Shown: positions 1-64,000 of the stretch, in pieces
Layout: every line of letters starts with the position of its first letter
Numbering within the stretch: the stretch's first letter is position 1
Origin: Leuconostoc rapi
GTDB taxonomy: Bacteria; Bacillota; Bacilli; Lactobacillales; Lactobacillaceae
Assembly: GCF_016908715.1 (NCBI RefSeq)
Contig: NZ_JAFBEK010000001.1
Coordinates: 310,001-374,000, forward strand
DNA length: 64,000 bases
Direction of reading: 5' to 3'
The notes under the pieces: model-generated
Seen by the model: only the letters and a program-made list of their open reading frames with translations
The model's database searches: none
Told to the model about the DNA's origin: nothing
Position numbers and translations under genes: made by a program

Positions 1-1940
1 TTGTGGCTAAAACGGCTCATGTCAAAAATTTACAGGCAACACTGGCCCAAACTGCGACGGTTTATGACGATTCAGGTGCTGCAGCTGGGGAGTTATATTC
101 TCAAAAAGGTACTTACGTTAAATATAATCGTATTTCTCAAAACATGCGCGATGCCGTTATTTCGAGTGAAGATCGTAATTTTTATCATGAATATGGTTTT
201 TCAGTTAAAGGCATTGTTCGGGCGGCAGCGCTCAATGTGCGTAATAAATTATTAGGGTCGTCGGCGATTGCTGGTGGTGGATCAACTCTGACGCAACAGC
301 TTGTCAAAAATGCGTACCTTACACAAGAGCAAACGATAACGCGTAAAGCCAAAGAGATTTTCTTGTCAATGCAGGTTGAGCAAGATTATACGAAAAATGA
401 AATATTAACGATGTATCTTAATAATGCGTGGTTTGGCCACGGTGTTTGGGGTGTTGAAGATGCCGCACAAAAATATTTTGGTGTGCATGCCAGTGAATTG
501 ACAACATCGCAAGCAGCAACATTAACCGCAATGTTACCTAGTCCAGCGTTATATAATCCAATTGATCATCCGCAAACAGCAATCAATCGACGTAATGTTG
601 TGTTAAATTCAATGGTTGAAAATAAAAAATTATCTCAATCACAGTTACAAGTTGCTAAAGCAACAGAAATGACGTTGAATGATACTTATGATAATGGCAA
701 CAAATACAAGTATCCGTGGTATTTTGATTCAGTTATTAATGAAGCTATTCATACTTACGGCTTAACAGAGGCCGATGTTATGAATCGTGGTTACAAAATA
801 TATACGACGTTAAATCAACAAGATCAAACGAATTTACAAAATGACTTTGATAATGATGCCATGTTTAACTACAACACTGATGCGCAAGCGGCAAGCATTG
901 TTTTAAATGCAAAAACAGGTGGCGTTCGTGCTTTGGTAGGCGGACGCGAAGCAACGCATACATTCCGTGGTTTCAATTATGCAACGCAATCAAAGTTATC
1001 ACCGGGATCAGCTATTAAGCCTATTGTTGTCTATGCGCCAGCGTTAGAGAGAGGCTACAGCATTGATACTGCTTTGCCAAATACAACACGTACATTTGGC
1101 ACAAATGATTGGTCTGTTCATAATGCAGCGAACGTAGAGACTGGTGATGTTACAATGTATGAGGCGTTAGAACATTCATACAATGTGCCTGCAGTTTATT
1201 TATTAAATAAAATCGGGGTTAATGCCGGTTATAATAGCGCGAAAAAATTTGGTCTGGATTTATCGGACAAGGATAGAAACAATCTTGCGATAGCATTGGG
1301 TGGTTTAACAGTTGGCGTCTCACCAATGCAAATGGCACAAGCTTACACGGCCTTTGCTAATGATGGTGTGATGAGTGATTCGCACTTCATTACCAAAATT
1401 GTAGATGCGACTGGTAAAGTGATAATTAACAAACCGAAGGCCAAACAAAAGCGAGTGATTAGTTCACGAGTGGCTGATAATATGACGCGAATGATGCTTG
1501 GCACATATACAAATGGTACAGGTTTAGGTTCAGCACCTGTCGGCTATACCATTGCAGGTAAAACAGGAACAACTGAAAATCCAGCAAACACTGAAAATAC
1601 AAATTCATCAAAAGATTCCTGGGCACTTGCTTATACAAAGGATGTGGTTCAAGCGACATGGATGGGTCTGGATTCAAACAGTGAAAATAATAGTCTACCA
1701 CTTGGATTAACGGCAACAATGGGCCCACTTGTAAAAACATCATTAGAACAGGTATTACCAAATACACCCGGCACGAATTTCACCGTTACCAACCCTAACA
1801 GTAATAGTGATGACTCGGGTACAAACAATGGTTTTGATTGGTCCAATATTGGATCAAATATTTCTGATGGTGTGGACCATGCAGTGGCAGGTGCTAATAA
1901 AGTATGGCATACTGTAAAGGGATTGTTTGGTGGTAATTAG
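1..1940 (+). CDS. Class A penicillin-binding protein (PBP1A family), 5' truncated by window
   Basis: Bifunctional cell-wall synthase that polymerises lipid II and cross-links peptidoglycan on the outer face of the membrane. The reading frame is open from the window edge (codons in phase from base 3), so the cytoplasmic tail and membrane anchor lie outside. Visible are the GT51 glycosyltransferase domain (catalytic Glu in SSEDRNFY; GGSTLTQQLVKN; YLNNAWFG) at about residues 50-190 of the visible part. The transpeptidase domain follows, with SxxK in SPGSAIKP (Ser at about 336), SYN in EHSYNVP and KTG in AGKTGTT (about 520). The tail after the domain is Ser/Asn-rich and ends in a Trp/Gly-rich segment. 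The family is secure; which paralogue it is cannot be told. Confidence 0.93.
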   Translation, partial: VAKTAHVKNLQATLAQTATVYDDSGAAAGELYSQKGTYVKYNRISQNMRDAVISSEDRNFYHEYGFSVKGIVRAAALNVRNKLLGSSAIAGGGSTLTQQLVKNAYLTQEQTITRKAKEIFLSMQVEQDYTKNEILTMYLNNAWFGHGVWGVEDAAQKYFGVHASELTTSQAATLTAMLPSPALYNPIDHPQTAINRRNVVLNSMVENKKLSQSQLQVAKATEMTLNDTYDNGNKYKYPWYFDSVINEAIHTYGLTEADVMNRGYKIYTTLNQQDQTNLQNDFDNDAMFNYNTDAQAASIVLNAKTGGVRALVGGREATHTFRGFNYATQSKLSPGSAIKPIVVYAPALERGYSIDTALPNTTRTFGTNDWSVHNAANVETGDVTMYEALEHSYNVPAVYLLNKIGVNAGYNSAKKFGLDLSDKDRNNLAIALGGLTVGVSPMQMAQAYTAFANDGVMSDSHFITKIVDATGKVIINKPKAKQKRVISSRVADNMTRMMLGTYTNGTGLGSAPVGYTIAGKTGTTENPANTENTNSSKDSWALAYTKDVVQATWMGLDSNSENNSLPLGLTATMGPLVKTSLEQVLPNTPGTNFTVTNPNSNSDDSGTNNGFDWSNIGSNISDGVDHAVAGANKVWHTVKGLFGGN

Positions 1941-2012
1941 CACAGCAACACGATACTAAATGATTTTAAACAGCAAAGAACAATCAGTTAAAGCAAACAA
2001 AGGATGGAAAAC

Positions 2013-2366
2013 ATGACAGTGAATATTTACGACAACGCAAACGAGATGGCAAATGTATTAAAAGAGACACAGCAGTATACCGCTTGGCAAGAAGCTTTTG
2101 ATGCGATTCAAAATGATGAAGAAGCTAAGTCGTTGTTTGGGCATTTTCAAGCAGTACAATCTGCCGTGCAACAGATGATGCAAATGCAACAACAACCAAG
2201 CCCAGAACAAGAGAAAGAATGGGATGCTATCGCTGCTGACGTTCAAAAAAATGATCTAATCACAGTGTTGTTAACAGCAGAACAGGCATTGAATACAATA
2301 TTAACAGAAGTTAATGATATCGTAACTAAACCCGTAGCGGAAGCTTACGCAAAATTACGTCAATAA
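2013..2366 (+). CDS. YheA/YlbF-family (UPF0342-like) small protein
   Basis: A 117-residue, almost wholly helical protein starting MTVNIYDNANEMANVL and ending in a PVAEAYAKL-like tail. This pattern fits the YheA side of the YlbF/YmcA/YheA superfamily, cytoplasmic proteins whose B. subtilis relatives act in RNA processing and developmental control. An in-frame ATG at 2004 overlaps the AAAGGA ribosome-binding site (1998-2003), so ATG 2013, about 9 nt downstream, is preferred. It lies between the PBP and signal peptidase I. The molecular function of this member is not evident from sequence. Confidence 0.85.
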   Translation: MTVNIYDNANEMANVLKETQQYTAWQEAFDAIQNDEEAKSLFGHFQAVQSAVQQMMQMQQQPSPEQEKEWDAIAADVQKNDLITVLLTAEQALNTILTEVNDIVTKPVAEAYAKLRQ

Positions 2367-2373
2367 CTTCTTA

Positions 2374-2396
2374 AAAACGATCCTTGTGATCGTTTT
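2374..2396 (+). terminator. Hairpin after the YheA-like gene
   Basis: Arms AAAACGATC (2374-2382) and GATCGTTTT (2388-2396) enclose a 5-nt loop. The short T tract suggests a weak intrinsic terminator or attenuator before lepB. Confidence 0.55.
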
Positions 2397-2413
2397 GTAC
2401 ATAAAAAGAGAGA

Positions 2414-3052
2414 ATGATGATGCAAAATAAATTTGTTATATTCTTAAAAGAGTGGGTATTGCCTGTTCTGGTAGCTTTTGTTGTGGTGTTATTGGTTCGT
2501 ACTTTTTTATTTACTTTCGTACGTGTTAACGGACCCTCAATGATGCCTAATTTACAAAACAACGAGTTAGTTGTGTTGGATAAAATAACGAAGTACCAAC
2601 GGGGTGATGTTGTTGTTTTTGACGCGCGCCACGAGGATCCACAGGTTAAGCCGGGTGAAAAAGATTATGTTAAACGTATTATTGGCAAACCAGGCGATAC
2701 TGTATCGTATAAAAATTCTAATCTTTACGTTAATGGGCGTGTGATTAACCAAAATTACATTGATATCAATGAGCGAACATTGGGAACTGAAATGTCCTTT
2801 GGTAATCAGTGGACGTTGAAAACCTTGTCATCGGCAGATACATGGCAAAAACAAGATCGTAATCAAGAAAAGGTACCAGAAGGTAAATATTTTGTGATGG
2901 GCGATCATCGCTCAGTCTCTAATGATGGTCGTTACTTTGGTTTTGTTGATGCGAAACATATTGCAGGGAAAGTCGTTGTACCATTTTGGAATTCGGATAA
3001 AACTGCTAAGAAAAATATTAATCAACAACGTCAAGTTTTTTTTGATAAGTAA
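2414..3052 (+). CDS. lepB: Signal peptidase I
   Basis: Membrane-anchored serine protease that removes signal peptides from Sec-exported proteins. One N-terminal transmembrane segment (about residues 14-35) is followed by the family boxes: catalytic Ser42 in NGPSMMP, catalytic Lys87 in DYVKRIIGKPGD, and the late GDHRSVSNDGRYFG box. The length of 212 residues is typical of the Gram-positive single-TM form. Three ATG codons in tandem (2414, 2417, 2420) are possible starts, and the AGAGAG upstream suits the last two best. It stands just before the pyr leader. Confidence 0.95.
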   Translation: MMMQNKFVIFLKEWVLPVLVAFVVVLLVRTFLFTFVRVNGPSMMPNLQNNELVVLDKITKYQRGDVVVFDARHEDPQVKPGEKDYVKRIIGKPGDTVSYKNSNLYVNGRVINQNYIDINERTLGTEMSFGNQWTLKTLSSADTWQKQDRNQEKVPEGKYFVMGDHRSVSNDGRYFGFVDAKHIAGKVVVPFWNSDKTAKKNINQQRQVFFDK

Positions 3053-3108
3053 ATTTGCATAAATTTTTTAAAAATGATAACATAATAAGAACGATAAGAC
3101 CTTTAATT

Positions 3109-3213
3109 GAGTCCAGAGAGACTTGCAAGGCTTTTAGACAACATAGGGAAGAGTCTATACTTTTTTCTCAAACTTCTAAAACCACGTAAGCCGATTGCTT
3201 ACGTGGTTTTTTG
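3109..3213 (+). promoter_or_regulatory. PyrR-binding attenuator of the pyr operon
   Basis: The segment from 3109 carries the classic PyrR binding loop (AGTCCAGAGAGACTTGCAAG). It is followed by an intrinsic terminator: ACCACGTAAG (3181-3190), 7-nt loop, CTTACGTGGT (3198-3207), then a T run. In the known mechanism, UMP-bound PyrR stabilises the anti-antiterminator so that the terminator forms; low UMP allows read-through into pyrB. The promoter upstream is not clear: TTGCAT at 3055 and CATAAT at 3081 are too far apart for a canonical pair. Confidence 0.9.
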
Positions 3214-3229
3214 TATAAAAAGGAGAATT

Positions 3230-4129
3230 ATGCGACATTTTTTGAATATAAATGCAATAGATGACTACGATGTGCTAAACTTAATGCAACGTACATTAGA
3301 GTTGAAGGCTGGTGTACAGCCCATTAAAACATCTTTAACAGTTAGTAATTTATTTTTTGAAAATTCTACACGTACGCATAGCAGTTTCCAAATGGCAGAA
3401 AATAAATTAGGCTTTCAACAAATCAGGATTGATCCACAAAATAGCTCGATGTCAAAGGGGGAGAGTTTGGTAGATACATTAAAGACTTTGAAGGCTATTG
3501 GTGTTGATGTTGCTGTGGTGAGACATCGTATGAATAACTGGTATGACTATGTTTTAAACGCAGGTGGGCATGCTATACCACAGCTAATCAATGCGGGTGA
3601 CGGGAGTGGTCAACATCCGTCACAAAGCCTACTAGATTTAGTGACAATTTATGAACAATTTAGTCATTTTGACGGGTTACGTATTCGAATTATTGGTGAT
3701 CTCATGCATTCTCGAGTTGCACGTTCAAATGCTGAAATATTGCATCATTTAGGTGCGCACGTGACATTTTCAGGCCCAGAAAGTTGGTATGTGCAAGATC
3801 TGGCACAGTTTGGTGACTTTGTACCGATTGATCAAGATTGGCACAAACTTGACGTCGTGATGTTCTTAAGAGTACAGCATGAACGCATTACACAAAATGA
3901 CAATCAAAGCTTTTCAACTCAAAAATACCATAATCAATTTGGGTTAAACTTGTTGCGGTACGATAAATTAAAAGCAGATGCGATTGTGATGCATCCTGCA
4001 CCGGTTAATCGAGATGTTGAAATTGCTGATGAATTAGTTGAAGCACCTAAATCTCGAATTTTTGAACAGATGACTAATGGTGTATTTGCAAGAATGGCCA
4101 TGCTGGAATATATAAATGGAGGCAAATGA
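3230..4129 (+). CDS. pyrB: Aspartate carbamoyltransferase catalytic chain
   Basis: Condenses carbamoyl phosphate with aspartate, the first committed step of pyrimidine synthesis. The carbamoyl-phosphate motif FENSTRTHSSF and later HPAPVNRDVEI are diagnostic. I start at ATG 3230, 4 nt after AAGGAGA. The longer open frame from 3107 runs through the attenuator and is not coding. The 299 residues are normal for the class without regulatory chain, and no pyrI is present. It is the first gene of the operon and overlaps pyrC. Confidence 0.96.
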   Translation: MRHFLNINAIDDYDVLNLMQRTLELKAGVQPIKTSLTVSNLFFENSTRTHSSFQMAENKLGFQQIRIDPQNSSMSKGESLVDTLKTLKAIGVDVAVVRHRMNNWYDYVLNAGGHAIPQLINAGDGSGQHPSQSLLDLVTIYEQFSHFDGLRIRIIGDLMHSRVARSNAEILHHLGAHVTFSGPESWYVQDLAQFGDFVPIDQDWHKLDVVMFLRVQHERITQNDNQSFSTQKYHNQFGLNLLRYDKLKADAIVMHPAPVNRDVEIADELVEAPKSRIFEQMTNGVFARMAMLEYINGGK

Positions 4130-5391
4130 TGCAGCTGATTAAAAATGCAAAAATTTTAAAAAATCATGAGCTTGTGACACGTGATGTATTAATCGATGAT
4201 AAGGTAATTATTCAAGTCGCTGAGAATATTGAGTTACTTGGGGACGTTTTTGATGCTAAAGGGGCGTTCTTATCTGCGGGTCTTGTTGATGTTCATGTTC
4301 ATTTTCGTGAACCTGGATTTGATTATAAGGAAACAATCGCAAGTGGTTCAAAAGCAGCAGCAAACGGCGGATTTACGACAGTGATAGCAATGCCTAATTT
4401 GAATCCTGTACCCGATACACCTGAACGTTTATCTGAACAAATAAAGTTAAATAAGCGCCACGGTGTGATACATGTTGAGCAATACGGTGCCGTGTCACCG
4501 GACTTAGTATCACATCAGGTGTCAGATATGGTTGGCATGTCATCAGTTGGTGCAGTGGCATTTAGTAATGATGGTAAAGGCGTCCAAACTGCTGATACGA
4601 TGTTGCAAGGAATGATGCTGGCTGCTCGTGCTGACAGACCCTTAGCGGCTCATTTGGAAGACGAATCATTACGACATGAAGGTGTCATCAATGCGGGTGG
4701 TCAGGCTGACAAACTAGGGTTACCAGGCATTACTGGATTAGCAGAAAGTTCACAATTAGCTAGAGATTTAGTCTTAGCCAAAGCAACTGGTGTTCATTAT
4801 CATGTTGCACACATTTCGACGCAGACGTCAGTTGCATTAGTCAGAATGGCTAAAGCAGAAGGTGTGCACGTCACTGCAGAGGTCTCACCGCATCATTTGT
4901 TACTTTCTGACACAGATATTCATGAGGATAATGCCCAGTTTAAAATGAATCCACCACTACGTGGACAAGTGGACAGGCAGGCGTTAATTGCCGGTCTATT
5001 GGATGGTACGATCGATATGATTGCCACAGATCATGCGCCGCATGGTACATCAGAAAAAGCGCAATCATTTAAAAGCGCGCCATTTGGCATTACAGGAATC
5101 GAAACGAGTTTTCAATTACTCTATACCCACTTGGTGAGATCGGGTGTGATGACGCTTGAAACTTTAATACAGCGTATGGTGGTTGCACCAGTGCAAGCGT
5201 TTAAGCTTAGAGCGCCTACAAGCATTCAAGCGGGTGAAAAAGCAGATTTGGCGCTATTTGATCTTGAAAATAGTTATCAAATTCAAACAACTGAATTTAA
5301 ATCAAAGGGAAAGAATTCACCTTTTATTGGCTGGCAAGTTTATGGTAAAACAATTGCAACATGGGTTGACGGTAAAATTGTAGCCCAATAA
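4129..5391 (+). CDS. pyrC: Dihydroorotase
   Basis: Zinc amidohydrolase that cyclises carbamoyl-aspartate to dihydroorotate. The metal-binding HxH is in DVHVHFREPG (about residues 55-64), the further metal histidine in HVAHIST, and the catalytic Asp in ATDHAPH. The length, about 420 residues, is that of the bacterial type I enzyme. ATG 4126 and ATG 4129 are both possible; GGAGG at 4118-4122 favours 4129, which overlaps the pyrB stop by one base. Translational coupling within the pyr operon is likely. Confidence 0.96.
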   Translation: MQLIKNAKILKNHELVTRDVLIDDKVIIQVAENIELLGDVFDAKGAFLSAGLVDVHVHFREPGFDYKETIASGSKAAANGGFTTVIAMPNLNPVPDTPERLSEQIKLNKRHGVIHVEQYGAVSPDLVSHQVSDMVGMSSVGAVAFSNDGKGVQTADTMLQGMMLAARADRPLAAHLEDESLRHEGVINAGGQADKLGLPGITGLAESSQLARDLVLAKATGVHYHVAHISTQTSVALVRMAKAEGVHVTAEVSPHHLLLSDTDIHEDNAQFKMNPPLRGQVDRQALIAGLLDGTIDMIATDHAPHGTSEKAQSFKSAPFGITGIETSFQLLYTHLVRSGVMTLETLIQRMVVAPVQAFKLRAPTSIQAGEKADLALFDLENSYQIQTTEFKSKGKNSPFIGWQVYGKTIATWVDGKIVAQ

Positions 5392-5428
5392 ATTGTGTCA
5401 CATAAAAAAATAACGAGGATAATGAGAT

Positions 5429-6517
5429 ATGAAAAAACGCTACTTAATACTTGAAAATGGTTCTGTTTATGAAGGAGAAGCCTTTGGATCCAATGTGGAT
5501 GTGATAGCAGAATTGGTTTTTAATACAGGTATGTCTGGCTATCAAGAATCAATTACCGATTTGTCATATCGTGGTGAAATAATTGTCTTCACTTATCCTT
5601 TAATTGGTAATTATGGCATCAATCGTGATGATTTTGAAAGCTTAAAACCGGCAGCATCAGCGATCGTTGTTCATGAAATTGCTCGCCGACCAAGCAATTG
5701 GCGTCAAACGATGAATTTAGAGACTTGGGCAGAACGAACGAATATGCCAGGTATTACAGGTGTCGATACACGAGCGTTGACCAGAGAGTTACGGAATCAA
5801 GGCGTGATGAAAGCGGCATTGGTGAATGAGATTACTGAAGACGTGTTTGACAAACTTAAAAATTTTGCGCCATCAACGTCAATGGTAGCCGAAGCAACAA
5901 CGAAAACGCAATACCAAAACCCGACAGATGGCGTTTCAATTGCGCTAATTGATTTTGGGTTAAAAAATTCCATTTTACGTTCCTTGGCTAAACGAGGTGT
6001 TAACGTGATGGTATTTCCAGCAAATGTTGATGCGCAGACAATTTTATCCGCTAATCCGGATGGTATTCTGCTGTCAAATGGTCCAGGAAACCCCCAAGAT
6101 GTCGCTTATGCTATTCCTACGATTCAAACCTTACAGGAACAGTTACCACTAATGGGTATTTGTTTAGGACATCAGTTGTTTGCATTAGCAAATGGCGCTG
6201 AAACTTACAAAATGAAATTTGGACATCGTGGCTTTAACCATGCTGTACGCCATATGTCCCATGACCGGCTAGACTTTACGTCCCAGAACCACGGTTATGC
6301 TGTTAGCCGTGATAGTCTAGCAAAAACAGAATTAGTTGTCACACATGAAGAAATTAATGATCATACAGTTGAAGGATTACGGTTGCAAGGTCATCATGCC
6401 TTCTCAGTACAATTTCATCCAGATGCTGCGCCAGGTCCACATGATGCTGAATATTTATTCGATGATTTCTTAAACATGATTGCAGATGCAAAGAAGGAGA
6501 CGCCACAAAATGCCTAA
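5429..6517 (+). CDS. carA: Carbamoyl-phosphate synthase small (glutaminase) subunit
   Basis: Class I glutamine amidotransferase subunit that delivers ammonia to CarB. The N-terminal CPSase small-chain domain contains NTGMSGYQE and [11 protein letters not shown]. The C-terminal amidotransferase domain has the nucleophile Cys in GICLGHQLF and His/Asp in [11 protein letters not shown]; Asp replaces the more usual Glu of HPE, as is common in CarA. The length is 362 residues. The 3' end overlaps carB by 8 nt. Inside the pyr operon it presumably serves pyrimidine synthesis (pyrAa in lactobacilli). Confidence 0.96.
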
Positions 6518-9500
6518 ACGTACCGACATTAAAAAAATATTGGTGATTGGTTCTGGTCCTATTATTATTGGACAAGCCGCAGAGTTTGATTATTCTGGTA
6601 CTCAAGCTGCCTTAAGTTTAAAAGAGGAAGGGTACTATGTTATTTTAGTAAACTCTAATCCAGCAACAATCATGACAGATGCTGAAATTGCTGACAAAGT
6701 ATATATTGAACCGTTATCAATTGATTTTATTGAACGTATTTTACGTAAGGAAAGACCAGATGCTATTTTACCTACATTAGGTGGTCAAACTGGATTAAAT
6801 ATGGCGAAGGATTTGTCTGAAGCTGGTATTTTAGATGACCTAAACATTGAACTATTAGGCACCAAGTTATCAGCCATTGAAGAAGCAGAGGATCGTGAAG
6901 AATTTAAAGCATTGATGGAACGTTTGAATGAACCAATTCCCGAGTCCACCATTGCAACAACGCTTGACGAAGCATTGGATTTTGCTGATACCCATGGTTA
7001 TCCAGTGATTGTACGTCCGGCGTATACACTTGGTGGTACTGGTGGTGGTATTGCGGATAACCACGCTGAGTTGAGTGAAATCGCTGCAAATGGGTTAGAA
7101 TTATCCCCTGTGACACAGGTTTTAATTGAACGCTCTATTGCTGGTTATAAAGAAATTGAATTTGAAGTGATGCGAGATGCGCATGATAATGCGCTAGTTG
7201 TTGCTTCGATGGAAAATTTTGATCCAGTCGGCATTCACACAGGCGATTCACTTGTTACTGCACCAGTTCAAACTTTGTCTGACCGCGAGGTTCAGATGAT
7301 GCGAGATGCGGCTTTGAAAATTATTCGTGCTTTGAAAATTGAAGGTGGCGTGAACATTCAAATGGCTCTGGATCCGCAATCGTATAAATACTATATTATT
7401 GAAGTGAACCCACGTGTATCGCGCTCATCAGCGCTTGCTTCAAAGGCTACAGGTTATCCGATTGCAAAAATGGCAGCTAAAATTGGTATTGGCTTAACGT
7501 TGGATGAAATCATCAATCCAGTCACTGGTACAACCAAGGCTGAATTTGAACCAGCCTTAGATTATGTCGTTTTTAAAATTCCACGATGGCCATTTGACAA
7601 ATTTGCCACAGCTGATCGTCATTTAGGCACGCAAATGAAAGCCACCGGAGAGGTGATGGCTATTGGTCGTAATATGGAAGAAGCCATGTTAAAGGCTGTG
7701 CGGTCACTTGAGATTGGAGCAATAGGTTTAAATGATATTACCTTTGATGACTTGTCAGACACAGCATTGCTGGATGCTTTAATGCCAGCTCGCGATGATC
7801 GTTTGTTTATGATTGCTGATTTGTTACGCCGTGGGGTGACGATTGAAATAATTCATGAAAAAACATTGATTGATACGTTTTTCTTAGACAAAGTATTACA
7901 TATTATCGAAATTGAGAACCAGTTGGCAAAACAAATTGGTGATTTAGATGTATTGTTATATGCTAAAAAGAATGGTTTTGCTGATGAAACTATTGCGGGA
8001 ATTTGGGACAAAACAGTTACTGAAATTCGTCAATTACGCCAGCAAGAAAATATTTTGCCTGTTTATAAAATGGTAGATACTGTTGCGGCTGAATTTGAGT
8101 CACAAACGCCATACTATTATGCAACTTATGAGCGTGAAAATGAGTCAGTCAAGTCTGATAAGCAATCTGTCATTGTACTAGGTTCTGGTCCAATCCGTAT
8201 TGGTCAGGGGGTTGAATTCGATTATGCAACAGTTCATGCTGTTAAAGCGATTCAGCGCGCCGGCTATGAGGCAATCATTATGAATTCCAACCCAGAAACA
8301 GTGTCTACCGACTTTTCAGTATCTGACAAACTTTATTTTGAACCACTGACACTTGAAGATGTTTTGAATGTTTATGATTTAGAACAACCAATTGGTATCG
8401 TCGTTCAGTTTGGTGGGCAAACGGCCATTAATTTGGCACAGCCATTACAAGATAACGGGGTGCCTATTCTTGGTACGACAGTGGCAGATTTAAATCGTGC
8501 AGAAGATCGAGAAGCTTTTGATCAAGTCATTAAGCAACTGCAATTACCACAACCAGTTGGTAAAACGGCGACAACAGTGGCAGACGCTTTGAGTGCAGCA
8601 CAACTTATCGGATATCCTGTGTTAATCAGACCATCATATGTTCTAGGTGGCCGTGCAATGGAAATCGTGTCTTCAGATGAAGAGCTGCAGGATTATATGC
8701 AACGTGCAGTTAAGGTATCTAACGATCATCCTGTATTGATTGATTCTTATTTAGTGGGACAAGAAGCTGAAGTAGATGTTTTATCGGATGGCGAAATTGC
8801 AGTGATTCCTGGTATTATGGAACATATTGAACGAGCTGGTGTCCATTCTGGCGATTCAATGTCTGTTTACCCACCACAATATTTATCACAAAAAGTACAA
8901 GACGAAATGTCACAAGCTGCAATCAATTTGGCCAAAGCAATGAACACAATTGGTTTAATGAATGTTCAATTTGTCATTCATGAGAATACAGCATACGTCA
9001 TTGAAGTTAATCCTAGAGCCTCACGAACAGTACCATTTATTTCTAAGGTGACACATTTACCATTAGCACAACTTGCAACACGAGTGATGCTAGGTGAAAA
9101 ACTCGCAGATATGGGATTTGAGACAGGACTCATACCAGCTGATGATATGGTTCATGTTAAAGCACCTATATTCTCATTTACAAAGTTACCTCACGTAGAC
9201 TCCTTACTTGGTCCAGAAATGAAGTCTACTGGTGAGGTAATGGGATCAGATACGACTTTACCAAAGGCGTTATATAAGGCTTTTATCGCTTCAAATATTA
9301 AAGTACCACAATATGGCAATGTCTTATTTACAGTAGCTGATGAGGATAAAGAAGAAGCCATAGGTTTGGCAAAACGTTTCAACGATTTGGGATTTGCGCT
9401 TTTTGCAACATCGGGTACTGGGGCTTATCTGGAATCGCAGAACTTGCCAGTTGAAATTTTGGATAAAATTTCTGAATCCGACAATAATTCAGTGGCGGCT

Positions 9501-9689
9501 TTGCGAGCTCAAAAATTACAAGTTGTCATTAACACGACGCAAGCCGATGATCGTGCCGAATCAGATGGTCGATTAATCCGCAGCGCTGCAATTGAAAATG
9601 CCGTACCATTGTTCACAGCATTGGACACTGTCAAAGCCTTTGTCGATGTCCTTGAAAGTCGCAGTTTTACTGTTAACGAAATGAAGTGA
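6510..9689 (+). CDS. carB: Carbamoyl-phosphate synthase large subunit
   Basis: Makes carbamoyl phosphate from bicarbonate, ammonia and two ATP. Two homologous ATP-grasp halves are visible, each opening with an SGPI motif ([17 protein letters not shown] near the start; [16 protein letters not shown] near residue 555), and each containing EVNPR. A C-terminal MGS-type regulatory domain ([10 protein letters not shown] onward) is present. I start at ATG 6510 after AAGGAG. An earlier in-frame ATG at 6480 lies inside carA with no ribosome site. The 1059 residues match the lactobacillus PyrAb length. Confidence 0.96.
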
Positions 9690-9748
9690 GCTTGACAGGC
9701 ACAGTGTATTCATGGAAAATCCCGCAATCAATAGCAATTAGGAGAATC

Positions 9749-10669
9749 ATGACAATAAAGAATCGTTTAGCAGTTGAATTACCTGGATTAAACATGAAAA
9801 ATCCCATAATGAATTCGTCAGGCGCGGTGTATTTTGGTTTAGATGAGAGTTATGACATCGAAAAAGCTGGTGCATTGGTTACGAAAACAGTGACATTGGC
9901 TGAACGTTCAGGAAATCCGCAACCATGGACTGTTGAATTACCCGGTGGCCTCCTGAATTCAGTTGGACTTGCTAATCCTGGTATCCATAATGTTTTAAAA
10001 AAATTTTTACCAGCTATCAAGGCAAAATATGGTGATGAGTTGCCGGTCATGGTATCAATTGCTGGTGAAACGGTGGATGAGTATGTAACGTTAACACAAT
10101 TATTAACTGATACCCAGTATCTGACGGCCATTGAAGTCAATTTATCATGTCCAAACGTTGATCGTGGTGGAATGGCATTTGGTGTGTCTGCTGAGTCTGC
10201 ATCAGAAGTGATTGCGGCTGTTAGACAGGTGACAAATTTGCCAATTTATGCCAAATTATCACCCAATGTCACTGATATTAAACCAATTGCTAAAGCAGTA
10301 GAAGCTGCCGGTGCCAATGGTATCGTACTAATTAATACAGTGATAGGTATGAGCCTTGATTTACACAAACGCCAACCAAAGTTAGCTCGTGGAACAGGTG
10401 GTCTGTCTGGTAAAGCCATTCACCCTATTGCTGTACGTCTTGTTTACGAAGCAGCACAAACAGTTTCAATACCGATTATTGGTGTTGGCGGTATTGAAAC
10501 TGTGGCAGACGCACTGGAATTGATGATGGCAGGTGCAAGTGCTGTGCAGGTTGGGGCAGCTTTGACTTACAATACACATGTTATGTCAAATATCATTGAA
10601 GCAATTCCTGGTGCGTTAGATAATTATCATTTTGATACGATACAGGAATTAACGCGTACATTTAAATGA
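9749..10669 (+). CDS. pyrD: Dihydroorotate dehydrogenase, class 1B-like
   Basis: FMN enzyme oxidising dihydroorotate to orotate in the cytosol. Residues resemble the B. subtilis class 1B catalytic subunit: the active-site Cys lies in NLSCPNVDRGGMAFG (class 1), followed by KLSPNVTDI and NTVIGMSLDL. ATG 9749 follows TTAGGAGAA; the open frame extends back to 9686 without a ribosome site. The length is 306 residues. Class 1B enzymes normally pair with PyrK, an iron-sulfur/FAD subunit, but no pyrK lies in this operon, so the electron acceptor is uncertain. Confidence 0.93.
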   Translation: MTIKNRLAVELPGLNMKNPIMNSSGAVYFGLDESYDIEKAGALVTKTVTLAERSGNPQPWTVELPGGLLNSVGLANPGIHNVLKKFLPAIKAKYGDELPVMVSIAGETVDEYVTLTQLLTDTQYLTAIEVNLSCPNVDRGGMAFGVSAESASEVIAAVRQVTNLPIYAKLSPNVTDIKPIAKAVEAAGANGIVLINTVIGMSLDLHKRQPKLARGTGGLSGKAIHPIAVRLVYEAAQTVSIPIIGVGGIETVADALELMMAGASAVQVGAALTYNTHVMSNIIEAIPGALDNYHFDTIQELTRTFK

Positions 10670-10709
10670 ACATGATGATTGTTAGATTGTATGTTTAGGG
10701 AAGGAACTT

Positions 10710-11402
10710 ATGATAGAGCCAATATTTATCGCATTGGATTTTCCAGATGCAACAGCAGCAAATACTTTTTTGTTACCTTATCTTAATAGAATCGTTAAAC
10801 CAGCTTTAAAGGTTGGTATGGAATTATTTTATGCCGAAGGTCCCAGTTTTATACGGAAACTGCGTGAACAAAAATTTGACGTATTTTTAGATTTGAAACT
10901 CTATGATATTCCGACGACAGTCGGGCATGCGGTTGCCAGCTTGGCTAAATTAGATGTTCAATATCTGACGGTGCATGCTGCGGGCGGGGAAAAAATGTTG
11001 CGTGAAGCGGTGGCAAATAAGGGAGAGCATATGAAGTTACTTGCCGTAACGCAATTGACCTCATTTTCAGAAATAGACATGCAAGTCACACAATTGACAA
11101 ATGCTAGTATGTCAGAAAGTGTTACTCATTTAGCAAAGCTAGCGTACGATGCTGGTATAGATGGCACAATTAGTTCGCCGTTGGAAGCCAATTTGATTAA
11201 AGAAAATACGAGTGATTCGTTTTTGAGGATCACACCAGGTATTCGTTTGGCTGGTGATCAAGCTGACGATCAAGCACGTATTATGACACCAAAGGCAGCA
11301 CATGAAAATGGTGCAACCGGTCTTGTTATTGGGCGGTCGATTACAAAAGCGGCTCAACCCATTGCAGCCTATGAACGTGTGTTGAAAGAATGGAGTAATT
11401 AG
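10710..11402 (+). CDS. pyrF: Orotidine-5'-phosphate decarboxylase
   Basis: Decarboxylates OMP to UMP, the last de novo step. The TIM-barrel signature is clear: IALDFPDA at the N terminus, the catalytic DxKxxD array in FLDLKLYDIPTTV, and phosphate-binding TPGIRL and VIGRSIT near the end. The 230 residues are usual. Its ATG follows GGGAAGGA, and the stop codon directly abuts the pyrE start. Confidence 0.96.
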   Translation: MIEPIFIALDFPDATAANTFLLPYLNRIVKPALKVGMELFYAEGPSFIRKLREQKFDVFLDLKLYDIPTTVGHAVASLAKLDVQYLTVHAAGGEKMLREAVANKGEHMKLLAVTQLTSFSEIDMQVTQLTNASMSESVTHLAKLAYDAGIDGTISSPLEANLIKENTSDSFLRITPGIRLAGDQADDQARIMTPKAAHENGATGLVIGRSITKAAQPIAAYERVLKEWSN

Positions 11403-12035
11403 ATGACGAATTATGCAGAACAAGTAGCAAACGATTTGTTAACCATTGGCGCAGTTAAATTTTCTCCTGAGAAACCCTTTACTTGGGCATCGGGAATTAA
11501 AAGTCCGATTTATACTGATAATCGTATGACCATTGGCGTACCAAAAGTGCGTGAAAATATTTTCAGAGGGTTAGCTGCTCTAATTCAAGATACATATGGA
11601 GATGTTGATGTGATTGGTGGTGTCGCGACAGCGGGTATTCCGCATGCCGCTTGGGTTGCTGAGATATTGAATAAGCCGATGATATATGTCCGTTCTAAAC
11701 CAAAAGATCATGGTGCAGGGCGACAAATAGAAGGTGCAACAGTTTCAGGGAAAAAAGTCGTGTTAATTGATGATTTGATTTCAACAGGTGGTTCAGTATT
11801 AGGCGCTGTTGAGGCAACGCGCCAATCAGGTGCTGAGGTGCTTGGTGTCGTTTCAATTTTTTCATATGAGTTACCTGAAGGTATCGCTAATTTTGAACGT
11901 GCAGACCTCACGTTCAAATCACTGACGACTTATTCACAATTAGTGGCAGCAGCAGTCAAACGCGGTGAACTAAATGAGTCACAAATAACAACATTAAAGC
12001 AGTGGCAACTTAATCCTAAGCAGTGGCAAGTATAA
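11403..12035 (+). CDS. pyrE: Orotate phosphoribosyltransferase
   Basis: Joins orotate to PRPP to form OMP. The PRPP-binding loop VVLIDDLISTGGS and the YVRSKPKDHG flexible loop are intact. The protein has 210 residues. The start lies immediately after the pyrF stop, with GGAG just upstream inside pyrF, so the two are likely translationally coupled. It is the last gene of the pyr operon and is followed by a strong terminator. Confidence 0.96.
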   Translation: MTNYAEQVANDLLTIGAVKFSPEKPFTWASGIKSPIYTDNRMTIGVPKVRENIFRGLAALIQDTYGDVDVIGGVATAGIPHAAWVAEILNKPMIYVRSKPKDHGAGRQIEGATVSGKKVVLIDDLISTGGSVLGAVEATRQSGAEVLGVVSIFSYELPEGIANFERADLTFKSLTTYSQLVAAAVKRGELNESQITTLKQWQLNPKQWQV

Positions 12036-12040
12036 GCAAA

Positions 12041-12072
12041 AAAAAACTCAGATAATTTATCTGAGTTTTTTT
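12041..12072. terminator. Bidirectional terminator between pyrE and lexA
   Basis: Arms AAAAAACTCAGATAA and TTATCTGAGTTTTTT are near-perfect. The A tract on one side and the T tract on the other would stop both the pyr operon and the converging lexA transcript. Confidence 0.9.
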
Positions 12073-12075
12073 ATT

Positions 12076-12717
12076 TTAATAAATAGCGTCACGGTAGAGG
12101 CCAATAACTTTTCCTAAAATAGAAACGCGCCTCAAAATAATGGGAGCCATAGCATCATTCTCCGGTTGCAAACGAAAGTGGTCTGCTTCTCTGAAGAATC
12201 TTTTGACAGTGGCTTCATTGTCTTCATTCATTGCCACAACAACATCACCATTATCAGCGTTATCTTGTTTACGAACAATAACCTTATCACCATCTAAGAT
12301 ACCAATGTTGACCATAGAATTGCCACGAACGTTTAACATGAACATATCACCATCAAACTGCATTAAATTATCAGGGATAGGGAAAAATTCAGTTGCTTCT
12401 TCTTCAACTGCTAAAATAGGTGTACCAGCTGTTACAAGCCCAAGCACTGGGATACGGCCTGGCGTTGTCGAAACGCCCAAAGCCTCAAGTCCTGAATCGG
12501 TGACTTCAATTGCACGTGCGCGAGGCTTTGAAGCATCTTTTAAAAGATATCCCTTCTTAACCAGACGTTCGATATGGCCATGAATGGTTGATGATGAGGA
12601 TAATCCAACCGCTTCACCAACTTCACGAACTGTGGGTGGGTAACCGTTTGTTATTTGTGCTTCATGGATAAAGCGGAGCACTTGAAGTTGTTTACTTTCT
12701 TGAATTTGAATTGCCAT
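12076..12717 (-). CDS. lexA: LexA SOS repressor
   Basis: Transcriptional repressor of the SOS regulon, inactivated by RecA-stimulated self-cleavage. The N-terminal winged helix-turn-helix (about residues 1-70; [23 protein letters not shown]) is followed by the cleavage site Ala97-Gly98 (VTAGTP). The S24 peptidase dyad is Ser134 (RGNSM) and Lys172 (ATVKRF). The 213 residues are typical. The minus-strand promoter reads TTGATT (12784-12789) and TATAAT (12761-12766) with a 17-nt spacer. The SOS box overlaps the -35, so autorepression is expected. Confidence 0.97.
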
Positions 12718-12786
12718 ATTGAGTTTTAGTCCTTAATTCTACTCGATTTAATATATTATTATTATAACGAACAATGCATAACAAAT

Positions 12787-12800
12787 CAAACATTTGTTCG
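12787..12800. promoter_or_regulatory. LexA/SOS box
   Basis: CAAACATTTGTTCG differs at one position from the Gram-positive LexA consensus CGAACNNNNGTTCG. It overlaps the -35 region of the lexA promoter, consistent with autoregulation. Binding itself is inferred. Confidence 0.8.
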
Positions 12801-12843
12801 TTTCTTTGTCTTTTAATAACTAATTTACTGAGAACATTTACTG

Positions 12844-12875
12844 TTTCTTTAAAAATAAGCCAGTTTTTAAAGAAA
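12844..12875. repeat. Perfect 12-bp inverted repeat in the lexA-yneF gap
   Basis: Arms TTTCTTTAAAAA (12844-12855) and TTTTTAAAGAAA (12864-12875) enclose the 8-nt loop TAAGCCAG. It lies between the divergent lexA and yneF promoters. The function is unknown; an operator or weak hairpin are both possible. Confidence 0.6.
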
Positions 12876-13002
12876 ATAGGTGGATAAAATGCATACATTC
12901 CCATTGTTAGTTACTTCAACAAAAATAAACAAGATATTTCTGATGTCATCGTCCTGCTGTTTATGCTATAATTGACCTTAGAAATTTATTAAGGGGAATA
13001 CT

Positions 13003-13242
13003 ATGTCTATAGGTATTGGACTTGTCATATTGATTGCAGTGTTAGCCTTGGTTATCGGATTGGCGGGTGGATTTTTCTTAGCACGTAACTCAATGAAAAG
13101 TTATTTAGCAAAGAATCCACCAATTTCAGAAGAGATGATGAAATCAATGATGATGTCAATGGGGCAAAAGCCATCACAGAAAAAGTTAAATCAAATGATG
13201 GCTCAAATGAAGCAACAAAGCGAACAAGCGCAAAAAAAATAA
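13003..13242 (+). CDS. yneF: YneF family (UPF0154) small membrane protein
   Basis: A 79-residue protein with one N-terminal transmembrane helix (about residues 5-24, [25 protein letters not shown]) and a charged, Met/Gln-rich cytosolic tail containing [20 protein letters not shown], the family hallmark. The function is unknown. It is frequently found next to lexA in Firmicutes. Extended -10 TGCTATAAT (-10 hexamer at 12967-12972) and SD AAGGGGA precede it. Confidence 0.9.
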
Positions 13243-13264
13243 GCCAGTTGGCTTATTTTTTTTC
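13238..13264. terminator. Convergent terminator shared by yneF and the acyltransferase
   Basis: The stem AATAAGCCA / TGGCTTATT followed by a run of T overlaps the stop codons of both converging genes, so each gene ends inside the hairpin. Confidence 0.85.
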
Positions 13265-13888
13265 GCGTTTGGGATCCAGATATACCCAATCAGGGTTCAC
13301 TTCGTGATCGAGCTTATCAAATGCCTCTTGAATCAATGCTGTATATTTCGCGATGTTTTCTTTGTTTAATCTATCTTTGCGATCAATGATAATGGGTTCA
13401 CCGAAATTGATAACTGTGTTATTTCTTTTAAATAATTGACTGAATGAGACAGGACCTTGGTAAACTGTCGGTACAAGGGCTTTGCCCGACATTTTGGCAA
13501 TAAGGAGTGAGCCAGACTTTAATTCATCACTATGTCGGGAACCTGATGGAAACATAATCAATGACCGATTACCCTTTTTGAGTTCATTGACTGGGATTTT
13601 AATAACACTTGGTCCGACATTTTCTCGGTCAACTGGAAATGCCCCAGCAGATTTGACTAGCCATGCAAGTGGCGGAAATTTGAAAAGCTCAATTTTCGCC
13701 ATGAAGATAAAGTGTTTTGGATAAGCTGCAATGGCGTACCAAATAGGATCCCACCAGGTTCTATGTGGCCCGACAAGAATATAATTTTCATCAACAGGGA
13801 TGCGTTCGCGATTCATGTACTTGATACGACCGTTGATAACCCATATAATACTTACAGCTATACCACGCAGAAAATCATAAAAATTCAT
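13253..13888 (-). CDS. plsC: 1-acyl-sn-glycerol-3-phosphate acyltransferase (PlsC family)
   Basis: Membrane-associated enzyme of phospholipid synthesis that acylates lysophosphatidic acid. The HX4D catalytic motif is in VGPHRTWWDP (about residues 39-46), and the substrate-binding FPSGSRH motif is near residue 115 (FPEGTR is the usual form). A hydrophobic N-terminal segment is present. The length is 211 residues. The minus-strand ribosome site GAGGTGAA precedes the ATG. It is divergent from trmN6. Exact acyl donor and paralogue are not determinable. Confidence 0.88.
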   Translation of the reverse strand: MNFYDFLRGIAVSIIWVINGRIKYMNRERIPVDENYILVGPHRTWWDPIWYAIAAYPKHFIFMAKIELFKFPPLAWLVKSAGAFPVDRENVGPSVIKIPVNELKKGNRSLIMFPSGSRHSDELKSGSLLIAKMSGKALVPTVYQGPVSFSQLFKRNNTVINFGEPIIIDRKDRLNKENIAKYTALIQEAFDKLDHEVNPDWVYLDPKREKK

Positions 13889-13947
13889 TATTATTCACCT
13901 CATAAACTATCTCCATTAATTTTACACGATAAAGCGAGAAAAAAACA

Positions 13948-14709
13948 ATGACTGAAGTAATTCTTAAAGAAGGGGAACGTATTGACGGTTTGCCTTCCCA
14001 AAATATTCATATTATACAAAATCCTGATATGTTTTCTTACTCATTAGATGCTATATTATTAGCCCATTTTGCCGGTGTCAAGGGCAAAGGCGCTGGAATA
14101 ACTGTTGATCTTGGAGCTGGCACGGGAGCAGTTGGCCTTTTTTATTCACCAAGGGTTATAGGTACCATTAAGCTTGTTGAAATTCAGCCTGAATTAGCGG
14201 AAATGGCACAACGCAGCATTGAAATAAACGGGTTACAAAAACGTGTTAGCGTCTTACTATCTGATATGAAAGATATTTTTAATGATATTCAGCCTGGATC
14301 GGTTGAAACGGTTTTATCAAATCCACCGTATTTTCCGCTTAATGAAACGACAAAAACCAATCACGATACGCATTATGAACTTGCACGTCACGAATTAACC
14401 ATTGATTTACCTAGTTTAGCGCAAGTTGCCAATAAGTTGTTAAAAAATAATGGTAAGTTTTATATGGTTCACCGTCCAGAAAGACTAGCAGATATTTTTG
14501 CAGCATTTGATCAACGAAAACTACGTATTAAACGTATTCAATTTGTTTATGGTAAAAGTGACCGCGAAGCAAATATGGTCCTTGTTGAAGCTATTAAATC
14601 TGGTCGTCCGGGCGGGGTGCGCATTATGCCGCCAATTATTGCTTATACGTCAGAAAATAATTATACATCGCAAGTGCAAAATATTTTATATGGTCAAGCG
14701 TGGCAATGA
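13948..14709 (+). CDS. trmN6: tRNA1(Val) (adenine37-N6)-methyltransferase-like protein
   Basis: Class I SAM-dependent methyltransferase. The SAM-binding glycine motif is VDLGAGTGAVGL (about residues 52-63) and the catalytic N6-adenine motif is NPPYFPL (about 127-133). The 253 residues fit the YabB/TrmN6 family. Its 3' end overlaps the GIY-YIG gene, as in many Firmicutes where yabB and yazA are neighbours. The ribosome site is weak. tRNA specificity is inferred from family. Confidence 0.85.
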   Translation: MTEVILKEGERIDGLPSQNIHIIQNPDMFSYSLDAILLAHFAGVKGKGAGITVDLGAGTGAVGLFYSPRVIGTIKLVEIQPELAEMAQRSIEINGLQKRVSVLLSDMKDIFNDIQPGSVETVLSNPPYFPLNETTKTNHDTHYELARHELTIDLPSLAQVANKLLKNNGKFYMVHRPERLADIFAAFDQRKLRIKRIQFVYGKSDREANMVLVEAIKSGRPGGVRIMPPIIAYTSENNYTSQVQNILYGQAWQ

Positions 14710-14987
14710 TGAAGCGATATTATTTCTATGTGCTCTATACAGCAGATGGCTACTTTTATGGCGGTTTTACTGATGATGTTCAGCGTCGCTTAAAAACGCA
14801 TGAATCACGTAAAGGAGCTAAATTTACACGTGTGAAATCAAGACATCCATTACAATTAATTTATGAAGAATCATTTGACACTAAGCACGATGCATTGCGC
14901 GCCGAAGCAGCGTTCAAAAAACTGACCAGAAAACAGAAAGAATTTTTTTTAATCGCGCACAATATTAATCCCAGTATTTGGCAGTAA
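14706..14987 (+). CDS. GIY-YIG endonuclease-superfamily protein (YazA type)
   Basis: A single-domain 93-residue member of the GIY-YIG/UPF0213 family. The motif appears as YYFYVLYTADGYFYGGFTDD with downstream Arg (DVQRRLKTH) and Glu (ALRAEAAFKKLTR) at the positions of the nuclease catalytic residues. The start may be ATG 14706 or 14709; GTG 14700 is also in frame. It overlaps the trmN6 stop. Its cellular role is not established; a structure-specific or repair nuclease is only a suggestion. Confidence 0.85.
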   Translation: MMKRYYFYVLYTADGYFYGGFTDDVQRRLKTHESRKGAKFTRVKSRHPLQLIYEESFDTKHDALRAEAAFKKLTRKQKEFFLIAHNINPSIWQ

Positions 14988-14991
14988 TAGC

Positions 14992-15133
14992 TTGCAATAA
15001 TGAACAAGATAACGTATACTGTTAAGTGTTGTAATTTACAACAAATACACACGGCAAACGAGTTCATATAGGTGCAGAAATGTCAATATGAACGTCGAAT
15101 TTGTCGGCGGAAAAACCTAGGAGACTATATATT
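14992..15133 (+). promoter_or_regulatory. rpsB promoter and structured leader
   Basis: The promoter is TTGCAA (14992-14997), 17-nt spacer, TATACT (15015-15020). The leader of about 105 nt contains two hairpins: TGTTGTA/TACAACA (15027-15043) and GTTCATAT/ATATGAAC (15062-15069 with 15086-15093, 16-nt loop). Position and structure suggest S2 autoregulation, which is inference. Confidence 0.65.
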
Positions 15134-15910
15134 ATGGCAGTTATTTCAATGAAAGAACTCCTCGAAGCAGGTGTTCACTTCGGTCACCAAACACGTCGTT
15201 GGGACCCAAAGATGGATGAATATATCTTTACAGAACGTAACGGTATTCATATCATCGATTTGCAAAAAACAGTTAAGTTAGTTGATGAAGCGTATAACTT
15301 TATTCGTAATGCATCAACTGATGATGCTAATTTCTTGTTTGTTGGTACAAAAAAGCAAGCTTCAGATGCAATTGCTGAAGAAGCAACCCGCGCTGGTCAA
15401 TATTTCATTAATCATCGTTGGTTGGGTGGTACTTTAACAAACTGGAATACAATCAAGACACGTATTCAACGTTTGAAGGATTTGGAAACAATGGCCGAAG
15501 ACGGTACATTTGAACAATTGCCTAAAAAAGAAGTTGTTTTGTTAAACAAGCAACGTGAAAAGTTGAATAAATTCTTGGGTGGTATCAAGGATATGCCTGG
15601 TTTGCCAGATGTATTGTTTGTTGTTGACCCTAAGAAGGAAGAAATTGCTGTTAAGGAAGCTAACATGTTGAACATTCCAGTTGTGGCTATGATTGACACA
15701 AACGCTAACCCTGAAGTAGTTGACGTTAAGATTCCAGCTAATGATGATGCAATTCGTGCAGTTCGTTTGATTACTGCTAAGATGGCTGATGCGATCATCG
15801 AAGGTCGTCAAGGTCAAGATTCAGCACCTGAAGATGCTTTTGTTGCAGGCGATGAAAATACAGAATCAATCGAAGAAATCACTAACATTGTTGAAGAAGG
15901 CAATAACTAA
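15134..15910 (+). CDS. rpsB: Ribosomal protein S2
   Basis: Small-subunit protein S2. It opens [27 protein letters not shown], here seen as [15 protein letters not shown], the family signature, and contains [10 protein letters not shown]. The C terminus is acidic. ATG 15134 follows AGGAGA; the in-frame start at 15101 would add a tail absent from S2. It is followed by a hairpin and tsf, the usual pairing. Confidence 0.98.
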
Positions 15911-15922
15911 TATTTGAATGAC

Positions 15923-15967
15923 AAATGCCGTTCCTGCGACCTGTTTGGGACGCAGAGTGGCATTTTT
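15923..15967 (+). terminator. Long hairpin between rpsB and tsf
   Basis: AAATGCC (15923-15929) pairs with GGCATTT (15959-15965), and the inner CTGCG with CGCAG. A short T tract follows. It is probably an attenuator that reduces read-through from rpsB into tsf. Confidence 0.75.
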
Positions 15968-16032
15968 ATTTGTCCGAAACATATAAAAAGCGTGTTATAA
16001 TAAAATCATAAATATTTTAGAGGAGCAATATA

Positions 16033-16908
16033 ATGGCAATTACTGCTGCACAAGTAAAAGAACTACGTGATAAGACATCTGTTGGTATGATGGATGCTAA
16101 GAAGGCTTTAGTAGAATCTGAAGGTGACTTGGATAAAGCGATTGATTTGCTTCGCGAAAAAGGTATGGCTAAGGCCGCTAAGAAGGGTGACCGTGTTGCT
16201 GCCGAAGGCATGACGTATGTTGCCGTTAGTGGTAATAAGGCTGCTATCATCGAATTAAATTCAGAAACTGACTTTGTTGCTGGAAATGCTGAATTTAATG
16301 ATTTGTTAAAGGCTGTAGCAAATACAATTGTTGAATTTTCACCTAAAGATGTTGAGGCTGCTTTGGCGCTTGAAGTTGAAGCTGGTCAAACATTAAATGA
16401 CAAGATTATTGGCACAACACAAATCACAGGTGAAAAGATTACACTACGTCGTTTCACGGTTGTTGAAAAGTCTGACGCTGAAAACTTTGGTGCCTATTCG
16501 CATTTAGCTGGTTCAATTTCATCACTTGTAGTTGTTGACGGCGCATCATCAGAAGCAGCTCGCGATATCGCAATGCACGTTGCTGCGATTGCACCTAAGT
16601 ATGTTTCAGATGACGAAGTACCTGCAGAAGTTGTTGAAAAAGAGAAGGCAGTTCAATTGGCTTCTGAAGATTTGGCTGGTAAGCCTGATAACATCAAAGA
16701 AAAGATGGTTGAAGGACGTATCAAAAAATTCTTGGCTGAAATTTCATTGTTGGATCAAGCTTTTGTTAAGAATGGTGATCAGACAGTTGCGCAATTTATC
16801 GCTTCACAAAATGGAACTGTTAAGTCATTTGTACGTTACCAGGTTGGTGATGGTATCGAAAAGAAAGTAACTGATTTAGCTGAAGAAGTTGCTAAGCAAC
16901 TAGGCTAA
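16033..16908 (+). CDS. tsf: Elongation factor Ts
   Basis: Guanine-nucleotide exchange factor for EF-Tu. The N-terminal signature is [19 protein letters not shown] with the UBA-like fold, and the core contains [12 protein letters not shown], which contacts EF-Tu. The 291 residues are normal. SD AGAGGAG lies at the proper distance. A terminator follows, so rpsB-tsf form a unit. Confidence 0.98.
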
Positions 16909-16914
16909 TGAACA

Positions 16915-16949
16915 AAAAGTGTGTTATATCATAATAACGCACTTTTTTT
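16915..16949 (+). terminator. Terminator after tsf
   Basis: Stem AAAAGTGTGTTAT / ATAACGCACTTTT with one G-T pair, followed by a run of seven T. Confidence 0.88.
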
Positions 16950-16996
16950 GTGGGATATTTTTGGTATAATTGACTAAGTAGAAAATGAGGTAAATC

Positions 16997-17722
16997 ATGA
17001 CTGATATGAAGTACAAACGTGTTTTGATGAAACTTTCTGGTGAGGCGTTGGCCGGGGAAAAAGGTCAAGGAATTGATCTTGATACAGTTTCTGAAATTGC
17101 GCAAGATTTAAAAGAAGTACATGACCTAGGAACACAAATTGCAATTGTTGTCGGTGGTGGTAATTTATGGCGCGGTGAGCCTGCTGCACAAGTTGGTATG
17201 GAGCGATCACGTGCTGACTATACAGGCATGCTTGGTACGACAATGAATGCACTAGTATTGCAAGATGCATTAGAACGTGCGGGCGTAGACACACGCGTAC
17301 AAACGGCTATTACCATGCAACAAATTGCAGAACCTTACATTCGCGGACGTGCGATAAGACACCTTGAAAAGGGCCGCATTGTGATTTTTGCGGCAGGTAC
17401 GGGATCACCTTATTTCTCAACAGACACGACAGCAGCATTACGTGCAAACGAAATTAATGCTGATGCCATCTTGATGGGTAAAAATGGGGTTGACGGTATC
17501 TATGATTCTGATCCAAATAAGAATGCCAATGCCGTTAAATTTTCAGAATTAACACATTTGGATATTTTGAAACGCGGATTAAAAGTAATGGATTCAACAG
17601 CGAGTTCATTGTCGATGGATAATAACATGCCGCTTGTCGTATTTAATCTAAACACACCGGGCAACTTGAAACGAGTTGTCTTAGGTGAAAATATTGGTAC
17701 AACAGTTACAGGAGGAAAATAA
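16997..17722 (+). CDS. pyrH: UMP kinase
   Basis: Phosphorylates UMP to UDP, linking the pyr operon product to nucleic acid synthesis. Amino-acid-kinase-fold motifs are KLSGEALAG at the N terminus, [10 protein letters not shown], and [12 protein letters not shown] with [14 protein letters not shown]. The 241 residues are typical. A -10 TATAAT lies at about 16964-16969. The stop codon overlaps the frr start (TAATG). Confidence 0.97.
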
Positions 17723-18267
17723 TGGCTTTTAATTTAACAGATGCCAAGGCGCGTATGCAAGGTGCTCAGGATGCTTTACAACGTGAACTTGGTAGTATTC
17801 GCACAGGACGTGCAAATCCACATATTTTAGATCGCATAGAAGTTGAATATTACGGTGCTATGACACCACTTAATCAAGTTGCTTCAATTTCTGTTCCTGA
17901 AGCACGCATTTTGATGATTACGCCATTTGACAAGACCGTATTAGATGAAATTATTCGTGCAATCAACATATCAGACTTAGGGTTGAATCCAGCTTCGGAC
18001 GGCAATATTGTTCGCTTAGCAATTCCCCAAATGACTGAAGAAGGTCGTAAAGATTTGGTCAAACAAGTGAAAGCAGAAGCTGAAAGAGCAAAAGTTTCTG
18101 TTCGCAATGTTCGACGCGATGCCATGGATGCTGTCAAAAAAGATAAAGAATTACCTGAAGACGATGCACGCGATGCGGAAGACGACGTTCAAAAACTCAC
18201 TGATGAAAATATAAAAGCCATTGATGCGATTGCTTCTGATAAAGAGAAAGAACTATTAACGATATAA
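17722..18267 (+). CDS. frr: Ribosome recycling factor
   Basis: With EF-G it splits post-termination ribosomes. The signatures are [23 protein letters not shown] near the N terminus (seen as [13 protein letters not shown]) and the long three-helix bundle ending in ELLTI. The length of 181 residues is slightly short of the usual 185 but complete. It is co-transcribed with pyrH. Confidence 0.97.
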
Positions 18268-18319
18268 AGCGTAGGATATATGACACCTATCACGTAGTAT
18301 TTTATATAAGCTATATATT

Positions 18320-18346
18320 AACTTGACGTTGAGTCAAGTTTTTTAT
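18320..18346 (+). terminator. Terminator after frr
   Basis: AACTTGAC / GTCAAGTT stem with a 5-nt loop, then T6. It also sits directly before the ribosome site of the next gene. Confidence 0.88.
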
Positions 18347-18362
18347 TTGGAGGTTGTTTGTT

Positions 18363-19502
18363 TTGAAAAGATATTTAAGATATTGGCAAGAAGCATTTGA
18401 TTTTAATGGTGGTGCCTACCGTTTAGATTTTTGGCTTGTCCAAATGATTAATAATCTTATTTTAGCAATACTAACTTTCGTTGTGGGTAGCATTTTCAAC
18501 GAATGGTTATTATTAAGTCGATTATCTTCAATATTGGGTGCGTTAATTTTTGTACCAAATTTATCACTATTGATTCGTCGATTACGAGATACAGGATTGT
18601 CGCAGCAAGTTATTTCTCTTGTGCTACTAAGCCCTATTTTGGTTGGTGTGCTTATTAGTTTTTTGAGCGCCATTGGTTTGTTAATTCTGGTGCCTTTATT
18701 GTTATTCATCTATTTTGGCGGTTTGATTTTCTTGCTCGCACGACGTTCAGCCTATTGGACGCCATTTCTAAAAACAAATCAAAAAATTGGTTTCACAATT
18801 TTTTTCGTTGTGATGTTGTCGACAATAATTGGTTTGAATACTGTGACTTTGACAAGACAAATGACCACAATTGATGCGTTACTTCAAAATATACAGAAGC
18901 AAAGAAAAAAGACGGCAGTCAGTGTTACTGAAACATCTTCAAATCAATCAGAAATAATCGACTCAAGTTTATCTTCTGCTTTATCGAGTAATCCAGCGCC
19001 AAGTCAATCAGGCACCGGCTCCACGGCGTCAAAAATGCCTGAGATTCAGGTGAAAGGGTTGCCCGATGATTCAGCCACGACAAACTATCGACAATTACCA
19101 GAAATGTCGTTGGGAGATGACGATTTTGGTTTTTTTAAAGTCCAAGGCGACTGGCAACAGGATAAGACATCGCTTCAATGGTCGCTTAGCACATCAAAGC
19201 AAGACGTGACAATCCTGACGAGTACCATGGGTCAAGGATTCGGCGTGGATATGTCTAGCTTCTCGTTTGCAAAAATACTAGGGCAGAGTCATTTTAAATT
19301 AAAGCAACAAAGTGAAGTCGGTGTTTGGCGTATTGATGGCACATACAAGGTGCCATCAACTGGTGAACGAACAGAAATGAGCTATTTAGAATGGTATATG
19401 CCAGATGGGCATATTCGAGTGATGTATGTTCTCTCTGATTCAAAACCATTATTAAATCTAATCATTGATTCATTATCAGAAACGTACCAGGCAGCTGTCT
19501 GA
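18363..19502 (+). CDS. DUF805 membrane protein with extracytoplasmic C-terminal domain
   Basis: The N-terminal half has the DUF805 pattern: a WQEAFDFNGGAYRLDFW opening, several transmembrane helices and the loop RRLRDTG (about residue 79). After a further transmembrane helix (about 150-170) comes a Ser/Thr-rich linker (about 190-230), then a domain of about 150 residues with no family I recognise. That makes it roughly three times the length of a DUF805-only protein. I choose TTG 18363 because GGAGG abuts an earlier TTG at 18354. The function is unknown. Confidence 0.8.
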   Translation: MKRYLRYWQEAFDFNGGAYRLDFWLVQMINNLILAILTFVVGSIFNEWLLLSRLSSILGALIFVPNLSLLIRRLRDTGLSQQVISLVLLSPILVGVLISFLSAIGLLILVPLLLFIYFGGLIFLLARRSAYWTPFLKTNQKIGFTIFFVVMLSTIIGLNTVTLTRQMTTIDALLQNIQKQRKKTAVSVTETSSNQSEIIDSSLSSALSSNPAPSQSGTGSTASKMPEIQVKGLPDDSATTNYRQLPEMSLGDDDFGFFKVQGDWQQDKTSLQWSLSTSKQDVTILTSTMGQGFGVDMSSFSFAKILGQSHFKLKQQSEVGVWRIDGTYKVPSTGERTEMSYLEWYMPDGHIRVMYVLSDSKPLLNLIIDSLSETYQAAV

Positions 19503-19515
19503 AATTTTAACAGAC

Positions 19516-19544
19516 TTGACGTTTCAATCAATGCAGTGCATAAT
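19516..19544 (+). promoter_or_regulatory. Promoter of the glycine-type T-box leader
   Basis: TTGACG (19516-19521), 17-nt spacer, CATAAT (19539-19544). Transcription would begin near 19551, giving an unusually short T-box leader. If the true promoter lies inside the DUF805 gene, the leader would be longer. Confidence 0.6.
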
Positions 19545-19550
19545 GAATAT

Positions 19551-19707
19551 ATTACGTTTATTAATTATGAGGTCATGTGGCGATGATGGAGTTTGTAAAC
19601 TATTCGAGTGTCGAGAAGATTTTCTCGGAAATCAGGTGGAACCGCGCGTAAGCGTCCTGATGTCATTTATTTTGGCATCAGTGACTGCGGACGCGTGGTT
19701 TTTTTGT
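19551..19707 (+). promoter_or_regulatory. Compact T-box riboswitch, probable glycine specificity
   Basis: The conserved T-box AGGTGGAACCGCG is at 19634-19646, preceded by a stem III-like hairpin (CGAGAAGA/TTTTCTCG). The terminator pairs CCGCGCGT with ACGCGTGG around further pairing and ends in T7. Uncharged tRNA pairing with the TGGAA bulge would favour the antiterminator. A short hairpin exposes GGC (19579-19581) in its loop, fitting glycine and the downstream glyQS, but stem I is much smaller than in B. subtilis glyQS, so the specifier is tentative. Confidence 0.8.
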
Positions 19708-19724
19708 CGGAAAGGAATATTCAT

Positions 19725-19804
19725 GTATTAAAGATATATTAAAATATATCTTTAATACTAAGATATATTAAAATATATCTTTATCGTGGTATACTTTAAA
19801 GTAT
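19725..19804. repeat. Tandem palindromes upstream of satD (putative operator)
   Basis: Two copies of a 22-bp palindrome (arms AAGATATATT and AATATATCTT around AA) lie at 19731-19752 and 19760-19781, 29 bp apart start to start. The first is extended to 16-bp perfect arms (19725-19758). A third palindrome, ATACTTT/AAAGTAT (19791-19804), covers the -10 box and part of the start codon of satD. A repressor site is inferred. Confidence 0.8.
19768..19795 (+). promoter_or_regulatory. satD promoter (leaderless transcript predicted)
   Basis: A TGG-TATACT extended -10 at 19790-19795 has a weak -35 TTAAAA (19768-19773), inside the second palindrome. The expected start site, about 7 nt beyond the -10, falls on or next to ATG 19803. 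Confidence 0.65.
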
Positions 19805-20537
19805 GGGAAAAAAACAAGCAATTTATTTTGAACTAGATGTCGTGAATTCGCGACGTATTAGAGACAATACGTTGTTAATCAAACAAGTGATGGCTGTCAC
19901 GAATTATTTAAATCACCTTACAAAAGCTCAGATTCTCATGCCTTTTCAGTGGCATCATGGTGATGCTATTTCAGGTGCAATACAGTCATCCCATATTCGA
20001 CCTGATGTGGTTCACATCTATCGTGAGTTGACATCTTATTTATTAATTCACGCTGTTGAATTGCAATTTTATATGGCCATCGGTGTTGGGGATATTGATA
20101 CAAACTTGACTGACACACAGGATGAGGCACTAGTCAATGGTTCGGCTGTTGTACTTGCCCGACATGTCGTCCTGCCCGCTTTGAAGGAAATAGTTGAAAA
20201 ACAAAAGAATAAGACACTAGGTATACAGACTTATTTTAAAAAAGCGCCGATTTTGATGCGAATGGCAGATGAAAATGGCCAGGTGTCAGAGGTCGAACAA
20301 ATATTAATTTTAGTCTATGAGTTTGAGTTGAGCACTGATAAAAAGCGTCTAATTTATTCGGTATTGAAGGATTCTCAAAATTGGCGCAACGATCTGCCAA
20401 AACTAGTTGAAATAAAAAATAGTGGGTTTACGGTGACAGATACCTTGAAACAAATTGAAAATCGCGCGCGAATGCTCATTACAAAAGCAGATATTCAAGC
20501 GGTAAATAATCAACTATGTGTGTTTGAGGAGAAGTAA
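19803..20537 (+). CDS. SatD family protein
   Basis: A 244-residue protein with the SatD N-terminal pattern: a Dx(I/V)xSR motif (DVVNSRRI, about residues 12-19) and a GD motif (HGDAISGAI, about 56-64) where the family usually has GDEFQG. SatD of Streptococcus mutans belongs to the satCDE acid-tolerance/secretion locus; the biochemical activity is unknown. No Shine-Dalgarno is present, and the -10 box lies just upstream, so the mRNA looks leaderless. The next gene starts immediately after its stop. DNA binding and autoregulation are possible but unproven. Confidence 0.75.
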   Translation: MGKKQAIYFELDVVNSRRIRDNTLLIKQVMAVTNYLNHLTKAQILMPFQWHHGDAISGAIQSSHIRPDVVHIYRELTSYLLIHAVELQFYMAIGVGDIDTNLTDTQDEALVNGSAVVLARHVVLPALKEIVEKQKNKTLGIQTYFKKAPILMRMADENGQVSEVEQILILVYEFELSTDKKRLIYSVLKDSQNWRNDLPKLVEIKNSGFTVTDTLKQIENRARMLITKADIQAVNNQLCVFEEK

Positions 20538-20924
20538 ATGCAACAAGATATCATAAGAATTGTATTAATAGTGATACTTTGGTTAATCATAAACTATCTT
20601 TATGGCCTGTTAATTAGTTTGATATTAAGTAAGATTGGTTATAAAAAATGGCAACCTGTGGTTGGTAACAGAACAGACCCGTTTATACATGGACAACTTA
20701 TTGGTAATATAGAACGCAGTTTGGCCATGCTCTTGGTCATTTTAGGAAATGTCGGTGCGCTAAGTATGATTGTAGCGATTAAAGGATTTGCTCGTTGGGG
20801 TGAATTATCTCAAGTAAATAGTGATGTGCAGAGCGTGGCTATTGACAAATTTATAATTGGTAATTTATTAAGCTTGGGTTTTCCAGTGTTAGTAGCCGTT
20901 GTTTGGCAAGTTTTTGCTACGTGA
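20538..20924 (+). CDS. Small membrane protein paired with SatD (SatE-like)
   Basis: A 128-residue protein with about three to four transmembrane helices. The pattern GNIERSL, then IKGFARWGEL, then FIIGNLLSLGFP resembles a family of integral membrane proteins found next to SatD, sometimes fused to DUF3307, in which ERxL and K-x-x-ARF motifs are typical. The start codon follows the satD stop directly with GAGGAG upstream, so the pair is certainly one unit. The function is unknown. Confidence 0.7.
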   Translation: MQQDIIRIVLIVILWLIINYLYGLLISLILSKIGYKKWQPVVGNRTDPFIHGQLIGNIERSLAMLLVILGNVGALSMIVAIKGFARWGELSQVNSDVQSVAIDKFIIGNLLSLGFPVLVAVVWQVFAT

Positions 20925-20984
20925 TGTGGTGCCGATCTTTTGATAGCAAGTTAGACAAAATTTAAAAATAATAAGGAAATAAAA

Positions 20985-21929
20985 ATGACAGAACATAAAT
21001 TATCGTTACAAGATATTATCTTAACACTACAACAATACTGGGCTAAACAAGGGGCTAACCTTATGCAAGCCTATGATAATGAAGTGGGTGCTGGGACACA
21101 ATCACCTTATACTTTTTTGCGTGCCAATGGACCAGAACCCTGGAATGCGGCCTACGTGCAACCATCACGTCGCCCAGCTGATGGGCGATATGGGGATAAC
21201 CCTAACCGACTTTTTCAACATCATCAATTTCAAGTTGTTATGAAACCCTCACCAGCAAATATTCAGGAATTGTATCTTGGCTCTTTAGAGGCACTTGGTA
21301 TTAAGCCACTTGAACATGATATTCGTTTTGTCGAAGACAATTGGGAAAATCCCTCAATGGGTGCTGCTGGTATTGGTTGGGAAGTTTGGTTGGATGGCAT
21401 GGAAGTCACACAATTTACGTATTTTCAACAAGTTGGTGGTATTGAAGTTGATTCAGTGACAGCAGAAGTCACTTATGGATTAGAACGCTTGGCTTCATAC
21501 ATCCAAGATGTGCCAACTGTCTATGATTTGGAGTGGGGTAATGGTGTGCTTTATGGTGATATTTTCAAAGAACCAGAATATGAACATTCAAAGTATGCCT
21601 TTGAAGAGTCGAACCAAGCAGTATTGCTCAGGCATTTTGATGAGTTCGAAGCAGAAGCAACGCATTTATTAGAATTAGGGCTAGTACATCCAGCATATGA
21701 CTATATTTTAAAATCATCACATACATTTAATTTATTAGACGCACGCGGAACGGTTTCTGTCACAGAGCGTGCAGGTTACTTGCATAGAATCAGAACCATG
21801 GCACGCCGTGTATCAAAAGTATTTATCCAAGCACGTGCGGATCTTGGGTTCCCGTTACTTAAAGATATTGAATTACGCGATAAGTATTTGGGCGAGAATG
21901 GTAAGTATGCAAAGCAGGAAGGAAAATAA
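20985..21929 (+). CDS. glyQ: Glycyl-tRNA synthetase alpha subunit
   Basis: Catalytic-core subunit of the bacterial alpha2beta2 GlyRS, which charges tRNA-Gly. Diagnostic stretches are [24 protein letters not shown], seen as [14 protein letters not shown], then [14 protein letters not shown] and [22 protein letters not shown]. The 314 residues are normal. SD AAGGAA precedes it. No terminator separates it from the SatE-like gene, so the upstream T-box may reach it through satDE. Confidence 0.97.
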
Positions 21930-21932
21930 AGC

Positions 21933-23993
21933 ATGTCAACATTTTTATTAGAAATTGGTTTAGAAGAAATGCCAGCGCATTTGGTCACAAGTTCGGAAGC
22001 GCAATTAATTGAACGGGCCACGACTTTTTTGGCAGAACATCGTTTATCTGTGAGTGAGATCAAGCCATTTTCAACACCACGTCGCCTTGCTGTCCAATTG
22101 ATTGATGTTGCTTTAGAATCTGAAGCGCTATCTGAAGAAAAGCGTGGACCAGCAATTAATCGTGCAAAAGACGATCATGGTGCTTGGTCGAAAGCAGCTC
22201 AGGGATTTGCTCGAGGTCAAGGTGCGACCCCTGAAGATTTTGAAGAACGTGAGGGATACGTTTGGTTAACGAAACATACGCCAGGTGAAGCAGCGGCAAC
22301 GATTTTATCTAAAATCGGCGATGAAGTTGTCTCACAGATGAAATTCACGACTTATATGAAATGGGCAAACAATAGTTTCTTGTACGTTAGACCAATTCGC
22401 TGGTTGGTTGCGTTACTAGACGAAACCATTGTTGACTTTAGTATTTTAGAAGTTTCAACAGGCCGGTTCACACGTGGACATCGTTTTTTATCTCATGAAC
22501 ACGTTGAAATTACCCATGCTGATCGTTATGTTGACACATTGAAAGCAGCACATGTTCTAGTTGATGCTGATGTGCGTAAATCTGAAATTCGGGCACAACT
22601 TGAAGCCATTGCTACGAAAAATCACTGGCTATTACAACTTGATGCTGATGCAGCACAGGATTTATTAGAAGAAGTGAACAATATTGTGGAATGGCCAACA
22701 GCATTTTCTGGTAGTTTTGATGAAAAGTATTTAGACGTACCAGATGAGGTCTTGATGACATCAATGCGTGAACATCAACGATTTTTCTATGTTACGGATC
22801 AATCAGGCATATTGTTGCCATACTTTTTATCGGTTCGAAACGGTAATACTGAAAATCTCAGTAACGTGATTGCTGGTAATGAAAAAGTACTTGTTGCACG
22901 ATTAGAAGATGCAGAATTTTTCTATCATGAAGATCAACAAAAGACAATTGCTGATAGTATGTTAAAAGTTAGAAAATTGGTTTTCCATGAAAAAATTGGC
23001 ACGGTTTATGAACATATGCAGCGGGTTGGTAAATTAGCAGCAGCTCTGGCAATAAAACTTAACTTTGATGATTCAAAAAAGGCTGATCTTTCTCGTGCTG
23101 CGGAAATTTATAAATTTGATTTGATGACTGGTATGGTTGGTGAATTTGACGAATTACAGGGCGTTATGGGTGAACATTACGCTAAATTATTTGGCGAAAC
23201 GCCTGCGGTGGCAGTAGCTATTAAGGAACATTACATGCCAACATCGGCTCATGGAGAGGTTGCTACGACTGATGTTGGTGCTGTGTTAGCCATTGCTGAT
23301 AAATTAGATACTATCGTCACTTTTTTCTCAGCTAATCTCATGCCAACTGGTTCAAATGATCCCTATGGGTTACGACGTGCTGCGACAGGTATTGTGAGAA
23401 CACTTGAAAATAAGCAATGGCATGTTGCCTTAACACCATTGCTCAATTCGTTTGTCGCTAATAGTGGTGAAGCGACTCAAGATGCTGATTTAACAGCGGT
23501 TTTGTCCTTTATTTTTGATCGTGTCCGTAAAATGGCATTAGATAATGGTGTACGCCAAGATCTCGTGTCTGCTGGCACTGCACCAGTTGGTAGTACAGAT
23601 GTTGTTTACATTGCTGATCGCACGCAAACTTTAGCAAAACATGCTGATGATGTTAATTTTCGTGAAGTGATTGAATCATTGACGCGTGTCTCACGTTTAG
23701 CTGTTAAACAAGTAAGTCAAGACACGATTGATGAGACTTTGTTTGAAAATGAAGCCGAAAGAGAGCTATTCGTGGCTTCAAAATCAATTGACTTGTTGGA
23801 TTTAGAAGACCAAGGAGGCGAAGCAGTTTATCGATCACTAGCTGCATTGCAAATGCCAATTGCTAAGTACTTTGATGAGACTATGGTTAACGTCGATAAT
23901 CAGGAAATTAAAAATAATCGTTATGCGCAATTAAATTTGATTCATAGGCTGATTGTTGGTTTAGGTGACTTAGCACACATTGTCATTAAATAA
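21933..23993 (+). CDS. glyS: Glycyl-tRNA synthetase beta subunit
   Basis: tRNA-binding subunit partner of GlyQ. It begins with the family signature LLEIGLEEMPAHLV and contains TPRRLAV, MKFTTYMKWANN and MREHQRFFYV. The HD-like region and DALR-type anticodon-binding end are present. The 686 residues are complete. It starts 4 nt after glyQ, so stoichiometric production is expected. Confidence 0.97.
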   Translation: MSTFLLEIGLEEMPAHLVTSSEAQLIERATTFLAEHRLSVSEIKPFSTPRRLAVQLIDVALESEALSEEKRGPAINRAKDDHGAWSKAAQGFARGQGATPEDFEEREGYVWLTKHTPGEAAATILSKIGDEVVSQMKFTTYMKWANNSFLYVRPIRWLVALLDETIVDFSILEVSTGRFTRGHRFLSHEHVEITHADRYVDTLKAAHVLVDADVRKSEIRAQLEAIATKNHWLLQLDADAAQDLLEEVNNIVEWPTAFSGSFDEKYLDVPDEVLMTSMREHQRFFYVTDQSGILLPYFLSVRNGNTENLSNVIAGNEKVLVARLEDAEFFYHEDQQKTIADSMLKVRKLVFHEKIGTVYEHMQRVGKLAAALAIKLNFDDSKKADLSRAAEIYKFDLMTGMVGEFDELQGVMGEHYAKLFGETPAVAVAIKEHYMPTSAHGEVATTDVGAVLAIADKLDTIVTFFSANLMPTGSNDPYGLRRAATGIVRTLENKQWHVALTPLLNSFVANSGEATQDADLTAVLSFIFDRVRKMALDNGVRQDLVSAGTAPVGSTDVVYIADRTQTLAKHADDVNFREVIESLTRVSRLAVKQVSQDTIDETLFENEAERELFVASKSIDLLDLEDQGGEAVYRSLAALQMPIAKYFDETMVNVDNQEIKNNRYAQLNLIHRLIVGLGDLAHIVIK

Positions 23994-24099
23994 AAAAACC
24001 AACGAACCTATAAACCCTGTTTAGATATAAAGGGTCAAGTAGATGACATGTTGTTTTAGATATGAGTTAAAATAACAGAGTATACAACACAGTAATTTT

Positions 24100-24140
24100 G
24101 CGTGATTTAATGTCATAAATGACTTAGATCACGCTTTTTT
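24100..24140 (+). terminator. Terminator after glyS
   Basis: GCGTGAT (24100-24106) and ATCACGC (24128-24134), with an inner GTCAT/ATGAC stem, then T6. It lies about 105 nt past the glyS stop; the bases between show nothing else I can name. Confidence 0.85.
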
Positions 24141-24209
24141 ATGTATATTCATGATAAAATAGACTAGACAGAATAATTGAAAGTATACGCATTTTTGCGT
24201 GATAAAAAA

Positions 24210-26063
24210 ATGACAGAGATAAATCTAGAACAACTTAAAGAACGGCAAAAACACATTCGTAATTTTTCAATCGTGGCCCACATCGATCATGGCAAATCAA
24301 CCATTGCAGATCGGATTTTAGAACAGACGCACACGGTTGCTGAACGTGATATGCAAAATCAATTGTTAGATACAATGGATTTAGAACGTGAACGGGGTAT
24401 TACAATTAAACTTAACGCCGTTGAAGTGCATTATGATGCACAAGATGGCGAAACCTATATTTTTCATTTGATTGACACACCAGGGCACGTTGATTTTTCT
24501 TATGAAGTGTCACGTTCATTAGCGGCTGCTGAAGGCGCTATTTTAGTTGTGGATGCGGCACAAGGTGTCGAAGCGCAAACACTTGCTAATGTATACCTGG
24601 CATTGGACAATGATTTAGAAATATTACCAGTGATTAATAAAATTGATTTACCTGCAGCGGATGCAGAAAAAGTACGTGCAGAAATTGAAGATGTTATTGG
24701 CATTGATGCATCAGAAGCGGTACTAGCATCAGCCAAAAAAGGGATTGGTATTCCTGAATTACTCGAAAGAATTGTAACAGATTTACCAGCACCAACTGGT
24801 GATTTAGAAGCGCCATTACGGGCATTAATTTTTGATTCGGCCTATGATGCTTATCGTGGTGTTGTGGTTAACATGCGGGTACGTGAAGGCATCGTGAGAC
24901 CAGGTGATAAAATTAAGATGATGAATACTGGTGCTGAGTATGAAGTGAATGAAGTTGGTGTCATGTCACCGATTGCTCAAAAACGTGACTACTTAATGGC
25001 CGGTGACGTGGGCTATCTCACAGCAGCCATTAAGGATATTCATACAACACACTCGGGTGACACGATTACGTTGGTTAATAACCCGGCTAGTGAGCCTTTA
25101 TCAGGCTATAAGCCAATGACACCAATGGTTTATTCCGGTCTATATCCTTCGGATAATGCTAAATATACTGATTTACGTGAAGCATTAGAAAAGCTGCAAT
25201 TAAATGATGCAGCGTTAACATTTGAACCAGAAACATCACAGGCATTGGGATTTGGCTACCGTGTTGGTTTCCTCGGCTTATTACATATGGATGTTGTTCA
25301 AGAAAGGTTGGAGCGGGAGTTTGATTTGGATTTGGTCACTACTGCGCCATCGGTTACTTATCATGTTATGACTAATGATGACGAGCTAGTTGAAATTGAA
25401 AATCCATCTGAAATGCCTGAAGCCTCAAAGATTAAATATATTGAAGAACCTTATGTCGATGCCCAAATTATGGTGCCAAATGATTACGTTGGTGCGGTAA
25501 TGGAATTAGCTCAACGCAAACGTGGTGAATTTGATACAATGGAATACTTAGATGAGACACGTGTCAACGTTAAATACCAAATACCTTTGTCTGAAATTAT
25601 TTTTAACTTTTTTGATAAATTAAAATCAAGTACGAGAGGATATGCTTCTTTAGATTATGAAATTTCAGGATATCGTCAGTCTGATTTAGTCAAGATTGAC
25701 ATTTTGTTAAATTCTGAAAAAGTCGATGCGTTGAGTTTTATTGTGCACCGCGACTTTTCAATAGAACGCGGTCGCATTATTGCCTCAAAATTGAAAGAAA
25801 TAATTCCACGTCAAAACTTTGAAATCCCTGTGCAAGCGGCTATTGGTGCTAAAATTTTGGCACGTACAAATATCAAGGCGTATCGTAAAGATGTGACGGC
25901 TAAAATTCACACGGGTGACCCTGATCGTCGTGCCAAATTATTGGATAAGCAAAAACGTGGTAAGGCACGTATGAAATCGGTGGGTACAGTTGAAGTACCT
26001 CAAGAGGCTTTCATGGCAGTATTGAAGACGGAGGATGACACCCAATATGCCCGAGGAAACTAA
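24210..26063 (+). CDS. lepA: Elongation factor 4 (back-translocating GTPase)
   Basis: Ribosome-bound GTPase that can reverse translocation. The G1 motif is [10 protein letters not shown]3 is DTPGHVDF, G4 is NKIDLP; the LepA-specific C-terminal domain ends near [14 protein letters not shown] 24210 gives 617 residues. A longer frame opens at TTG 24177. Neither has a Shine-Dalgarno, and a small ACGCA/TGCGT hairpin (24187-24200) sits just before ATG 24210. A probable -10 lies at about 24157. Confidence 0.95.
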
Positions 26064-26841
26064 TACGCCTAAAAGCTCTCGTGTAAATCGCCATTTGGAA
26101 ATGCAAAAACATCAGATGACAAAGCGTACCAAAACGATGATGTATTTATCGTTTGTCATGCTTTTTTGCATTGTTGGTTTTGCGATTATGACAATTGGTT
26201 TTAACTACGATGGTGTGACACAAAAAGCGCGTGTTAAAATGGCAAAAAAAGATGCAGAAGTGACGTTGGATTTTGGTTTAACAGGGCAAATGGCAAATCA
26301 TGGTTCTAACGATATTGTGCCTTTATCATCTGAAGCTTGGCAAAAAGAGATGATTGACAGTATTCGACAGGCATTTAAAACGAGTGAAAAAGTGGCTAAT
26401 TATGCTACTTTTTCAGGTAAATCATATGAGAAACAGGTGGTCATGTCAGCGTTATCGAAACGATATATGACAACACTGCAACAAGATCGGGATTATCAAA
26501 TTACTAAATTGTCTTTTGATAAATACCACAATGTTAAGGTGAATTATACAGTGACACCTATTAATTTGGTTAATGCACAAAGACGTGTACAAACTGTTGT
26601 CAACCAAGAACTCAAAAAAAATACTGACGAAATAGCCAATTTGAATGAATCACAGTTACGATTGGTTGAATACGCCTTAGTAGCATCAAATTGGGAGAAA
26701 GTTGTCGGGAAGAAATTACCAACGTCACCTCAAAAAAATGGTGAAATAAAGTTATTATATACTAGCCATTTTCTTAATGGTCGTTATCAAGTGACAAAAG
26801 AAACATTAAATAGTGTGTTGAACACCGGTCTGGCAGAATAG
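26047..26841 (+). CDS. Single-pass membrane protein of unknown function
   Basis: A 264-residue protein with a charged N terminus, one transmembrane helix (about residues 35-57, [20 protein letters not shown]) and a long extracytoplasmic part without recognised domain. It overlaps the lepA 3' end. GGAGG at 26030-26034 abuts an in-frame ATG at 26035, so ATG 26047 (12 nt away) is preferred. It is conserved-looking but unassigned. Confidence 0.75.
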
Positions 26842-26851
26842 GAGAGCAAGT

Positions 26852-27922
26852 ATGTCATTTTTTGATAAAATAAAAAATCATTGGCCATTTGGTCATAACA
26901 AAATGCACGCTATTGGTTTTGAACAGGCACTAACCATTGATGATCCAAACGTTTTTATTGAAAAAAAAATACCCCGACCAAAGCCAGGTTCTCATGAAAT
27001 ACTAGTAAAGGTTGTGGCAAGCGGTATTAATCCAGTTGATACAAAAATGCGTGAAAATTATCAAAATGAGGGACAATTTCGTGTTCTAGGATTTGATGCC
27101 GTTGGTGAAGTCGTAGCTATTGGTGAAGATGTCACGAAATTTTCAATTGATGACAAAGTTTACTATGCCGGTGTTCAAATTAAGCAAGGGTCGCATGCGA
27201 ATTATCAAGTTGTTAATGAACTACTTGTTGGTCTTGCTCCAATTAATCTTAGCGTTGCGGAGTCTGCCGCAATGCCCTTAACTGCAATTACAGCTTTTGA
27301 AATTTTACATGATGCTTTTGGTTTTGACTTAATCGAAAACGTTGGTGTTGGTAAAACCATTTTGATTATAAATGGTGCTGGCGGTGTCGGATCGACGTTA
27401 ATACAATTAGCCAAGTATTTGGGTATGACTGTGATTACAACCGCGTCACGTCTTGAATCTGTTACATGGGTTAAATCATTAGGCGCAGATTATATTTTAG
27501 ATTATCATCAAGATTTACATGATCAATTGAAACAAATTAAACAAGATAAGGTTGATTATATTGCAATATTGCAAAATACCAATGCCTACTGGCCATTAGT
27601 ATTGGACACAATTAGCCCCTTTGGTCGAATTGCTTCTATTGTTGAAACCAATGAACCGATTGATATGGCACCGTTAAAAAATATTGGGGCACAGTTTAGT
27701 TGGGTGTTTATGTTCGCTAAAGGCAATTATGGTGTTGATATGGCAGCACAAGGCAATGCGCTTAACGAAATTGCTGAACTATTAGACCGTGGGATTATTC
27801 ATTCAACCTTGAAGAAAACTTATAACGGCTTAACAGTTGAAAGTCTCAAGCACGCAACGCAAGAAGTCGAAACAGGGCATACAATTGGCAAGGTTGTTAT
27901 GACACATGAGGTTTTGATATGA
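26852..27922 (+). CDS. Zinc-type alcohol dehydrogenase/quinone reductase-like MDR protein
   Basis: Medium-chain dehydrogenase/reductase. The GroES-like N-terminal half contains ASGINPVDTKMRENY and GFDAVGEVVAIGEDV; the Rossmann half has INGAGGVGSTLIQLAKYLG. No structural or catalytic zinc cysteine cluster is evident, which suits the zinc-independent NAD(P)H-quinone oxidoreductase branch. An N-terminal extension of about 20 residues precedes the fold. The 356-residue frame ends in an ATGA overlap with prmA. The substrate is unknown. Confidence 0.88.
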   Translation: MSFFDKIKNHWPFGHNKMHAIGFEQALTIDDPNVFIEKKIPRPKPGSHEILVKVVASGINPVDTKMRENYQNEGQFRVLGFDAVGEVVAIGEDVTKFSIDDKVYYAGVQIKQGSHANYQVVNELLVGLAPINLSVAESAAMPLTAITAFEILHDAFGFDLIENVGVGKTILIINGAGGVGSTLIQLAKYLGMTVITTASRLESVTWVKSLGADYILDYHQDLHDQLKQIKQDKVDYIAILQNTNAYWPLVLDTISPFGRIASIVETNEPIDMAPLKNIGAQFSWVFMFAKGNYGVDMAAQGNALNEIAELLDRGIIHSTLKKTYNGLTVESLKHATQEVETGHTIGKVVMTHEVLI

Positions 27923-28794
27923 ATTGGCAAGCTTTAAACGTAGCGACAAAAAATGAGGCTATCGAAGCCGTTTCTGATATTCTTTTAAGAGCAGGTGCAG
28001 AAGGGGTTCAAGTGGACGACTCGGATAATGTGTCTGTTATCGCATATTATGAGGATGATGCTAATTTACCAAAGACCGTCTCATATATTGCAACAGCTTT
28101 GGACCAGTTACCACAATTTGGTATTGATGCTTCTCCAGCAACAATTTCACTCAATGGTGTTGTTCAAGCAGATTGGGAAGATAACTGGAAGCAGTATTAT
28201 CATGCCCAACGTGTGACGCGTTATATCACAGTTGTGCCTTCTTGGGAAGAGTTTATACCACAACAATCAGAAGAAAAGCCAGTTATAATGGATCCTAAAT
28301 TAGCTTTTGGCACAGGGACACATGAAACAACTCAGTTGATGGTTCAAGCATTAGAAACAGTTGTTCGTGGTGGTGAATCAGTGATTGACGTCGGTACAGG
28401 ATCGGGTGTTTTAGCAGTTGTTGCCAAGCATTTGGGCGTTGCTTCCGTCATTGCAACAGATATTGACGAAATGTCAGTGCATGTGGCAAAAGAAAACTTG
28501 TTGCTCAATCCTGTGGCTGAGGATGTTTTAGTTGTCACGAGCGATCTTTTGGTAGATGTTCACACGCAACCTGTTGACCTCATAGTCGCTAATATTTTAG
28601 CAGATGTGATTGAACGTTTAATCCCACAAACAGTACCATTACTTAAACCAAAGGGTTATTTCTTGGTTTCGGGTATTTATGATGCGATTGCAGAACATAT
28701 TGAGTCTCAGTTGCATACTCATGGTTATAAGATTATCCAAAAATCACAAATGGGTGAGTGGCATAGTTATATAGCACAACTTGAGGAGTATTAA
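27919..28794 (+). CDS. prmA: Ribosomal protein L11 methyltransferase
   Basis: SAM enzyme trimethylating ribosomal protein L11. The N-terminal recognition domain carries DWEDNWKQYYHA, and the methyltransferase domain has MDPKLAFGTGTHETT, DVGTGSGVLAV and VANILADV. The 291 residues are about the usual size. It overlaps the upstream oxidoreductase (ATGA) and is 3 nt from rsmE, the common Firmicute pairing. Confidence 0.95.
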   Translation: MNWQALNVATKNEAIEAVSDILLRAGAEGVQVDDSDNVSVIAYYEDDANLPKTVSYIATALDQLPQFGIDASPATISLNGVVQADWEDNWKQYYHAQRVTRYITVVPSWEEFIPQQSEEKPVIMDPKLAFGTGTHETTQLMVQALETVVRGGESVIDVGTGSGVLAVVAKHLGVASVIATDIDEMSVHVAKENLLLNPVAEDVLVVTSDLLVDVHTQPVDLIVANILADVIERLIPQTVPLLKPKGYFLVSGIYDAIAEHIESQLHTHGYKIIQKSQMGEWHSYIAQLEEY

Positions 28795-28797
28795 TTT

Positions 28798-29541
28798 ATG
28801 CAACGTTATTTTTTAAAACAAGCGATCAATGATGACCAGATTGTTTTAACACATGATCAAGACGTTTTTAAACACTTTGGTAAAGTTCTCCGCGCACGCG
28901 TCGGTTCGCAAGCAGAGTTTGTGAGTCGTACAAAACAGGTTGTGGTTGGTCAGGTGATAGCCATTGATTCGGAAACAATGACCTTAGCGGTTGTATCGCA
29001 CTTGAATAGTGAAGTTGAATTGCCTATCGAGGTTACGATGATTGTGTCACCGCTTAAAAATGATCGATCAGATTGGTTTGTTCAGAAAGCAACGGAACTT
29101 GGCGTTAACCGAATTATTTTTACTAATATGGCGCGTACTGTAGCGGATTGGCAAAAGCAACAATCAAAAAAAGCCATGCGTTTACAAAAAATTGCTCAAG
29201 CAGCTGCAGAACAATCGCATCGATTAATGGTGCCAATGATTGATTTTTTACCCTGGAGAGAAGTCGTTCATTTACCTAAACAAGCTGGTATTGTTGCTTG
29301 GGAAGAATCTGCGCGGCATGGCGAGGTTGCAACATTGGTTAAAGTTATAAATCAGCTACCTAAGGCGGCGTCTGTTCATATTTTGTTAGGTCCTGAAGGT
29401 GGCCTAACGTCATCAGAAATTGATTTATTAATTGAGAATGGCTATCAAGCAGCCGGATTAGGCCCACGCATTTTGCGTGCAGAAACAGCGCCGCTTTACG
29501 TTTTGTCAGCAATTAGCGTCTTGCGTGAATTAAATGAATAG
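28798..29541 (+). CDS. rsmE: 16S rRNA (uracil1498-N3)-methyltransferase
   Basis: SPOUT-class methyltransferase acting on 16S rRNA U1498. The N-terminal PUA-like domain is followed by the knotted SAM-binding region with ILLGPEGGLTSSEIDLL and LGPRILRAETAPLYVLS, the family signatures. The 247 residues are normal. GAGGAG lies at a proper distance within the prmA end. Confidence 0.95.
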   Translation: MQRYFLKQAINDDQIVLTHDQDVFKHFGKVLRARVGSQAEFVSRTKQVVVGQVIAIDSETMTLAVVSHLNSEVELPIEVTMIVSPLKNDRSDWFVQKATELGVNRIIFTNMARTVADWQKQQSKKAMRLQKIAQAAAEQSHRLMVPMIDFLPWREVVHLPKQAGIVAWEESARHGEVATLVKVINQLPKAASVHILLGPEGGLTSSEIDLLIENGYQAAGLGPRILRAETAPLYVLSAISVLRELNE

Positions 29542-29607
29542 TTTATAATAAATTAATGAGATAATTTGTGATTATATCCAAAGTTTGACTTTAAAGGGTG
29601 GTTGTTT

Positions 29608-30045
29608 ATGAAAAAAGCTTTTAAAAAATATTATGGGTATCAATGGCTCATAGCGCTCCTTCTTGGACTAGTCTTACCATTTGTTGGCAAACAATTGGGT
29701 TGGCGAGAAATTAATCAAGTGATTTGGCTATATCTTATTATTAATAGTATTTACACGCTTTATATCGGATATGAAGTTCGTAAACGTGGCTACTCACTAT
29801 TGATACTTTTTCTTGTACCAATTATCTTTTCTATTGTAACCACATTATGGCTGAATCTCGTACCAACACAATATGGCGTGTATTTCGGTCTATTATACGT
29901 TGTCTTAAGTTTGTTCACCTTCTTTGGTGATACACGTGACGACCCAGATGAAAACCTTATTCCGGTTGAAAATGGATTTCATGTTGCGGAAACACCTGTT
30001 GACAAAGATTTCCCTGTATCAGTAGATGGCGGGTTTCGGTCTTAG
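29608..30045 (+). CDS. Hypothetical four-helix membrane protein
   Basis: A 145-residue protein with about four hydrophobic helices between residues 10 and 110, followed by a polar acidic tail (DTRDDPDENLIPVENG). I recognise no family. ATG 29608 is preferred over TTG 29602 because AGGGTGG lies just upstream. It stands alone between rsmE and a terminator. Confidence 0.7.
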   Translation: MKKAFKKYYGYQWLIALLLGLVLPFVGKQLGWREINQVIWLYLIINSIYTLYIGYEVRKRGYSLLILFLVPIIFSIVTTLWLNLVPTQYGVYFGLLYVVLSLFTFFGDTRDDPDENLIPVENGFHVAETPVDKDFPVSVDGGFRS

Positions 30046-30083
30046 GTGAAAGCGCACCATAGAATGACTATGATATTATTATG

Positions 30084-30108
30084 AAATGCGCGATGATTCG
30101 CGCTTTTT
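30084..30108 (+). terminator. Terminator before the ABC-F gene
   Basis: GCGCGA / TCGCGC stem with a TGAT loop and a run of T. Confidence 0.8.
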
Positions 30109-30112
30109 CTGT

Positions 30113-30118
30113 TATAAT
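30113..30118 (+). promoter_or_regulatory. -10 box of the ABC-F leader
   Basis: TATAAT directly after the terminator. It would give a leader of about 70 nt containing the upstream ORF. The -35 is not clear because that region is the terminator. Confidence 0.55.
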
Positions 30119-30136
30119 TATAAGAGGTATTTTTAC

Positions 30137-30199
30137 ATGAATATACATTTATCGGCTTTTAAGCACCACGTGTTCTTAAAATGGAGGAAAATTAATTGA
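30137..30199 (+). CDS. Putative 20-codon leader peptide ORF upstream of the ABC-F gene
   Basis: ATG 30137 follows AAGAGG and encodes 20 residues (MNIHLSAF at the start, WRKIN at the end), rich in His, Lys and aromatic residues. Its TGA stop (30197-30199) overlaps the TTG start of the ABC-F gene as TTGA, and the ABC-F ribosome site lies within it. The layout suits translational coupling or ribosome-sensing control. Translation is inferred. Confidence 0.4.
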   Translation: MNIHLSAFKHHVFLKWRKIN

Positions 30200-31818
30200 T
30201 CACAGTTTCAGAAATGAGTTTCAGCTTTGCTGGACCTAAATTATATCAAGATGTTAACTTGAAGTTGACACCTGGTAATACCTATGGCATTATTGGCGCC
30301 AATGGTGCAGGTAAATCAACCTTTTTAAAATTATTGCAAGGCGAGTTACAGCCAACGGAAGGCGTTATTGCAATTGGTGATGGTGAACGCCTGTCATCGT
30401 TACAACAAGATCATTTTGCTTTTGATGCCTTTACAGTATTGGATACTGTTGTTCAAGGTCATAAACGTTTGTATGAAGTTAAAACAGAAATGGACGCTAT
30501 CTATGCTAAGCCAGACTTTAGTGATGAAGATGGCGTACGCGTGGCGGATCTAGGTGCAGAATTTGAAGAACTTGATGGTTGGAACGCTGAAGTTGAAGCG
30601 GGACAATTGTTGAGCAAATTAGGTATACCAGATACCATGCAAGATACGGTTATGGGTGAATTAACCGAAAACGATAAAGTCAAGGTATTGTTGGCACAAG
30701 CATTATTTGGTAACCCCGATATCTTGGTATTAGACGAACCAACAAACGGGCTTGATGTGCAAACAATTAATTGGCTTGAAGATTTCTTGGCAGACTTTCC
30801 TAACCTCGTGATTGTTGTGTCGCATGATCGTCACTTCTTAAATGCTGTGTCAACTAACATTTTGGATGTTGATTTTGGCAAGATTACACCGTTTGTTGGT
30901 AATTACGATTTTTGGCGTGAGTCGTCTGAATTAGCACAACGTCTGGCTTCACAACAAAATTCTAAAAAAGAAGAACAGATTAAACAATTACAAGAATTCG
31001 TTGCACGTTTTTCAGCCAATGCATCAAAGTCAAAACAGGCAACGGCTCGTAAGAAGCAGCTCGATAAAATCACACTAGATGATATTAAACCTTCTTCACG
31101 AAAGTATCCGTTTATTAATTTCCCTTTGAATCGCGATATGGGAAATGATATGCTTCGTGTTGAAAATGTTTCAAAATCAATTGATGGTGAAAAAGTATTG
31201 GATAACATTTCGTTTATTGGCCGTCCAGGTGATAAAATTGCAATTTTGTCTCGTTCTGACCTCGCCACGACAACTTTGATGCAAATTATTGCTGGCACTT
31301 TGACCCCAGATACGGGGACAGTAAGTTGGGGCGTTACAACATCACAATCTTACATTGCTAAAGATTTAAATGATAACTTTGAAAACCAAGAGGCAACAAT
31401 TTTAGATTGGTTGCGTGATTTTGCTGAAGAGGAACAAAAAGATAATACAAGTTTGCGTGGTATGTTAGGGCAGCTTTTGTTCCGTGGAGATGACTCTTTG
31501 AAACAAATCAAAGTATTATCTGGTGGCGAAAAAGTACGTATTACTTTGGCTAAAATGATGTTGTTAAAAGCCAATGTTTTATTGATGGATGATCCTACTA
31601 ATCATTTAGATCTTGAGTCAATCCAATCGTTAAATGATGCAGTTGTGAACTTTAAAGGTGGTATTGTGATGACATCACACGATCACGAGTTCCTAGGAAC
31701 GACAGCTAACCATGTGATTGAGGTATCTGCTAAAGGTGCTGTGGATCGCGTGGATACAAGCTATGATGAATTTATTTCAACTGAAAGTATTCAAGAAAAA
31801 GTGAAAGAACTTTATTAA
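30196..31818 (+). CDS. ABC-F family ATPase (YkpA/YbiT type)
   Basis: Soluble protein with two ABC ATPase domains and no transmembrane part, of the ribosome-associated ABC-F class. Walker A is GANGAGKST in domain 1 and is degenerate in domain 2 (LSRSDLATTT). The signature is degenerate in domain 1 (LTENDKVKV) and canonical in domain 2 (LSGGEKVRI). Walker B and switch histidines are present (LDEPTNGLD, VVSHDRHF). The start is TTG 30196 after GGAGG. The 540 residues fit YkpA/YbiT. Antibiotic resistance is not implied. Confidence 0.92.
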   Translation: MITVSEMSFSFAGPKLYQDVNLKLTPGNTYGIIGANGAGKSTFLKLLQGELQPTEGVIAIGDGERLSSLQQDHFAFDAFTVLDTVVQGHKRLYEVKTEMDAIYAKPDFSDEDGVRVADLGAEFEELDGWNAEVEAGQLLSKLGIPDTMQDTVMGELTENDKVKVLLAQALFGNPDILVLDEPTNGLDVQTINWLEDFLADFPNLVIVVSHDRHFLNAVSTNILDVDFGKITPFVGNYDFWRESSELAQRLASQQNSKKEEQIKQLQEFVARFSANASKSKQATARKKQLDKITLDDIKPSSRKYPFINFPLNRDMGNDMLRVENVSKSIDGEKVLDNISFIGRPGDKIAILSRSDLATTTLMQIIAGTLTPDTGTVSWGVTTSQSYIAKDLNDNFENQEATILDWLRDFAEEEQKDNTSLRGMLGQLLFRGDDSLKQIKVLSGGEKVRITLAKMMLLKANVLLMDDPTNHLDLESIQSLNDAVVNFKGGIVMTSHDHEFLGTTANHVIEVSAKGAVDRVDTSYDEFISTESIQEKVKELY

Positions 31819-31844
31819 TATTTTTTACGATACCAATTAAGGGG

Positions 31845-31864
31845 GCGTCTAAGGACGCTTTTTT
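31845..31864 (+). terminator. Terminator after the ABC-F gene
   Basis: GCGTC / GACGC stem with a TAAG loop and a run of T6. Confidence 0.8.
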
Positions 31865-31899
31865 GCATGGTATAATAAACGCAGAGGAGAAATGTAATC

Positions 31900-33060
31900 A
31901 TGACAATTGGTATTGATAAAATAGCCTTTTACACACCTAATTATGTACTTGACCTTGTGGCACTAGCTAAAGCACGTGGAGATGAGCCGGACAAATATAC
32001 AATTGGTATCGGGCAAGATCATCAGGCAGTTGTACCTAATTTTGAAGATGTTGTGACAATGGGTGCCAATGCCGCTGCTAAAATCATAACCCATGAGGAC
32101 CGTGATGCGATTGATGAAGTTATCTTTGCAACAGAATCGGGTATTGATAATTCTAAATCAGGTGCGTTATATATTCAACAATTATTACAATTATCTGAAT
32201 TCATTCGAACGATTGAAGTGAAGCAAGCGTGCTATGCTGGTACCTATGCTTTAATGCAGGCACGTGATTACGTTGCGACGCATCCAGGCAGACGTGTCCT
32301 AGTCATCGCATCTGATATTGCACGTTACGGATTAGAAACATCTGGTGAAGTGACTCAAGGCGCTGGTGCAGTGGCTATGATTGTATCAGAAAATCCAAAG
32401 ATTGCATCAATTAATAACGATTCAGTTTATATGAGTCGACAGGTATCTGATTTTTGGCGTCCGATTGATCGTGAAGAAGCTTTAGTTGATGGTCATCTGT
32501 CGACAGCTATTTATAAAGAAATGTTTTTATTGTTGTGGCAACGTTATAAACAGCAAAATCATCTCCAAATCAATCAGTTTGCGGGATTTGCTTTCCACTT
32601 ACCCTATACGAAAATGGGTAAAAAAGCGCTAGACCAGATTATGTCGGAGGCAACAGCGCAACAACAACAACGTTTAGCACTAAATTTAACAGCTAGTCAA
32701 AGGTTTAGTCGGGAAGTTGGCAATCTATATACAGGGTCAGTTTATCTAAGCCTATTGTCACTGCTCAGTCATGCCGCAAACTTAAAGGCTGGTGAAAAAT
32801 TAGCTATCTTTAGTTATGGATCAGGCGCTGAGGCAGAACTTTACTCAGTGACACTCCAACCTGGTTTTGAGAATTATGTACCGGCTAAATTAACACAAGA
32901 TATGTTGTTGAAGCGTCAGACGCTTAGTGTTGGTGAGTATGAGGTATTTTTCAAGGCACAACACTTTAATTCACACATCGACACAAAAACCGATGCCATT
33001 ACTAGAAGCAAGACATTTCAATTTTTAGGATGGCAAGATGGCGAGCGTCTCTATCAATAG
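31900..33060 (+). CDS. mvaS: Hydroxymethylglutaryl-CoA synthase
   Basis: Condenses acetyl-CoA with acetoacetyl-CoA in the mevalonate route to isoprenoids. The thiolase-fold catalytic triad is visible: Glu in FATESGIDNSKSG, Cys in EVKQACYAGTYAL (about residue 111) and His in GFAFHLPYTKMG. The 386 residues are usual. It has its own promoter (TGGTATAAT) and SD GAGGAG. Isoprenoids feed cell-wall lipid carriers and the menaquinone made by the men genes of this window. Confidence 0.96.
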   Translation: MTIGIDKIAFYTPNYVLDLVALAKARGDEPDKYTIGIGQDHQAVVPNFEDVVTMGANAAAKIITHEDRDAIDEVIFATESGIDNSKSGALYIQQLLQLSEFIRTIEVKQACYAGTYALMQARDYVATHPGRRVLVIASDIARYGLETSGEVTQGAGAVAMIVSENPKIASINNDSVYMSRQVSDFWRPIDREEALVDGHLSTAIYKEMFLLLWQRYKQQNHLQINQFAGFAFHLPYTKMGKKALDQIMSEATAQQQQRLALNLTASQRFSREVGNLYTGSVYLSLLSLLSHAANLKAGEKLAIFSYGSGAEAELYSVTLQPGFENYVPAKLTQDMLLKRQTLSVGEYEVFFKAQHFNSHIDTKTDAITRSKTFQFLGWQDGERLYQ

Positions 33061-33132
33061 ATGCTGAAAAAATAATGGCACTTCGATGCTATCTATTGTA
33101 TAATATTTAAATAACTTTTAAAGAGGAAAAAA

Positions 33133-33405
33133 ATGGCCAAAGCAGTTGTAACAGTTATCGGAAAAGACAAACCAGGGATTATTGCTGGTGTATCTCGTAC
33201 ATTAGCCGAGCATGATATTAACATTCTGGACGTGTCACAGACAATCATGTCTGATATTTTCACAATGAGTATGCTAGTTAATTTGGAAAAATTGGACGAA
33301 GAATTTAATAAGTTGCAAAACGATTTAAATCATCTAGGAAAGCAATTAAACGTTGAAATTCACACGCAACGTGAAGAAATCTTTGATGCAATGAGTCGCG
33401 TTTGA
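33133..33405 (+). CDS. ACT domain protein (UPF0237)
   Basis: A 90-residue single ACT domain: AVVTVIGKDKPGIIAGVSRTLAEHDINILDVSQTI with the ligand-binding DKPGI loop, seen as GKDKPGIIAGVSRT. ACT domains bind amino acids and similar small ligands. It precedes the UPF0210 gene, a strongly conserved pair in Firmicutes. The ligand is unknown. SD AGAGGAA. Confidence 0.9.
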   Translation: MAKAVVTVIGKDKPGIIAGVSRTLAEHDINILDVSQTIMSDIFTMSMLVNLEKLDEEFNKLQNDLNHLGKQLNVEIHTQREEIFDAMSRV

Positions 33406-33495
33406 CTAACCTGCGTGCATTAAAAAGCCATGCTATATTTTTATTATCGTTGATACTATGGCGTTTGTGTTAGACAAATAAAAACTGGAGAAATT

Positions 33496-34839
33496 ATGGA
33501 AACCAATCAAATAACTGAAACAATCAATATGGTTGCCGAAGAGCATTTGGATATTCGCACTGTTACGATGGGAATTTCACTGCTCGATACAATAGCTGGC
33601 ACCCCACAGGAGACGGCTAAAAATATTTATCAAAAGATTACCACTTATGCTAAGGATTTAGTTAAAGTGGCGCAACAAATAGAACGTGAATTTGGCATTC
33701 CAATTACTAATAAACGCATTAGTGTGACGCCTATTGCTTTGATTGCTGGAAAAGCCAGCCCTGATGATATGTTATATTATGCCCATGCGTTAGATGATGC
33801 AGCAAAGGCAGTCGGTGTTGATTTTATAGGGGGCTATTCGGCACTTGTCCAAAAAGGATTTGCAAATGGCGATTTGTCGCTCATTAAATCATTGCCACGT
33901 GTTTTAACAGAAACTGATCTTGTGATGTCAAGCATCAATATCGGTTCGACAAAAGCAGGTATTAATTTAGATGCAATTAAATTAATGGGCGAAACGATAA
34001 AAGCGATTACTGACAAATCAGACACTGCGAATGCAAAATTAGTTGTGTTTGCAAATGCAGTAGAGGACAATCCCTTTATGGCTGGCGCTTTTCATGGTGT
34101 TAGTGAGGCAGATGTCGTTATTAACGTCGGCGTTTCTGGTCCTGGTGTTGTTAAACGCGCACTTGAAAAGGTCAAGGGCGAACCCATTCAAATTGTTGCC
34201 GAAACAGTTAAGAAAACGGCTTTCAAAATTACACGCGTTGGTCAAATGGTTGGGTCGTTGGCTGCTGAACGTTTGGGTGTTGAATTTGGTATTGTCGACT
34301 TAAGTCTAGCACCAACGCCTGCTCGTGGCGATTCAGTTGCCGAAGTCTTAGAAGAAATTGGCCTTGAAATGGTTGGTACACATGGGACAACGGCAGCACT
34401 GATGTTGCTAAATGATGCTGTTAAAAAAGGTGGTGTAATGGCATCACAACGTGTTGGCGGCTTGTCAGGTGCATTTATTCCAGTTTCCGAGGATGCTGGC
34501 ATGATTGATGCTGTTAAAGCTGGCGTATTATCATTGGCTAAGTTAGAGGCAATGACAGCGGTTTGTTCTGTTGGTCTTGATATGATCGCAATTCCTGGAG
34601 AAACGGATGCGACAACGATTGCTGCCATGATTGCTGATGAAGCAGCTATTGGTGTGCAAAATAATAAAACAACTGCAGTAAGGATTTTACCAACCAATGG
34701 AACAAAAGTTGGCGACATCGTAGACTACGGTGGCTTATTGGGGACTGCACCGGTGATGCCAGTTGTTCAAAAATCAAGTGCTGATTTTATCAATCGAGGT
34801 GGTCATATTCCGGCACCTATTCATTCATTTAAGAATTAA
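33496..34839 (+). CDS. PFL family protein (UPF0210/DUF711)
   Basis: A 447-residue cytosolic protein of the UPF0210 family, structurally related to pyruvate formate-lyase. Visible are [39 protein letters not shown] and GVSGPGVV; glycine-rich [16 protein letters not shown] follows. No radical-site glycine motif typical of true formate-lyases is evident. Function is unknown; the ACT partner suggests metabolite sensing. Confidence 0.9.
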
Positions 34840-34917
34840 AAAAAACCTCAGGTTTTTCTGATGTGTACCGAAAGTTAAAGTAACTTCCGAGTACCTGTCA
34901 TTCACTGAGGTTTTTTT
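34840..34917. terminator. Long structured bidirectional terminator
   Basis: Outer arms AAAAAACCTCA and TGAGGTTTTTTT enclose about 55 nt containing further pairing (GTAC/GTAC and AAGTTA/TAACTT). It lies between converging genes. It is larger than a standard intrinsic terminator. Confidence 0.75.
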
Positions 34918-35356
34918 AATTCTTAATTTGTTTTTGATATTTTGATTGTTCAATCGGTTGACGATTATTAGAGGTTGCCTGACCAGCCATGATGGCAATA
35001 TAACCAATTAAAATAACAATAATAAGCGCAGCAACAACACGTGCTGGGTGATAAAAAAAGTTTCTTACATGACCTGATAAGCTTAGTCGCTCGTCATCAG
35101 GAAGGCTCTCTGTCATTGCTGATTCTAGCGCGTAAGCAAAGCTGTCGTAATCAACTGCTTTAGCAGATGATTCGTAAGGTACAATCGCAATTTCACGTGT
35201 ATCAGACATTTTAAACTGTGCAGGCTTTGTATCATGTGCATCACGGTTTGTTAAAATATTTGTACGAAAAGTCGCAATGGCGTGTAATGCTTTACCTCGT
35301 AATAATGACAAGTTATTGTGTATTTGTTCTAATGGGGTTTGTACAGGAATTTTCAT
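34916..35356 (-). CDS. Hypothetical single-pass membrane protein
   Basis: A 146-residue protein with a polar N-terminal region of about 100 residues and one hydrophobic helix (about 107-127, RVVAALIIVILIGYIAIMAG), then a short basic tail. No family is recognised. The minus-strand ribosome site AAGGAG is good. It converges on the UPF0210 gene and diverges from the recombinase. Confidence 0.7.
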   Translation of the reverse strand: MKIPVQTPLEQIHNNLSLLRGKALHAIATFRTNILTNRDAHDTKPAQFKMSDTREIAIVPYESSAKAVDYDSFAYALESAMTESLPDDERLSLSGHVRNFFYHPARVVAALIIVILIGYIAIMAGQATSNNRQPIEQSKYQKQIKN

Positions 35357-35482
35357 AATCTTACTCCTTTATGACTTTAAGTTAACACTTCTAGTTAGTC
35401 TTCTACTTTATATCATATCTGAAAATGTTATGTTTGTGTGCATGTTTGCCTGATCATAACTAAATTAAAGTCTTCTTAATTT

Positions 35483-35510
35483 TTGTCAGATGGAAATGAG
35501 CGCGTATAAT
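35483..35510 (+). promoter_or_regulatory. Promoter of the Xer-type recombinase (leaderless mRNA predicted)
   Basis: TTGTCA (35483-35488), 16-nt spacer, TATAAT (35505-35510). The expected start site coincides with ATG 35517. Confidence 0.75.
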
Positions 35511-35516
35511 AGAATT

Positions 35517-36431
35517 ATGATAACAAAAGAGCAAAAATTGTATCGTATCTATCTAGCTTCAGAACGTCAATATTCACCATTGACGTTGAAGGCTTATTTG
35601 TCAGATATTGATGAATTTATCAGTTTTTTAACTCAAAATGGTGGATTTACAAATTTTAAAGCAGTACAGTCGCTTGATGTTCGCGTATATTTAAATGATT
35701 TGTACGAACGTCATTTAGCTCGTACAACAATTTCGCGAAAAATTAGTAGCTTGCGGATGTTTTATCAATTTATGATTGCTAATCAGTTTGTGATTGATAA
35801 TCCCTTTGAAAATATTGCCTTGCGTAAGCATCAAAATCACTTGCCAGAATTTTTCTACGAAACAGAAATGACAACTTTGTTTGACATGGCATATAATCAA
35901 GAGGATAAGCTTTGGCAACGAAATGCTGCTTTACTGGAGTTTTTGTATGCAACGGGTGCACGAGTCACTGAAATCGCGACACTCACGATTTCCCAATTAG
36001 ATTTTTCGCAACGTTTAGTATTGATTCATGGTAAAGGAAATAAGGATAGATACGTACCGTTTGGTCATTTTGCTGCACAAGCTCTGACGCAATATTTAAA
36101 AGAGACACGAGCGGATTTAACTGCTAAGCAACTTACGCCGCATCAGATTGTCTTTGTCAATCATCGCGGTGAACCAATTACAGCAGCTGGTATAACATAT
36201 ATTTTAAATCAGCTGATGCAACGTTCAGAACTGACTGGGAAAATACATCCACATATGTTGCGGCATACATTTGCGACACACTTGCTCAATAATGGTGCAG
36301 ACATGCGAACCGTTCAAGAACTATTGGGTCACGTGAATTTGTCGACAACTCAGATGTATACGCACGTGACGCGTGAAAATCTGCAAAAAAATTATCAAAA
36401 TTTTTTCCCACGTGCCAAAAAAAAGCTGTAA
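35517..36431 (+). CDS. Tyrosine recombinase of the XerC/XerD type
   Basis: Site-specific recombinase, probably acting in chromosome dimer resolution at dif. The N-terminal SAM-like domain (YLASERQYSPLTLKAYLSDID) is followed by the catalytic set: Arg in TGARVTEIATL, Lys in GKGNKDRYVPF, HxxR in HPHMLRHTFATHL, His in LLGHVNLSTTQ and Tyr in MYTHVT. The length is 304 residues from ATG 35517. No ribosome site exists there, and the -10 box ends 6 nt before the ATG. XerC versus XerD cannot be decided by eye. Confidence 0.92.
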   Translation: MITKEQKLYRIYLASERQYSPLTLKAYLSDIDEFISFLTQNGGFTNFKAVQSLDVRVYLNDLYERHLARTTISRKISSLRMFYQFMIANQFVIDNPFENIALRKHQNHLPEFFYETEMTTLFDMAYNQEDKLWQRNAALLEFLYATGARVTEIATLTISQLDFSQRLVLIHGKGNKDRYVPFGHFAAQALTQYLKETRADLTAKQLTPHQIVFVNHRGEPITAAGITYILNQLMQRSELTGKIHPHMLRHTFATHLLNNGADMRTVQELLGHVNLSTTQMYTHVTRENLQKNYQNFFPRAKKKL

Positions 36432-36484
36432 ACGCTTAACATTGATAACATTTATCCTTTAAAATTTGGTAGAATATAGGTATT

Positions 36485-37363
36485 ATGATTAAACTTGAAA
36501 ATAACAATTTAAAAATTGCAATTAATGAAGAAGGCGCCGAGCTTACAAGCGTTTGGCACAAACAAGCTGAGTTAGAATATATTTGGATTGGTGATCCTAA
36601 ATATTGGGGTAGACATGCATCAAATCTATTTCCAATTGTTGGTCGTCTCCGTGGCGATCAATATAAAGTGGCAGGTGAAACCTATTTTATGAATCAACAT
36701 GGTTTCGCTCGAAATACTATTTTTGAAGTCATCGAACAAAGCGATAGGCATGTTGTTTTTCGTATTCATGATACGGATTCAACGATGCGTGTGTATCCTT
36801 TCAAATTTCAGTTAGATATACGCTATGATTTGACAGACAACAATGAACTTAAAATTGCTTACATTGTTAAAAATACTGATACTGAGAAATCCTTGTTCTT
36901 TAGTGTTGGTGGACATCCAGCGTTTAATTTACCACTTGATGGCGGTAAGTTTTCCGACTATTATGTGTCGATTGAACCAGAAAAAATGTATGATCGTGTC
37001 CGTTTGACAGGCCCTTACTCAAATCCAAATGTGCCAACACCGTTTAATGCTAATATTCCACTACGTTTGCGTCAGGAAGATTATCATGATGATGCGATTA
37101 TTCTTAAATTAGATCGTCAAAAAACATCATTTTTGTTAGCGCGTTTAGCTAATCAGCACGGTCTACGCATGACTTTAGATAACGCACAGTTCTTGGGAAT
37201 TTGGACACCGGCAGGAAAAGAAGCACCATTCATCGCATTAGAGCCTTGGTGGGGCATTGCTGATACTGTTGATTCAACAGGTAATTTTAAAGAGAAATTT
37301 GGTGTTAATGTATTAGCTGCTGGGGATACATTCAACGGTACTTACAGCTTACAATTTTTCTAA
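36485..37363 (+). CDS. Aldose 1-epimerase family protein
   Basis: A 292-residue galactose mutarotase-like protein of the hexose-6-phosphate mutarotase/YihR group. Visible are GRHASNLFPIVGRLRG, FMNQHGFARN (His general acid region), FFSVGGHPAFNLPL (second His) and IALEPWWGIADT (Glu). It probably interconverts sugar anomers; substrate unknown. An extended -10 TGG-TAGAAT ends 9 nt before the ATG, so the leader is extremely short. The trp leader begins 25 nt after its stop. Confidence 0.88.
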   Translation: MIKLENNNLKIAINEEGAELTSVWHKQAELEYIWIGDPKYWGRHASNLFPIVGRLRGDQYKVAGETYFMNQHGFARNTIFEVIEQSDRHVVFRIHDTDSTMRVYPFKFQLDIRYDLTDNNELKIAYIVKNTDTEKSLFFSVGGHPAFNLPLDGGKFSDYYVSIEPEKMYDRVRLTGPYSNPNVPTPFNANIPLRLRQEDYHDDAIILKLDRQKTSFLLARLANQHGLRMTLDNAQFLGIWTPAGKEAPFIALEPWWGIADTVDSTGNFKEKFGVNVLAAGDTFNGTYSLQFF

Positions 37364-37387
37364 AATGTGTAGTTATAAATAAAAGTG

Positions 37388-37416
37388 TTGACAAAACACT
37401 TATTTAGTTCTAATAT
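37388..37416 (+). promoter_or_regulatory. trp operon promoter
   Basis: TTGACA (37388-37393), 17-nt spacer, TAATAT (37411-37416): a near-consensus vegetative promoter. Confidence 0.88.
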
Positions 37417-37422
37417 AAGTTT

Positions 37423-37740
37423 AACAATTTAATCGTCCAATTAAACTAATGAGATGGAGATCAAACTAATCGTGCACGCACAGAGAATCTGGGATACTGA
37501 GAGCCAGGTCGAACGCAGGTTGGCAAATGGACCATCGAGGGTCAGTTGAAAGCAGTTACTGCAAGTAGGCTTGAACGTGTGACATACGTCAGTTGTCAGG
37601 TTTGTGTTAGCAAACTGTGGAGGAGCGAGTCGACGAGTCTTACTTTTTTAGTGTTATTCGATCTCTCGAAATCAGGTGGCACCGCGGAAAATCCGTCCTG
37701 AAAATATTGCAAAAGCAAATATTTTCAGGACGGATTTTTT
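37423..37740 (+). promoter_or_regulatory. Tryptophan T-box riboswitch
   Basis: A full-size T-box leader fills most of the 406-bp gap between the epimerase and trpB. It carries CTGAGAGCC in stem I, a candidate specifier TGG (37528-37530, context AAATGGACC), the AGTAGGCTT element, and the T-box AGGTGGCACCGCGG (37674-37687). The terminator pairs ATCCGTCCTGAAAATATT with its complement (37691-37735) and ends in T6. Uncharged tRNA-Trp should promote read-through into trpB. Confidence 0.92.
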
Positions 37741-37772
37741 ATTTGCTTTGAAATGATTAAAAGGAGAATATG

Positions 37773-38960
37773 ATGACAAAAAAAGGATATTATGGTGAAT
37801 ATGGTGGGCAATTTATTCCTGAACTGTTAATGCCAACTGTTAATGATGTTGCCGATGCATTTAACCACTATAAAGATGATGCCGATTTTAAAAGCGAATT
37901 AAAAGATTTATTCGATAATTACGCTAACCGACCATCGTTACTATATCATGCTAAAAATATGTCTAAAGAGCTTGGCGGCGCGCAAATATATTTTAAACGC
38001 GAGGACCTCAATCATACAGGTGCACATAAAATTAATAATGTTTTAGGGCAAGCATTAATCGCAAAAAGAATGGGGAAATCACGATTAATAGCTGAGACTG
38101 GTGCTGGACAACATGGTGTTGCGACGGCAACGGCGGCTGCACTGTTTGGTATGGAAGCGGAAATTTTCATGGGGAAGGAAGATACAGATCGCCAAGCGCT
38201 GAATGTCTATCGGATGAAACTATTAGGTGCTAAAGTTCACGCGGTGGATACAGGCACAATGGTTTTAAAAGATGCTGTCAATGCGACTTTTCAAGAATGG
38301 ACTAAACGCATTGATGACACTTTCTATGTTTTGGGATCAGCAGTTGGGCCTTATCCTTTTCCCGAAATGGTGAAGTACTTTCAATCGATTATTAGTGAAG
38401 AGGCTCGTGAGCAATTTCTAAGTCAAACTGGTAAATTACCAGATGCTGTTATTGCCGCAGTTGGTGGTGGTTCAAATGCGATTGGTGCTTTTAGCAAATT
38501 CATTTCAGATCAAGATGTTGCATTAATTGGTGTGGAGGCAGCTGGTAAGGGAATTCATACAACACAAACTGCTGCAACTATCACTAATGGTACTCAAGGA
38601 ATCTTTCATGGTATGAAGTCCAAATTTTTACAGTCCTCAGACGGACAAATTGATCCAGTTTATAGTATCTCAGCTGGGCTTGATTATCCAGGGATTGGAC
38701 CGGAACACGCCTATTTAGCTGATATCAAGCGTGCGCAATATGTGCCTATTACAGATGATGAGGCAGTGCAGGCATTTGAGTATATTGCACGCACAGAGGG
38801 CATTATAGCAGCAATTGAGAGTTCACATGCGGTGGCCTATGCAATGAAAATAGCACCAAACATGCGACCAGATCAGCAAATCATGGTCAATTTAAGTGGT
38901 CGTGGTGATAAAGATGTTGCCGCCATCGCACGATACAAAGGAGTTGAAATTAATGAGTAA
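37773..38960 (+). CDS. trpB: Tryptophan synthase beta chain
   Basis: PLP enzyme joining indole and serine. The N-terminal [13 protein letters not shown] and the PLP lysine in [10 protein letters not shown] are clear, as is the phosphate-binding GGGSNAIG. The 395 residues are typical of TrpB1. ATG 37770 and 37773 are both possible; spacing from AAGGAG favours the second. It is unusual as the first gene of a trp operon. Its end overlaps trpD by 8 nt. Confidence 0.96.
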
Positions 38961-39978
38961 TATGAGTAAAGCTTTAAATTTATTATCGTTACGTCAAGAT
39001 TTGTCTGTTGAAATGGCTGAAAATGTGATGAACGATATTATGGCTAATCAGATATCAGATCCTGAAATTGCAGCATATTTAATGGGTTTGGCAGTCAAAA
39101 ATGAGTCTGTACCAGAAATTGTAGGATCTGCAAGAGCGATGATTAACCATGCAATCAGTCTGGCACCAGAGCCTAACGCAATGGATATTGTTGGTACAGG
39201 GGGTGATATGGCAAATACGTTTAATATTTCGACAACTGCCAGTTTCATTGTGGCTGCAGCTGGTGTACCTGTTGCTAAACATGGTAATCGTGCAGCCAGC
39301 TCAAAATCGGGGACAGCCGATGTATTGGAAGCGTTAGGTGTTAAAATCGCTTTGACAGCAGAACAAGCCACGCAAGTACTACATCAAACTGGACAAACCT
39401 TTTTGTTTGCACGCGCCTTTCATCCAGCAATGAAAATTGTTGGGCCAATTCGTACAGCTTTGGGTGTGAGAACGGTCTTTAATGTGTTGGGACCTCTGAC
39501 AAATCCAACTCGACCACAAACAATGTTATTAGGTGTCTATTCTAAACATTTACTTGTACCATTAGCTCATGTCTTATCAGAATTAGGTGTTCAACGCGCC
39601 ATTCTTGTTCATGGACAAGATGGTTTGGATGAAGTGACTTTAACTGGGAAAACTGATATTGTCATGTTACGCAATCAACAAATTACGTCGTCAGAGTTTG
39701 ACCCACTAGCTTATGGCTTTCATTACGCACCGTCAGAATCTTTAAGTGGTGGGACTGCTGTAGAGAATGCTGAAATAACTCGGCAAATTTTAAGTGGTGA
39801 TCTTGTTGGATTTAAGACTGATACAGTGATATTAAATGCCGCTATGGCTTTGTTTGCTGCAAACGTTCGACCAGATTTAGATCAAAACATTAGACTAGCT
39901 CGTGACATTTTGTCTAGCGGAAAAGCTTATCAACAATTAGTTGCACTCCAACAAGCAACTCAGGCGGTTAGCACATGA
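38953..39978 (+). CDS. trpD: Anthranilate phosphoribosyltransferase
   Basis: Transfers phosphoribose from PRPP to anthranilate. The PRPP loop [17 protein letters not shown] and the [21 protein letters not shown] block, here seen as [18 protein letters not shown], are family markers; GPLTNPTRP also fits. ATG 38953 follows AAAGGAG in the trpB end; the upstream in-frame start at 38896 lies within trpB without ribosome site. The length is 341 residues. Confidence 0.96.
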
Positions 39979-40769
39979 TTTTAGACGAATTAGTGCGTGC
40001 TACGCGTGACAATATGTTGAAAAGGCAGCTCGACGTGTCTTTGTCAGATTTAAAAGCAAAAGCAGGTCAAATGCCTGTTCAGATCAATTTTCCTTTTGAA
40101 GAGGCCTTACATCAACCGAAAATTTCTGTTATAGCAGAAATTAAACAAGCTTCCCCATCAAAAGGTCAAATTATACCAGTTAACCAATTTGATTATATGT
40201 CAATTGCTCGCCAGTATGAAGCAGCGAGGGTTGATTTAGTCAGCGTGTTAACAGAAGAAACTTATTTCAAAGGGTCGCTAGATATTTTGAAATCAGTTGT
40301 AAAATCAATTGATAACCCTGTACTACGCAAAGATTTCACAATTGATCCCTATATGATTTATGAAGCCAAAGTTGCCGGAACATCTGCTGTTTTATTAATT
40401 GTAGCTATTTTAGATGACGTGCAATTAAGTCAGTATCTTCATCTAGCTGATCAACTAGGGTTATCAGCCATTGTTGAAGCACATACTGCTTCAGAAATTA
40501 AACGTGCTATTGCTGCAAAAGCACGCATCATTGGCATTAATAATCGTAACCTTAAAGATTTTACGGTGGATTTTAAAAATACAGCACGTTTACGTGCGTT
40601 GATTCCTGAAGACGTCAGTACTGTGTCTGAGTCTGGCATTCAAACACGTGAAGATGTTGCGTTACTTGAAGCCATTGGCGTGAATGGTATTTTAGTTGGT
40701 GAAGCTTTCATGAAGGCAAAAGATAAAATTGATATGTTTAAAATTTTAACAGGAGGAAATGATGACTAA
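39975..40769 (+). CDS. trpC: Indole-3-glycerol phosphate synthase
   Basis: TIM-barrel enzyme making indole-3-glycerol phosphate from CdRP. The catalytic lysines and phosphate site appear in [31 protein letters not shown] and [13 protein letters not shown], and Glu/Ser in VSESGIQT. The 264 residues are normal; not fused to TrpF. ATGA overlap with trpD. Confidence 0.96.
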
Positions 40770-41358
40770 AATCAAGCTATGTGGTAATTTTCGAGTCGAT
40801 GATGCTGATTTGTTAAATCAAGTGCAACCAGATATGGCAGGCATTATTTTGGCACCAGGGTATCGGCGGACAGTCAATCTCATGACAGCACTCAAAATAC
40901 GTGAGCGATTAGATGAGCATATTCCTTTATATGGTGTTTTTATGAATCAAAACATTGCGGACGTATTGACTTTGTTTACAAGCGGTTTGATACAAGGCGT
41001 ACAGCTTCATGGTGATGAATCAGAATTAGAAGTGACCATTCTACGTGAAAAAAATGTACCCGTTATACAAGTCGTAAAACCCGAACAGGCACTGGCTCCT
41101 ACAACGGCAGATTACCTTTTATTAGATCACGGTACTGGTTCTGGCGAGCCATTTGATTGGGAAATCGTCCCACCTAAGCCACTACGCCGCACACCAATAA
41201 TACTGGCCGGAGGATTAACACCGATTAATTTGCAAGAAGCGATCACGCAAGCACAGCCGGAATGGGTAGATATATCAAGTGGTGATGAAGTATCAGGGAT
41301 TAAAGATTTAGCAAAAATGCAAAAATTAGTAGATATAGCACACCATAATCCGAATTAA
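40762..41358 (+). CDS. trpF: Phosphoribosylanthranilate isomerase
   Basis: TIM-barrel isomerase between the TrpD and TrpC steps. The catalytic Cys is in KLCGNFRVDDADL and the Asp in LLLDHGTGSGEPFDW; VDISSGDEVSGIKD is a slightly altered phosphate loop. The length, 198 residues, is usual. AGGAGG at 40751-40756 favours ATG 40762 over ATG 40759. It overlaps trpC by 8 nt. Confidence 0.95.
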   Translation: MTKIKLCGNFRVDDADLLNQVQPDMAGIILAPGYRRTVNLMTALKIRERLDEHIPLYGVFMNQNIADVLTLFTSGLIQGVQLHGDESELEVTILREKNVPVIQVVKPEQALAPTTADYLLLDHGTGSGEPFDWEIVPPKPLRRTPIILAGGLTPINLQEAITQAQPEWVDISSGDEVSGIKDLAKMQKLVDIAHHNPN

Positions 41359-41387
41359 GGTATGTATTATCGATTGGAAGGTAAATA

Positions 41388-42155
41388 ATGGTCGAAAAAA
41401 TAGAAACAGTTTTGAAACACGGCAAAGGATTTATTAGTTTTGTTGTTGCTGGGGATCCTAATTTTGATAAAAGTGCTGACTATATTGTGGCACTTGCAGA
41501 AGCAGGAGCAGATGTTGTGGAAATTGGGATTGCTTTTTCAGATCCATCTGCGGATGGCGAAACAATTATGAAGGCTGATTTGCGTGCTACTGCAGCTGGT
41601 TCAACAACTCGAAAAGTATTTGAATTAGTTGAAAAAGTGCGTCAGCGGACTCAGGTACCGCTAGTCTTCTTAACGTATACGAATCCTGTGTTTACCTATG
41701 GATATGAAGCATTCTTAGCCAAGATGAAAGAATATGAGGTTCAAGGTATTATTATGCCGGATTTGCCATTAGAAGAGCAGGCAGAATTTGTCGCACTTGC
41801 TGAAAAATATCAGCGTTCATTTATTCAATTAGTCACTTTAAAATCAGGAAATCGAATACCAGATATTGTCAAGCATGCATCTGGATTTGTTTATGTTGTC
41901 AGCTCTCTTGGCATTACTGGAACACGACAAAATTTATCAACTGATGCTTATGAATTGATTACACAAATTAATCAGTTGACTGATGTGCCGACAGCCGTTG
42001 GGTTTGGCGTTAGTCAGCCGGATCAAGTCTCACAGTTTAGCAATGCGCAGGCGGTAATTGTTGGCTCGGCTATTGTTAAGATCATTGCCGCACATCCCTT
42101 TGATGCTGAACGATATCTAACAACATTTGTTAAAGATATGAAAGCAGCGTGGTGA
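41388..42155 (+). CDS. trpA: Tryptophan synthase alpha chain
   Basis: Cleaves indole-3-glycerol phosphate to indole, which is channelled to TrpB. The catalytic Glu and Asp occur in DVVEIGIAFSDPSADGETI (the usual form is GIPFSDPVADGP). Phosphate-binding GFGVSQP and VGSAIV are present. The 255 residues are typical. Here it is separated from trpB by D, C and F, unlike the usual adjacent trpBA. Confidence 0.95.
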   Translation: MVEKIETVLKHGKGFISFVVAGDPNFDKSADYIVALAEAGADVVEIGIAFSDPSADGETIMKADLRATAAGSTTRKVFELVEKVRQRTQVPLVFLTYTNPVFTYGYEAFLAKMKEYEVQGIIMPDLPLEEQAEFVALAEKYQRSFIQLVTLKSGNRIPDIVKHASGFVYVVSSLGITGTRQNLSTDAYELITQINQLTDVPTAVGFGVSQPDQVSQFSNAQAVIVGSAIVKIIAAHPFDAERYLTTFVKDMKAAW

Positions 42156-42202
42156 TTATATTAAGCATAATCGTTATGAATCACAAATAAATCGGGGAGG
42201 AT

Positions 42203-42228
42203 GTACTGCATCGTATATGGCGCAGTAC
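42203..42228 (+). repeat. Hairpin at the trpE translation start
   Basis: GTACTGC (42203-42209) pairs with GCAGTAC (42222-42228) around a 12-nt loop that contains ATG 42217. It directly follows the GGGGAGG ribosome site (42194-42200) and may influence which trpE start is used. Confidence 0.65.
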
Positions 42229-43614
42229 ACTCAAAAAAATATGACATATGAAACAAAGAAATTAAACGCTGACACAATTAGTGTGATTAGCGCGTACTTA
42301 CGTTTGCGTGGCGAACATACAGTACTGCTAGAATCTGTGCCAACGTCACAGGAAAAATCACGTTATTCGATTTTAGGCTTAGAACCAGTTCATGAATTTA
42401 AAGCAACGGGTAAAAATATTAGTATTGACGGCACGCTATCGCAATCAAATGATCCATTACAAACTTTGAGTGATTTGGTCGTGACTAATTCACCGACTAA
42501 TCAGTACTTGCCTTTTCAAGGTGGTGCGATTGGTTATGTTGGTTTTGATGCCATAGCAGCATACGAAAATATCGGTAAAACACCATTTGACGACTTAAAT
42601 ATGCCCGATATACATATGTTTCTATACGAAACATTTATTATTTTTGACCATCAAAAAGAAACATTAACGATTGTTGCGGATAATGTTTACTCACATCGTC
42701 ATCAAACACAATTACATGCAGTAATTGCTGAAATTGAAAGTCGGTTGCGACAACAAGTTGATGCTGAATTGGTTGAGCGGGTGTTGCCAACATTTGAACC
42801 AAAGTCCAATATGACGGTAACGGCATTTACGACGATGGTTAATCGTATTAAACAATTAATTAGCGCAGGTGACGTGTTTCAAATGGTACCATCACAACGC
42901 TTTAGCTTTGATTTTAACGATGACCCTTTTGATTTTTATCGACAATTACGTCGCACAAATCCCTCACCTTATATGTATTACATGGACTTGGGAGACGTGC
43001 AGCTTGTTGGTTCATCCCCCGAAAGTTTAGTTACTGTTCGTCAGGGTGTTGTCACAACGAACCCAATTGCTGGTACGCGGAAAAGAGGTGAAACAGCGCA
43101 AGAAGATGAAAAAATAGCAGCAGAGTTGTTGCATAATGAAAAAGAAGTAGCCGAGCATACGATGCTTGTTGATCTTGGTCGTAATGACTTGGGTAAAATT
43201 TCTGAATATGGGAGTGTGCATGTCACAACGTTACTAGATATTCAAAAATATCGTTACGTCATGCATTTAGTCTCCGAGGTGGCCGGTCAATTGCGACCAG
43301 AACTATCAGCGATTGCCGCTTTGAAGGCAACTTTACCAGCTGGCACAGTTAGTGGTGCGCCTAAAGTGCGGGCATTACAACGTATTTACGAAATGGAGCC
43401 AGTCAAGCGTAGCGTTTATGCTGGTGCAATTGGTTATTTATCACAAGATGACCAAATGGATTTTGCTATTGCAATTCGTACAATGGTTGTTAAAAATCAT
43501 AAAGGATATGTACAAGCCGGCGCTGGTATTGTTTTTGACTCAGAGCCAGAAAATGAATATCAAGAAACAATTAATAAAGCCAAAGCGTTACTTAATTTAG
43601 GAGGTCATGCATGA
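42217..43614 (+). CDS. trpE: Anthranilate synthase component I
   Basis: Converts chorismate to anthranilate with ammonia from TrpG. The feedback-site motif VLLESVP lies near the N terminus. PIAGTRKRG, with Ala where PabB has a Lys, identifies TrpE rather than aminodeoxychorismate synthase. DLGRNDLGK and LPAGTVSGAPKVRA follow. The start is ambiguous: ATG 42217 is 16 nt from GGGGAGG and lies in a hairpin loop, while ATG 42241 matches the usual family N terminus but has no ribosome site. Confidence 0.93.
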   Translation: MAQYTQKNMTYETKKLNADTISVISAYLRLRGEHTVLLESVPTSQEKSRYSILGLEPVHEFKATGKNISIDGTLSQSNDPLQTLSDLVVTNSPTNQYLPFQGGAIGYVGFDAIAAYENIGKTPFDDLNMPDIHMFLYETFIIFDHQKETLTIVADNVYSHRHQTQLHAVIAEIESRLRQQVDAELVERVLPTFEPKSNMTVTAFTTMVNRIKQLISAGDVFQMVPSQRFSFDFNDDPFDFYRQLRRTNPSPYMYYMDLGDVQLVGSSPESLVTVRQGVVTTNPIAGTRKRGETAQEDEKIAAELLHNEKEVAEHTMLVDLGRNDLGKISEYGSVHVTTLLDIQKYRYVMHLVSEVAGQLRPELSAIAALKATLPAGTVSGAPKVRALQRIYEMEPVKRSVYAGAIGYLSQDDQMDFAIAIRTMVVKNHKGYVQAGAGIVFDSEPENEYQETINKAKALLNLGGHA

Positions 43615-44183
43615 TACTATTAGTTGATAATTATGATTCCTTCACATATAATTTAGCTCAAATAATCGGCGAACTAACAGATTTAAAGGTTTTGCGTAAT
43701 GATGACAAATCACTCTATACCGTCGCTGACCAAGCAGATGGCATTATATTCTCGCCTGGTCCTGGTCGATCGGATGAAGCAGGCGAATTAGAAAACATGA
43801 TTAGGCGATATTATGACAAAAAGCCACTATTGGGCATTTGTTTAGGACACCAAGCGATAGGTGAAGTATTTGGTGGAACCGTTACTCATGCGACAACTAT
43901 CCGTCATGGTAAGGTTTCAACAATGCTGACAACGGCACCGTCGGCTTTGTTTACAACACCGAAAACTGACATTATGCGTTACCATTCGCTTATTGTTAAA
44001 GCAGATCGACTACCCAAGGAGTTTGTTATTACAGGTCAATCTGCTGACGATCATGAAGTGATGGCCATGCAGCATAGATGGTTACCAGTTTTTGGCCTGC
44101 AGTTTCATCCAGAATCGATTGGCACACCAGAAGGTGCTGAAATGATTAGAAAATTTGCGGCGCTGACACAAACAAGTAATTAA
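43611..44183 (+). CDS. trpG: Anthranilate synthase component II (glutamine amidotransferase)
   Basis: Class I amidotransferase supplying ammonia to TrpE. The signature is LVDNYDSFTYNL at the N terminus, Cys nucleophile in GICLGHQAIG (about residue 79), and His/Glu in LQFHPESIGTPEG. The 190 residues are unfused. ATGA overlap with trpE. Because no pabA is present in the folate cluster that follows, it could also serve pABA synthesis, as in amphibolic TrpG/PabA enzymes; that is inference. Confidence 0.94.
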   Translation: MILLVDNYDSFTYNLAQIIGELTDLKVLRNDDKSLYTVADQADGIIFSPGPGRSDEAGELENMIRRYYDKKPLLGICLGHQAIGEVFGGTVTHATTIRHGKVSTMLTTAPSALFTTPKTDIMRYHSLIVKADRLPKEFVITGQSADDHEVMAMQHRWLPVFGLQFHPESIGTPEGAEMIRKFAALTQTSN

Positions 44184-44196
44184 TTTGGTAACGGAT

Positions 44197-44224
44197 GATT
44201 CAACATGAGTTGAATCTTTTTTAT
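44197..44224 (+). terminator. Terminator after trpG
   Basis: GATTCAAC / GTTGAATC stem with an ATGA loop and a T run; ends the trp operon before folB. Confidence 0.88.
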
Positions 44225-44321
44225 ATCACCAAAATTTGGCTAGAAGATGTTGCATTTATGTGTTTGGTTGTTAGGATTTAGCGTGGTAAAATAAGGAAAG
44301 TACTTTTCAGGGAGGCGAACG

Positions 44322-44708
44322 ATGGGAACAATAAAATTACCTAACATGCGGTTTTATACGTATAATGGTGTGCTAAAGGCAGAAAATGAATTAGGACAGC
44401 AGATTTCAGTAGATGTTACCATTCATTATCCAATTGAAACGGCTGTAAAAGATGACGATTTGGAGACAACTGTTTCTTATGTTGATGTTTATGAAACTGT
44501 TGAAAAATTAGTCACAACGCGGCAATTTAAATTAATTGAAAGTTTGGCACAAAGTTTGTTAGTCAAATTATTGAATCAGTTTCAACAAGTCACACGTATT
44601 GATGTTTCGGTGCATAAACTCTATATTCCGCTACCGGGTATCTATGATCCATTTGTTATTAGTGTGAGCGGGACACCAAACGATTTAGAATTATGGGAGC
44701 ACCAATAA
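44322..44708 (+). CDS. folB: Dihydroneopterin aldolase
   Basis: Cleaves 7,8-dihydroneopterin in folate synthesis. Family pattern: MRFYTYNGVLKAENELGQQISVDV at the N terminus (seen as YTYNGVLKAENELGQ), VSYVDVYETV in the middle and LIESLAQSL with the conserved Glu. The 128 residues are typical. A TGG-TAAAAT extended -10 and SD GGGAGG precede it. It opens the fol cluster; its stop overlaps the folK start. Confidence 0.92.
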   Translation: MGTIKLPNMRFYTYNGVLKAENELGQQISVDVTIHYPIETAVKDDDLETTVSYVDVYETVEKLVTTRQFKLIESLAQSLLVKLLNQFQQVTRIDVSVHKLYIPLPGIYDPFVISVSGTPNDLELWEHQ

Positions 44709-45208
44709 TGACTGTGGCTTATTTAAGTTTGGGTGCTAATATTGGTGATCGCCTGGCTAACCTGCAACAGGCAGTGACTTTATTACAGAAAACTAAGGGA
44801 ATAGACATCACTGATGTGTCAAACGTTTACGAGACACAACCAGTGGGTGGTGTGGTTCAGGATGATTTTTATAATTTGGCTGTGCGTATTGACACCGAAT
44901 TATCAGCGCCCGAATTATTAACACGGCTACATGAAATTGAATCTCATTTAAAACGTGTGCGTAAAATTCATTGGGGACCACGTACCATTGACATTGATAT
45001 CTTATTATTCGGGGATGATATGTGGTCAGATGACACTTTGACCGTTCCACATCGTGAAATGGCAAATCGGCGGTTTGTGTTGACACCTTTGTTAGATGTC
45101 GTGTCAGATGATCGGCGCTACGAAATTGAAAATTTATTAGCGCATACGGCGGATACAAATTGGATTCGTGCTGTGGCTAACGTGAGAGTAGAAAATGACA
45201 ATATTTAA
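44708..45208 (+). CDS. folK: Hydroxymethyldihydropterin pyrophosphokinase
   Basis: Pyrophosphorylates 6-hydroxymethyl-7,8-dihydropterin. The N-terminal YLSLGANIGDRLANLQQAV and the HPPK signature GPRTIDIDILLFGDD are diagnostic. I use ATG 44708 in a TAATG overlap with folB (166 residues); the in-frame ATG 44693 is less likely because GGGAG lies between. The 3' end overlaps folE by 14 nt. Confidence 0.95.
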   Translation: MTVAYLSLGANIGDRLANLQQAVTLLQKTKGIDITDVSNVYETQPVGGVVQDDFYNLAVRIDTELSAPELLTRLHEIESHLKRVRKIHWGPRTIDIDILLFGDDMWSDDTLTVPHREMANRRFVLTPLLDVVSDDRRYEIENLLAHTADTNWIRAVANVRVENDNI

Positions 45209-45770
45209 CGATGAAGAAACAACAATTTTAATGCAAGGTGTGACCAACTTGTTACGAGCAATTGGTGATGACAAAAATCGTGAAGGGGTAATTGAGACGC
45301 CCGCACGCGTTGTCAAAGCGCAATCTGAAATTTTTGCACATACCGGCGAGATGCAATTTAATGATTTTAAATTATTCAACACTACAAATGACGCTGATAT
45401 GGTCATTGTTGAAAGCATACCGTTTTATTCTATGTGTGAACACCATTTATTGCCTTTTTTTGGCACAGTAGATGTGGCCTATGTACCTGATGGTCAAATT
45501 ATTGGTTTAAGTAAAATACCACGATTGATTGAATGGGCTAGTCGCCGGCCCAATGTCCAAGAAAATTTAACGCATCTGATTGCCAGTGAAATGACTCGCA
45601 TTGTTGCGCCAAAAGGTGTAGCAGTAAATGTGACGGCTAGGCATATGTGCATGGAAATGCGCGGTATTAATCAACCAGGCACGCAAACTAACACAGCGAT
45701 TTATCGTGGTCTATTACAGACAGACACATTTTTAAAGGAAAGTTTTGCACACCGTGTAAACAAACACTAA
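45195..45770 (+). CDS. folE: GTP cyclohydrolase I
   Basis: Zinc enzyme converting GTP to dihydroneopterin triphosphate, the first folate step. Zinc-binding Cys/His lie in YSMCEHHLLPFFG and ARHMCMEMRGI; GLSKIPRL is also conserved. The 191 residues are standard type IA. It overlaps folK. Confidence 0.96.
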   Translation: MTIFNDEETTILMQGVTNLLRAIGDDKNREGVIETPARVVKAQSEIFAHTGEMQFNDFKLFNTTNDADMVIVESIPFYSMCEHHLLPFFGTVDVAYVPDGQIIGLSKIPRLIEWASRRPNVQENLTHLIASEMTRIVAPKGVAVNVTARHMCMEMRGINQPGTQTNTAIYRGLLQTDTFLKESFAHRVNKH

Positions 45771-45774
45771 ATCC

Positions 45775-47046
45775 ATGACATATCAAGAAATACAACAACA
45801 ATTAGATAAAAGTTGGCGCGTTTTTGAACCAAATCGTGTCACATTTTTAAGGCAGGTTTTGTCGTGGATAGGTAGCCCTGAAACAACTATGCGTGTCATC
45901 CAAATTGCTGGTACAAATGGGAAAGGATCAACTGGCACGATGTTGCGCGAAATTTTGCTTGCAAATCATGATTCTGTGGGACATTTTGCTAGTCCTGCAG
46001 TTTTTGATGATCGTGAACAAATTTGGCTTAACGGGTCATTTGTATCTGAAAACGATTGGGTGAAAGCTTACGAGACATTGCAATATGTTTTGAGAGCTCA
46101 TGGGTTAAGTGATAATGCGTTGTCTTATTTTGAAGTTTGGACATTGGTTGCCTTGTTAGTGTTTCATGCGCATGGTGTTCAGTATGCAATTGTTGAAGCT
46201 GGTTTGGGTGGCTTACATGATGCCACGCATATGTTAACATCATCGACGATTATAGCTTATACAGAAATTGGTTTAGATCATCAAAATATTTTAGGTGCAA
46301 CAATTCAAGATATTGCACAGAATAAAGCTGGCCTCATGACAACTGGGGCAGCTATTGTTAGTGATTTATATCAACCAGAAAATGTTGGCTTGATTTTAAA
46401 AACTCAAGCTGAGAAAATTGGTGCAACGTGGTTTGAGCAACAGATTGATGTTCAAGTAGAAGATAATACGACTCATGGACTACGAGTCAAGATTGATGGT
46501 GATAGCTATTCATTAGGACTACTAGGTAGGTTTCAAGCAAGAAATCTTAGTGTGGTGTGGCAAATTCTTTCAGTCTTAGAGCAGCATTTTTCAGTCGCGT
46601 TTGCATCTAAAACACGACAAATTGGTTTAGCACGAACGCATTTAATTGGGCGTATGCAGGTCAATCATATGCAACGTATATTATGGGATGGTGCACATAA
46701 TATTGATGCTGTACATGCATTAATTGATACTTTAAATGATTGGCGTTTGACGGTTAAACCATTGCTGATATTAGGTGTTTTAAAGGATAAAAATTATCGT
46801 CATATGATAGACTTGTTGCTACCAATGGTGTCACAAGTCATAAGTGTCACACCAGAAAACCCACGCGCCTTATCTGCAGATGATTTAGCTACCACGATTC
46901 GTGAACGGCAGATAACGATGCCAGTGACAGTTATTAATCCTGAAAATGCGTTAGACATAGCTAAGCAATTACGACAACAAAATCAATATATTATTGTGGC
47001 GGGATCTTTTTATACATTACGAGCAGTGGGAGGTTTAAATGATTAA
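45775..47046 (+). CDS. folC: Folylpolyglutamate/dihydrofolate synthase
   Basis: Mur-ligase-family ATPase that adds glutamate to folates. The P-loop is AGTNGKGSTGTML (about residues 44-56), with VEAGLGGLHDATH and DGAHNIDA following. The 423 residues are usual. No Shine-Dalgarno precedes the ATG, which sits 4 nt after folE, so re-initiation coupling is likely. The end overlaps the next gene by 8 nt. Confidence 0.94.
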   Translation: MTYQEIQQQLDKSWRVFEPNRVTFLRQVLSWIGSPETTMRVIQIAGTNGKGSTGTMLREILLANHDSVGHFASPAVFDDREQIWLNGSFVSENDWVKAYETLQYVLRAHGLSDNALSYFEVWTLVALLVFHAHGVQYAIVEAGLGGLHDATHMLTSSTIIAYTEIGLDHQNILGATIQDIAQNKAGLMTTGAAIVSDLYQPENVGLILKTQAEKIGATWFEQQIDVQVEDNTTHGLRVKIDGDSYSLGLLGRFQARNLSVVWQILSVLEQHFSVAFASKTRQIGLARTHLIGRMQVNHMQRILWDGAHNIDAVHALIDTLNDWRLTVKPLLILGVLKDKNYRHMIDLLLPMVSQVISVTPENPRALSADDLATTIRERQITMPVTVINPENALDIAKQLRQQNQYIIVAGSFYTLRAVGGLND

Positions 47047-47638
47047 AAGACTAGTTATGGCATCTAATAATTCAGCTAAAACGCGTGAAATCCAAAGCGT
47101 TTTCAAAGCGTTTGGTATGCTAGTTGTAAATTACCGTGAATTAATCGATACCAAAAAATTTCCAGCCGAGACAACGTTGGACCAGTATGCTAATGCGTTA
47201 GGCAAGGCGCAATTTATCCAACAGTTTTTGCCAAATGAAAACATATTAGCCGACGATACTGGTGCTTATTTTGCAGCTTTTCCCGAACGTTTTGGGCTAA
47301 CGACAGCACGTGAATTAAAGGCGCTTGGTTTAACGTCAATACATGAAGAAAATGAGTATTTGTTGAATTTGTATACGCCAACTATGGATCGTCATGCCTA
47401 CTTAGAAGCATTACTGGTATTGGTGACACCCACAGGCGATGTCATTTCAAGTACTGGTCGTGGTGGTGTAGCACTGGCTCGAAGTGATCGGGGAGACTAT
47501 TCAATAGGGTTTGATCGATTATTTGAAGCCGAAAATGGTAAAACATTTGCGGAAATGTTAATGCCTGAACGCATTATATATTCTCACCGTGGTCGTGCAG
47601 CAAAAAAATTATTGCAGGAGTTGAACCATGATGATTGA
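47039..47638 (+). CDS. Non-canonical purine NTP pyrophosphatase (Ham1/RdgB family, folate-linked)
   Basis: A 199-residue ITPase-family protein: MASNNSAKTREIQSVF (usual (T/S)NNxxKxxE), LADDTGAYFAAF and SHRGRAAKKL, with FAEMLMPE. In lactobacilli this position in the fol cluster holds xtp3, suspected of removing pyrophosphate from dihydroneopterin triphosphate because a dedicated FolQ is absent. It may act in folate synthesis or in nucleotide-pool sanitation. The final motif order is intact. Confidence 0.9.
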   Translation: MIKRLVMASNNSAKTREIQSVFKAFGMLVVNYRELIDTKKFPAETTLDQYANALGKAQFIQQFLPNENILADDTGAYFAAFPERFGLTTARELKALGLTSIHEENEYLLNLYTPTMDRHAYLEALLVLVTPTGDVISSTGRGGVALARSDRGDYSIGFDRLFEAENGKTFAEMLMPERIIYSHRGRAAKKLLQELNHDD

Positions 47639-48692
47639 CATTAAAACACCAAACAATGCTGTTTTGTTTGCTATGCAATCACGTGGTGAAGGGGTATTAC
47701 TGAAATTTGATCAGGTGACACTGCAATTTGCTGTAACTTTATCTGAACTAGGTGCTGTTAAGTTAGAGTCAAACTATTGGCTTACACGCGGTGCAGCAGT
47801 AGCTTTACAAAAACGTAGCGATAGCTATGCTTTACATCAGTGGCTATCGCAAAATGACTATGTTTGGCAGGTGGGTTCACATACGTTGCATGATGTATCG
47901 GGTGTGATTTATGGGGTGCTAAATGTCAGCCCAGAGTCTTTTTATAATGGTGAGTTAGTTTCAAAAAAAGTAGATACAATGGTGTCACGTGCCGGTGAAA
48001 TGTTGACACTGGGCGCTGATGTTATCGAAATTGGTGGTCAAACCACAAAACCAGGGTATGTTGAATTAACAGCGACTGAAGAAATAAATCGTATTTCACC
48101 AGTTATTAAGGGCATCAAACAACGTTTTCCTGAAGCAATTGTCGCGGTTGATACCTATAAATATGAAGTCATGGTCATGGCTGTTGCATTAGGTGTGAAT
48201 ATTATTAATGATGTTAATGGCTTTCTGGATGATGAACGCAAGGGTCCGTTTTTAGCAAACAAACAAGTTGGACTGTTGACAATGTGGAATCCGCGTACGC
48301 AAGCAGTGACCCATTTACAACAAGAGATGCATGATTGGTTTGCAGAAAATTTAACAGCGTTAACAGCATATGGCATTGATAGAGAGCGTATTGCACTTGA
48401 TCCCGGTGTTGGCTATGCAAAAAATTCAAACGGTCATCAGGATTTGGCTATGATGAATACAATTGCGCATTTACAAGATTTTAGAAGACCAATTATGACA
48501 GCGGTAGCTAATAAAGGCTGGGCTAAATTCTTACTTGATTTGCCAAAAAATAAGCGAGCTGATGTATCATTAATTGCTGCAAACGAAATGTTTCGTCGTG
48601 GTGCACGTATATTGCGTGTTCACGATGTACAATCAGCCAAGCAAATGGTCCAAGTGGTTCAAGCCATTTCAGGCAGCTTTTTAACGTCTTAG
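47628..48692 (+). CDS. folP: Dihydropteroate synthase with N-terminal extension
   Basis: Condenses pterin pyrophosphate with pABA. The TIM-barrel part (about residues 90-350) shows GVLNVSPESFYNGE, VIEIGGQTTKPG (usual GGESTRPG), AVDTYKYEV, NDVNG, DPGVGYAKN and ANKGWAKF (usual SRKxFIG). About 90 residues with no recognised domain precede it, so the protein is longer (354) than the usual 270-280. Last gene of the fol cluster. Start at ATG 47628 or 47631. Confidence 0.92.
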   Translation: MMIDIKTPNNAVLFAMQSRGEGVLLKFDQVTLQFAVTLSELGAVKLESNYWLTRGAAVALQKRSDSYALHQWLSQNDYVWQVGSHTLHDVSGVIYGVLNVSPESFYNGELVSKKVDTMVSRAGEMLTLGADVIEIGGQTTKPGYVELTATEEINRISPVIKGIKQRFPEAIVAVDTYKYEVMVMAVALGVNIINDVNGFLDDERKGPFLANKQVGLLTMWNPRTQAVTHLQQEMHDWFAENLTALTAYGIDRERIALDPGVGYAKNSNGHQDLAMMNTIAHLQDFRRPIMTAVANKGWAKFLLDLPKNKRADVSLIAANEMFRRGARILRVHDVQSAKQMVQVVQAISGSFLTS

Positions 48693-48723
48693 CGCCTGGT
48701 AAATTAAATATATAGAAAAAATA

Positions 48724-48822
48724 TTGCACTTATTTCGAAACTACGTTATAATAAAAGGGACCAACTGGGTAGAATCTATCTACCTACCCGCCACTTATTC
48801 CTTGGAGTAAGTGGCGTTTTTA
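48724..48822 (+). ncRNA. Candidate small RNA or short attenuated leader between folP and tex
   Basis: Near-perfect promoter TTGCAC (48724-48729), 17-nt spacer, TATAAT (48747-48752). The predicted RNA starts near 48759 and contains the hairpin GGTAGA/TCTACC (48768-48784). It ends at a strong terminator, CGCCACTTA/TAAGTGGCG (48789-48816) plus T5. The RNA would be about 64 nt, with no ORF of note. I recognise no known RNA family. Confidence 0.6.
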
Positions 48823-48937
48823 ATTGAGGCAATATTTGAAAAATACTGCCATTGTTATTGGTAATTCACGATATAATAAATAGGTAACACAAAACAGTAA
48901 GTACTTTGTGTCACAAGTCACATTTTGAAAGAAGATA

Positions 48938-51148
48938 ATGGTACCTAATCATATGACAACACTTATTTTAACGGACTTAACACAGACCGATACTGCTAAA
49001 CAAGTCGCGCAAACACTTAACATCGATTTTAAGCAAGTTAATGCAACGCTTACACTACTCAATGACGGTTCAACAGTGCCTTTTATTTCCCGTTACCGCA
49101 AGGAAATGACTGGTGAGCTGGATGAAGTACAAATTCGCGATATTCAGGCCGCTGCTAAGAAATTGCAAGATTTGTCAGATCGTAAACAAACTGTGTTAAA
49201 GGCTATTTATGAACAACAACAGCTCACACCAGATTTGTTAAAAACCATTCAATCTGCAAAAACAGTACAAATTGTAGAAGACTTATATTTACCGTACAAA
49301 CAAAAAAGACTTACTAAGGCAATGGTTGCACGCGAAAATGGCTTGCAGCCGTTAGCAGACTTTGTCATGGCACATATTACCAAAACGATTCCTGTTGATG
49401 ACTATATTAACGATGCTGTACCTACGCATACGGATGTATTAGCAGGGCTACATGAGATACTAGCTGAACAAATTGGCGAAAATGCGTTATATAGACAATG
49501 GTTACGAACACGAATGGGACAAGATGGCACATTCATATCTAGTTTAAAACGTGGCGGTAAGGCAAAAGATGAACAAGCAATTTATGAACAATATTATGAT
49601 TATAGTGAACCGCTCAAAACAATTATTGAGAACAAATTTCGTATTTTAGCTGTTAATCGTGGTGAAAAAGATGGTGTTCTGTCGGCTAAAATTGATTTTG
49701 CCGAAGCGCGTATGATTCATTTTATTCAAACGAAAGAATTGAAAAGTCAACAGGCAACAGGCTCTGGATATGAAGCTTTGCGTGCTGCAATTGAGGATGC
49801 GTACAAACGATTTATCCAGCCAGCAGTTGAAAGAGATATACGTCAGGAACTGACGTCACAAGCACAAGAACAAGCCATCAAGGTATTCGGGGAAAATCTT
49901 TATCACTTGCTCATGCAAGCACCACTTAAAGGTCAAATTGTGATGGGATTTGACCCAGGATTTAGAACAGGGTCTAAATTAGCAATCATTGATGAAAATG
50001 GCAAATTTTTAAACAAGCAGGTCATATATCCGCATAAACCGGCTAATTTACAGCAACGAAAAGCAGCCGCCGAAACATTTAAAACATTAGTGCAACACTA
50101 TCACGTGCAACTAGTAGCTATTGGGAATGGTACTGCCTCGCGCGAATCTGAAGAGTTTGTTGCCAATAATTTACCCAATGGTGTACAGTATGCGATCGTC
50201 AATGAAGCTGGTGCCTCAGTATATTCTGCATCTGATGAGGCACGTGCTGAATTTCCAGACTTGCATGTTGAAGAACGTTCAGCCATTTCTATTGGTCGTC
50301 GTATTCAGGATCCTTTAGCCGAATTCATTAAAATTGATCCCAAATCAGTTGGTGTTGGTCAATACCAACATGACTTAAACGCTAAATTACTAGATGAACA
50401 AGTGGATCAGGTAGTTGAAACAGCTGTGAACCAAGTTGGTGTCAACCTGAATACCGCTAGTGCGGCGCTGCTAACACATATTGCTGGTCTCAATAAAACA
50501 CTTGCCCAGAACATTGTCATTTACCGTGATACGATTGGTAAATTCACCTCGCGTATCCAACTCAAAAAAGTGACACGACTAGGTCCAAAAGCGTTTGAAC
50601 AAGCGGCAGGATTTTTACGTATTTTAGATGGTAAGAATATTTTAGATAATACAAATATTCATCCTGAAAGTTATTCTGCGGTTAAACAGTTACTCAAACT
50701 TGCAGAGATTGATTTGCAAGACTTAGCAACACCCATAGCTAATCAAAAATTGCGTGCCTTAAATCAAGAGCAAACAGCAAAGACCCTCAACATTGGATTG
50801 CAAACATTACAAGATGTCATAACGAACTTACAAAAGCCTGGTCGAGATGGCCGTTCTGAGATGGTTGGGGCACTGTTAAAATCTGATATTTTACATATTG
50901 AAGATTTAAAATCTGGGATGAAGTTGCAAGGTACTGTACGCAATGTTGTTGATTTTGGTGCATTTGTCGATCTTGGTGTGAAACATGATGGGTTGGTGCA
51001 TATTTCGCGATTGGCAAGGCGTCGTGTCAAAAAACCAACAGATGTTGTATCTGTCGGTGACATTGTTAATGTTTGGGTGGTTGATATTGACGAAAAAAGA
51101 CAGCGTATTGGGTTGACAATGATTAATCCAGAGGAGGTTAATGCATGA
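48938..51148 (+). CDS. tex: Tex family transcription accessory protein / S1 RNA-binding protein
   Basis: RNA-binding protein of the Tex family. N-terminal Tex domain (VPFISRYRKEMTGELDEVQIRDI, seen as FISRYRKEMTGELDE), YqgF-like RNase H fold (MGFDPGFRTGSKLAIID), helix-hairpin-helix (NQVGVNLNTASAALLTHIAGL region) and C-terminal S1 domain (VRNVVDFGAFVDLGVKHDG). The 736 residues fit. The start is ATG 48938 or 48953. It has its own -10 (TATAAT near 48875). Confidence 0.95.
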   Translation: MVPNHMTTLILTDLTQTDTAKQVAQTLNIDFKQVNATLTLLNDGSTVPFISRYRKEMTGELDEVQIRDIQAAAKKLQDLSDRKQTVLKAIYEQQQLTPDLLKTIQSAKTVQIVEDLYLPYKQKRLTKAMVARENGLQPLADFVMAHITKTIPVDDYINDAVPTHTDVLAGLHEILAEQIGENALYRQWLRTRMGQDGTFISSLKRGGKAKDEQAIYEQYYDYSEPLKTIIENKFRILAVNRGEKDGVLSAKIDFAEARMIHFIQTKELKSQQATGSGYEALRAAIEDAYKRFIQPAVERDIRQELTSQAQEQAIKVFGENLYHLLMQAPLKGQIVMGFDPGFRTGSKLAIIDENGKFLNKQVIYPHKPANLQQRKAAAETFKTLVQHYHVQLVAIGNGTASRESEEFVANNLPNGVQYAIVNEAGASVYSASDEARAEFPDLHVEERSAISIGRRIQDPLAEFIKIDPKSVGVGQYQHDLNAKLLDEQVDQVVETAVNQVGVNLNTASAALLTHIAGLNKTLAQNIVIYRDTIGKFTSRIQLKKVTRLGPKAFEQAAGFLRILDGKNILDNTNIHPESYSAVKQLLKLAEIDLQDLATPIANQKLRALNQEQTAKTLNIGLQTLQDVITNLQKPGRDGRSEMVGALLKSDILHIEDLKSGMKLQGTVRNVVDFGAFVDLGVKHDGLVHISRLARRRVKKPTDVVSVGDIVNVWVVDIDEKRQRIGLTMINPEEVNA

Positions 51149-51714
51149 TTATTCAAGCGGCAACAAAAGCAGACCAAGCCGTCATTTTAGAACTTGAGCA
51201 GACGATTTTGGATGATATGGCCTTGAAAATCTACGATGAGTTACGTGTTGCTGATGTGCAGGAGGCTTTGTCATTAGCTGTGGCAACTTCTGATAAAAGT
51301 CGCTATCATTATAGCCGGGCATTAGTTGCTAAAAACGATGCAAATCAAATTCTTGGGGTGGCTTTTGGTTATGTTGACACGGAAGAAAAAACACTTGACG
51401 ATGCTTTGCAAACTGTTTTAGCAGATAAATTCAGTTATCATCGTTGGCTCTTTGAAGATTCAGAAGTGTTTGATAATGAATGGTATCTAGATTCCATTGT
51501 GGTCACAGATGAAGCGCGTGGACAAGGGATTGGTAAAAAACTATTTCAAGCTATTGAGACACGTGCTAAAGATCAACATCGTGACGTTGTCGGGTTAAAT
51601 GTCGATGATGGTAATCCCAGAGCATACAAATTATATGATTCGTTAGGTTTTAAACCAGTTGGTCGATTGACTATTGGCTCGCATGATTATACGCATATGC
51701 AAAAGCAATTATAA
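51145..51714 (+). CDS. GNAT family N-acetyltransferase
   Basis: A 189-residue acetyltransferase with the acetyl-CoA loop VTDEARGQGIGKKLFQAIE (about residues 128-146) and the C-terminal LNVDDGNPRAYKLYDSLGF block. The substrate is unknown. It overlaps tex by 4 nt (ATGA), so is co-expressed with it. A bidirectional terminator follows. Confidence 0.9.
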   Translation: MIIQAATKADQAVILELEQTILDDMALKIYDELRVADVQEALSLAVATSDKSRYHYSRALVAKNDANQILGVAFGYVDTEEKTLDDALQTVLADKFSYHRWLFEDSEVFDNEWYLDSIVVTDEARGQGIGKKLFQAIETRAKDQHRDVVGLNVDDGNPRAYKLYDSLGFKPVGRLTIGSHDYTHMQKQL

Positions 51715-51752
51715 AAAATGGCCATGCTGAGTTTCAAGCGTGGCCATTTTTT
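51713..51752. terminator. Bidirectional terminator between the GNAT and YitT genes
   Basis: AAAATGGCCATGC / GCGTGGCCATTTT with one G-T pair, A-rich on one side and T-rich on the other. Confidence 0.88.
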
Positions 51753-52641
51753 AGAAGAAAATAAATTTTTTCTTGGGTCTCAGGTAAGAGAATCCTTCGC
51801 CAAGTTGTTCTTGAGCAGTAAAAATTGAGACAAAGGCTTTCGGGTCGATTTCTTGAATGATGTGTTGCACAGCGCTGACTTCCGACGGATCAACAACAAC
51901 ATAAACAACACGTTGTTCGCGATGAGAGTATCCCCCCTCTGATTTTAATAGACTTGTACCACGCTCCAACTCATCCATAATGGCATGAGATATTTCTTCG
52001 GGGTAGCTTGTGAAAATCATAAATGAACGCGCCGTGTAGGCACCTTGTTGCGTTAATCCAACAACTTGGGCAAACACAAACGAGGCAATTAATGTATACA
52101 TCATCTGTACAATGTCAATGTAGACTAGTGACATCAGTAAAACAACGGCATCTAAAGCAAACATTGTACGACCAATTTGGATAGCAAATTTTTGTTCCAT
52201 GATACGTGCTACAACATCTGTACCACCAGATGTGCCGCCGAATCGAAAGACGATGCCTAACCCAACACCTGAGATAATACCCGCTAATAATCCAGCAATT
52301 AGCATATCATGGTGTAATATTGGGTGCATTGGCAGGGTTTGCCAGGTATATAGCCAAAATGACAGGGTAGCGATACCCCAAATTGTATAAATGAACGATC
52401 TGCGACCAAGAATACGATAACCGAGTAATAATAGGGGCACATTTAAAATTAAGTTTGTATAGGCTGGATTCCAATTAAATAGAGCTAGCAAGATTAAGGT
52501 GATACCGGACAAGCCACCTTCAGCTAGTTGATTTGGAATATTAATATTAATTAAGCTCCAGCCATAAAATCCTGTACCAAGGGTAATCATTACCAAATCT
52601 TTTAGTGAAATACGTGCTAAATTTGTGTTATTCATAGGCAT
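51751..52641 (-). CDS. YitT family membrane protein (DUF161 + DUF2179)
   Basis: A 296-residue membrane protein with five to six transmembrane helices in the first 200 residues (DUF161, including EGGLSGITLI and RFGGTSGGTDVVARI). A cytosolic C-terminal DUF2179 domain (YVVVDPSEVSAVQHIIQEIDPKAFVSI region) follows. The role is unknown; transport is often suggested. Minus-strand SD GAGGAG lies 8 nt before ATG 52641. Confidence 0.9.
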   Translation of the reverse strand: MPMNNTNLARISLKDLVMITLGTGFYGWSLININIPNQLAEGGLSGITLILLALFNWNPAYTNLILNVPLLLLGYRILGRRSFIYTIWGIATLSFWLYTWQTLPMHPILHHDMLIAGLLAGIISGVGLGIVFRFGGTSGGTDVVARIMEQKFAIQIGRTMFALDAVVLLMSLVYIDIVQMMYTLIASFVFAQVVGLTQQGAYTARSFMIFTSYPEEISHAIMDELERGTSLLKSEGGYSHREQRVVYVVVDPSEVSAVQHIIQEIDPKAFVSIFTAQEQLGEGFSYLRPKKKFIFF

Positions 52642-52737
52642 CTAAGCTCCTCAACGACATTGCTTTAATTTTATCATAAAATCTATTGGCAGTAGCATGT
52701 AGATATTTGGTATAATAGTATAAATTGAGAGGTAAAT

Positions 52738-53274
52738 ATGGCAGATAAAGATTACAAACGTCCTAAATTTCATAAGACCACACATATAGTACGTAATATT
52801 TTTATTACGATTGCTGCCCTAATTATTATTAGTTTGGGTGTTTTCATTTACATTGGTTATTCGTCGTCTCAAAAAACGACAGCGCCAATCGCAGAGAAAG
52901 TTGTTAACAATAAGACTGTTAACGAGACCATTCATTCGGATTCTTCGAAGTCAAATGCGACATCGAGTCATAATGATCAGCAGAGCGATCAGTCATCAAA
53001 TTCATCGGCAAACAGCAATAGCAGTGACAGTCAGTCGGAGTCAAGTAGCAGTGCTTCTTCATCTTCTGCCTCAAGTCGTTCTGAGGATAAAGATAAATCA
53101 GACATTGAGGCGTCCGCACACTTGAAGGGTAAGAAAATTAGTGAAGCCATTGCCTGGGCAAAAGCACATAATCGTTATTATTCATGGTCCATTACCTCTG
53201 GTGGTGATGATGCAGTTGTGACATCTGTAACAGATGACGGGCATAATATTAGTTTTGTTGCATCAGCTAAGTAA
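52738..53274 (+). CDS. Membrane-anchored Ser-rich protein
   Basis: A 178-residue protein with a basic cytosolic N terminus, one transmembrane helix (about residues 18-41), a Ser/Asn/Gln-rich low-complexity stretch (about 60-120) and a folded-looking C-terminal segment (about 128-178: HLKGKKISEAIAWAKAHNRYY onward). The Ser tract resembles a wall-spanning linker. The function is unknown. TGGTATAAT -10 and GAGAGG precede it. Confidence 0.75.
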   Translation: MADKDYKRPKFHKTTHIVRNIFITIAALIIISLGVFIYIGYSSSQKTTAPIAEKVVNNKTVNETIHSDSSKSNATSSHNDQQSDQSSNSSANSNSSDSQSESSSSASSSSASSRSEDKDKSDIEASAHLKGKKISEAIAWAKAHNRYYSWSITSGGDDAVVTSVTDDGHNISFVASAK

Positions 53275-53290
53275 ATGAATAGAGAAAGAT

Positions 53291-54106
53291 ATGCCACATA
53301 AAATTTTAACAATTGCTGGTTCCGATACCATTGCAGGTGGCGGTATACAAGCAGATTTAGCAACATTTAGTAACTATGATTATTTTGGATTAAGTGTCTT
53401 GACATCAATTGTCACGGTGACAGCATCAGAATTCAAGTTATTCCCAGTAGATACAGAAATTATTGAATCACAATTGCAGGCAGTGTTAGAAGTAGACGAT
53501 ATAATGGCTATTAAAGTGGGTTTATTACCAACACCTGAGATCATTACGCTGGTGGCAAGTTATTTGTCGCATGTTGATATACCTATTATTGTTGATCCTG
53601 TCATGGTTTTTAAAGAAACGTCAAAAATTGATACAAAAAATGTCGCAACAGCTATCAAAAATGAATTACTACCGTTAGCAACGATTGTTACACCTAATTT
53701 GAATGAGGCACAAATATTATCGGGCCAGATGATTAATAGTTTGCAAGAAATGAAGCAAGCTGTAAAAACGATTTTTAAGTATGGTTCCAAAAACGTTGTA
53801 ATTAAGGGTGGCGCGGCATTGGCGGGTAGTGAGGCTGTTGATGTATTATATGATGGGTCAGTGCTTGTAACATTAACGCAAGAGAAGGTTACCACATCAC
53901 CACCGTATCATAATGGTGCGGGTTGCACCTTATCAGCCGCTATAGCTGCTAATTTAGGTCGCTCTTTAGATACTATAACAGCAGTAAACGATGCCAAAAA
54001 ATTTGTTTGGCAGGGCATTAAAAGTGGTGTAACTATAAATAAAAAATTTGCATTTGGCAATGTTTGGCAAGGTGCTCGGAGAAGTAATTATGGACCAAAA
54101 ATTTAA
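53291..54106 (+). CDS. Pyridoxine/hydroxymethylpyrimidine kinase (PdxK/ThiD family)
   Basis: Ribokinase-fold kinase phosphorylating vitamin B6 or HMP. N-terminal ILTIAGSDTIAGGGIQADLATF and the anion-hole/catalytic motif HNGAGCTLSAAIAANLG (GAGC rather than GTGD) fit the ThiD-like PdxK of Firmicutes. The 271 residues are normal. It overlaps the following ECF S component, which favours vitamin salvage; B6 versus HMP is undecided. Confidence 0.87.
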   Translation: MPHKILTIAGSDTIAGGGIQADLATFSNYDYFGLSVLTSIVTVTASEFKLFPVDTEIIESQLQAVLEVDDIMAIKVGLLPTPEIITLVASYLSHVDIPIIVDPVMVFKETSKIDTKNVATAIKNELLPLATIVTPNLNEAQILSGQMINSLQEMKQAVKTIFKYGSKNVVIKGGAALAGSEAVDVLYDGSVLVTLTQEKVTTSPPYHNGAGCTLSAAIAANLGRSLDTITAVNDAKKFVWQGIKSGVTINKKFAFGNVWQGARRSNYGPKI

Positions 54107-54593
54107 TACAAAACAAATGACGATTTTAGCAGTAATCATCGCGTTAAACGTTGTTTTGTCTTATATCGTTAGAATACCAGTGCCGGCAACTAATGGCTTT
54201 GTTAATTTAGTAGAAGCAGGCATTTTTATAGCTGCTATACTAGGTGGTGCGCGTCAAGGTATGATAGTTGGTGGGTTAAGTGGCTTATTACTTGATTTGC
54301 TAGCTGGTTATCCGCAGTGGATGTTTTTTTCTCTAGTTATCCACGGCATAGAAGGCTTAGTTGTTGGTTATTTTGGTTATCAAAAAAAGACAATTAGCCA
54401 AATTATTGGTTTAATATTAGGGTCATTGATTATGATTATTGGCTACTTATTAGCTGGGGCATTTTTGTATAATTGGACAGCAGGAATTGCGTCTATTATT
54501 GGCAATGTAGCCCAGTCCGTTATGGGGCTAGTTGTTGCGTTACTATTGATACCGATATTTAAACATATGCCACAAGTTAATTTAAGAAATTAA
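54090..54593 (+). CDS. ECF transporter S component (vitamin B6 or HMP type predicted)
   Basis: A 167-residue membrane protein with about six helices and the S-component pattern near the start (ALNVVLSYIVRIPVPATNGFVNLVEAGIF, seen as VPATNGFVNLVEAG) and GLLLDLLAGYPQWM. It needs the shared EcfA1A2T module, which is not in the window. ATG 54090 follows CGGAGAAG and overlaps the kinase gene by 17 nt, so both probably salvage the same vitamin. The kinase class suggests pyridoxine, by inference. Confidence 0.82.
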   Translation: MDQKFNTKQMTILAVIIALNVVLSYIVRIPVPATNGFVNLVEAGIFIAAILGGARQGMIVGGLSGLLLDLLAGYPQWMFFSLVIHGIEGLVVGYFGYQKKTISQIIGLILGSLIMIIGYLLAGAFLYNWTAGIASIIGNVAQSVMGLVVALLLIPIFKHMPQVNLRN

Positions 54594-54643
54594 AAGCGAC
54601 GGATGATTGTCTGTTGCTTTTTAATGTGATGAGGTATAATTTC

Positions 54644-55837
54644 ATGAAGTATCATTTTTCACGCGCGTTACGTGATGAGGATCAGACACGACTCTACTGT
54701 GCCTTAGATTATTTCGACACAACAGCTTATTTTGCATCTGCTGATAGCAAAAAAGAATTATTTGGATTTGGTGTTTTACAGCAGGCAATGTCACCCGAAA
54801 ATTTGACGGGCGATGTTGTTTTTGGTGGCTGTGCTTTTGATGATCAATTGATAGTTAATACACAACTAATGAACGGTATGTGGTTTGTACCAAAAATTTT
54901 TGTGACGGTTTATGATCGTTACATCAAATTTGAATCAAATACTGTCGCTAATTTTGAAGAATGGTTGGCAACATTTAAAAAGCGTGAAACCGCACAGATA
55001 ACCATTCGTGGTGTCACTGATGAACAAGATTGGTTACTTAGAACTGAAAAACTGATTGATACACTAACAACAAGTGATACTTTAAAAAAAGTAGTTTTTG
55101 GGAGACAAAAACAATATCAGTTATCCGATGCGTTGGACATTTCGCGCTTGATTACTGCATTGAAAACACAAAAAAATGCCTATCGCTTTATTTTAAAACA
55201 GCATCAGGAACTATTTGTTTCTGCCACACCGGAACGCTTGGTGAAGGTAATGGCTGGTCAATTAGAAACAGCAGCTGTGGCGGGTACGGTAAGAAGAGGC
55301 ACGACGATCTCAGAAGATGTCGCATTGGGCCAGTCTCTGTTCAATAGTGCAAAAAATAGACAAGAGCATCAGTATGTGGTTGATAATATTTTTCAAAAAT
55401 TACAAATGGTGACTACTGATTTAATCGTGCCAAAAACACCAAAACTTTTAAGCAATAAGCAGGTGCAACATCTTTACACCCCAATTAACGGTCGCATTGA
55501 TCCAGCATATGGCGTGGTCGATATTATGAGACGGTTGCATCCAACGCCAGCGCTTGGCGGGGTGCCACAAGAGGAAGCCCAACACTATATTCGATTACAT
55601 GAGAAGAAACCTCGTGGCTTGTTTGCTGCACCTATTGGTTATTACACGGCAAATAGCAGTGGCGAATTTATTATTGGCATCCGGTCTATGCATGTTAATC
55701 AGACCACACATTTGGCAACACTTTTTGCAGGAGCGGGGATTGTTTCAGATTCTAACGCGGAGCAAGAATTACAAGAAACAAATCTAAAATTTGAACCAAT
55801 GCGACAACTATTGAGGGACTATACAAATGGCAAATAA
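54644..55837 (+). CDS. menF: Isochorismate synthase
   Basis: First step of menaquinone synthesis, chorismate to isochorismate. The chorismate-binding fold shows AAVAGTVRRGTT, SAKNRQEHQYVVDNI, LHPTPALGGVP and GAGIVSDSNAEQELQET. The 397 residues from ATG 54644 (GAGG 9 nt upstream) are typical. The open frame extends to TTG 54614, without a ribosome site. A weak hairpin lies just ahead (54595-54620). Overlaps menD by 11 nt. Confidence 0.93.
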   Translation: MKYHFSRALRDEDQTRLYCALDYFDTTAYFASADSKKELFGFGVLQQAMSPENLTGDVVFGGCAFDDQLIVNTQLMNGMWFVPKIFVTVYDRYIKFESNTVANFEEWLATFKKRETAQITIRGVTDEQDWLLRTEKLIDTLTTSDTLKKVVFGRQKQYQLSDALDISRLITALKTQKNAYRFILKQHQELFVSATPERLVKVMAGQLETAAVAGTVRRGTTISEDVALGQSLFNSAKNRQEHQYVVDNIFQKLQMVTTDLIVPKTPKLLSNKQVQHLYTPINGRIDPAYGVVDIMRRLHPTPALGGVPQEEAQHYIRLHEKKPRGLFAAPIGYYTANSSGEFIIGIRSMHVNQTTHLATLFAGAGIVSDSNAEQELQETNLKFEPMRQLLRDYTNGK

Positions 55838-57449
55838 TGCATTAACTAAAAATACCAAACATTTGATTAAGGCACTTTATGAGAGTGGTGTTAAAAATTT
55901 TGTCGTATCTCCGGGATCACGAACAACGCCTGTTGCCTTGTTATTAGCAGAGTATGATCGTCAAAATGACGATATTAACTTATACATTGACGTTGATGAG
56001 CGTTCAGCTGGTTTTTTTGCGCTTGGTATTGCAAAAAAGCAACAGGAACCCGTCGTACTTTTGGGAACATCTGGTACGGCAATTACCGAATATACATCGG
56101 CTGTTGCTGAGGCTCATATTTCTCATGTACCATTAATTGTTTTATCCACAGATCGGCCGTCTGAACTACAAGGAAACGGTGCGCCGCAAACGTTGACACA
56201 ACATCAAATATTTGGCGAATTTACCAAAAACTATGTGAGCTTTACATTACAAGATGAACACCCAGATGTCACAACGTACATTGATTTTATGACACAAAAA
56301 TTAGTCCATGAATCGAAAATCGCACCGCGCGGGCCACTACAAATTAATTTACCATTACGTAAGCCACTGATGCCACAATTAGGCGATAAGGAAGATATTG
56401 TGGTATCAAGTTTGACATTTGCACAGCCCTTGAAAACCATTGATATGTTAAAGTTGTCTCAAACACGAGTGCTTATTTTGGCTGGACCAAACGAAGATGC
56501 AGATTATTTGCCTGAACTGACTGAATTTTCCAATCGTTATCATGTGCCAGTTATAGCTGATGTATTAAGCCGCGTGCGTACACAGAAAACCGTTTATGGT
56601 ATTGATGCCTTATTGAAATCAGGAATGATAACGCCTAATTATAGGCCAGAACTTGTGATTAGATTTGGTGCGACACCAGTTTCAGCCAGTGTTTTGCAAT
56701 GGTTGAAGTCTGAAAACATTCCTGTTTGGTATGTTGGCTTAACGGCTGGGTCCGACCATTCTAGGCATACAACACGCGTGTTTCAAATTTCACCAAATGA
56801 GTTTTTGTCACAAACCACAGTTACAAATAATCTTGAGTTCTATCAATTATGGCAAGAGTTAAATGCAAAATCACGTCAAGTCACTGGGGAAGCCAGCATC
56901 TCTAGGACATTAGACAATATCTTACCTGAACAAACAACGATTTTTGTTGCCAATAGTATGGCTATTCGTGACATGGACGATATTTTTACCGGTAAATTGA
57001 CACAGAATATTTATGCTAATCGTGGTGCAAACGGTATTGATGGCATTGTTTCAACGGCATTGGGAATGAGTAGTACGTCTTCCCAACGTAGCGTGTTGCT
57101 TATAGGTGATTTAACGTTATTTCATGACATGAATGGCTTAATGATGGCTAAACAGTATCAACTACCACTTGACATTGTTGTGGTAAATAATAATGGTGGT
57201 GGTATTTTTTCATTTTTACCGCAAGCCACTGCTGAATTATATTTTGAGACGTTGTTTGGTACACCATTGAATTTAAATATGGCAAAAGTTGCGAGTTTAT
57301 ATGACATGCCATATGTTAAAATTAATCAGGCACAAGATCTCAAAACCGTCATAGTAGCACCAATTGATGGTCCAAGACTCATTGAATTCAAAAGTGACCG
57401 CTTGAGCAACGTGAAGGCGCACCATCAACTCATGGGATCTAACAAATGA
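55827..57449 (+). CDS. menD: 2-succinyl-5-enolpyruvyl-6-hydroxy-3-cyclohexene-1-carboxylate synthase
   Basis: Thiamine-diphosphate enzyme adding a succinyl semialdehyde unit to isochorismate. VSPGSRTTPVALLLAEY, the catalytic-Glu region DVDERSAGFFALG, RGANGIDGIVSTALG and the TPP-binding VVNNNGGGIFSFLPQ are all visible. The 540 residues are usual. ATGA overlap with menH. Confidence 0.95.
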   Translation: MANNALTKNTKHLIKALYESGVKNFVVSPGSRTTPVALLLAEYDRQNDDINLYIDVDERSAGFFALGIAKKQQEPVVLLGTSGTAITEYTSAVAEAHISHVPLIVLSTDRPSELQGNGAPQTLTQHQIFGEFTKNYVSFTLQDEHPDVTTYIDFMTQKLVHESKIAPRGPLQINLPLRKPLMPQLGDKEDIVVSSLTFAQPLKTIDMLKLSQTRVLILAGPNEDADYLPELTEFSNRYHVPVIADVLSRVRTQKTVYGIDALLKSGMITPNYRPELVIRFGATPVSASVLQWLKSENIPVWYVGLTAGSDHSRHTTRVFQISPNEFLSQTTVTNNLEFYQLWQELNAKSRQVTGEASISRTLDNILPEQTTIFVANSMAIRDMDDIFTGKLTQNIYANRGANGIDGIVSTALGMSSTSSQRSVLLIGDLTLFHDMNGLMMAKQYQLPLDIVVVNNNGGGIFSFLPQATAELYFETLFGTPLNLNMAKVASLYDMPYVKINQAQDLKTVIVAPIDGPRLIEFKSDRLSNVKAHHQLMGSNK

Positions 57450-58261
57450 GGCAACAAGTGATTACAGTAAACGGTTATGCTTACCACATCTTACGCCAAC
57501 GTAATGATGATCAACCAATGAAATGGTTGTTACTTCATGGATTTATGGGATCGCATCATGATTTTGATGCGATTATTCAACGATTACCAGGTGAAGTGAT
57601 GACGTTCGATTTATTGGGGTTTGGCCCACATGCACCATACGTTGATGATGTCAAACGTTTCACAATGGCATCGCAAATTGATGATATATTAGCTATTTTA
57701 AACCAAGTTGGCTGGTCTACAATTCAGCTACTGGGTTATTCGATGGGCGGACGGTTGGCACTTGGTTTTGCGATGACGGTACCTAATCGTGTGGCAAATC
57801 TATATTTAGAAAGTACCTCAGCAGGATTACGTTCAGAATCTGAACGTGCCAAACGACGCATAGCTGATGTGAAAAAATCAGAATTGATTAATACGGATTT
57901 TCAACAATTCGTGTCGGTCTGGGAAAAATTACCTTTGTTTGCTACGCAAAATACCTTAACAACAGAGCAACAAGCACAAGTGCGTGAACAAAGATTGTCG
58001 CAAAAGTCACAGAATATGGCCAATTCGTTGATATATATGGGGACAGGGGTGCAGGAAAATTTTTGGCCAAGTTTACCGCAACTGCAGATACCTACGGTGC
58101 TAATAGCTGGCGAATTAGACGAAAAGTTTAAACGAATTGCAGATGATATGGCTGCTTTGGCACCTTGTGCGCAAGTAAATATTATAAAACATGCGGGGCA
58201 CAATACGCATTTAGAACAACCAAAGCAATTTATCGAGGTGATAAAAAATGTATCGCATTAA
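57446..58261 (+). CDS. menH: SHCHC synthase (MenH-type alpha/beta hydrolase)
   Basis: Eliminates pyruvate from the MenD product. The alpha/beta-hydrolase fold has the oxyanion region LLHGFMGSHHDF, the nucleophile elbow LLGYSMGGRLAL (Ser about residue 99), Asp in AGELDEKF and His in HAGHNTHLEQP. The 271 residues are normal. Its place between menD and menC fixes the assignment. Confidence 0.92.
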   Translation: MRQQVITVNGYAYHILRQRNDDQPMKWLLLHGFMGSHHDFDAIIQRLPGEVMTFDLLGFGPHAPYVDDVKRFTMASQIDDILAILNQVGWSTIQLLGYSMGGRLALGFAMTVPNRVANLYLESTSAGLRSESERAKRRIADVKKSELINTDFQQFVSVWEKLPLFATQNTLTTEQQAQVREQRLSQKSQNMANSLIYMGTGVQENFWPSLPQLQIPTVLIAGELDEKFKRIADDMAALAPCAQVNIIKHAGHNTHLEQPKQFIEVIKNVSH

Positions 58262-59336
58262 GAAGCTGCAAATGATATCGACATCTTTGGTGCTAAAGCA
58301 GTCTTTTGAAACAGCGCATCAGACGACAAAAGAACGACCATTAACCGTGATAGAACTTTTAGTCATTGATGAATTAACGGGGAATCAAGCTATCGGATAT
58401 GGTGAGATACAGTCTTTTGATGATTTTAGCTACACACTTGAAAACCAAACAACGAGTCGTTCAATCGTTCAGACTGTTATACAACCATTGATTAGGACAT
58501 TTTTTTTTGAGTCATCACAAGATTTTGCTGAACAACTCATGTTTGCAGTACCATTTGGTTCATTTGCAAAAGCTTCGGTTGAGATGGCGGTTTGGGATGC
58601 AGTTGGCAAACTGACCCATCAGTCTTTGACGCAAATGATTGGCGGTATACATGATCAAGTGCCTGTTGGTATTGCTTTTGGGTTAGATGTTACGCTATCG
58701 CAAATTAGCAACGCCATTGATAAGGGATATGGGCGTATTAAAATCAAAATGGACGCGCAAAACCTAGATAGTCAAAAACTAATTGCACTATTAAACCATT
58801 TTCCTAGACAACAGTTTTCTTTAGATGCAAATAGTAGTTTTACGCTACAAAATGCAGCTATGTTAAATCAATTACCAGAAAATGTGGCCTTCATTGAGCA
58901 ACCTTTTTCGGTGAATGATTTTGTTGATCATGCCGCTTTTCAAACGCAAACAACGCAAACTTTGAGTTTGGATGAAAGTATTAATAGTATTGACGACATT
59001 AGGACGATGGTGGCATTAAAAGCTGCCAATGCGGTCACTATTAAGCAAGCCAAACTTGGCGGCATCACTGCCGCAATTCGGGCTATAGATATTGCTTGTG
59101 CAGCAGGTGTTAAACCCTGGATTGGTGGCATGTTAAGTAGTAATATTGGTCGTGGTGTGGATTTAGCTTTAGCAAGCTTACCAAAAATGGCGATTGCAGG
59201 AGATATTTCTGAAAGTGATCGCTATTTTGAACATGATTTAACGGTAGAATCATTTCAATTACATAAAGGCTTAATGCGTGTGCCACAAGATGATGGCATC
59301 GGTTTAACGCTATCACGGCGACTTTTATCGCAATAA
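58248..59336 (+). CDS. menC: o-Succinylbenzoate synthase
   Basis: Enolase-superfamily dehydratase producing o-succinylbenzoate. Catalytic acid/base lysines are in RIKIKMDAQ and VTIKQAKLGG; metal ligands lie in SLDANSSF, IEQPF and SLDESINS. The 362 residues are usual. ATG 58248 with GAGGTGA 8 nt upstream is better than ATG 58272. Downstream menE, menB and menA are not in the window. Confidence 0.93.
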   Translation: MYRIKKLQMISTSLVLKQSFETAHQTTKERPLTVIELLVIDELTGNQAIGYGEIQSFDDFSYTLENQTTSRSIVQTVIQPLIRTFFFESSQDFAEQLMFAVPFGSFAKASVEMAVWDAVGKLTHQSLTQMIGGIHDQVPVGIAFGLDVTLSQISNAIDKGYGRIKIKMDAQNLDSQKLIALLNHFPRQQFSLDANSSFTLQNAAMLNQLPENVAFIEQPFSVNDFVDHAAFQTQTTQTLSLDESINSIDDIRTMVALKAANAVTIKQAKLGGITAAIRAIDIACAAGVKPWIGGMLSSNIGRGVDLALASLPKMAIAGDISESDRYFEHDLTVESFQLHKGLMRVPQDDGIGLTLSRRLLSQ

Positions 59337-59427
59337 CACAGTTAGAAAATATTTTTTGTTAGGTGTTTATGAGTAAATAGCCATAAATACTGTTACCATG
59401 ATATACTAATATTAAAGGAATTTAGAT

Positions 59428-60117
59428 ATGGATAGTACGCAACTTTCACCACGCTTAAAATCGGTAGCAAATTTTGTACCAGCTGGTGCACGTTTGGCTG
59501 ACATAGGGTCAGACCATGCTTATTTACCAGTAAACTTATTGATGAATGACCACATAGAATATGCTATTATTGGCGAAGTTTCTCAAGGACCGCTTGACAA
59601 TGCACGTCATGAATTGCAAAAAAGGTGCGTGTCCGATCGTGCTGAAGGCCGTTTAGCTGATGGTCTTTTGGCAGTCAATGATGAAGATAAGATTGACACG
59701 GTGACCATCGCGGGAATGGGTGGTATTTTGATAAGTGATATTCTTGAAGCAGCATCCCAACGTCGTCAGTCTTTCAAAACCTTGATACTCCAACCAAATA
59801 CAGATGAGGCGATTGTGCGACGATGGTTGACGGCAAATCAGTATCAGATCATTGATGAAACAGTCGTACAAGAAGAGACGCATTTTTATGAAGTTATTGT
59901 TGCAATACCTGGAGAGCAGACTTTATCAGAATTAGATGTTGATTTTGGTCCATATTTACGCATTGAAAAAACAGCAACTTTTGTTGCCAAGTGGCAAAAA
60001 GAGGTTGATCGTATTACTGTTATATTGAAGCAGTTACGAGCTGCTGATAAAACACGTACGGCGGCTTACCGTCAGTGGCAAGCACGTTACCATCAAATTC
60101 AGGAGACTATGTCATGA
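59428..60117 (+). CDS. trmK: tRNA (adenine22-N1)-methyltransferase
   Basis: SAM-dependent enzyme methylating A22 of bacterial tRNAs. The family opening is LSPRLKSVANFVPAGARLADIGSDHAYLPV, visible as ARLADIGSDHAYLPV, with TVTIAGMGGILI and LILQPNTDEAIVRRWL. A C-terminal coiled coil closes the 229-residue protein. It overlaps the Nif3-like gene (ATGA), the standard trmK-yqfO pairing. Confidence 0.94.
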   Translation: MDSTQLSPRLKSVANFVPAGARLADIGSDHAYLPVNLLMNDHIEYAIIGEVSQGPLDNARHELQKRCVSDRAEGRLADGLLAVNDEDKIDTVTIAGMGGILISDILEAASQRRQSFKTLILQPNTDEAIVRRWLTANQYQIIDETVVQEETHFYEVIVAIPGEQTLSELDVDFGPYLRIEKTATFVAKWQKEVDRITVILKQLRAADKTRTAAYRQWQARYHQIQETMS

Positions 60118-60902
60118 CGATAGCACAAGACTTGATAGATGAAATTGAGCGATTTGCCCCAAAGGCACTCGCTGAAGAAGACGATCCAACTGGTTTACAA
60201 ATTGGCGATCCTAGTCAAACAATTAGTCGGGTGATGACAACACTTGATGTCCGACCAGAAGTGGTGCAAGAAGCGATCGAGCAACAGGTGAATTTTATTT
60301 GGGCCCATCATGAGGCAATGTTTTTCCCAGCCAAAAATTTGGACCTTAGTGTACCACAAAATAAAATGTATGCTGATTTAATTAAACATAACATTGTTGT
60401 TTATGCTTCACATACAAATTTGGATAGCACGCAAGGTGGCATGAATGATTGGCTTGCTGATGCCCTAGGTATGGTAGATGTTTTACCGCTACTACCTAAC
60501 AAAGATGGTGTGACAGGTCTTGGCCGGATTGGCAGTCTTAATCAACCAATAACTGTAGCGGCCTACGCTGAGAAAATACGTGATATTTTCCAAGTTAAAA
60601 CGGTTCGTGTTATTGCTAATGATTTGCAAAAAACAGTTCAAAAAGTTGCAGTACTGGGTGGTGATGGTGGTCGCTGGTGGCGAACTGCTCAAGCAGCTGG
60701 TGCAGATGTTTATATCACCGCTGATGTTTATTACCATGTTGGGCATGATATTTTAGCTTCTGATTTTGTTGTCATTGATCCTGACCACCATATGGAAGCC
60801 ATTGCCAATGAACTTATGGCCGCAAAAGTTAAGACGTGGTTTGGTGAGTCACTGCTGGCTTTTGCCACAAGTATTAATACTGATCCTTACACCTATTTAT
60901 GA
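60114..60902 (+). CDS. Nif3-like dinuclear metal-centre protein (GTP cyclohydrolase I type 2 homologue)
   Basis: A 262-residue YqfO/Nif3 protein. Metal ligands are suggested by FIWAHHEAMFF, ASHTNLDSTQGG and the late DPDHHMEAIAN; GGDGGRWW is a conserved loop. It lacks the PII-like insertion of the longer YqfO form. Homologues form hexamers; enzymatic role is not settled. ATG 60114 overlaps the trmK stop, with AGGAGA upstream. Confidence 0.9.
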   Translation: MTIAQDLIDEIERFAPKALAEEDDPTGLQIGDPSQTISRVMTTLDVRPEVVQEAIEQQVNFIWAHHEAMFFPAKNLDLSVPQNKMYADLIKHNIVVYASHTNLDSTQGGMNDWLADALGMVDVLPLLPNKDGVTGLGRIGSLNQPITVAAYAEKIRDIFQVKTVRVIANDLQKTVQKVAVLGGDGGRWWRTAQAAGADVYITADVYYHVGHDILASDFVVIDPDHHMEAIANELMAAKVKTWFGESLLAFATSINTDPYTYL

Positions 60903-60950
60903 AAATTAGGGTACGTCCGGACCTTGGTCGACCAAATTCTGAAAGGACAT

Positions 60951-60989
60951 ATGATGTCACGCACGATATTAAATGGTGCGTGACATCAT
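60951..60989 (+). promoter_or_regulatory. Perfect hairpin overlapping a mini-ORF in front of pepT
   Basis: ATGATGTCACGCAC (60951-60964) and GTGCGTGACATCAT (60976-60989) form a 14-bp stem with an 11-nt loop and no T tract on either strand. A 10-codon ORF (60951-60983, MMSRTILNGA) preceded by AAAGGA occupies the same bases. Probable post-transcriptional control of pepT; the mechanism is inferred. Confidence 0.6.
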
Positions 60990-61003
60990 AAAAATAATAA
61001 CCT

Positions 61004-62242
61004 ATGAACGAAAATTATCCTGAACTCACGCAACGTTTTTTAAATTATGTTGCCATTGATACACAATCAGATGAAACATCAACAACTGTGCCTTCTTCGA
61101 CTAAAGAAGTGGATTTTTTAGCTAACCTAGCGAAAGAATTAGAACAAATTGGGTTAGAAAATGTTCGTACAATGTCGGATGGCTATGTTTTTGCAGAATT
61201 AGCAAGCAATGTTGCAGACGAAAGCGTACCAGTTATTGGGTTTATCTCGCATGTTGATACAGCTGATTTTAATGGTGAAAACATTAAACCACAAATTGTT
61301 AAAAATTATGATGGTGAATCTAGCATAACCTTGGGTGCTAGTGGTTATGAGCTTAACCCAACAGCGTTTCCAAGCTTACTAAAATATGTTGGTCACACTT
61401 TAATCACAACGGATGGGACGACATTGTTGGGTGCTGATGATAAAGCAGGCGTGGCAGAAATCATAACAGCGGCAGCATATTTAGTTGCTCATCCCGAAAT
61501 TAAACATGGTGCTTTACGATTTGGGTTTGGTCCTGATGAAGAAATTGGCATTGGGGCGGACAACTTTGATACCGCGGCGTTTGGCGCTGATTTTGCTTAT
61601 ACAGTAGATGGTGGTCCTGCCGGCGAATTAGAGTGGGAGACCTTTTCAGCTGCCAGTGCCACAATCGATATCCAAGGTCGTAATGTGCATCCTGGTACAG
61701 CTAAGGATACTATGATTAATGCGATTCAAATAGCAATGGATTTCCATGCGCAGCTGCCCGAGGCACAACGCCCTGAACATACATCAGGACGCGAAGGTTT
61801 TTGGCATGTTATGGCAATTACGGGTAACCCTGAAACGGCACAATTGCGTTATATTGTGCGCGATCATGACCGGTCAAAATTTGAAAACCGTAAACAAATA
61901 TTATTGGATATTGCTGAAAAATTAAATAAACATTTTGGACAACGGCGTGTTAATGTGACATTAAAAGACCAGTACTATAATATGGGTGAAGTCCTAAAAG
62001 ATGATATGCGTCCAGTAGCATTAGCAGAAAAGGCAATGAAAGCGCTTGATATTACGCCAATTATTGAGCCCGTTCGTGGTGGTACCGATGGTTCAAAAAT
62101 TACATTTTTGGGCTTACCAACACCCAACCTTTTTGCCGGTGGTGAGAACATGCATGGCCGTTTTGAATATGTGTCAACAACAGTCATGGCACAGGCTACA
62201 GATACGATTTTGAAAATTATTGCTCTAGCACAAGAAAAATAA
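61004..62242 (+). CDS. pepT: Peptidase T (tripeptide aminopeptidase)
   Basis: Cytosolic zinc aminopeptidase releasing N-terminal residues from tripeptides. M20-family motifs: [14 protein letters not shown] (metal His), [13 protein letters not shown] (bridging Asp), [16 protein letters not shown] (catalytic Glu) and [12 protein letters not shown]. The 412 residues are typical. No Shine-Dalgarno is visible before ATG 61004; the hairpin/mini-ORF lies just upstream. Confidence 0.96.
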
Positions 62243-62307
62243 TCAAAAAACAAGCATTGATGATTTCAATTAAAAATATTGTTTTCTGAAAATATGAATG
62301 TTGAACA

Positions 62308-62357
62308 CAGTCGTCAGTTGTCCGAAATAAGTAGGCAACAAATGACTGTTTTTTTTG
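62308..62357 (+). terminator. Terminator after pepT
   Basis: ACAGTC at about 62309 pairs with GACTGT, with inner GTTG/CAAC pairing, then T8. The remaining bases up to 62464 hold only the next promoter (TGGTATAAT near 62426). Confidence 0.75.
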
Positions 62358-62464
62358 GTTTAAACTAAGTGACTAGAGAAATGTTGATGCAAGAGGTGAG
62401 TGTTTAGCGCGGGTGCTGAAATTTTGGTATAATAAAATGGATAATCATTTTTTTGGGGGGCGCG

Positions 62465-63382
62465 ATGCGAAAGAAAGTCATATTTTCTACTTTATTAATA
62501 ATACTATCTTGCGTAGCCGTGATTGGCTGGCAGAAAAATAAACAAAATACTTTGCAGGTCGCAGGGCCTGAAAAAGCGGCTAAGTTAGCAAAGGTGAAGC
62601 ATGTTAATTTTGTCGCGCTTGGTGACTCATTGACAGAAGGCGTTGGGGATGAGAAGCACGAACAGGGCTATTCCGGTCGTATTGCTAAAGAAATTGACAC
62701 GAAATATGATATTAAAGTTTCAATGTCAAATTTCGGAAGATCTGGTGATCGGTCAGATCAAATACAAAAACGGTTACAAACACAACCTGATTTTCAACAC
62801 GCAGTCGAACAAGCTGGCGCAATTATAGTCACTGTTGGTGGAAATGATTTACAGCAATCTCTACTAAAAAACATTTCGGCTAAAACGCCAACAGATTTGT
62901 CAGCCGCTATTGCAACAGGACAAAAACAGTATGAAAATAAATTAGTGGATTTATTTAAAGTTATCAGAAGTCGGAATTCAGATGCGCCAATATTTATTTT
63001 TGGTAACTATAATCCGTTATTTGTTCATTTCCCAAAAAGAGAGGATCTGAATAAAGATGTTCAGTTATTTAATACTGTTAATCGTCGTGTGGCTGTAAAT
63101 GACAAAAATAGTTACTATGTCAGCTTATATCAGTTAACTTTTGGTCAATATAATAACAAAAAATTACGACAAACGTTAAATAAAAAAGTAAAACCTATTT
63201 CAAAAAAGACAGATGACAATGCAGAAATGACAGCGACTTTATTGGGAGAGACAACAGTCAAAAATAATTGGATTAGTGAGACAGATAATTATCATCCGAA
63301 TAACATTGGGTATAATTATATGACGACGCAATTATTTAATGTGATGAGAAAGGAGCAGAGTACATGGTTGAAGGCACATTAA
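62465..63382 (+). CDS. SGNH/GDSL hydrolase, membrane-anchored or secreted
   Basis: A 305-residue hydrolase with an N-terminal hydrophobic segment (about residues 5-22) acting as signal or anchor. SGNH blocks: FVALGDSLTEG (nucleophile Ser), FGRSGDRSDQI, VTVGGNDLQQS and DNYHPNNIGY (catalytic Asp/His). Lipase/esterase or acetyl-esterase activity outside the membrane is expected; substrate unknown. ATG 62465 follows a G6 tract acting as ribosome site. Overlaps the next gene by 19 nt. Confidence 0.9.
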   Translation: MRKKVIFSTLLIILSCVAVIGWQKNKQNTLQVAGPEKAAKLAKVKHVNFVALGDSLTEGVGDEKHEQGYSGRIAKEIDTKYDIKVSMSNFGRSGDRSDQIQKRLQTQPDFQHAVEQAGAIIVTVGGNDLQQSLLKNISAKTPTDLSAAIATGQKQYENKLVDLFKVIRSRNSDAPIFIFGNYNPLFVHFPKREDLNKDVQLFNTVNRRVAVNDKNSYYVSLYQLTFGQYNNKKLRQTLNKKVKPISKKTDDNAEMTATLLGETTVKNNWISETDNYHPNNIGYNYMTTQLFNVMRKEQSTWLKAH

Positions 63383-63975
63383 AAAGAAAGACAACTATAA
63401 AAAAAACAAAGTCCTCGTGGTTTTGGGCTTTTTGGGCGTTAGTTGGCGTTATTTTAGTGAGTTTATTTTTTCTATTTCACGCCGCTGCCCAACCTGTTGG
63501 TATAACAGATAACAAATCCAAAATTGCCAACACGGATGCGACTTTTGATGTCTCTTTGAATAAAAAGCAGGTCAATGCCTTAGTCGCCTACTATCTTAGT
63601 GATACAAATACAAGTGGCTACACGTTTCGTGTTGAAGACAGTATTATGATGTACGGTAGCGCTAAATTTTTGGGTGAAAACTTCAAGTTTGGTATGGCCT
63701 TAAAACCTGAAGTTACAAAGAACGGGAACATTATTTTGACTGCTCAAAAATTAGCAATTGGTAATTTGCCTCTGCCTATTCCGACAGTCATGCAGTATGT
63801 AAAATCAAGTTATAATGCACCAAAATTTGTTAAAATAAATCCAAATAAGAAACAAATATATGTTGACATGACAGAATTACCAGTAACACAAGGTATGTCA
63901 TTTCGTGCTAAAGTTATTGATATGAAAGCGGACAATTTTATTTTTGAAGGCGGGTTAGCGAATGGCAGAAAATAA
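63364..63975 (+). CDS. YpmS family (DUF2140) membrane-anchored protein
   Basis: A 203-residue protein with one N-terminal transmembrane helix (about residues 19-42) and an extracytoplasmic domain with the DUF2140 pattern (VSLNKKQVNALVAYYLSD; PLPIPTVMQYVKSSY). The function is unknown. AAAGGAG lies 7 nt before ATG 63364, inside the hydrolase gene. The GDSL-ypmS-yozE order is common in Firmicutes. Confidence 0.88.
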   Translation: MVEGTLKRKTTIKKTKSSWFWAFWALVGVILVSLFFLFHAAAQPVGITDNKSKIANTDATFDVSLNKKQVNALVAYYLSDTNTSGYTFRVEDSIMMYGSAKFLGENFKFGMALKPEVTKNGNIILTAQKLAIGNLPLPIPTVMQYVKSSYNAPKFVKINPNKKQIYVDMTELPVTQGMSFRAKVIDMKADNFIFEGGLANGRK

Positions 63976-64000
63976 TCGTTCTTTTTATAATTGGTTAATG
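63962..64000 (+). CDS. YozE family (UPF0346) protein, 3' truncated by window
   Basis: Thirteen codons are visible (MAENNRSFYNWLM), matching the start of YozE-type SAM-like proteins (RSFYxxLM). It overlaps the ypmS-like gene by 14 nt. Assignment rests on this short motif plus the conserved neighbourhood; the function of the family is unknown. Confidence 0.65.
   Translation, partial: MAENNRSFYNWLM

Follow-up and report, generated by a model that had tools for sequence, protein, structure and literature searches.

The gene arrangement closest to the one analysed here is that of the sat operon of Streptococcus mutans, which was reportedly described by Kremer et al. in 2001 with the gene order satC-satD-satE. 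As to SatD itself, one source presents it, in the relevant passage, as a family involved in acid resistance (PMC10326533), a passage of a second touches on the S. mutans sat operon (PMC12077213), and a third, in the part that concerns the operon, cites the 2001 paper and says no more on it (PMC4408037). No description of a SatD mechanism was found in the open-licence literature searched (SatD/SatE, DUF3307, sat operon, HTH/cyclase), and a repeat spacing of 28-30 bp upstream of satD genes was likewise not found described in the open-licence literature searched. With respect to regulation, we take autorepressors with tandem palindromic operators, e.g., lambda Cro or MarR-type proteins, to be the closest likeness.

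The locus described here, part of a 64,000-nucleotide stretch of Leuconostoc rapi DNA (the window), shares something with each of several known systems. Like the S. mutans sat operon, it has satD followed by satE, and classical SatD proteins (PF16264) are found by a profile made from the window SatD and its relatives; unlike that operon, satDE lies between the T-box of glyQS and glyQ, with palindromes and a promoter of its own that is predicted to be leaderless. The proteins also differ from their classical counterparts: the window SatD is 15-19% identical to nine classical SatDs, and the window SatE is a short protein whose match is confined to the C-terminal part of a DUF3307 partner. The likeness to lambda Cro and MarR-type autorepressors consists of tandem, dimer-type sites over the gene's own promoter, the window sites being exclusive to satD, whereas the sensor here would be a nucleotide-cyclase fold, the spacing is 28-30 bp, the site sequence varies by genus, and binding is putative. 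The predicted fold of SatD residues 1-176 and the conserved D12 and D54 recall class III nucleotide cyclases, GGDEF proteins, GTP cyclohydrolase III and the Cas10 palm, although identity is 5-17% among the 50 matches listed, SatD adds a C-terminal helical domain, and the similarity is one of fold, taken from a model. Finally, the T-box sequence, antiterminator and terminator upstream of glyQS are those of a T-box riboswitch (RF00230), but Stem I is very short, the specifier lies in its apical loop, and two guest genes precede glyQ. The features referred to below are as follows, in window coordinates.

About 19551-19709, + strand: glycine T-box leader with a very short Stem I whose apical loop contains GGC; lies 5' of the satDE promoter
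19683-19700 plus T run, + strand: stem of the T-box terminator, a terminator-like site
19731-19752, no strand: putative operator site 1, 22-bp palindrome AAGATATATTAAAATATATCTT, with arms extending over 19725-19758
19760-19781, no strand: putative operator site 2, the identical 22-mer AAGATATATTAAAATATATCTT, at -43 to -22 relative to the ATG and over the -35 position
19787-19795, + strand: extended -10 element TGG-TATACT, without a -35 consensus; TGN-TATAMT in 4/4 genomes
19791-19804, no strand: third palindrome, 14 bp, ATACTTTAAAGTAT, present in the window and absent from three relatives
19803, + strand: predicted transcription start at the A of the satD ATG, from the -10-to-ATG distance and the lack of an SD-like word in 4/4 genomes
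19803-20537, + strand: SatD-like protein, 244 aa, with a modelled nucleotide-cyclase-fold N-terminus and a helical, putatively DNA-binding C-terminus
20538-20924, + strand: SatE-like protein, 128 aa, hydrophobic and of membrane type by eye
20985-21929, + strand: glyQ, glycyl-tRNA synthetase alpha subunit (Pfam/NCBIfam scan)
21933-23993, + strand: open reading frame identified by eye as glyS

Palindromes and promoter upstream of satD in Leuconostoc

An earlier, sequence-only reading of this locus had described two identical 22-bp palindromes lying 29 bp apart, the first with arms of 16 bp, and the window sequence confirms this: the two sites are 29 bp apart from start to start with a gap of 7 bp, and the arms of site 1 are perfect over 16 bp (19725-19740 and 19743-19758). 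A palindrome of equal score arose in 0/100 dinucleotide shuffles of the 120 bp upstream of satD, and AAGATATATTAAAATATATCTT with up to three mismatches occurs at one further place in the 1.92-Mb genome (none for the backward control pattern). A mobile element or repeat family as the source of the palindromes was considered and dropped, there being no further copies in the genome. The third, 14-bp palindrome does exist at 19791-19804 as had been reported, but its proposed membership in the operator did not hold up, since it is not conserved in the three relatives, where the same position reads ATACTTCAAATATG (two genomes) or ATAATTCAAGTATG (one); for that reason we dropped it as an operator part and regard it as probably incidental.

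The promoter was also as first read, i.e., an extended -10 element ending 7 nt before ATG 19803 and no ribosome site. The -10 hexamer occupies 19790-19795, and none of the words AGGA, GGAG, GAGG or AAGG occurs within the last 22 nt before the satD ATG of the window. An upstream start is excluded in the window because an in-frame TAA lies at 19797-19799, just 5' of the ATG; in the other three satD-bearing genomes the open frame extends further 5' without an ATG, with a TTG in one of them (L006). All four satD-bearing genomes have the geometry of leaderless genes (a -10 element 6-7 nt before the start and no SD), the distance from the end of the -10 to the ATG being 7, 6, 6 and 6 nt, with no SD-like word, and that from the end of site 2 to the -10 being 8, 8, 7 and 8 bp. 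The satD transcript is thus predicted to start at the ATG itself and to be leaderless. An SD-like GAGGAG precedes the satE start, and read-through from the T-box promoter could therefore express satE without satD.

A SatD-like gene is present in 4/19 Leuconostoc genomes, at the same locus in each, and the window satD is identical to the other three at 503-511 of 729 nucleotides (that is, about 30% differ). Against this divergence, the half-sites AAGATAT/ATATCTT are identical in all four genomes, and are the invariant part of the sites, and the 29-bp spacing between sites 1 and 2 is the same in all four. The loss of conservation upstream of related satD genes that would have spoken against the first reading was consequently not seen; rather, the two-site layout that it had proposed is kept wherever the gene occurs in the genus. 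Exact matches to AAGATATN8ATATCTT number eight in the 19 genomes, every one upstream of satD; the 15 genomes that lack a satD match have none. Matches with one mismatch are found scattered in other places. In a sister genome whose GlyQ is 100% identical (G009), the T-box and glyQ are kept but satD has disappeared along with its promoter and the palindromes, and the deletion scar between T-box and glyQ (L012) retains 85 bp of satE (86% identity); judged from this scar, G009 is a case of loss of satD together with its sites.

Gene neighbourhood and the SatD-like and SatE-like proteins

The satDE module and its palindromes had been recognized from the start, whereas the T-box leader (about 19551-19709) and the placement of glyQ had been missed; satDE in fact sits between a glycine T-box leader and glyQS. 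When 601 bases were searched permissively, the Rfam T-box model (RF00230) matched 19527-19662 with 40.2 bits (E 1.8e-7); the gathering score is 93 bits, and at that threshold the window as a whole gives no match. The assignment draws on comparison within the genus: glyQ is matched in 18/19 Leuconostoc genomes, a T-box motif lies upstream in 18/18 of these, and GGC is found in the apical loop GUGGCG of a very short Stem I in 18/18 (alignment A4), with seven base pairs, all in Stem I, changed on both sides (covariation) among the 18 genomes. That is, the locus has the T-box sequence and antiterminator, a specifier hairpin with covariation, and an amino-acid gene downstream. Specifiers in the apical loop are described for short Stem I's in the relevant part of a published account, which also states that Stem I is intermediate or ultrashort in most translational T-boxes (PMC7583486). 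The glyQS T-box found here, with its very short Stem I, is of the transcriptional kind.

Several observations on the neighbourhood can be added. In Lactococcus (L075, L076, L078), GTGGCR occurs at a similar distance; the word proves little by itself because some loci with longer leaders (L088, L106) carry it too. The interval between T-box and glyQ is stretched in four Leuconostoc genomes without satD (L017, L023, L025, L026); the open reading frame within it in L017 and L023 we take to be DUF1801-like, and L025 and L026 share its start. A 469-aa open reading frame lies between T-box and glyQ in Fructobacillus (L072), and the interval may be an insertion hot spot. Directly 5' of the T-box, at 18354-19502 (+), the window encodes a DUF805 membrane protein (PF05656, E 2.2e-8), and a DUF805-like frame (by eye) precedes the T-box in L005 and L007, not in L006. 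Elsewhere in the window, a PyrR binding site at 3096-3215 (+) scores 54.6 bits, just above the Rfam gathering score of 54.

Neither the frame at 19803 (244 aa) nor that at 20538 (128 aa) has a Pfam or NCBIfam match at E<=1. The cut-off of PF16264 (29 bits) is not reached here: the window SatD has no match at E<=1, its ortholog in L005 scores 17.8 bits, and L042 scores 26.4 bits, while 14/22 members of a joint SatD alignment match PF16264 at E<=1. A profile of six relatives (A1) finds homologs in 42/395 genomes of the order, among them L055 (E 8.2e-7) and L063 (E 4.7e-6), whose own matches to PF16264 have E 4.7e-83 and 1.3e-95; in the phylum, a SatD match is found in 68/398 sampled genomes. The name satD, given to the gene in the first reading, can thus be kept in the sense of remote homology to classical SatD by profile, but the window protein has no Pfam match of its own; from these profile comparisons it is a SatD-like relative, and we do not call it a PF16264 member. 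The turn G53-D54 is invariant, and D12 and S16 nearly so, in 22 SatD sequences. A satE/DUF3307-type partner lies directly 3' of satD in the window (the frame at 20538): the window SatE matches the C-terminal part of the SatD partner in L008 (BLASTP E 2e-8 over 67 residues), which itself matches DUF3307 at E 9.8e-30, and a hydrophobic partner frame lies downstream of satD also in L069 and L070 (by eye). Searches of PADLOC (defence) gave no match for SatD or SatE, PHROGs (phage) gave none for SatD and E 0.058 and 0.52 at best for SatE, and no SatD-like match was found on plasmids at E 0.01.

By sequence, the window SatD has no match in the PDB, and the 22-member SatD profile has six weak ones, one of them a cyclase at E 1.5. 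An AlphaFold2 model of the window SatD (pLDDT 77.9, pTM 0.78) gives residues 1-176 a nucleotide-cyclase/GGDEF fold, with VIA Z scores of 9.0-10.5 over 118-149 residues (rmsd 2.7-3.8) among the 50 matches listed, and the best Foldseek matches of the model are a Csm complex (E 4.2e-4) and an adenylyl cyclase (E 7.6e-4). The N-terminus therefore models as a nucleotide-cyclase fold, an assignment at the level of fold alone, and D12 and D54 are presumably the metal-ligand positions of that fold. The C-terminus is helical in the model, at low confidence (pLDDT 68.7), and no HTH was among its matches when the window C-terminus was searched alone. With a profile of nine classical SatD C-termini, 42 sequences in the PDB are matched at E<=10. 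Most of them belong to HTH regulators (e.g., adhesin competence repressor, E 0.0021; DeoR, 0.015; Cro, 0.045; AdcR, 0.066), and some are homeobox or transposase chains; the window C-terminus aligns weakly with this classical HTH region (hhalign probability 4.5%, E 0.0091).

Repeat spacing upstream of satD genes across the phylum

Direct repeats 28-30 bp apart and scoring at least 7 were found upstream of 19/49 satD loci vs. 4/138 control intergenic regions (one-sided Fisher p 1.7e-9), where the controls are mostly from Lactobacillales and not phylum-matched, 39/49 satD loci being from other orders. Other spacing classes in the same loci reach at most 7/49, and 30/49 loci are without a 28-30 bp direct repeat scoring at least 7. 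The 49 loci represent 48 genera (two are from g123) and were placed by their profile match positions, some starts being perhaps off by tens of bases; they include L189 (g393), and one satD locus (L180) has an internal stop. At a score of at least 15, direct repeats precede 5/23 satD genes vs. 1/140 control intergenic regions, and the lone control lies before satD of Leuconostoc gelidum, which carries a SatD-like gene (L071, strain KCTC 3527). The strong repeats are those of five genera, all in the window's order, with spacings of 29 bp (g1), 29 (g48), 30 (g69), 28 (g43) and 29 (g68) and with unrelated sequences; in g393, a 27-bp GC-rich repeat lies apparently inside a reading frame.

It is important to note that the direct-repeat statistic was chosen after spacings of 28-30 bp had been seen in some clades, and two reduced sets are the cleaner tests, with shuffles that ignore the relatedness between genera. 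In the 43 loci that remain without the five strong genera and g393, spacing 29 ranks first of 61 (mean self-similarity 4.63 vs. 3.4; z 4.2; 0/300 shuffle sets at any spacing), and it is still first after the top three contributors are dropped. Repeats of 28-30 bp spacing are found at 8/10 loci inside the order and 11/39 outside it, and in the 38 loci outside the order (again without g393) spacing 29 ranks first (z 4.1, 0/300 shuffle sets), with 11 repeats observed vs. a shuffle mean of 1.4 and maximum of 5. The repeats outside the order are short (7-10); some are simple words (TTATAAT), and GGGTGAA is common to several related genera.

Inverted or direct repeats of any kind, by comparison, are not clearly commoner upstream of satD: at p<=0.02 they are found at 9/23 satD loci vs. 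9/40 controls (one-sided Fisher 0.13; 40 of 56 controls scored) and at p<=0.05 at 10/23 vs. 13/40, a test in which terminator hairpins probably score too. Outside the clades named here, no weight is therefore given to palindromes by themselves. L008 (start misassigned, low score) and L044 (no start) are omitted from the repeat tests; L151 (same genome as L055), L171 (profile start 37) and L174 (same genus) from a 30-locus set; and L193 and L201 (same genus) and L195-L200 (partial or late profile match) from a later one. Extra members of genera already represented (e.g., L062, L063) were left out.

The operator-type sequences differ between genera, e.g., AAGATAT vs. TATATAGT. In g69, satD is preceded by two TATATAGTnnTnACTATATA-like palindromes, 12/12 places of the pattern in seven genomes are at satD, and in 5/7 two of them are exactly 30 bp apart. 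In g25 (G042, G078, G133, G156), each genome has a single inverted pair AACATTTGATT...AATCAAATGTT, located at satD in 4/4, its arms being 42 bp apart (four helical turns), a layout unlike the direct repeats of 28-30 bp. In g43, there are several copies of ATGTCTRTTATRA, with 26/44 matches in eight genomes at satD and 18/44 elsewhere. A ATGTCTRTTATRA inverted pair, 48 bp across, is present in 4/8 g43 genomes (G201, G243, G417, G249; inferred Streptococcus; L066, L067, L068), and in G201, G417 and G243 it lies just 5' of a small gene whose product has, by eye, a lipoprotein-like signal; this gene is a possible second SatD target.

A putative tandem operator and its alternatives

The two palindromes are very probably the operator of the satDE promoter, given their conservation and exclusivity in the genus and their position. 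A dimeric regulator would bind both 22-bp sites, which at 29 bp are about 2.75 helical turns apart, and the bound sites would cover the -35 position and the region just upstream of the extended -10 promoter and block RNA polymerase; when the promoter fires, the transcript would begin at the satD ATG and its translation would be that of a leaderless mRNA. Such repression would also guard T-box control, given the place of satDE between the glycine T-box and glyQS: the satD promoter comes after the T-box terminator and, unrepressed, would feed glyQS regardless of glycine, which may be the reason for tight control, and repression of satDE would stop this internal promoter from bypassing the T-box. 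As for the regulator, the spacing is kept from genus to genus as the site sequence changes, and hence the binder most likely travels with the gene, for which SatD itself is the economical candidate; we consider it the probable binder of the sites. SatD had been named as a candidate from the start, and the recurrence of the 28-30 bp spacing across genera with different motifs lends that proposal indirect support, but the window SatD has no HTH match. Taken as a whole, we favor the reading of a tandem operator of an autoregulated, leaderless satDE module with SatD as the likely autorepressor, a protein that would bind DNA through its C-terminal domain and, through the nucleotide-cyclase-like N-terminal one, respond either to a nucleotide or to a signal passed on by SatE, its membrane partner.

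Alternatively, the palindromes might be the operator for an unlinked repressor or activator encoded elsewhere rather than for SatD. Many regulators bind palindromes of 20-22 bp, and a DNA-binding domain is not demonstrable in the window SatD; yet an unlinked regulator would not readily explain a 28-30 bp spacing that persists while sequences differ between genera, the exact core sites in Leuconostoc and the g69 and g25 sites occur only at satD, and in G009 the sites vanish together with the gene, all of which makes this explanation unlikely in our view.

A role at the level of RNA appears quite improbable, although some of the evidence points that way. Under this hypothesis, sites 1 and 2 would, in read-through from the glyQS T-box, form one hairpin of 22-28 bp, immediately ahead of the satD start, that blocks or processes the transcript (RNase III being an example of hairpin processing), and satD would be off unless its own promoter fires. 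The predicted minimum free energy is indeed low (-24.8 kcal/mol, where shuffles average -9.1; z -7.1). Pairing between the sites extends over 22/22 positions in each of the three relatives, whose site 2 is an exact reverse complement of site 1, and over 20/22 in the window; in G006 (L005), site 2 carries a change that matches one in site 1, which keeps the pairing at a within-site symmetry of 9/11. This pattern, which hairpin-based correction or an RNA hairpin explains as well as an operator does, counts as evidence against the simplest operator reading. However, template switching can perfect inverted repeats without selection, the promoter lies downstream of the hairpin and satD's own transcript would therefore be without it, the invariant part of the sites is the half-sites AAGATAT/ATATCTT, and other genera have direct repeats of other sequences. 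Finally, the array could be functionless, left behind by a decayed mobile element or produced by template switching or by AT-rich sequence. The DNA is AT-rich and hairpin-prone, and the centres of the sites are exchanged between species in a way that template switching could produce, but spacing and half-sites are exact in four genomes despite the divergence of satD, no other copies exist in the genome, and the spacing signal is family-wide; we therefore consider this explanation very improbable.

Returning to the tandem operator with SatD as its candidate regulator, a broader and more tentative proposal, which we hold at somewhat less than even odds, is that SatD represents its own class of regulator: a cyclase-fold sensor with a DNA-binding C-terminus that would repress itself through at least two sites 28-30 bp apart, with a signal that is made, bound or relayed by SatE/DUF3307, and with the geometry kept across the phylum and the site sequence free to change. 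SatD is widespread, and the operator spacing gives it a concrete, testable role, putatively self-repression by a cyclase-fold protein, while the genus-specific site sequences supply every clade with a ready DNA ligand and open a route to further targets. In Leuconostoc, satDE would represent a module that is leaderless and under separate control, set between a T-box and its synthetase genes.
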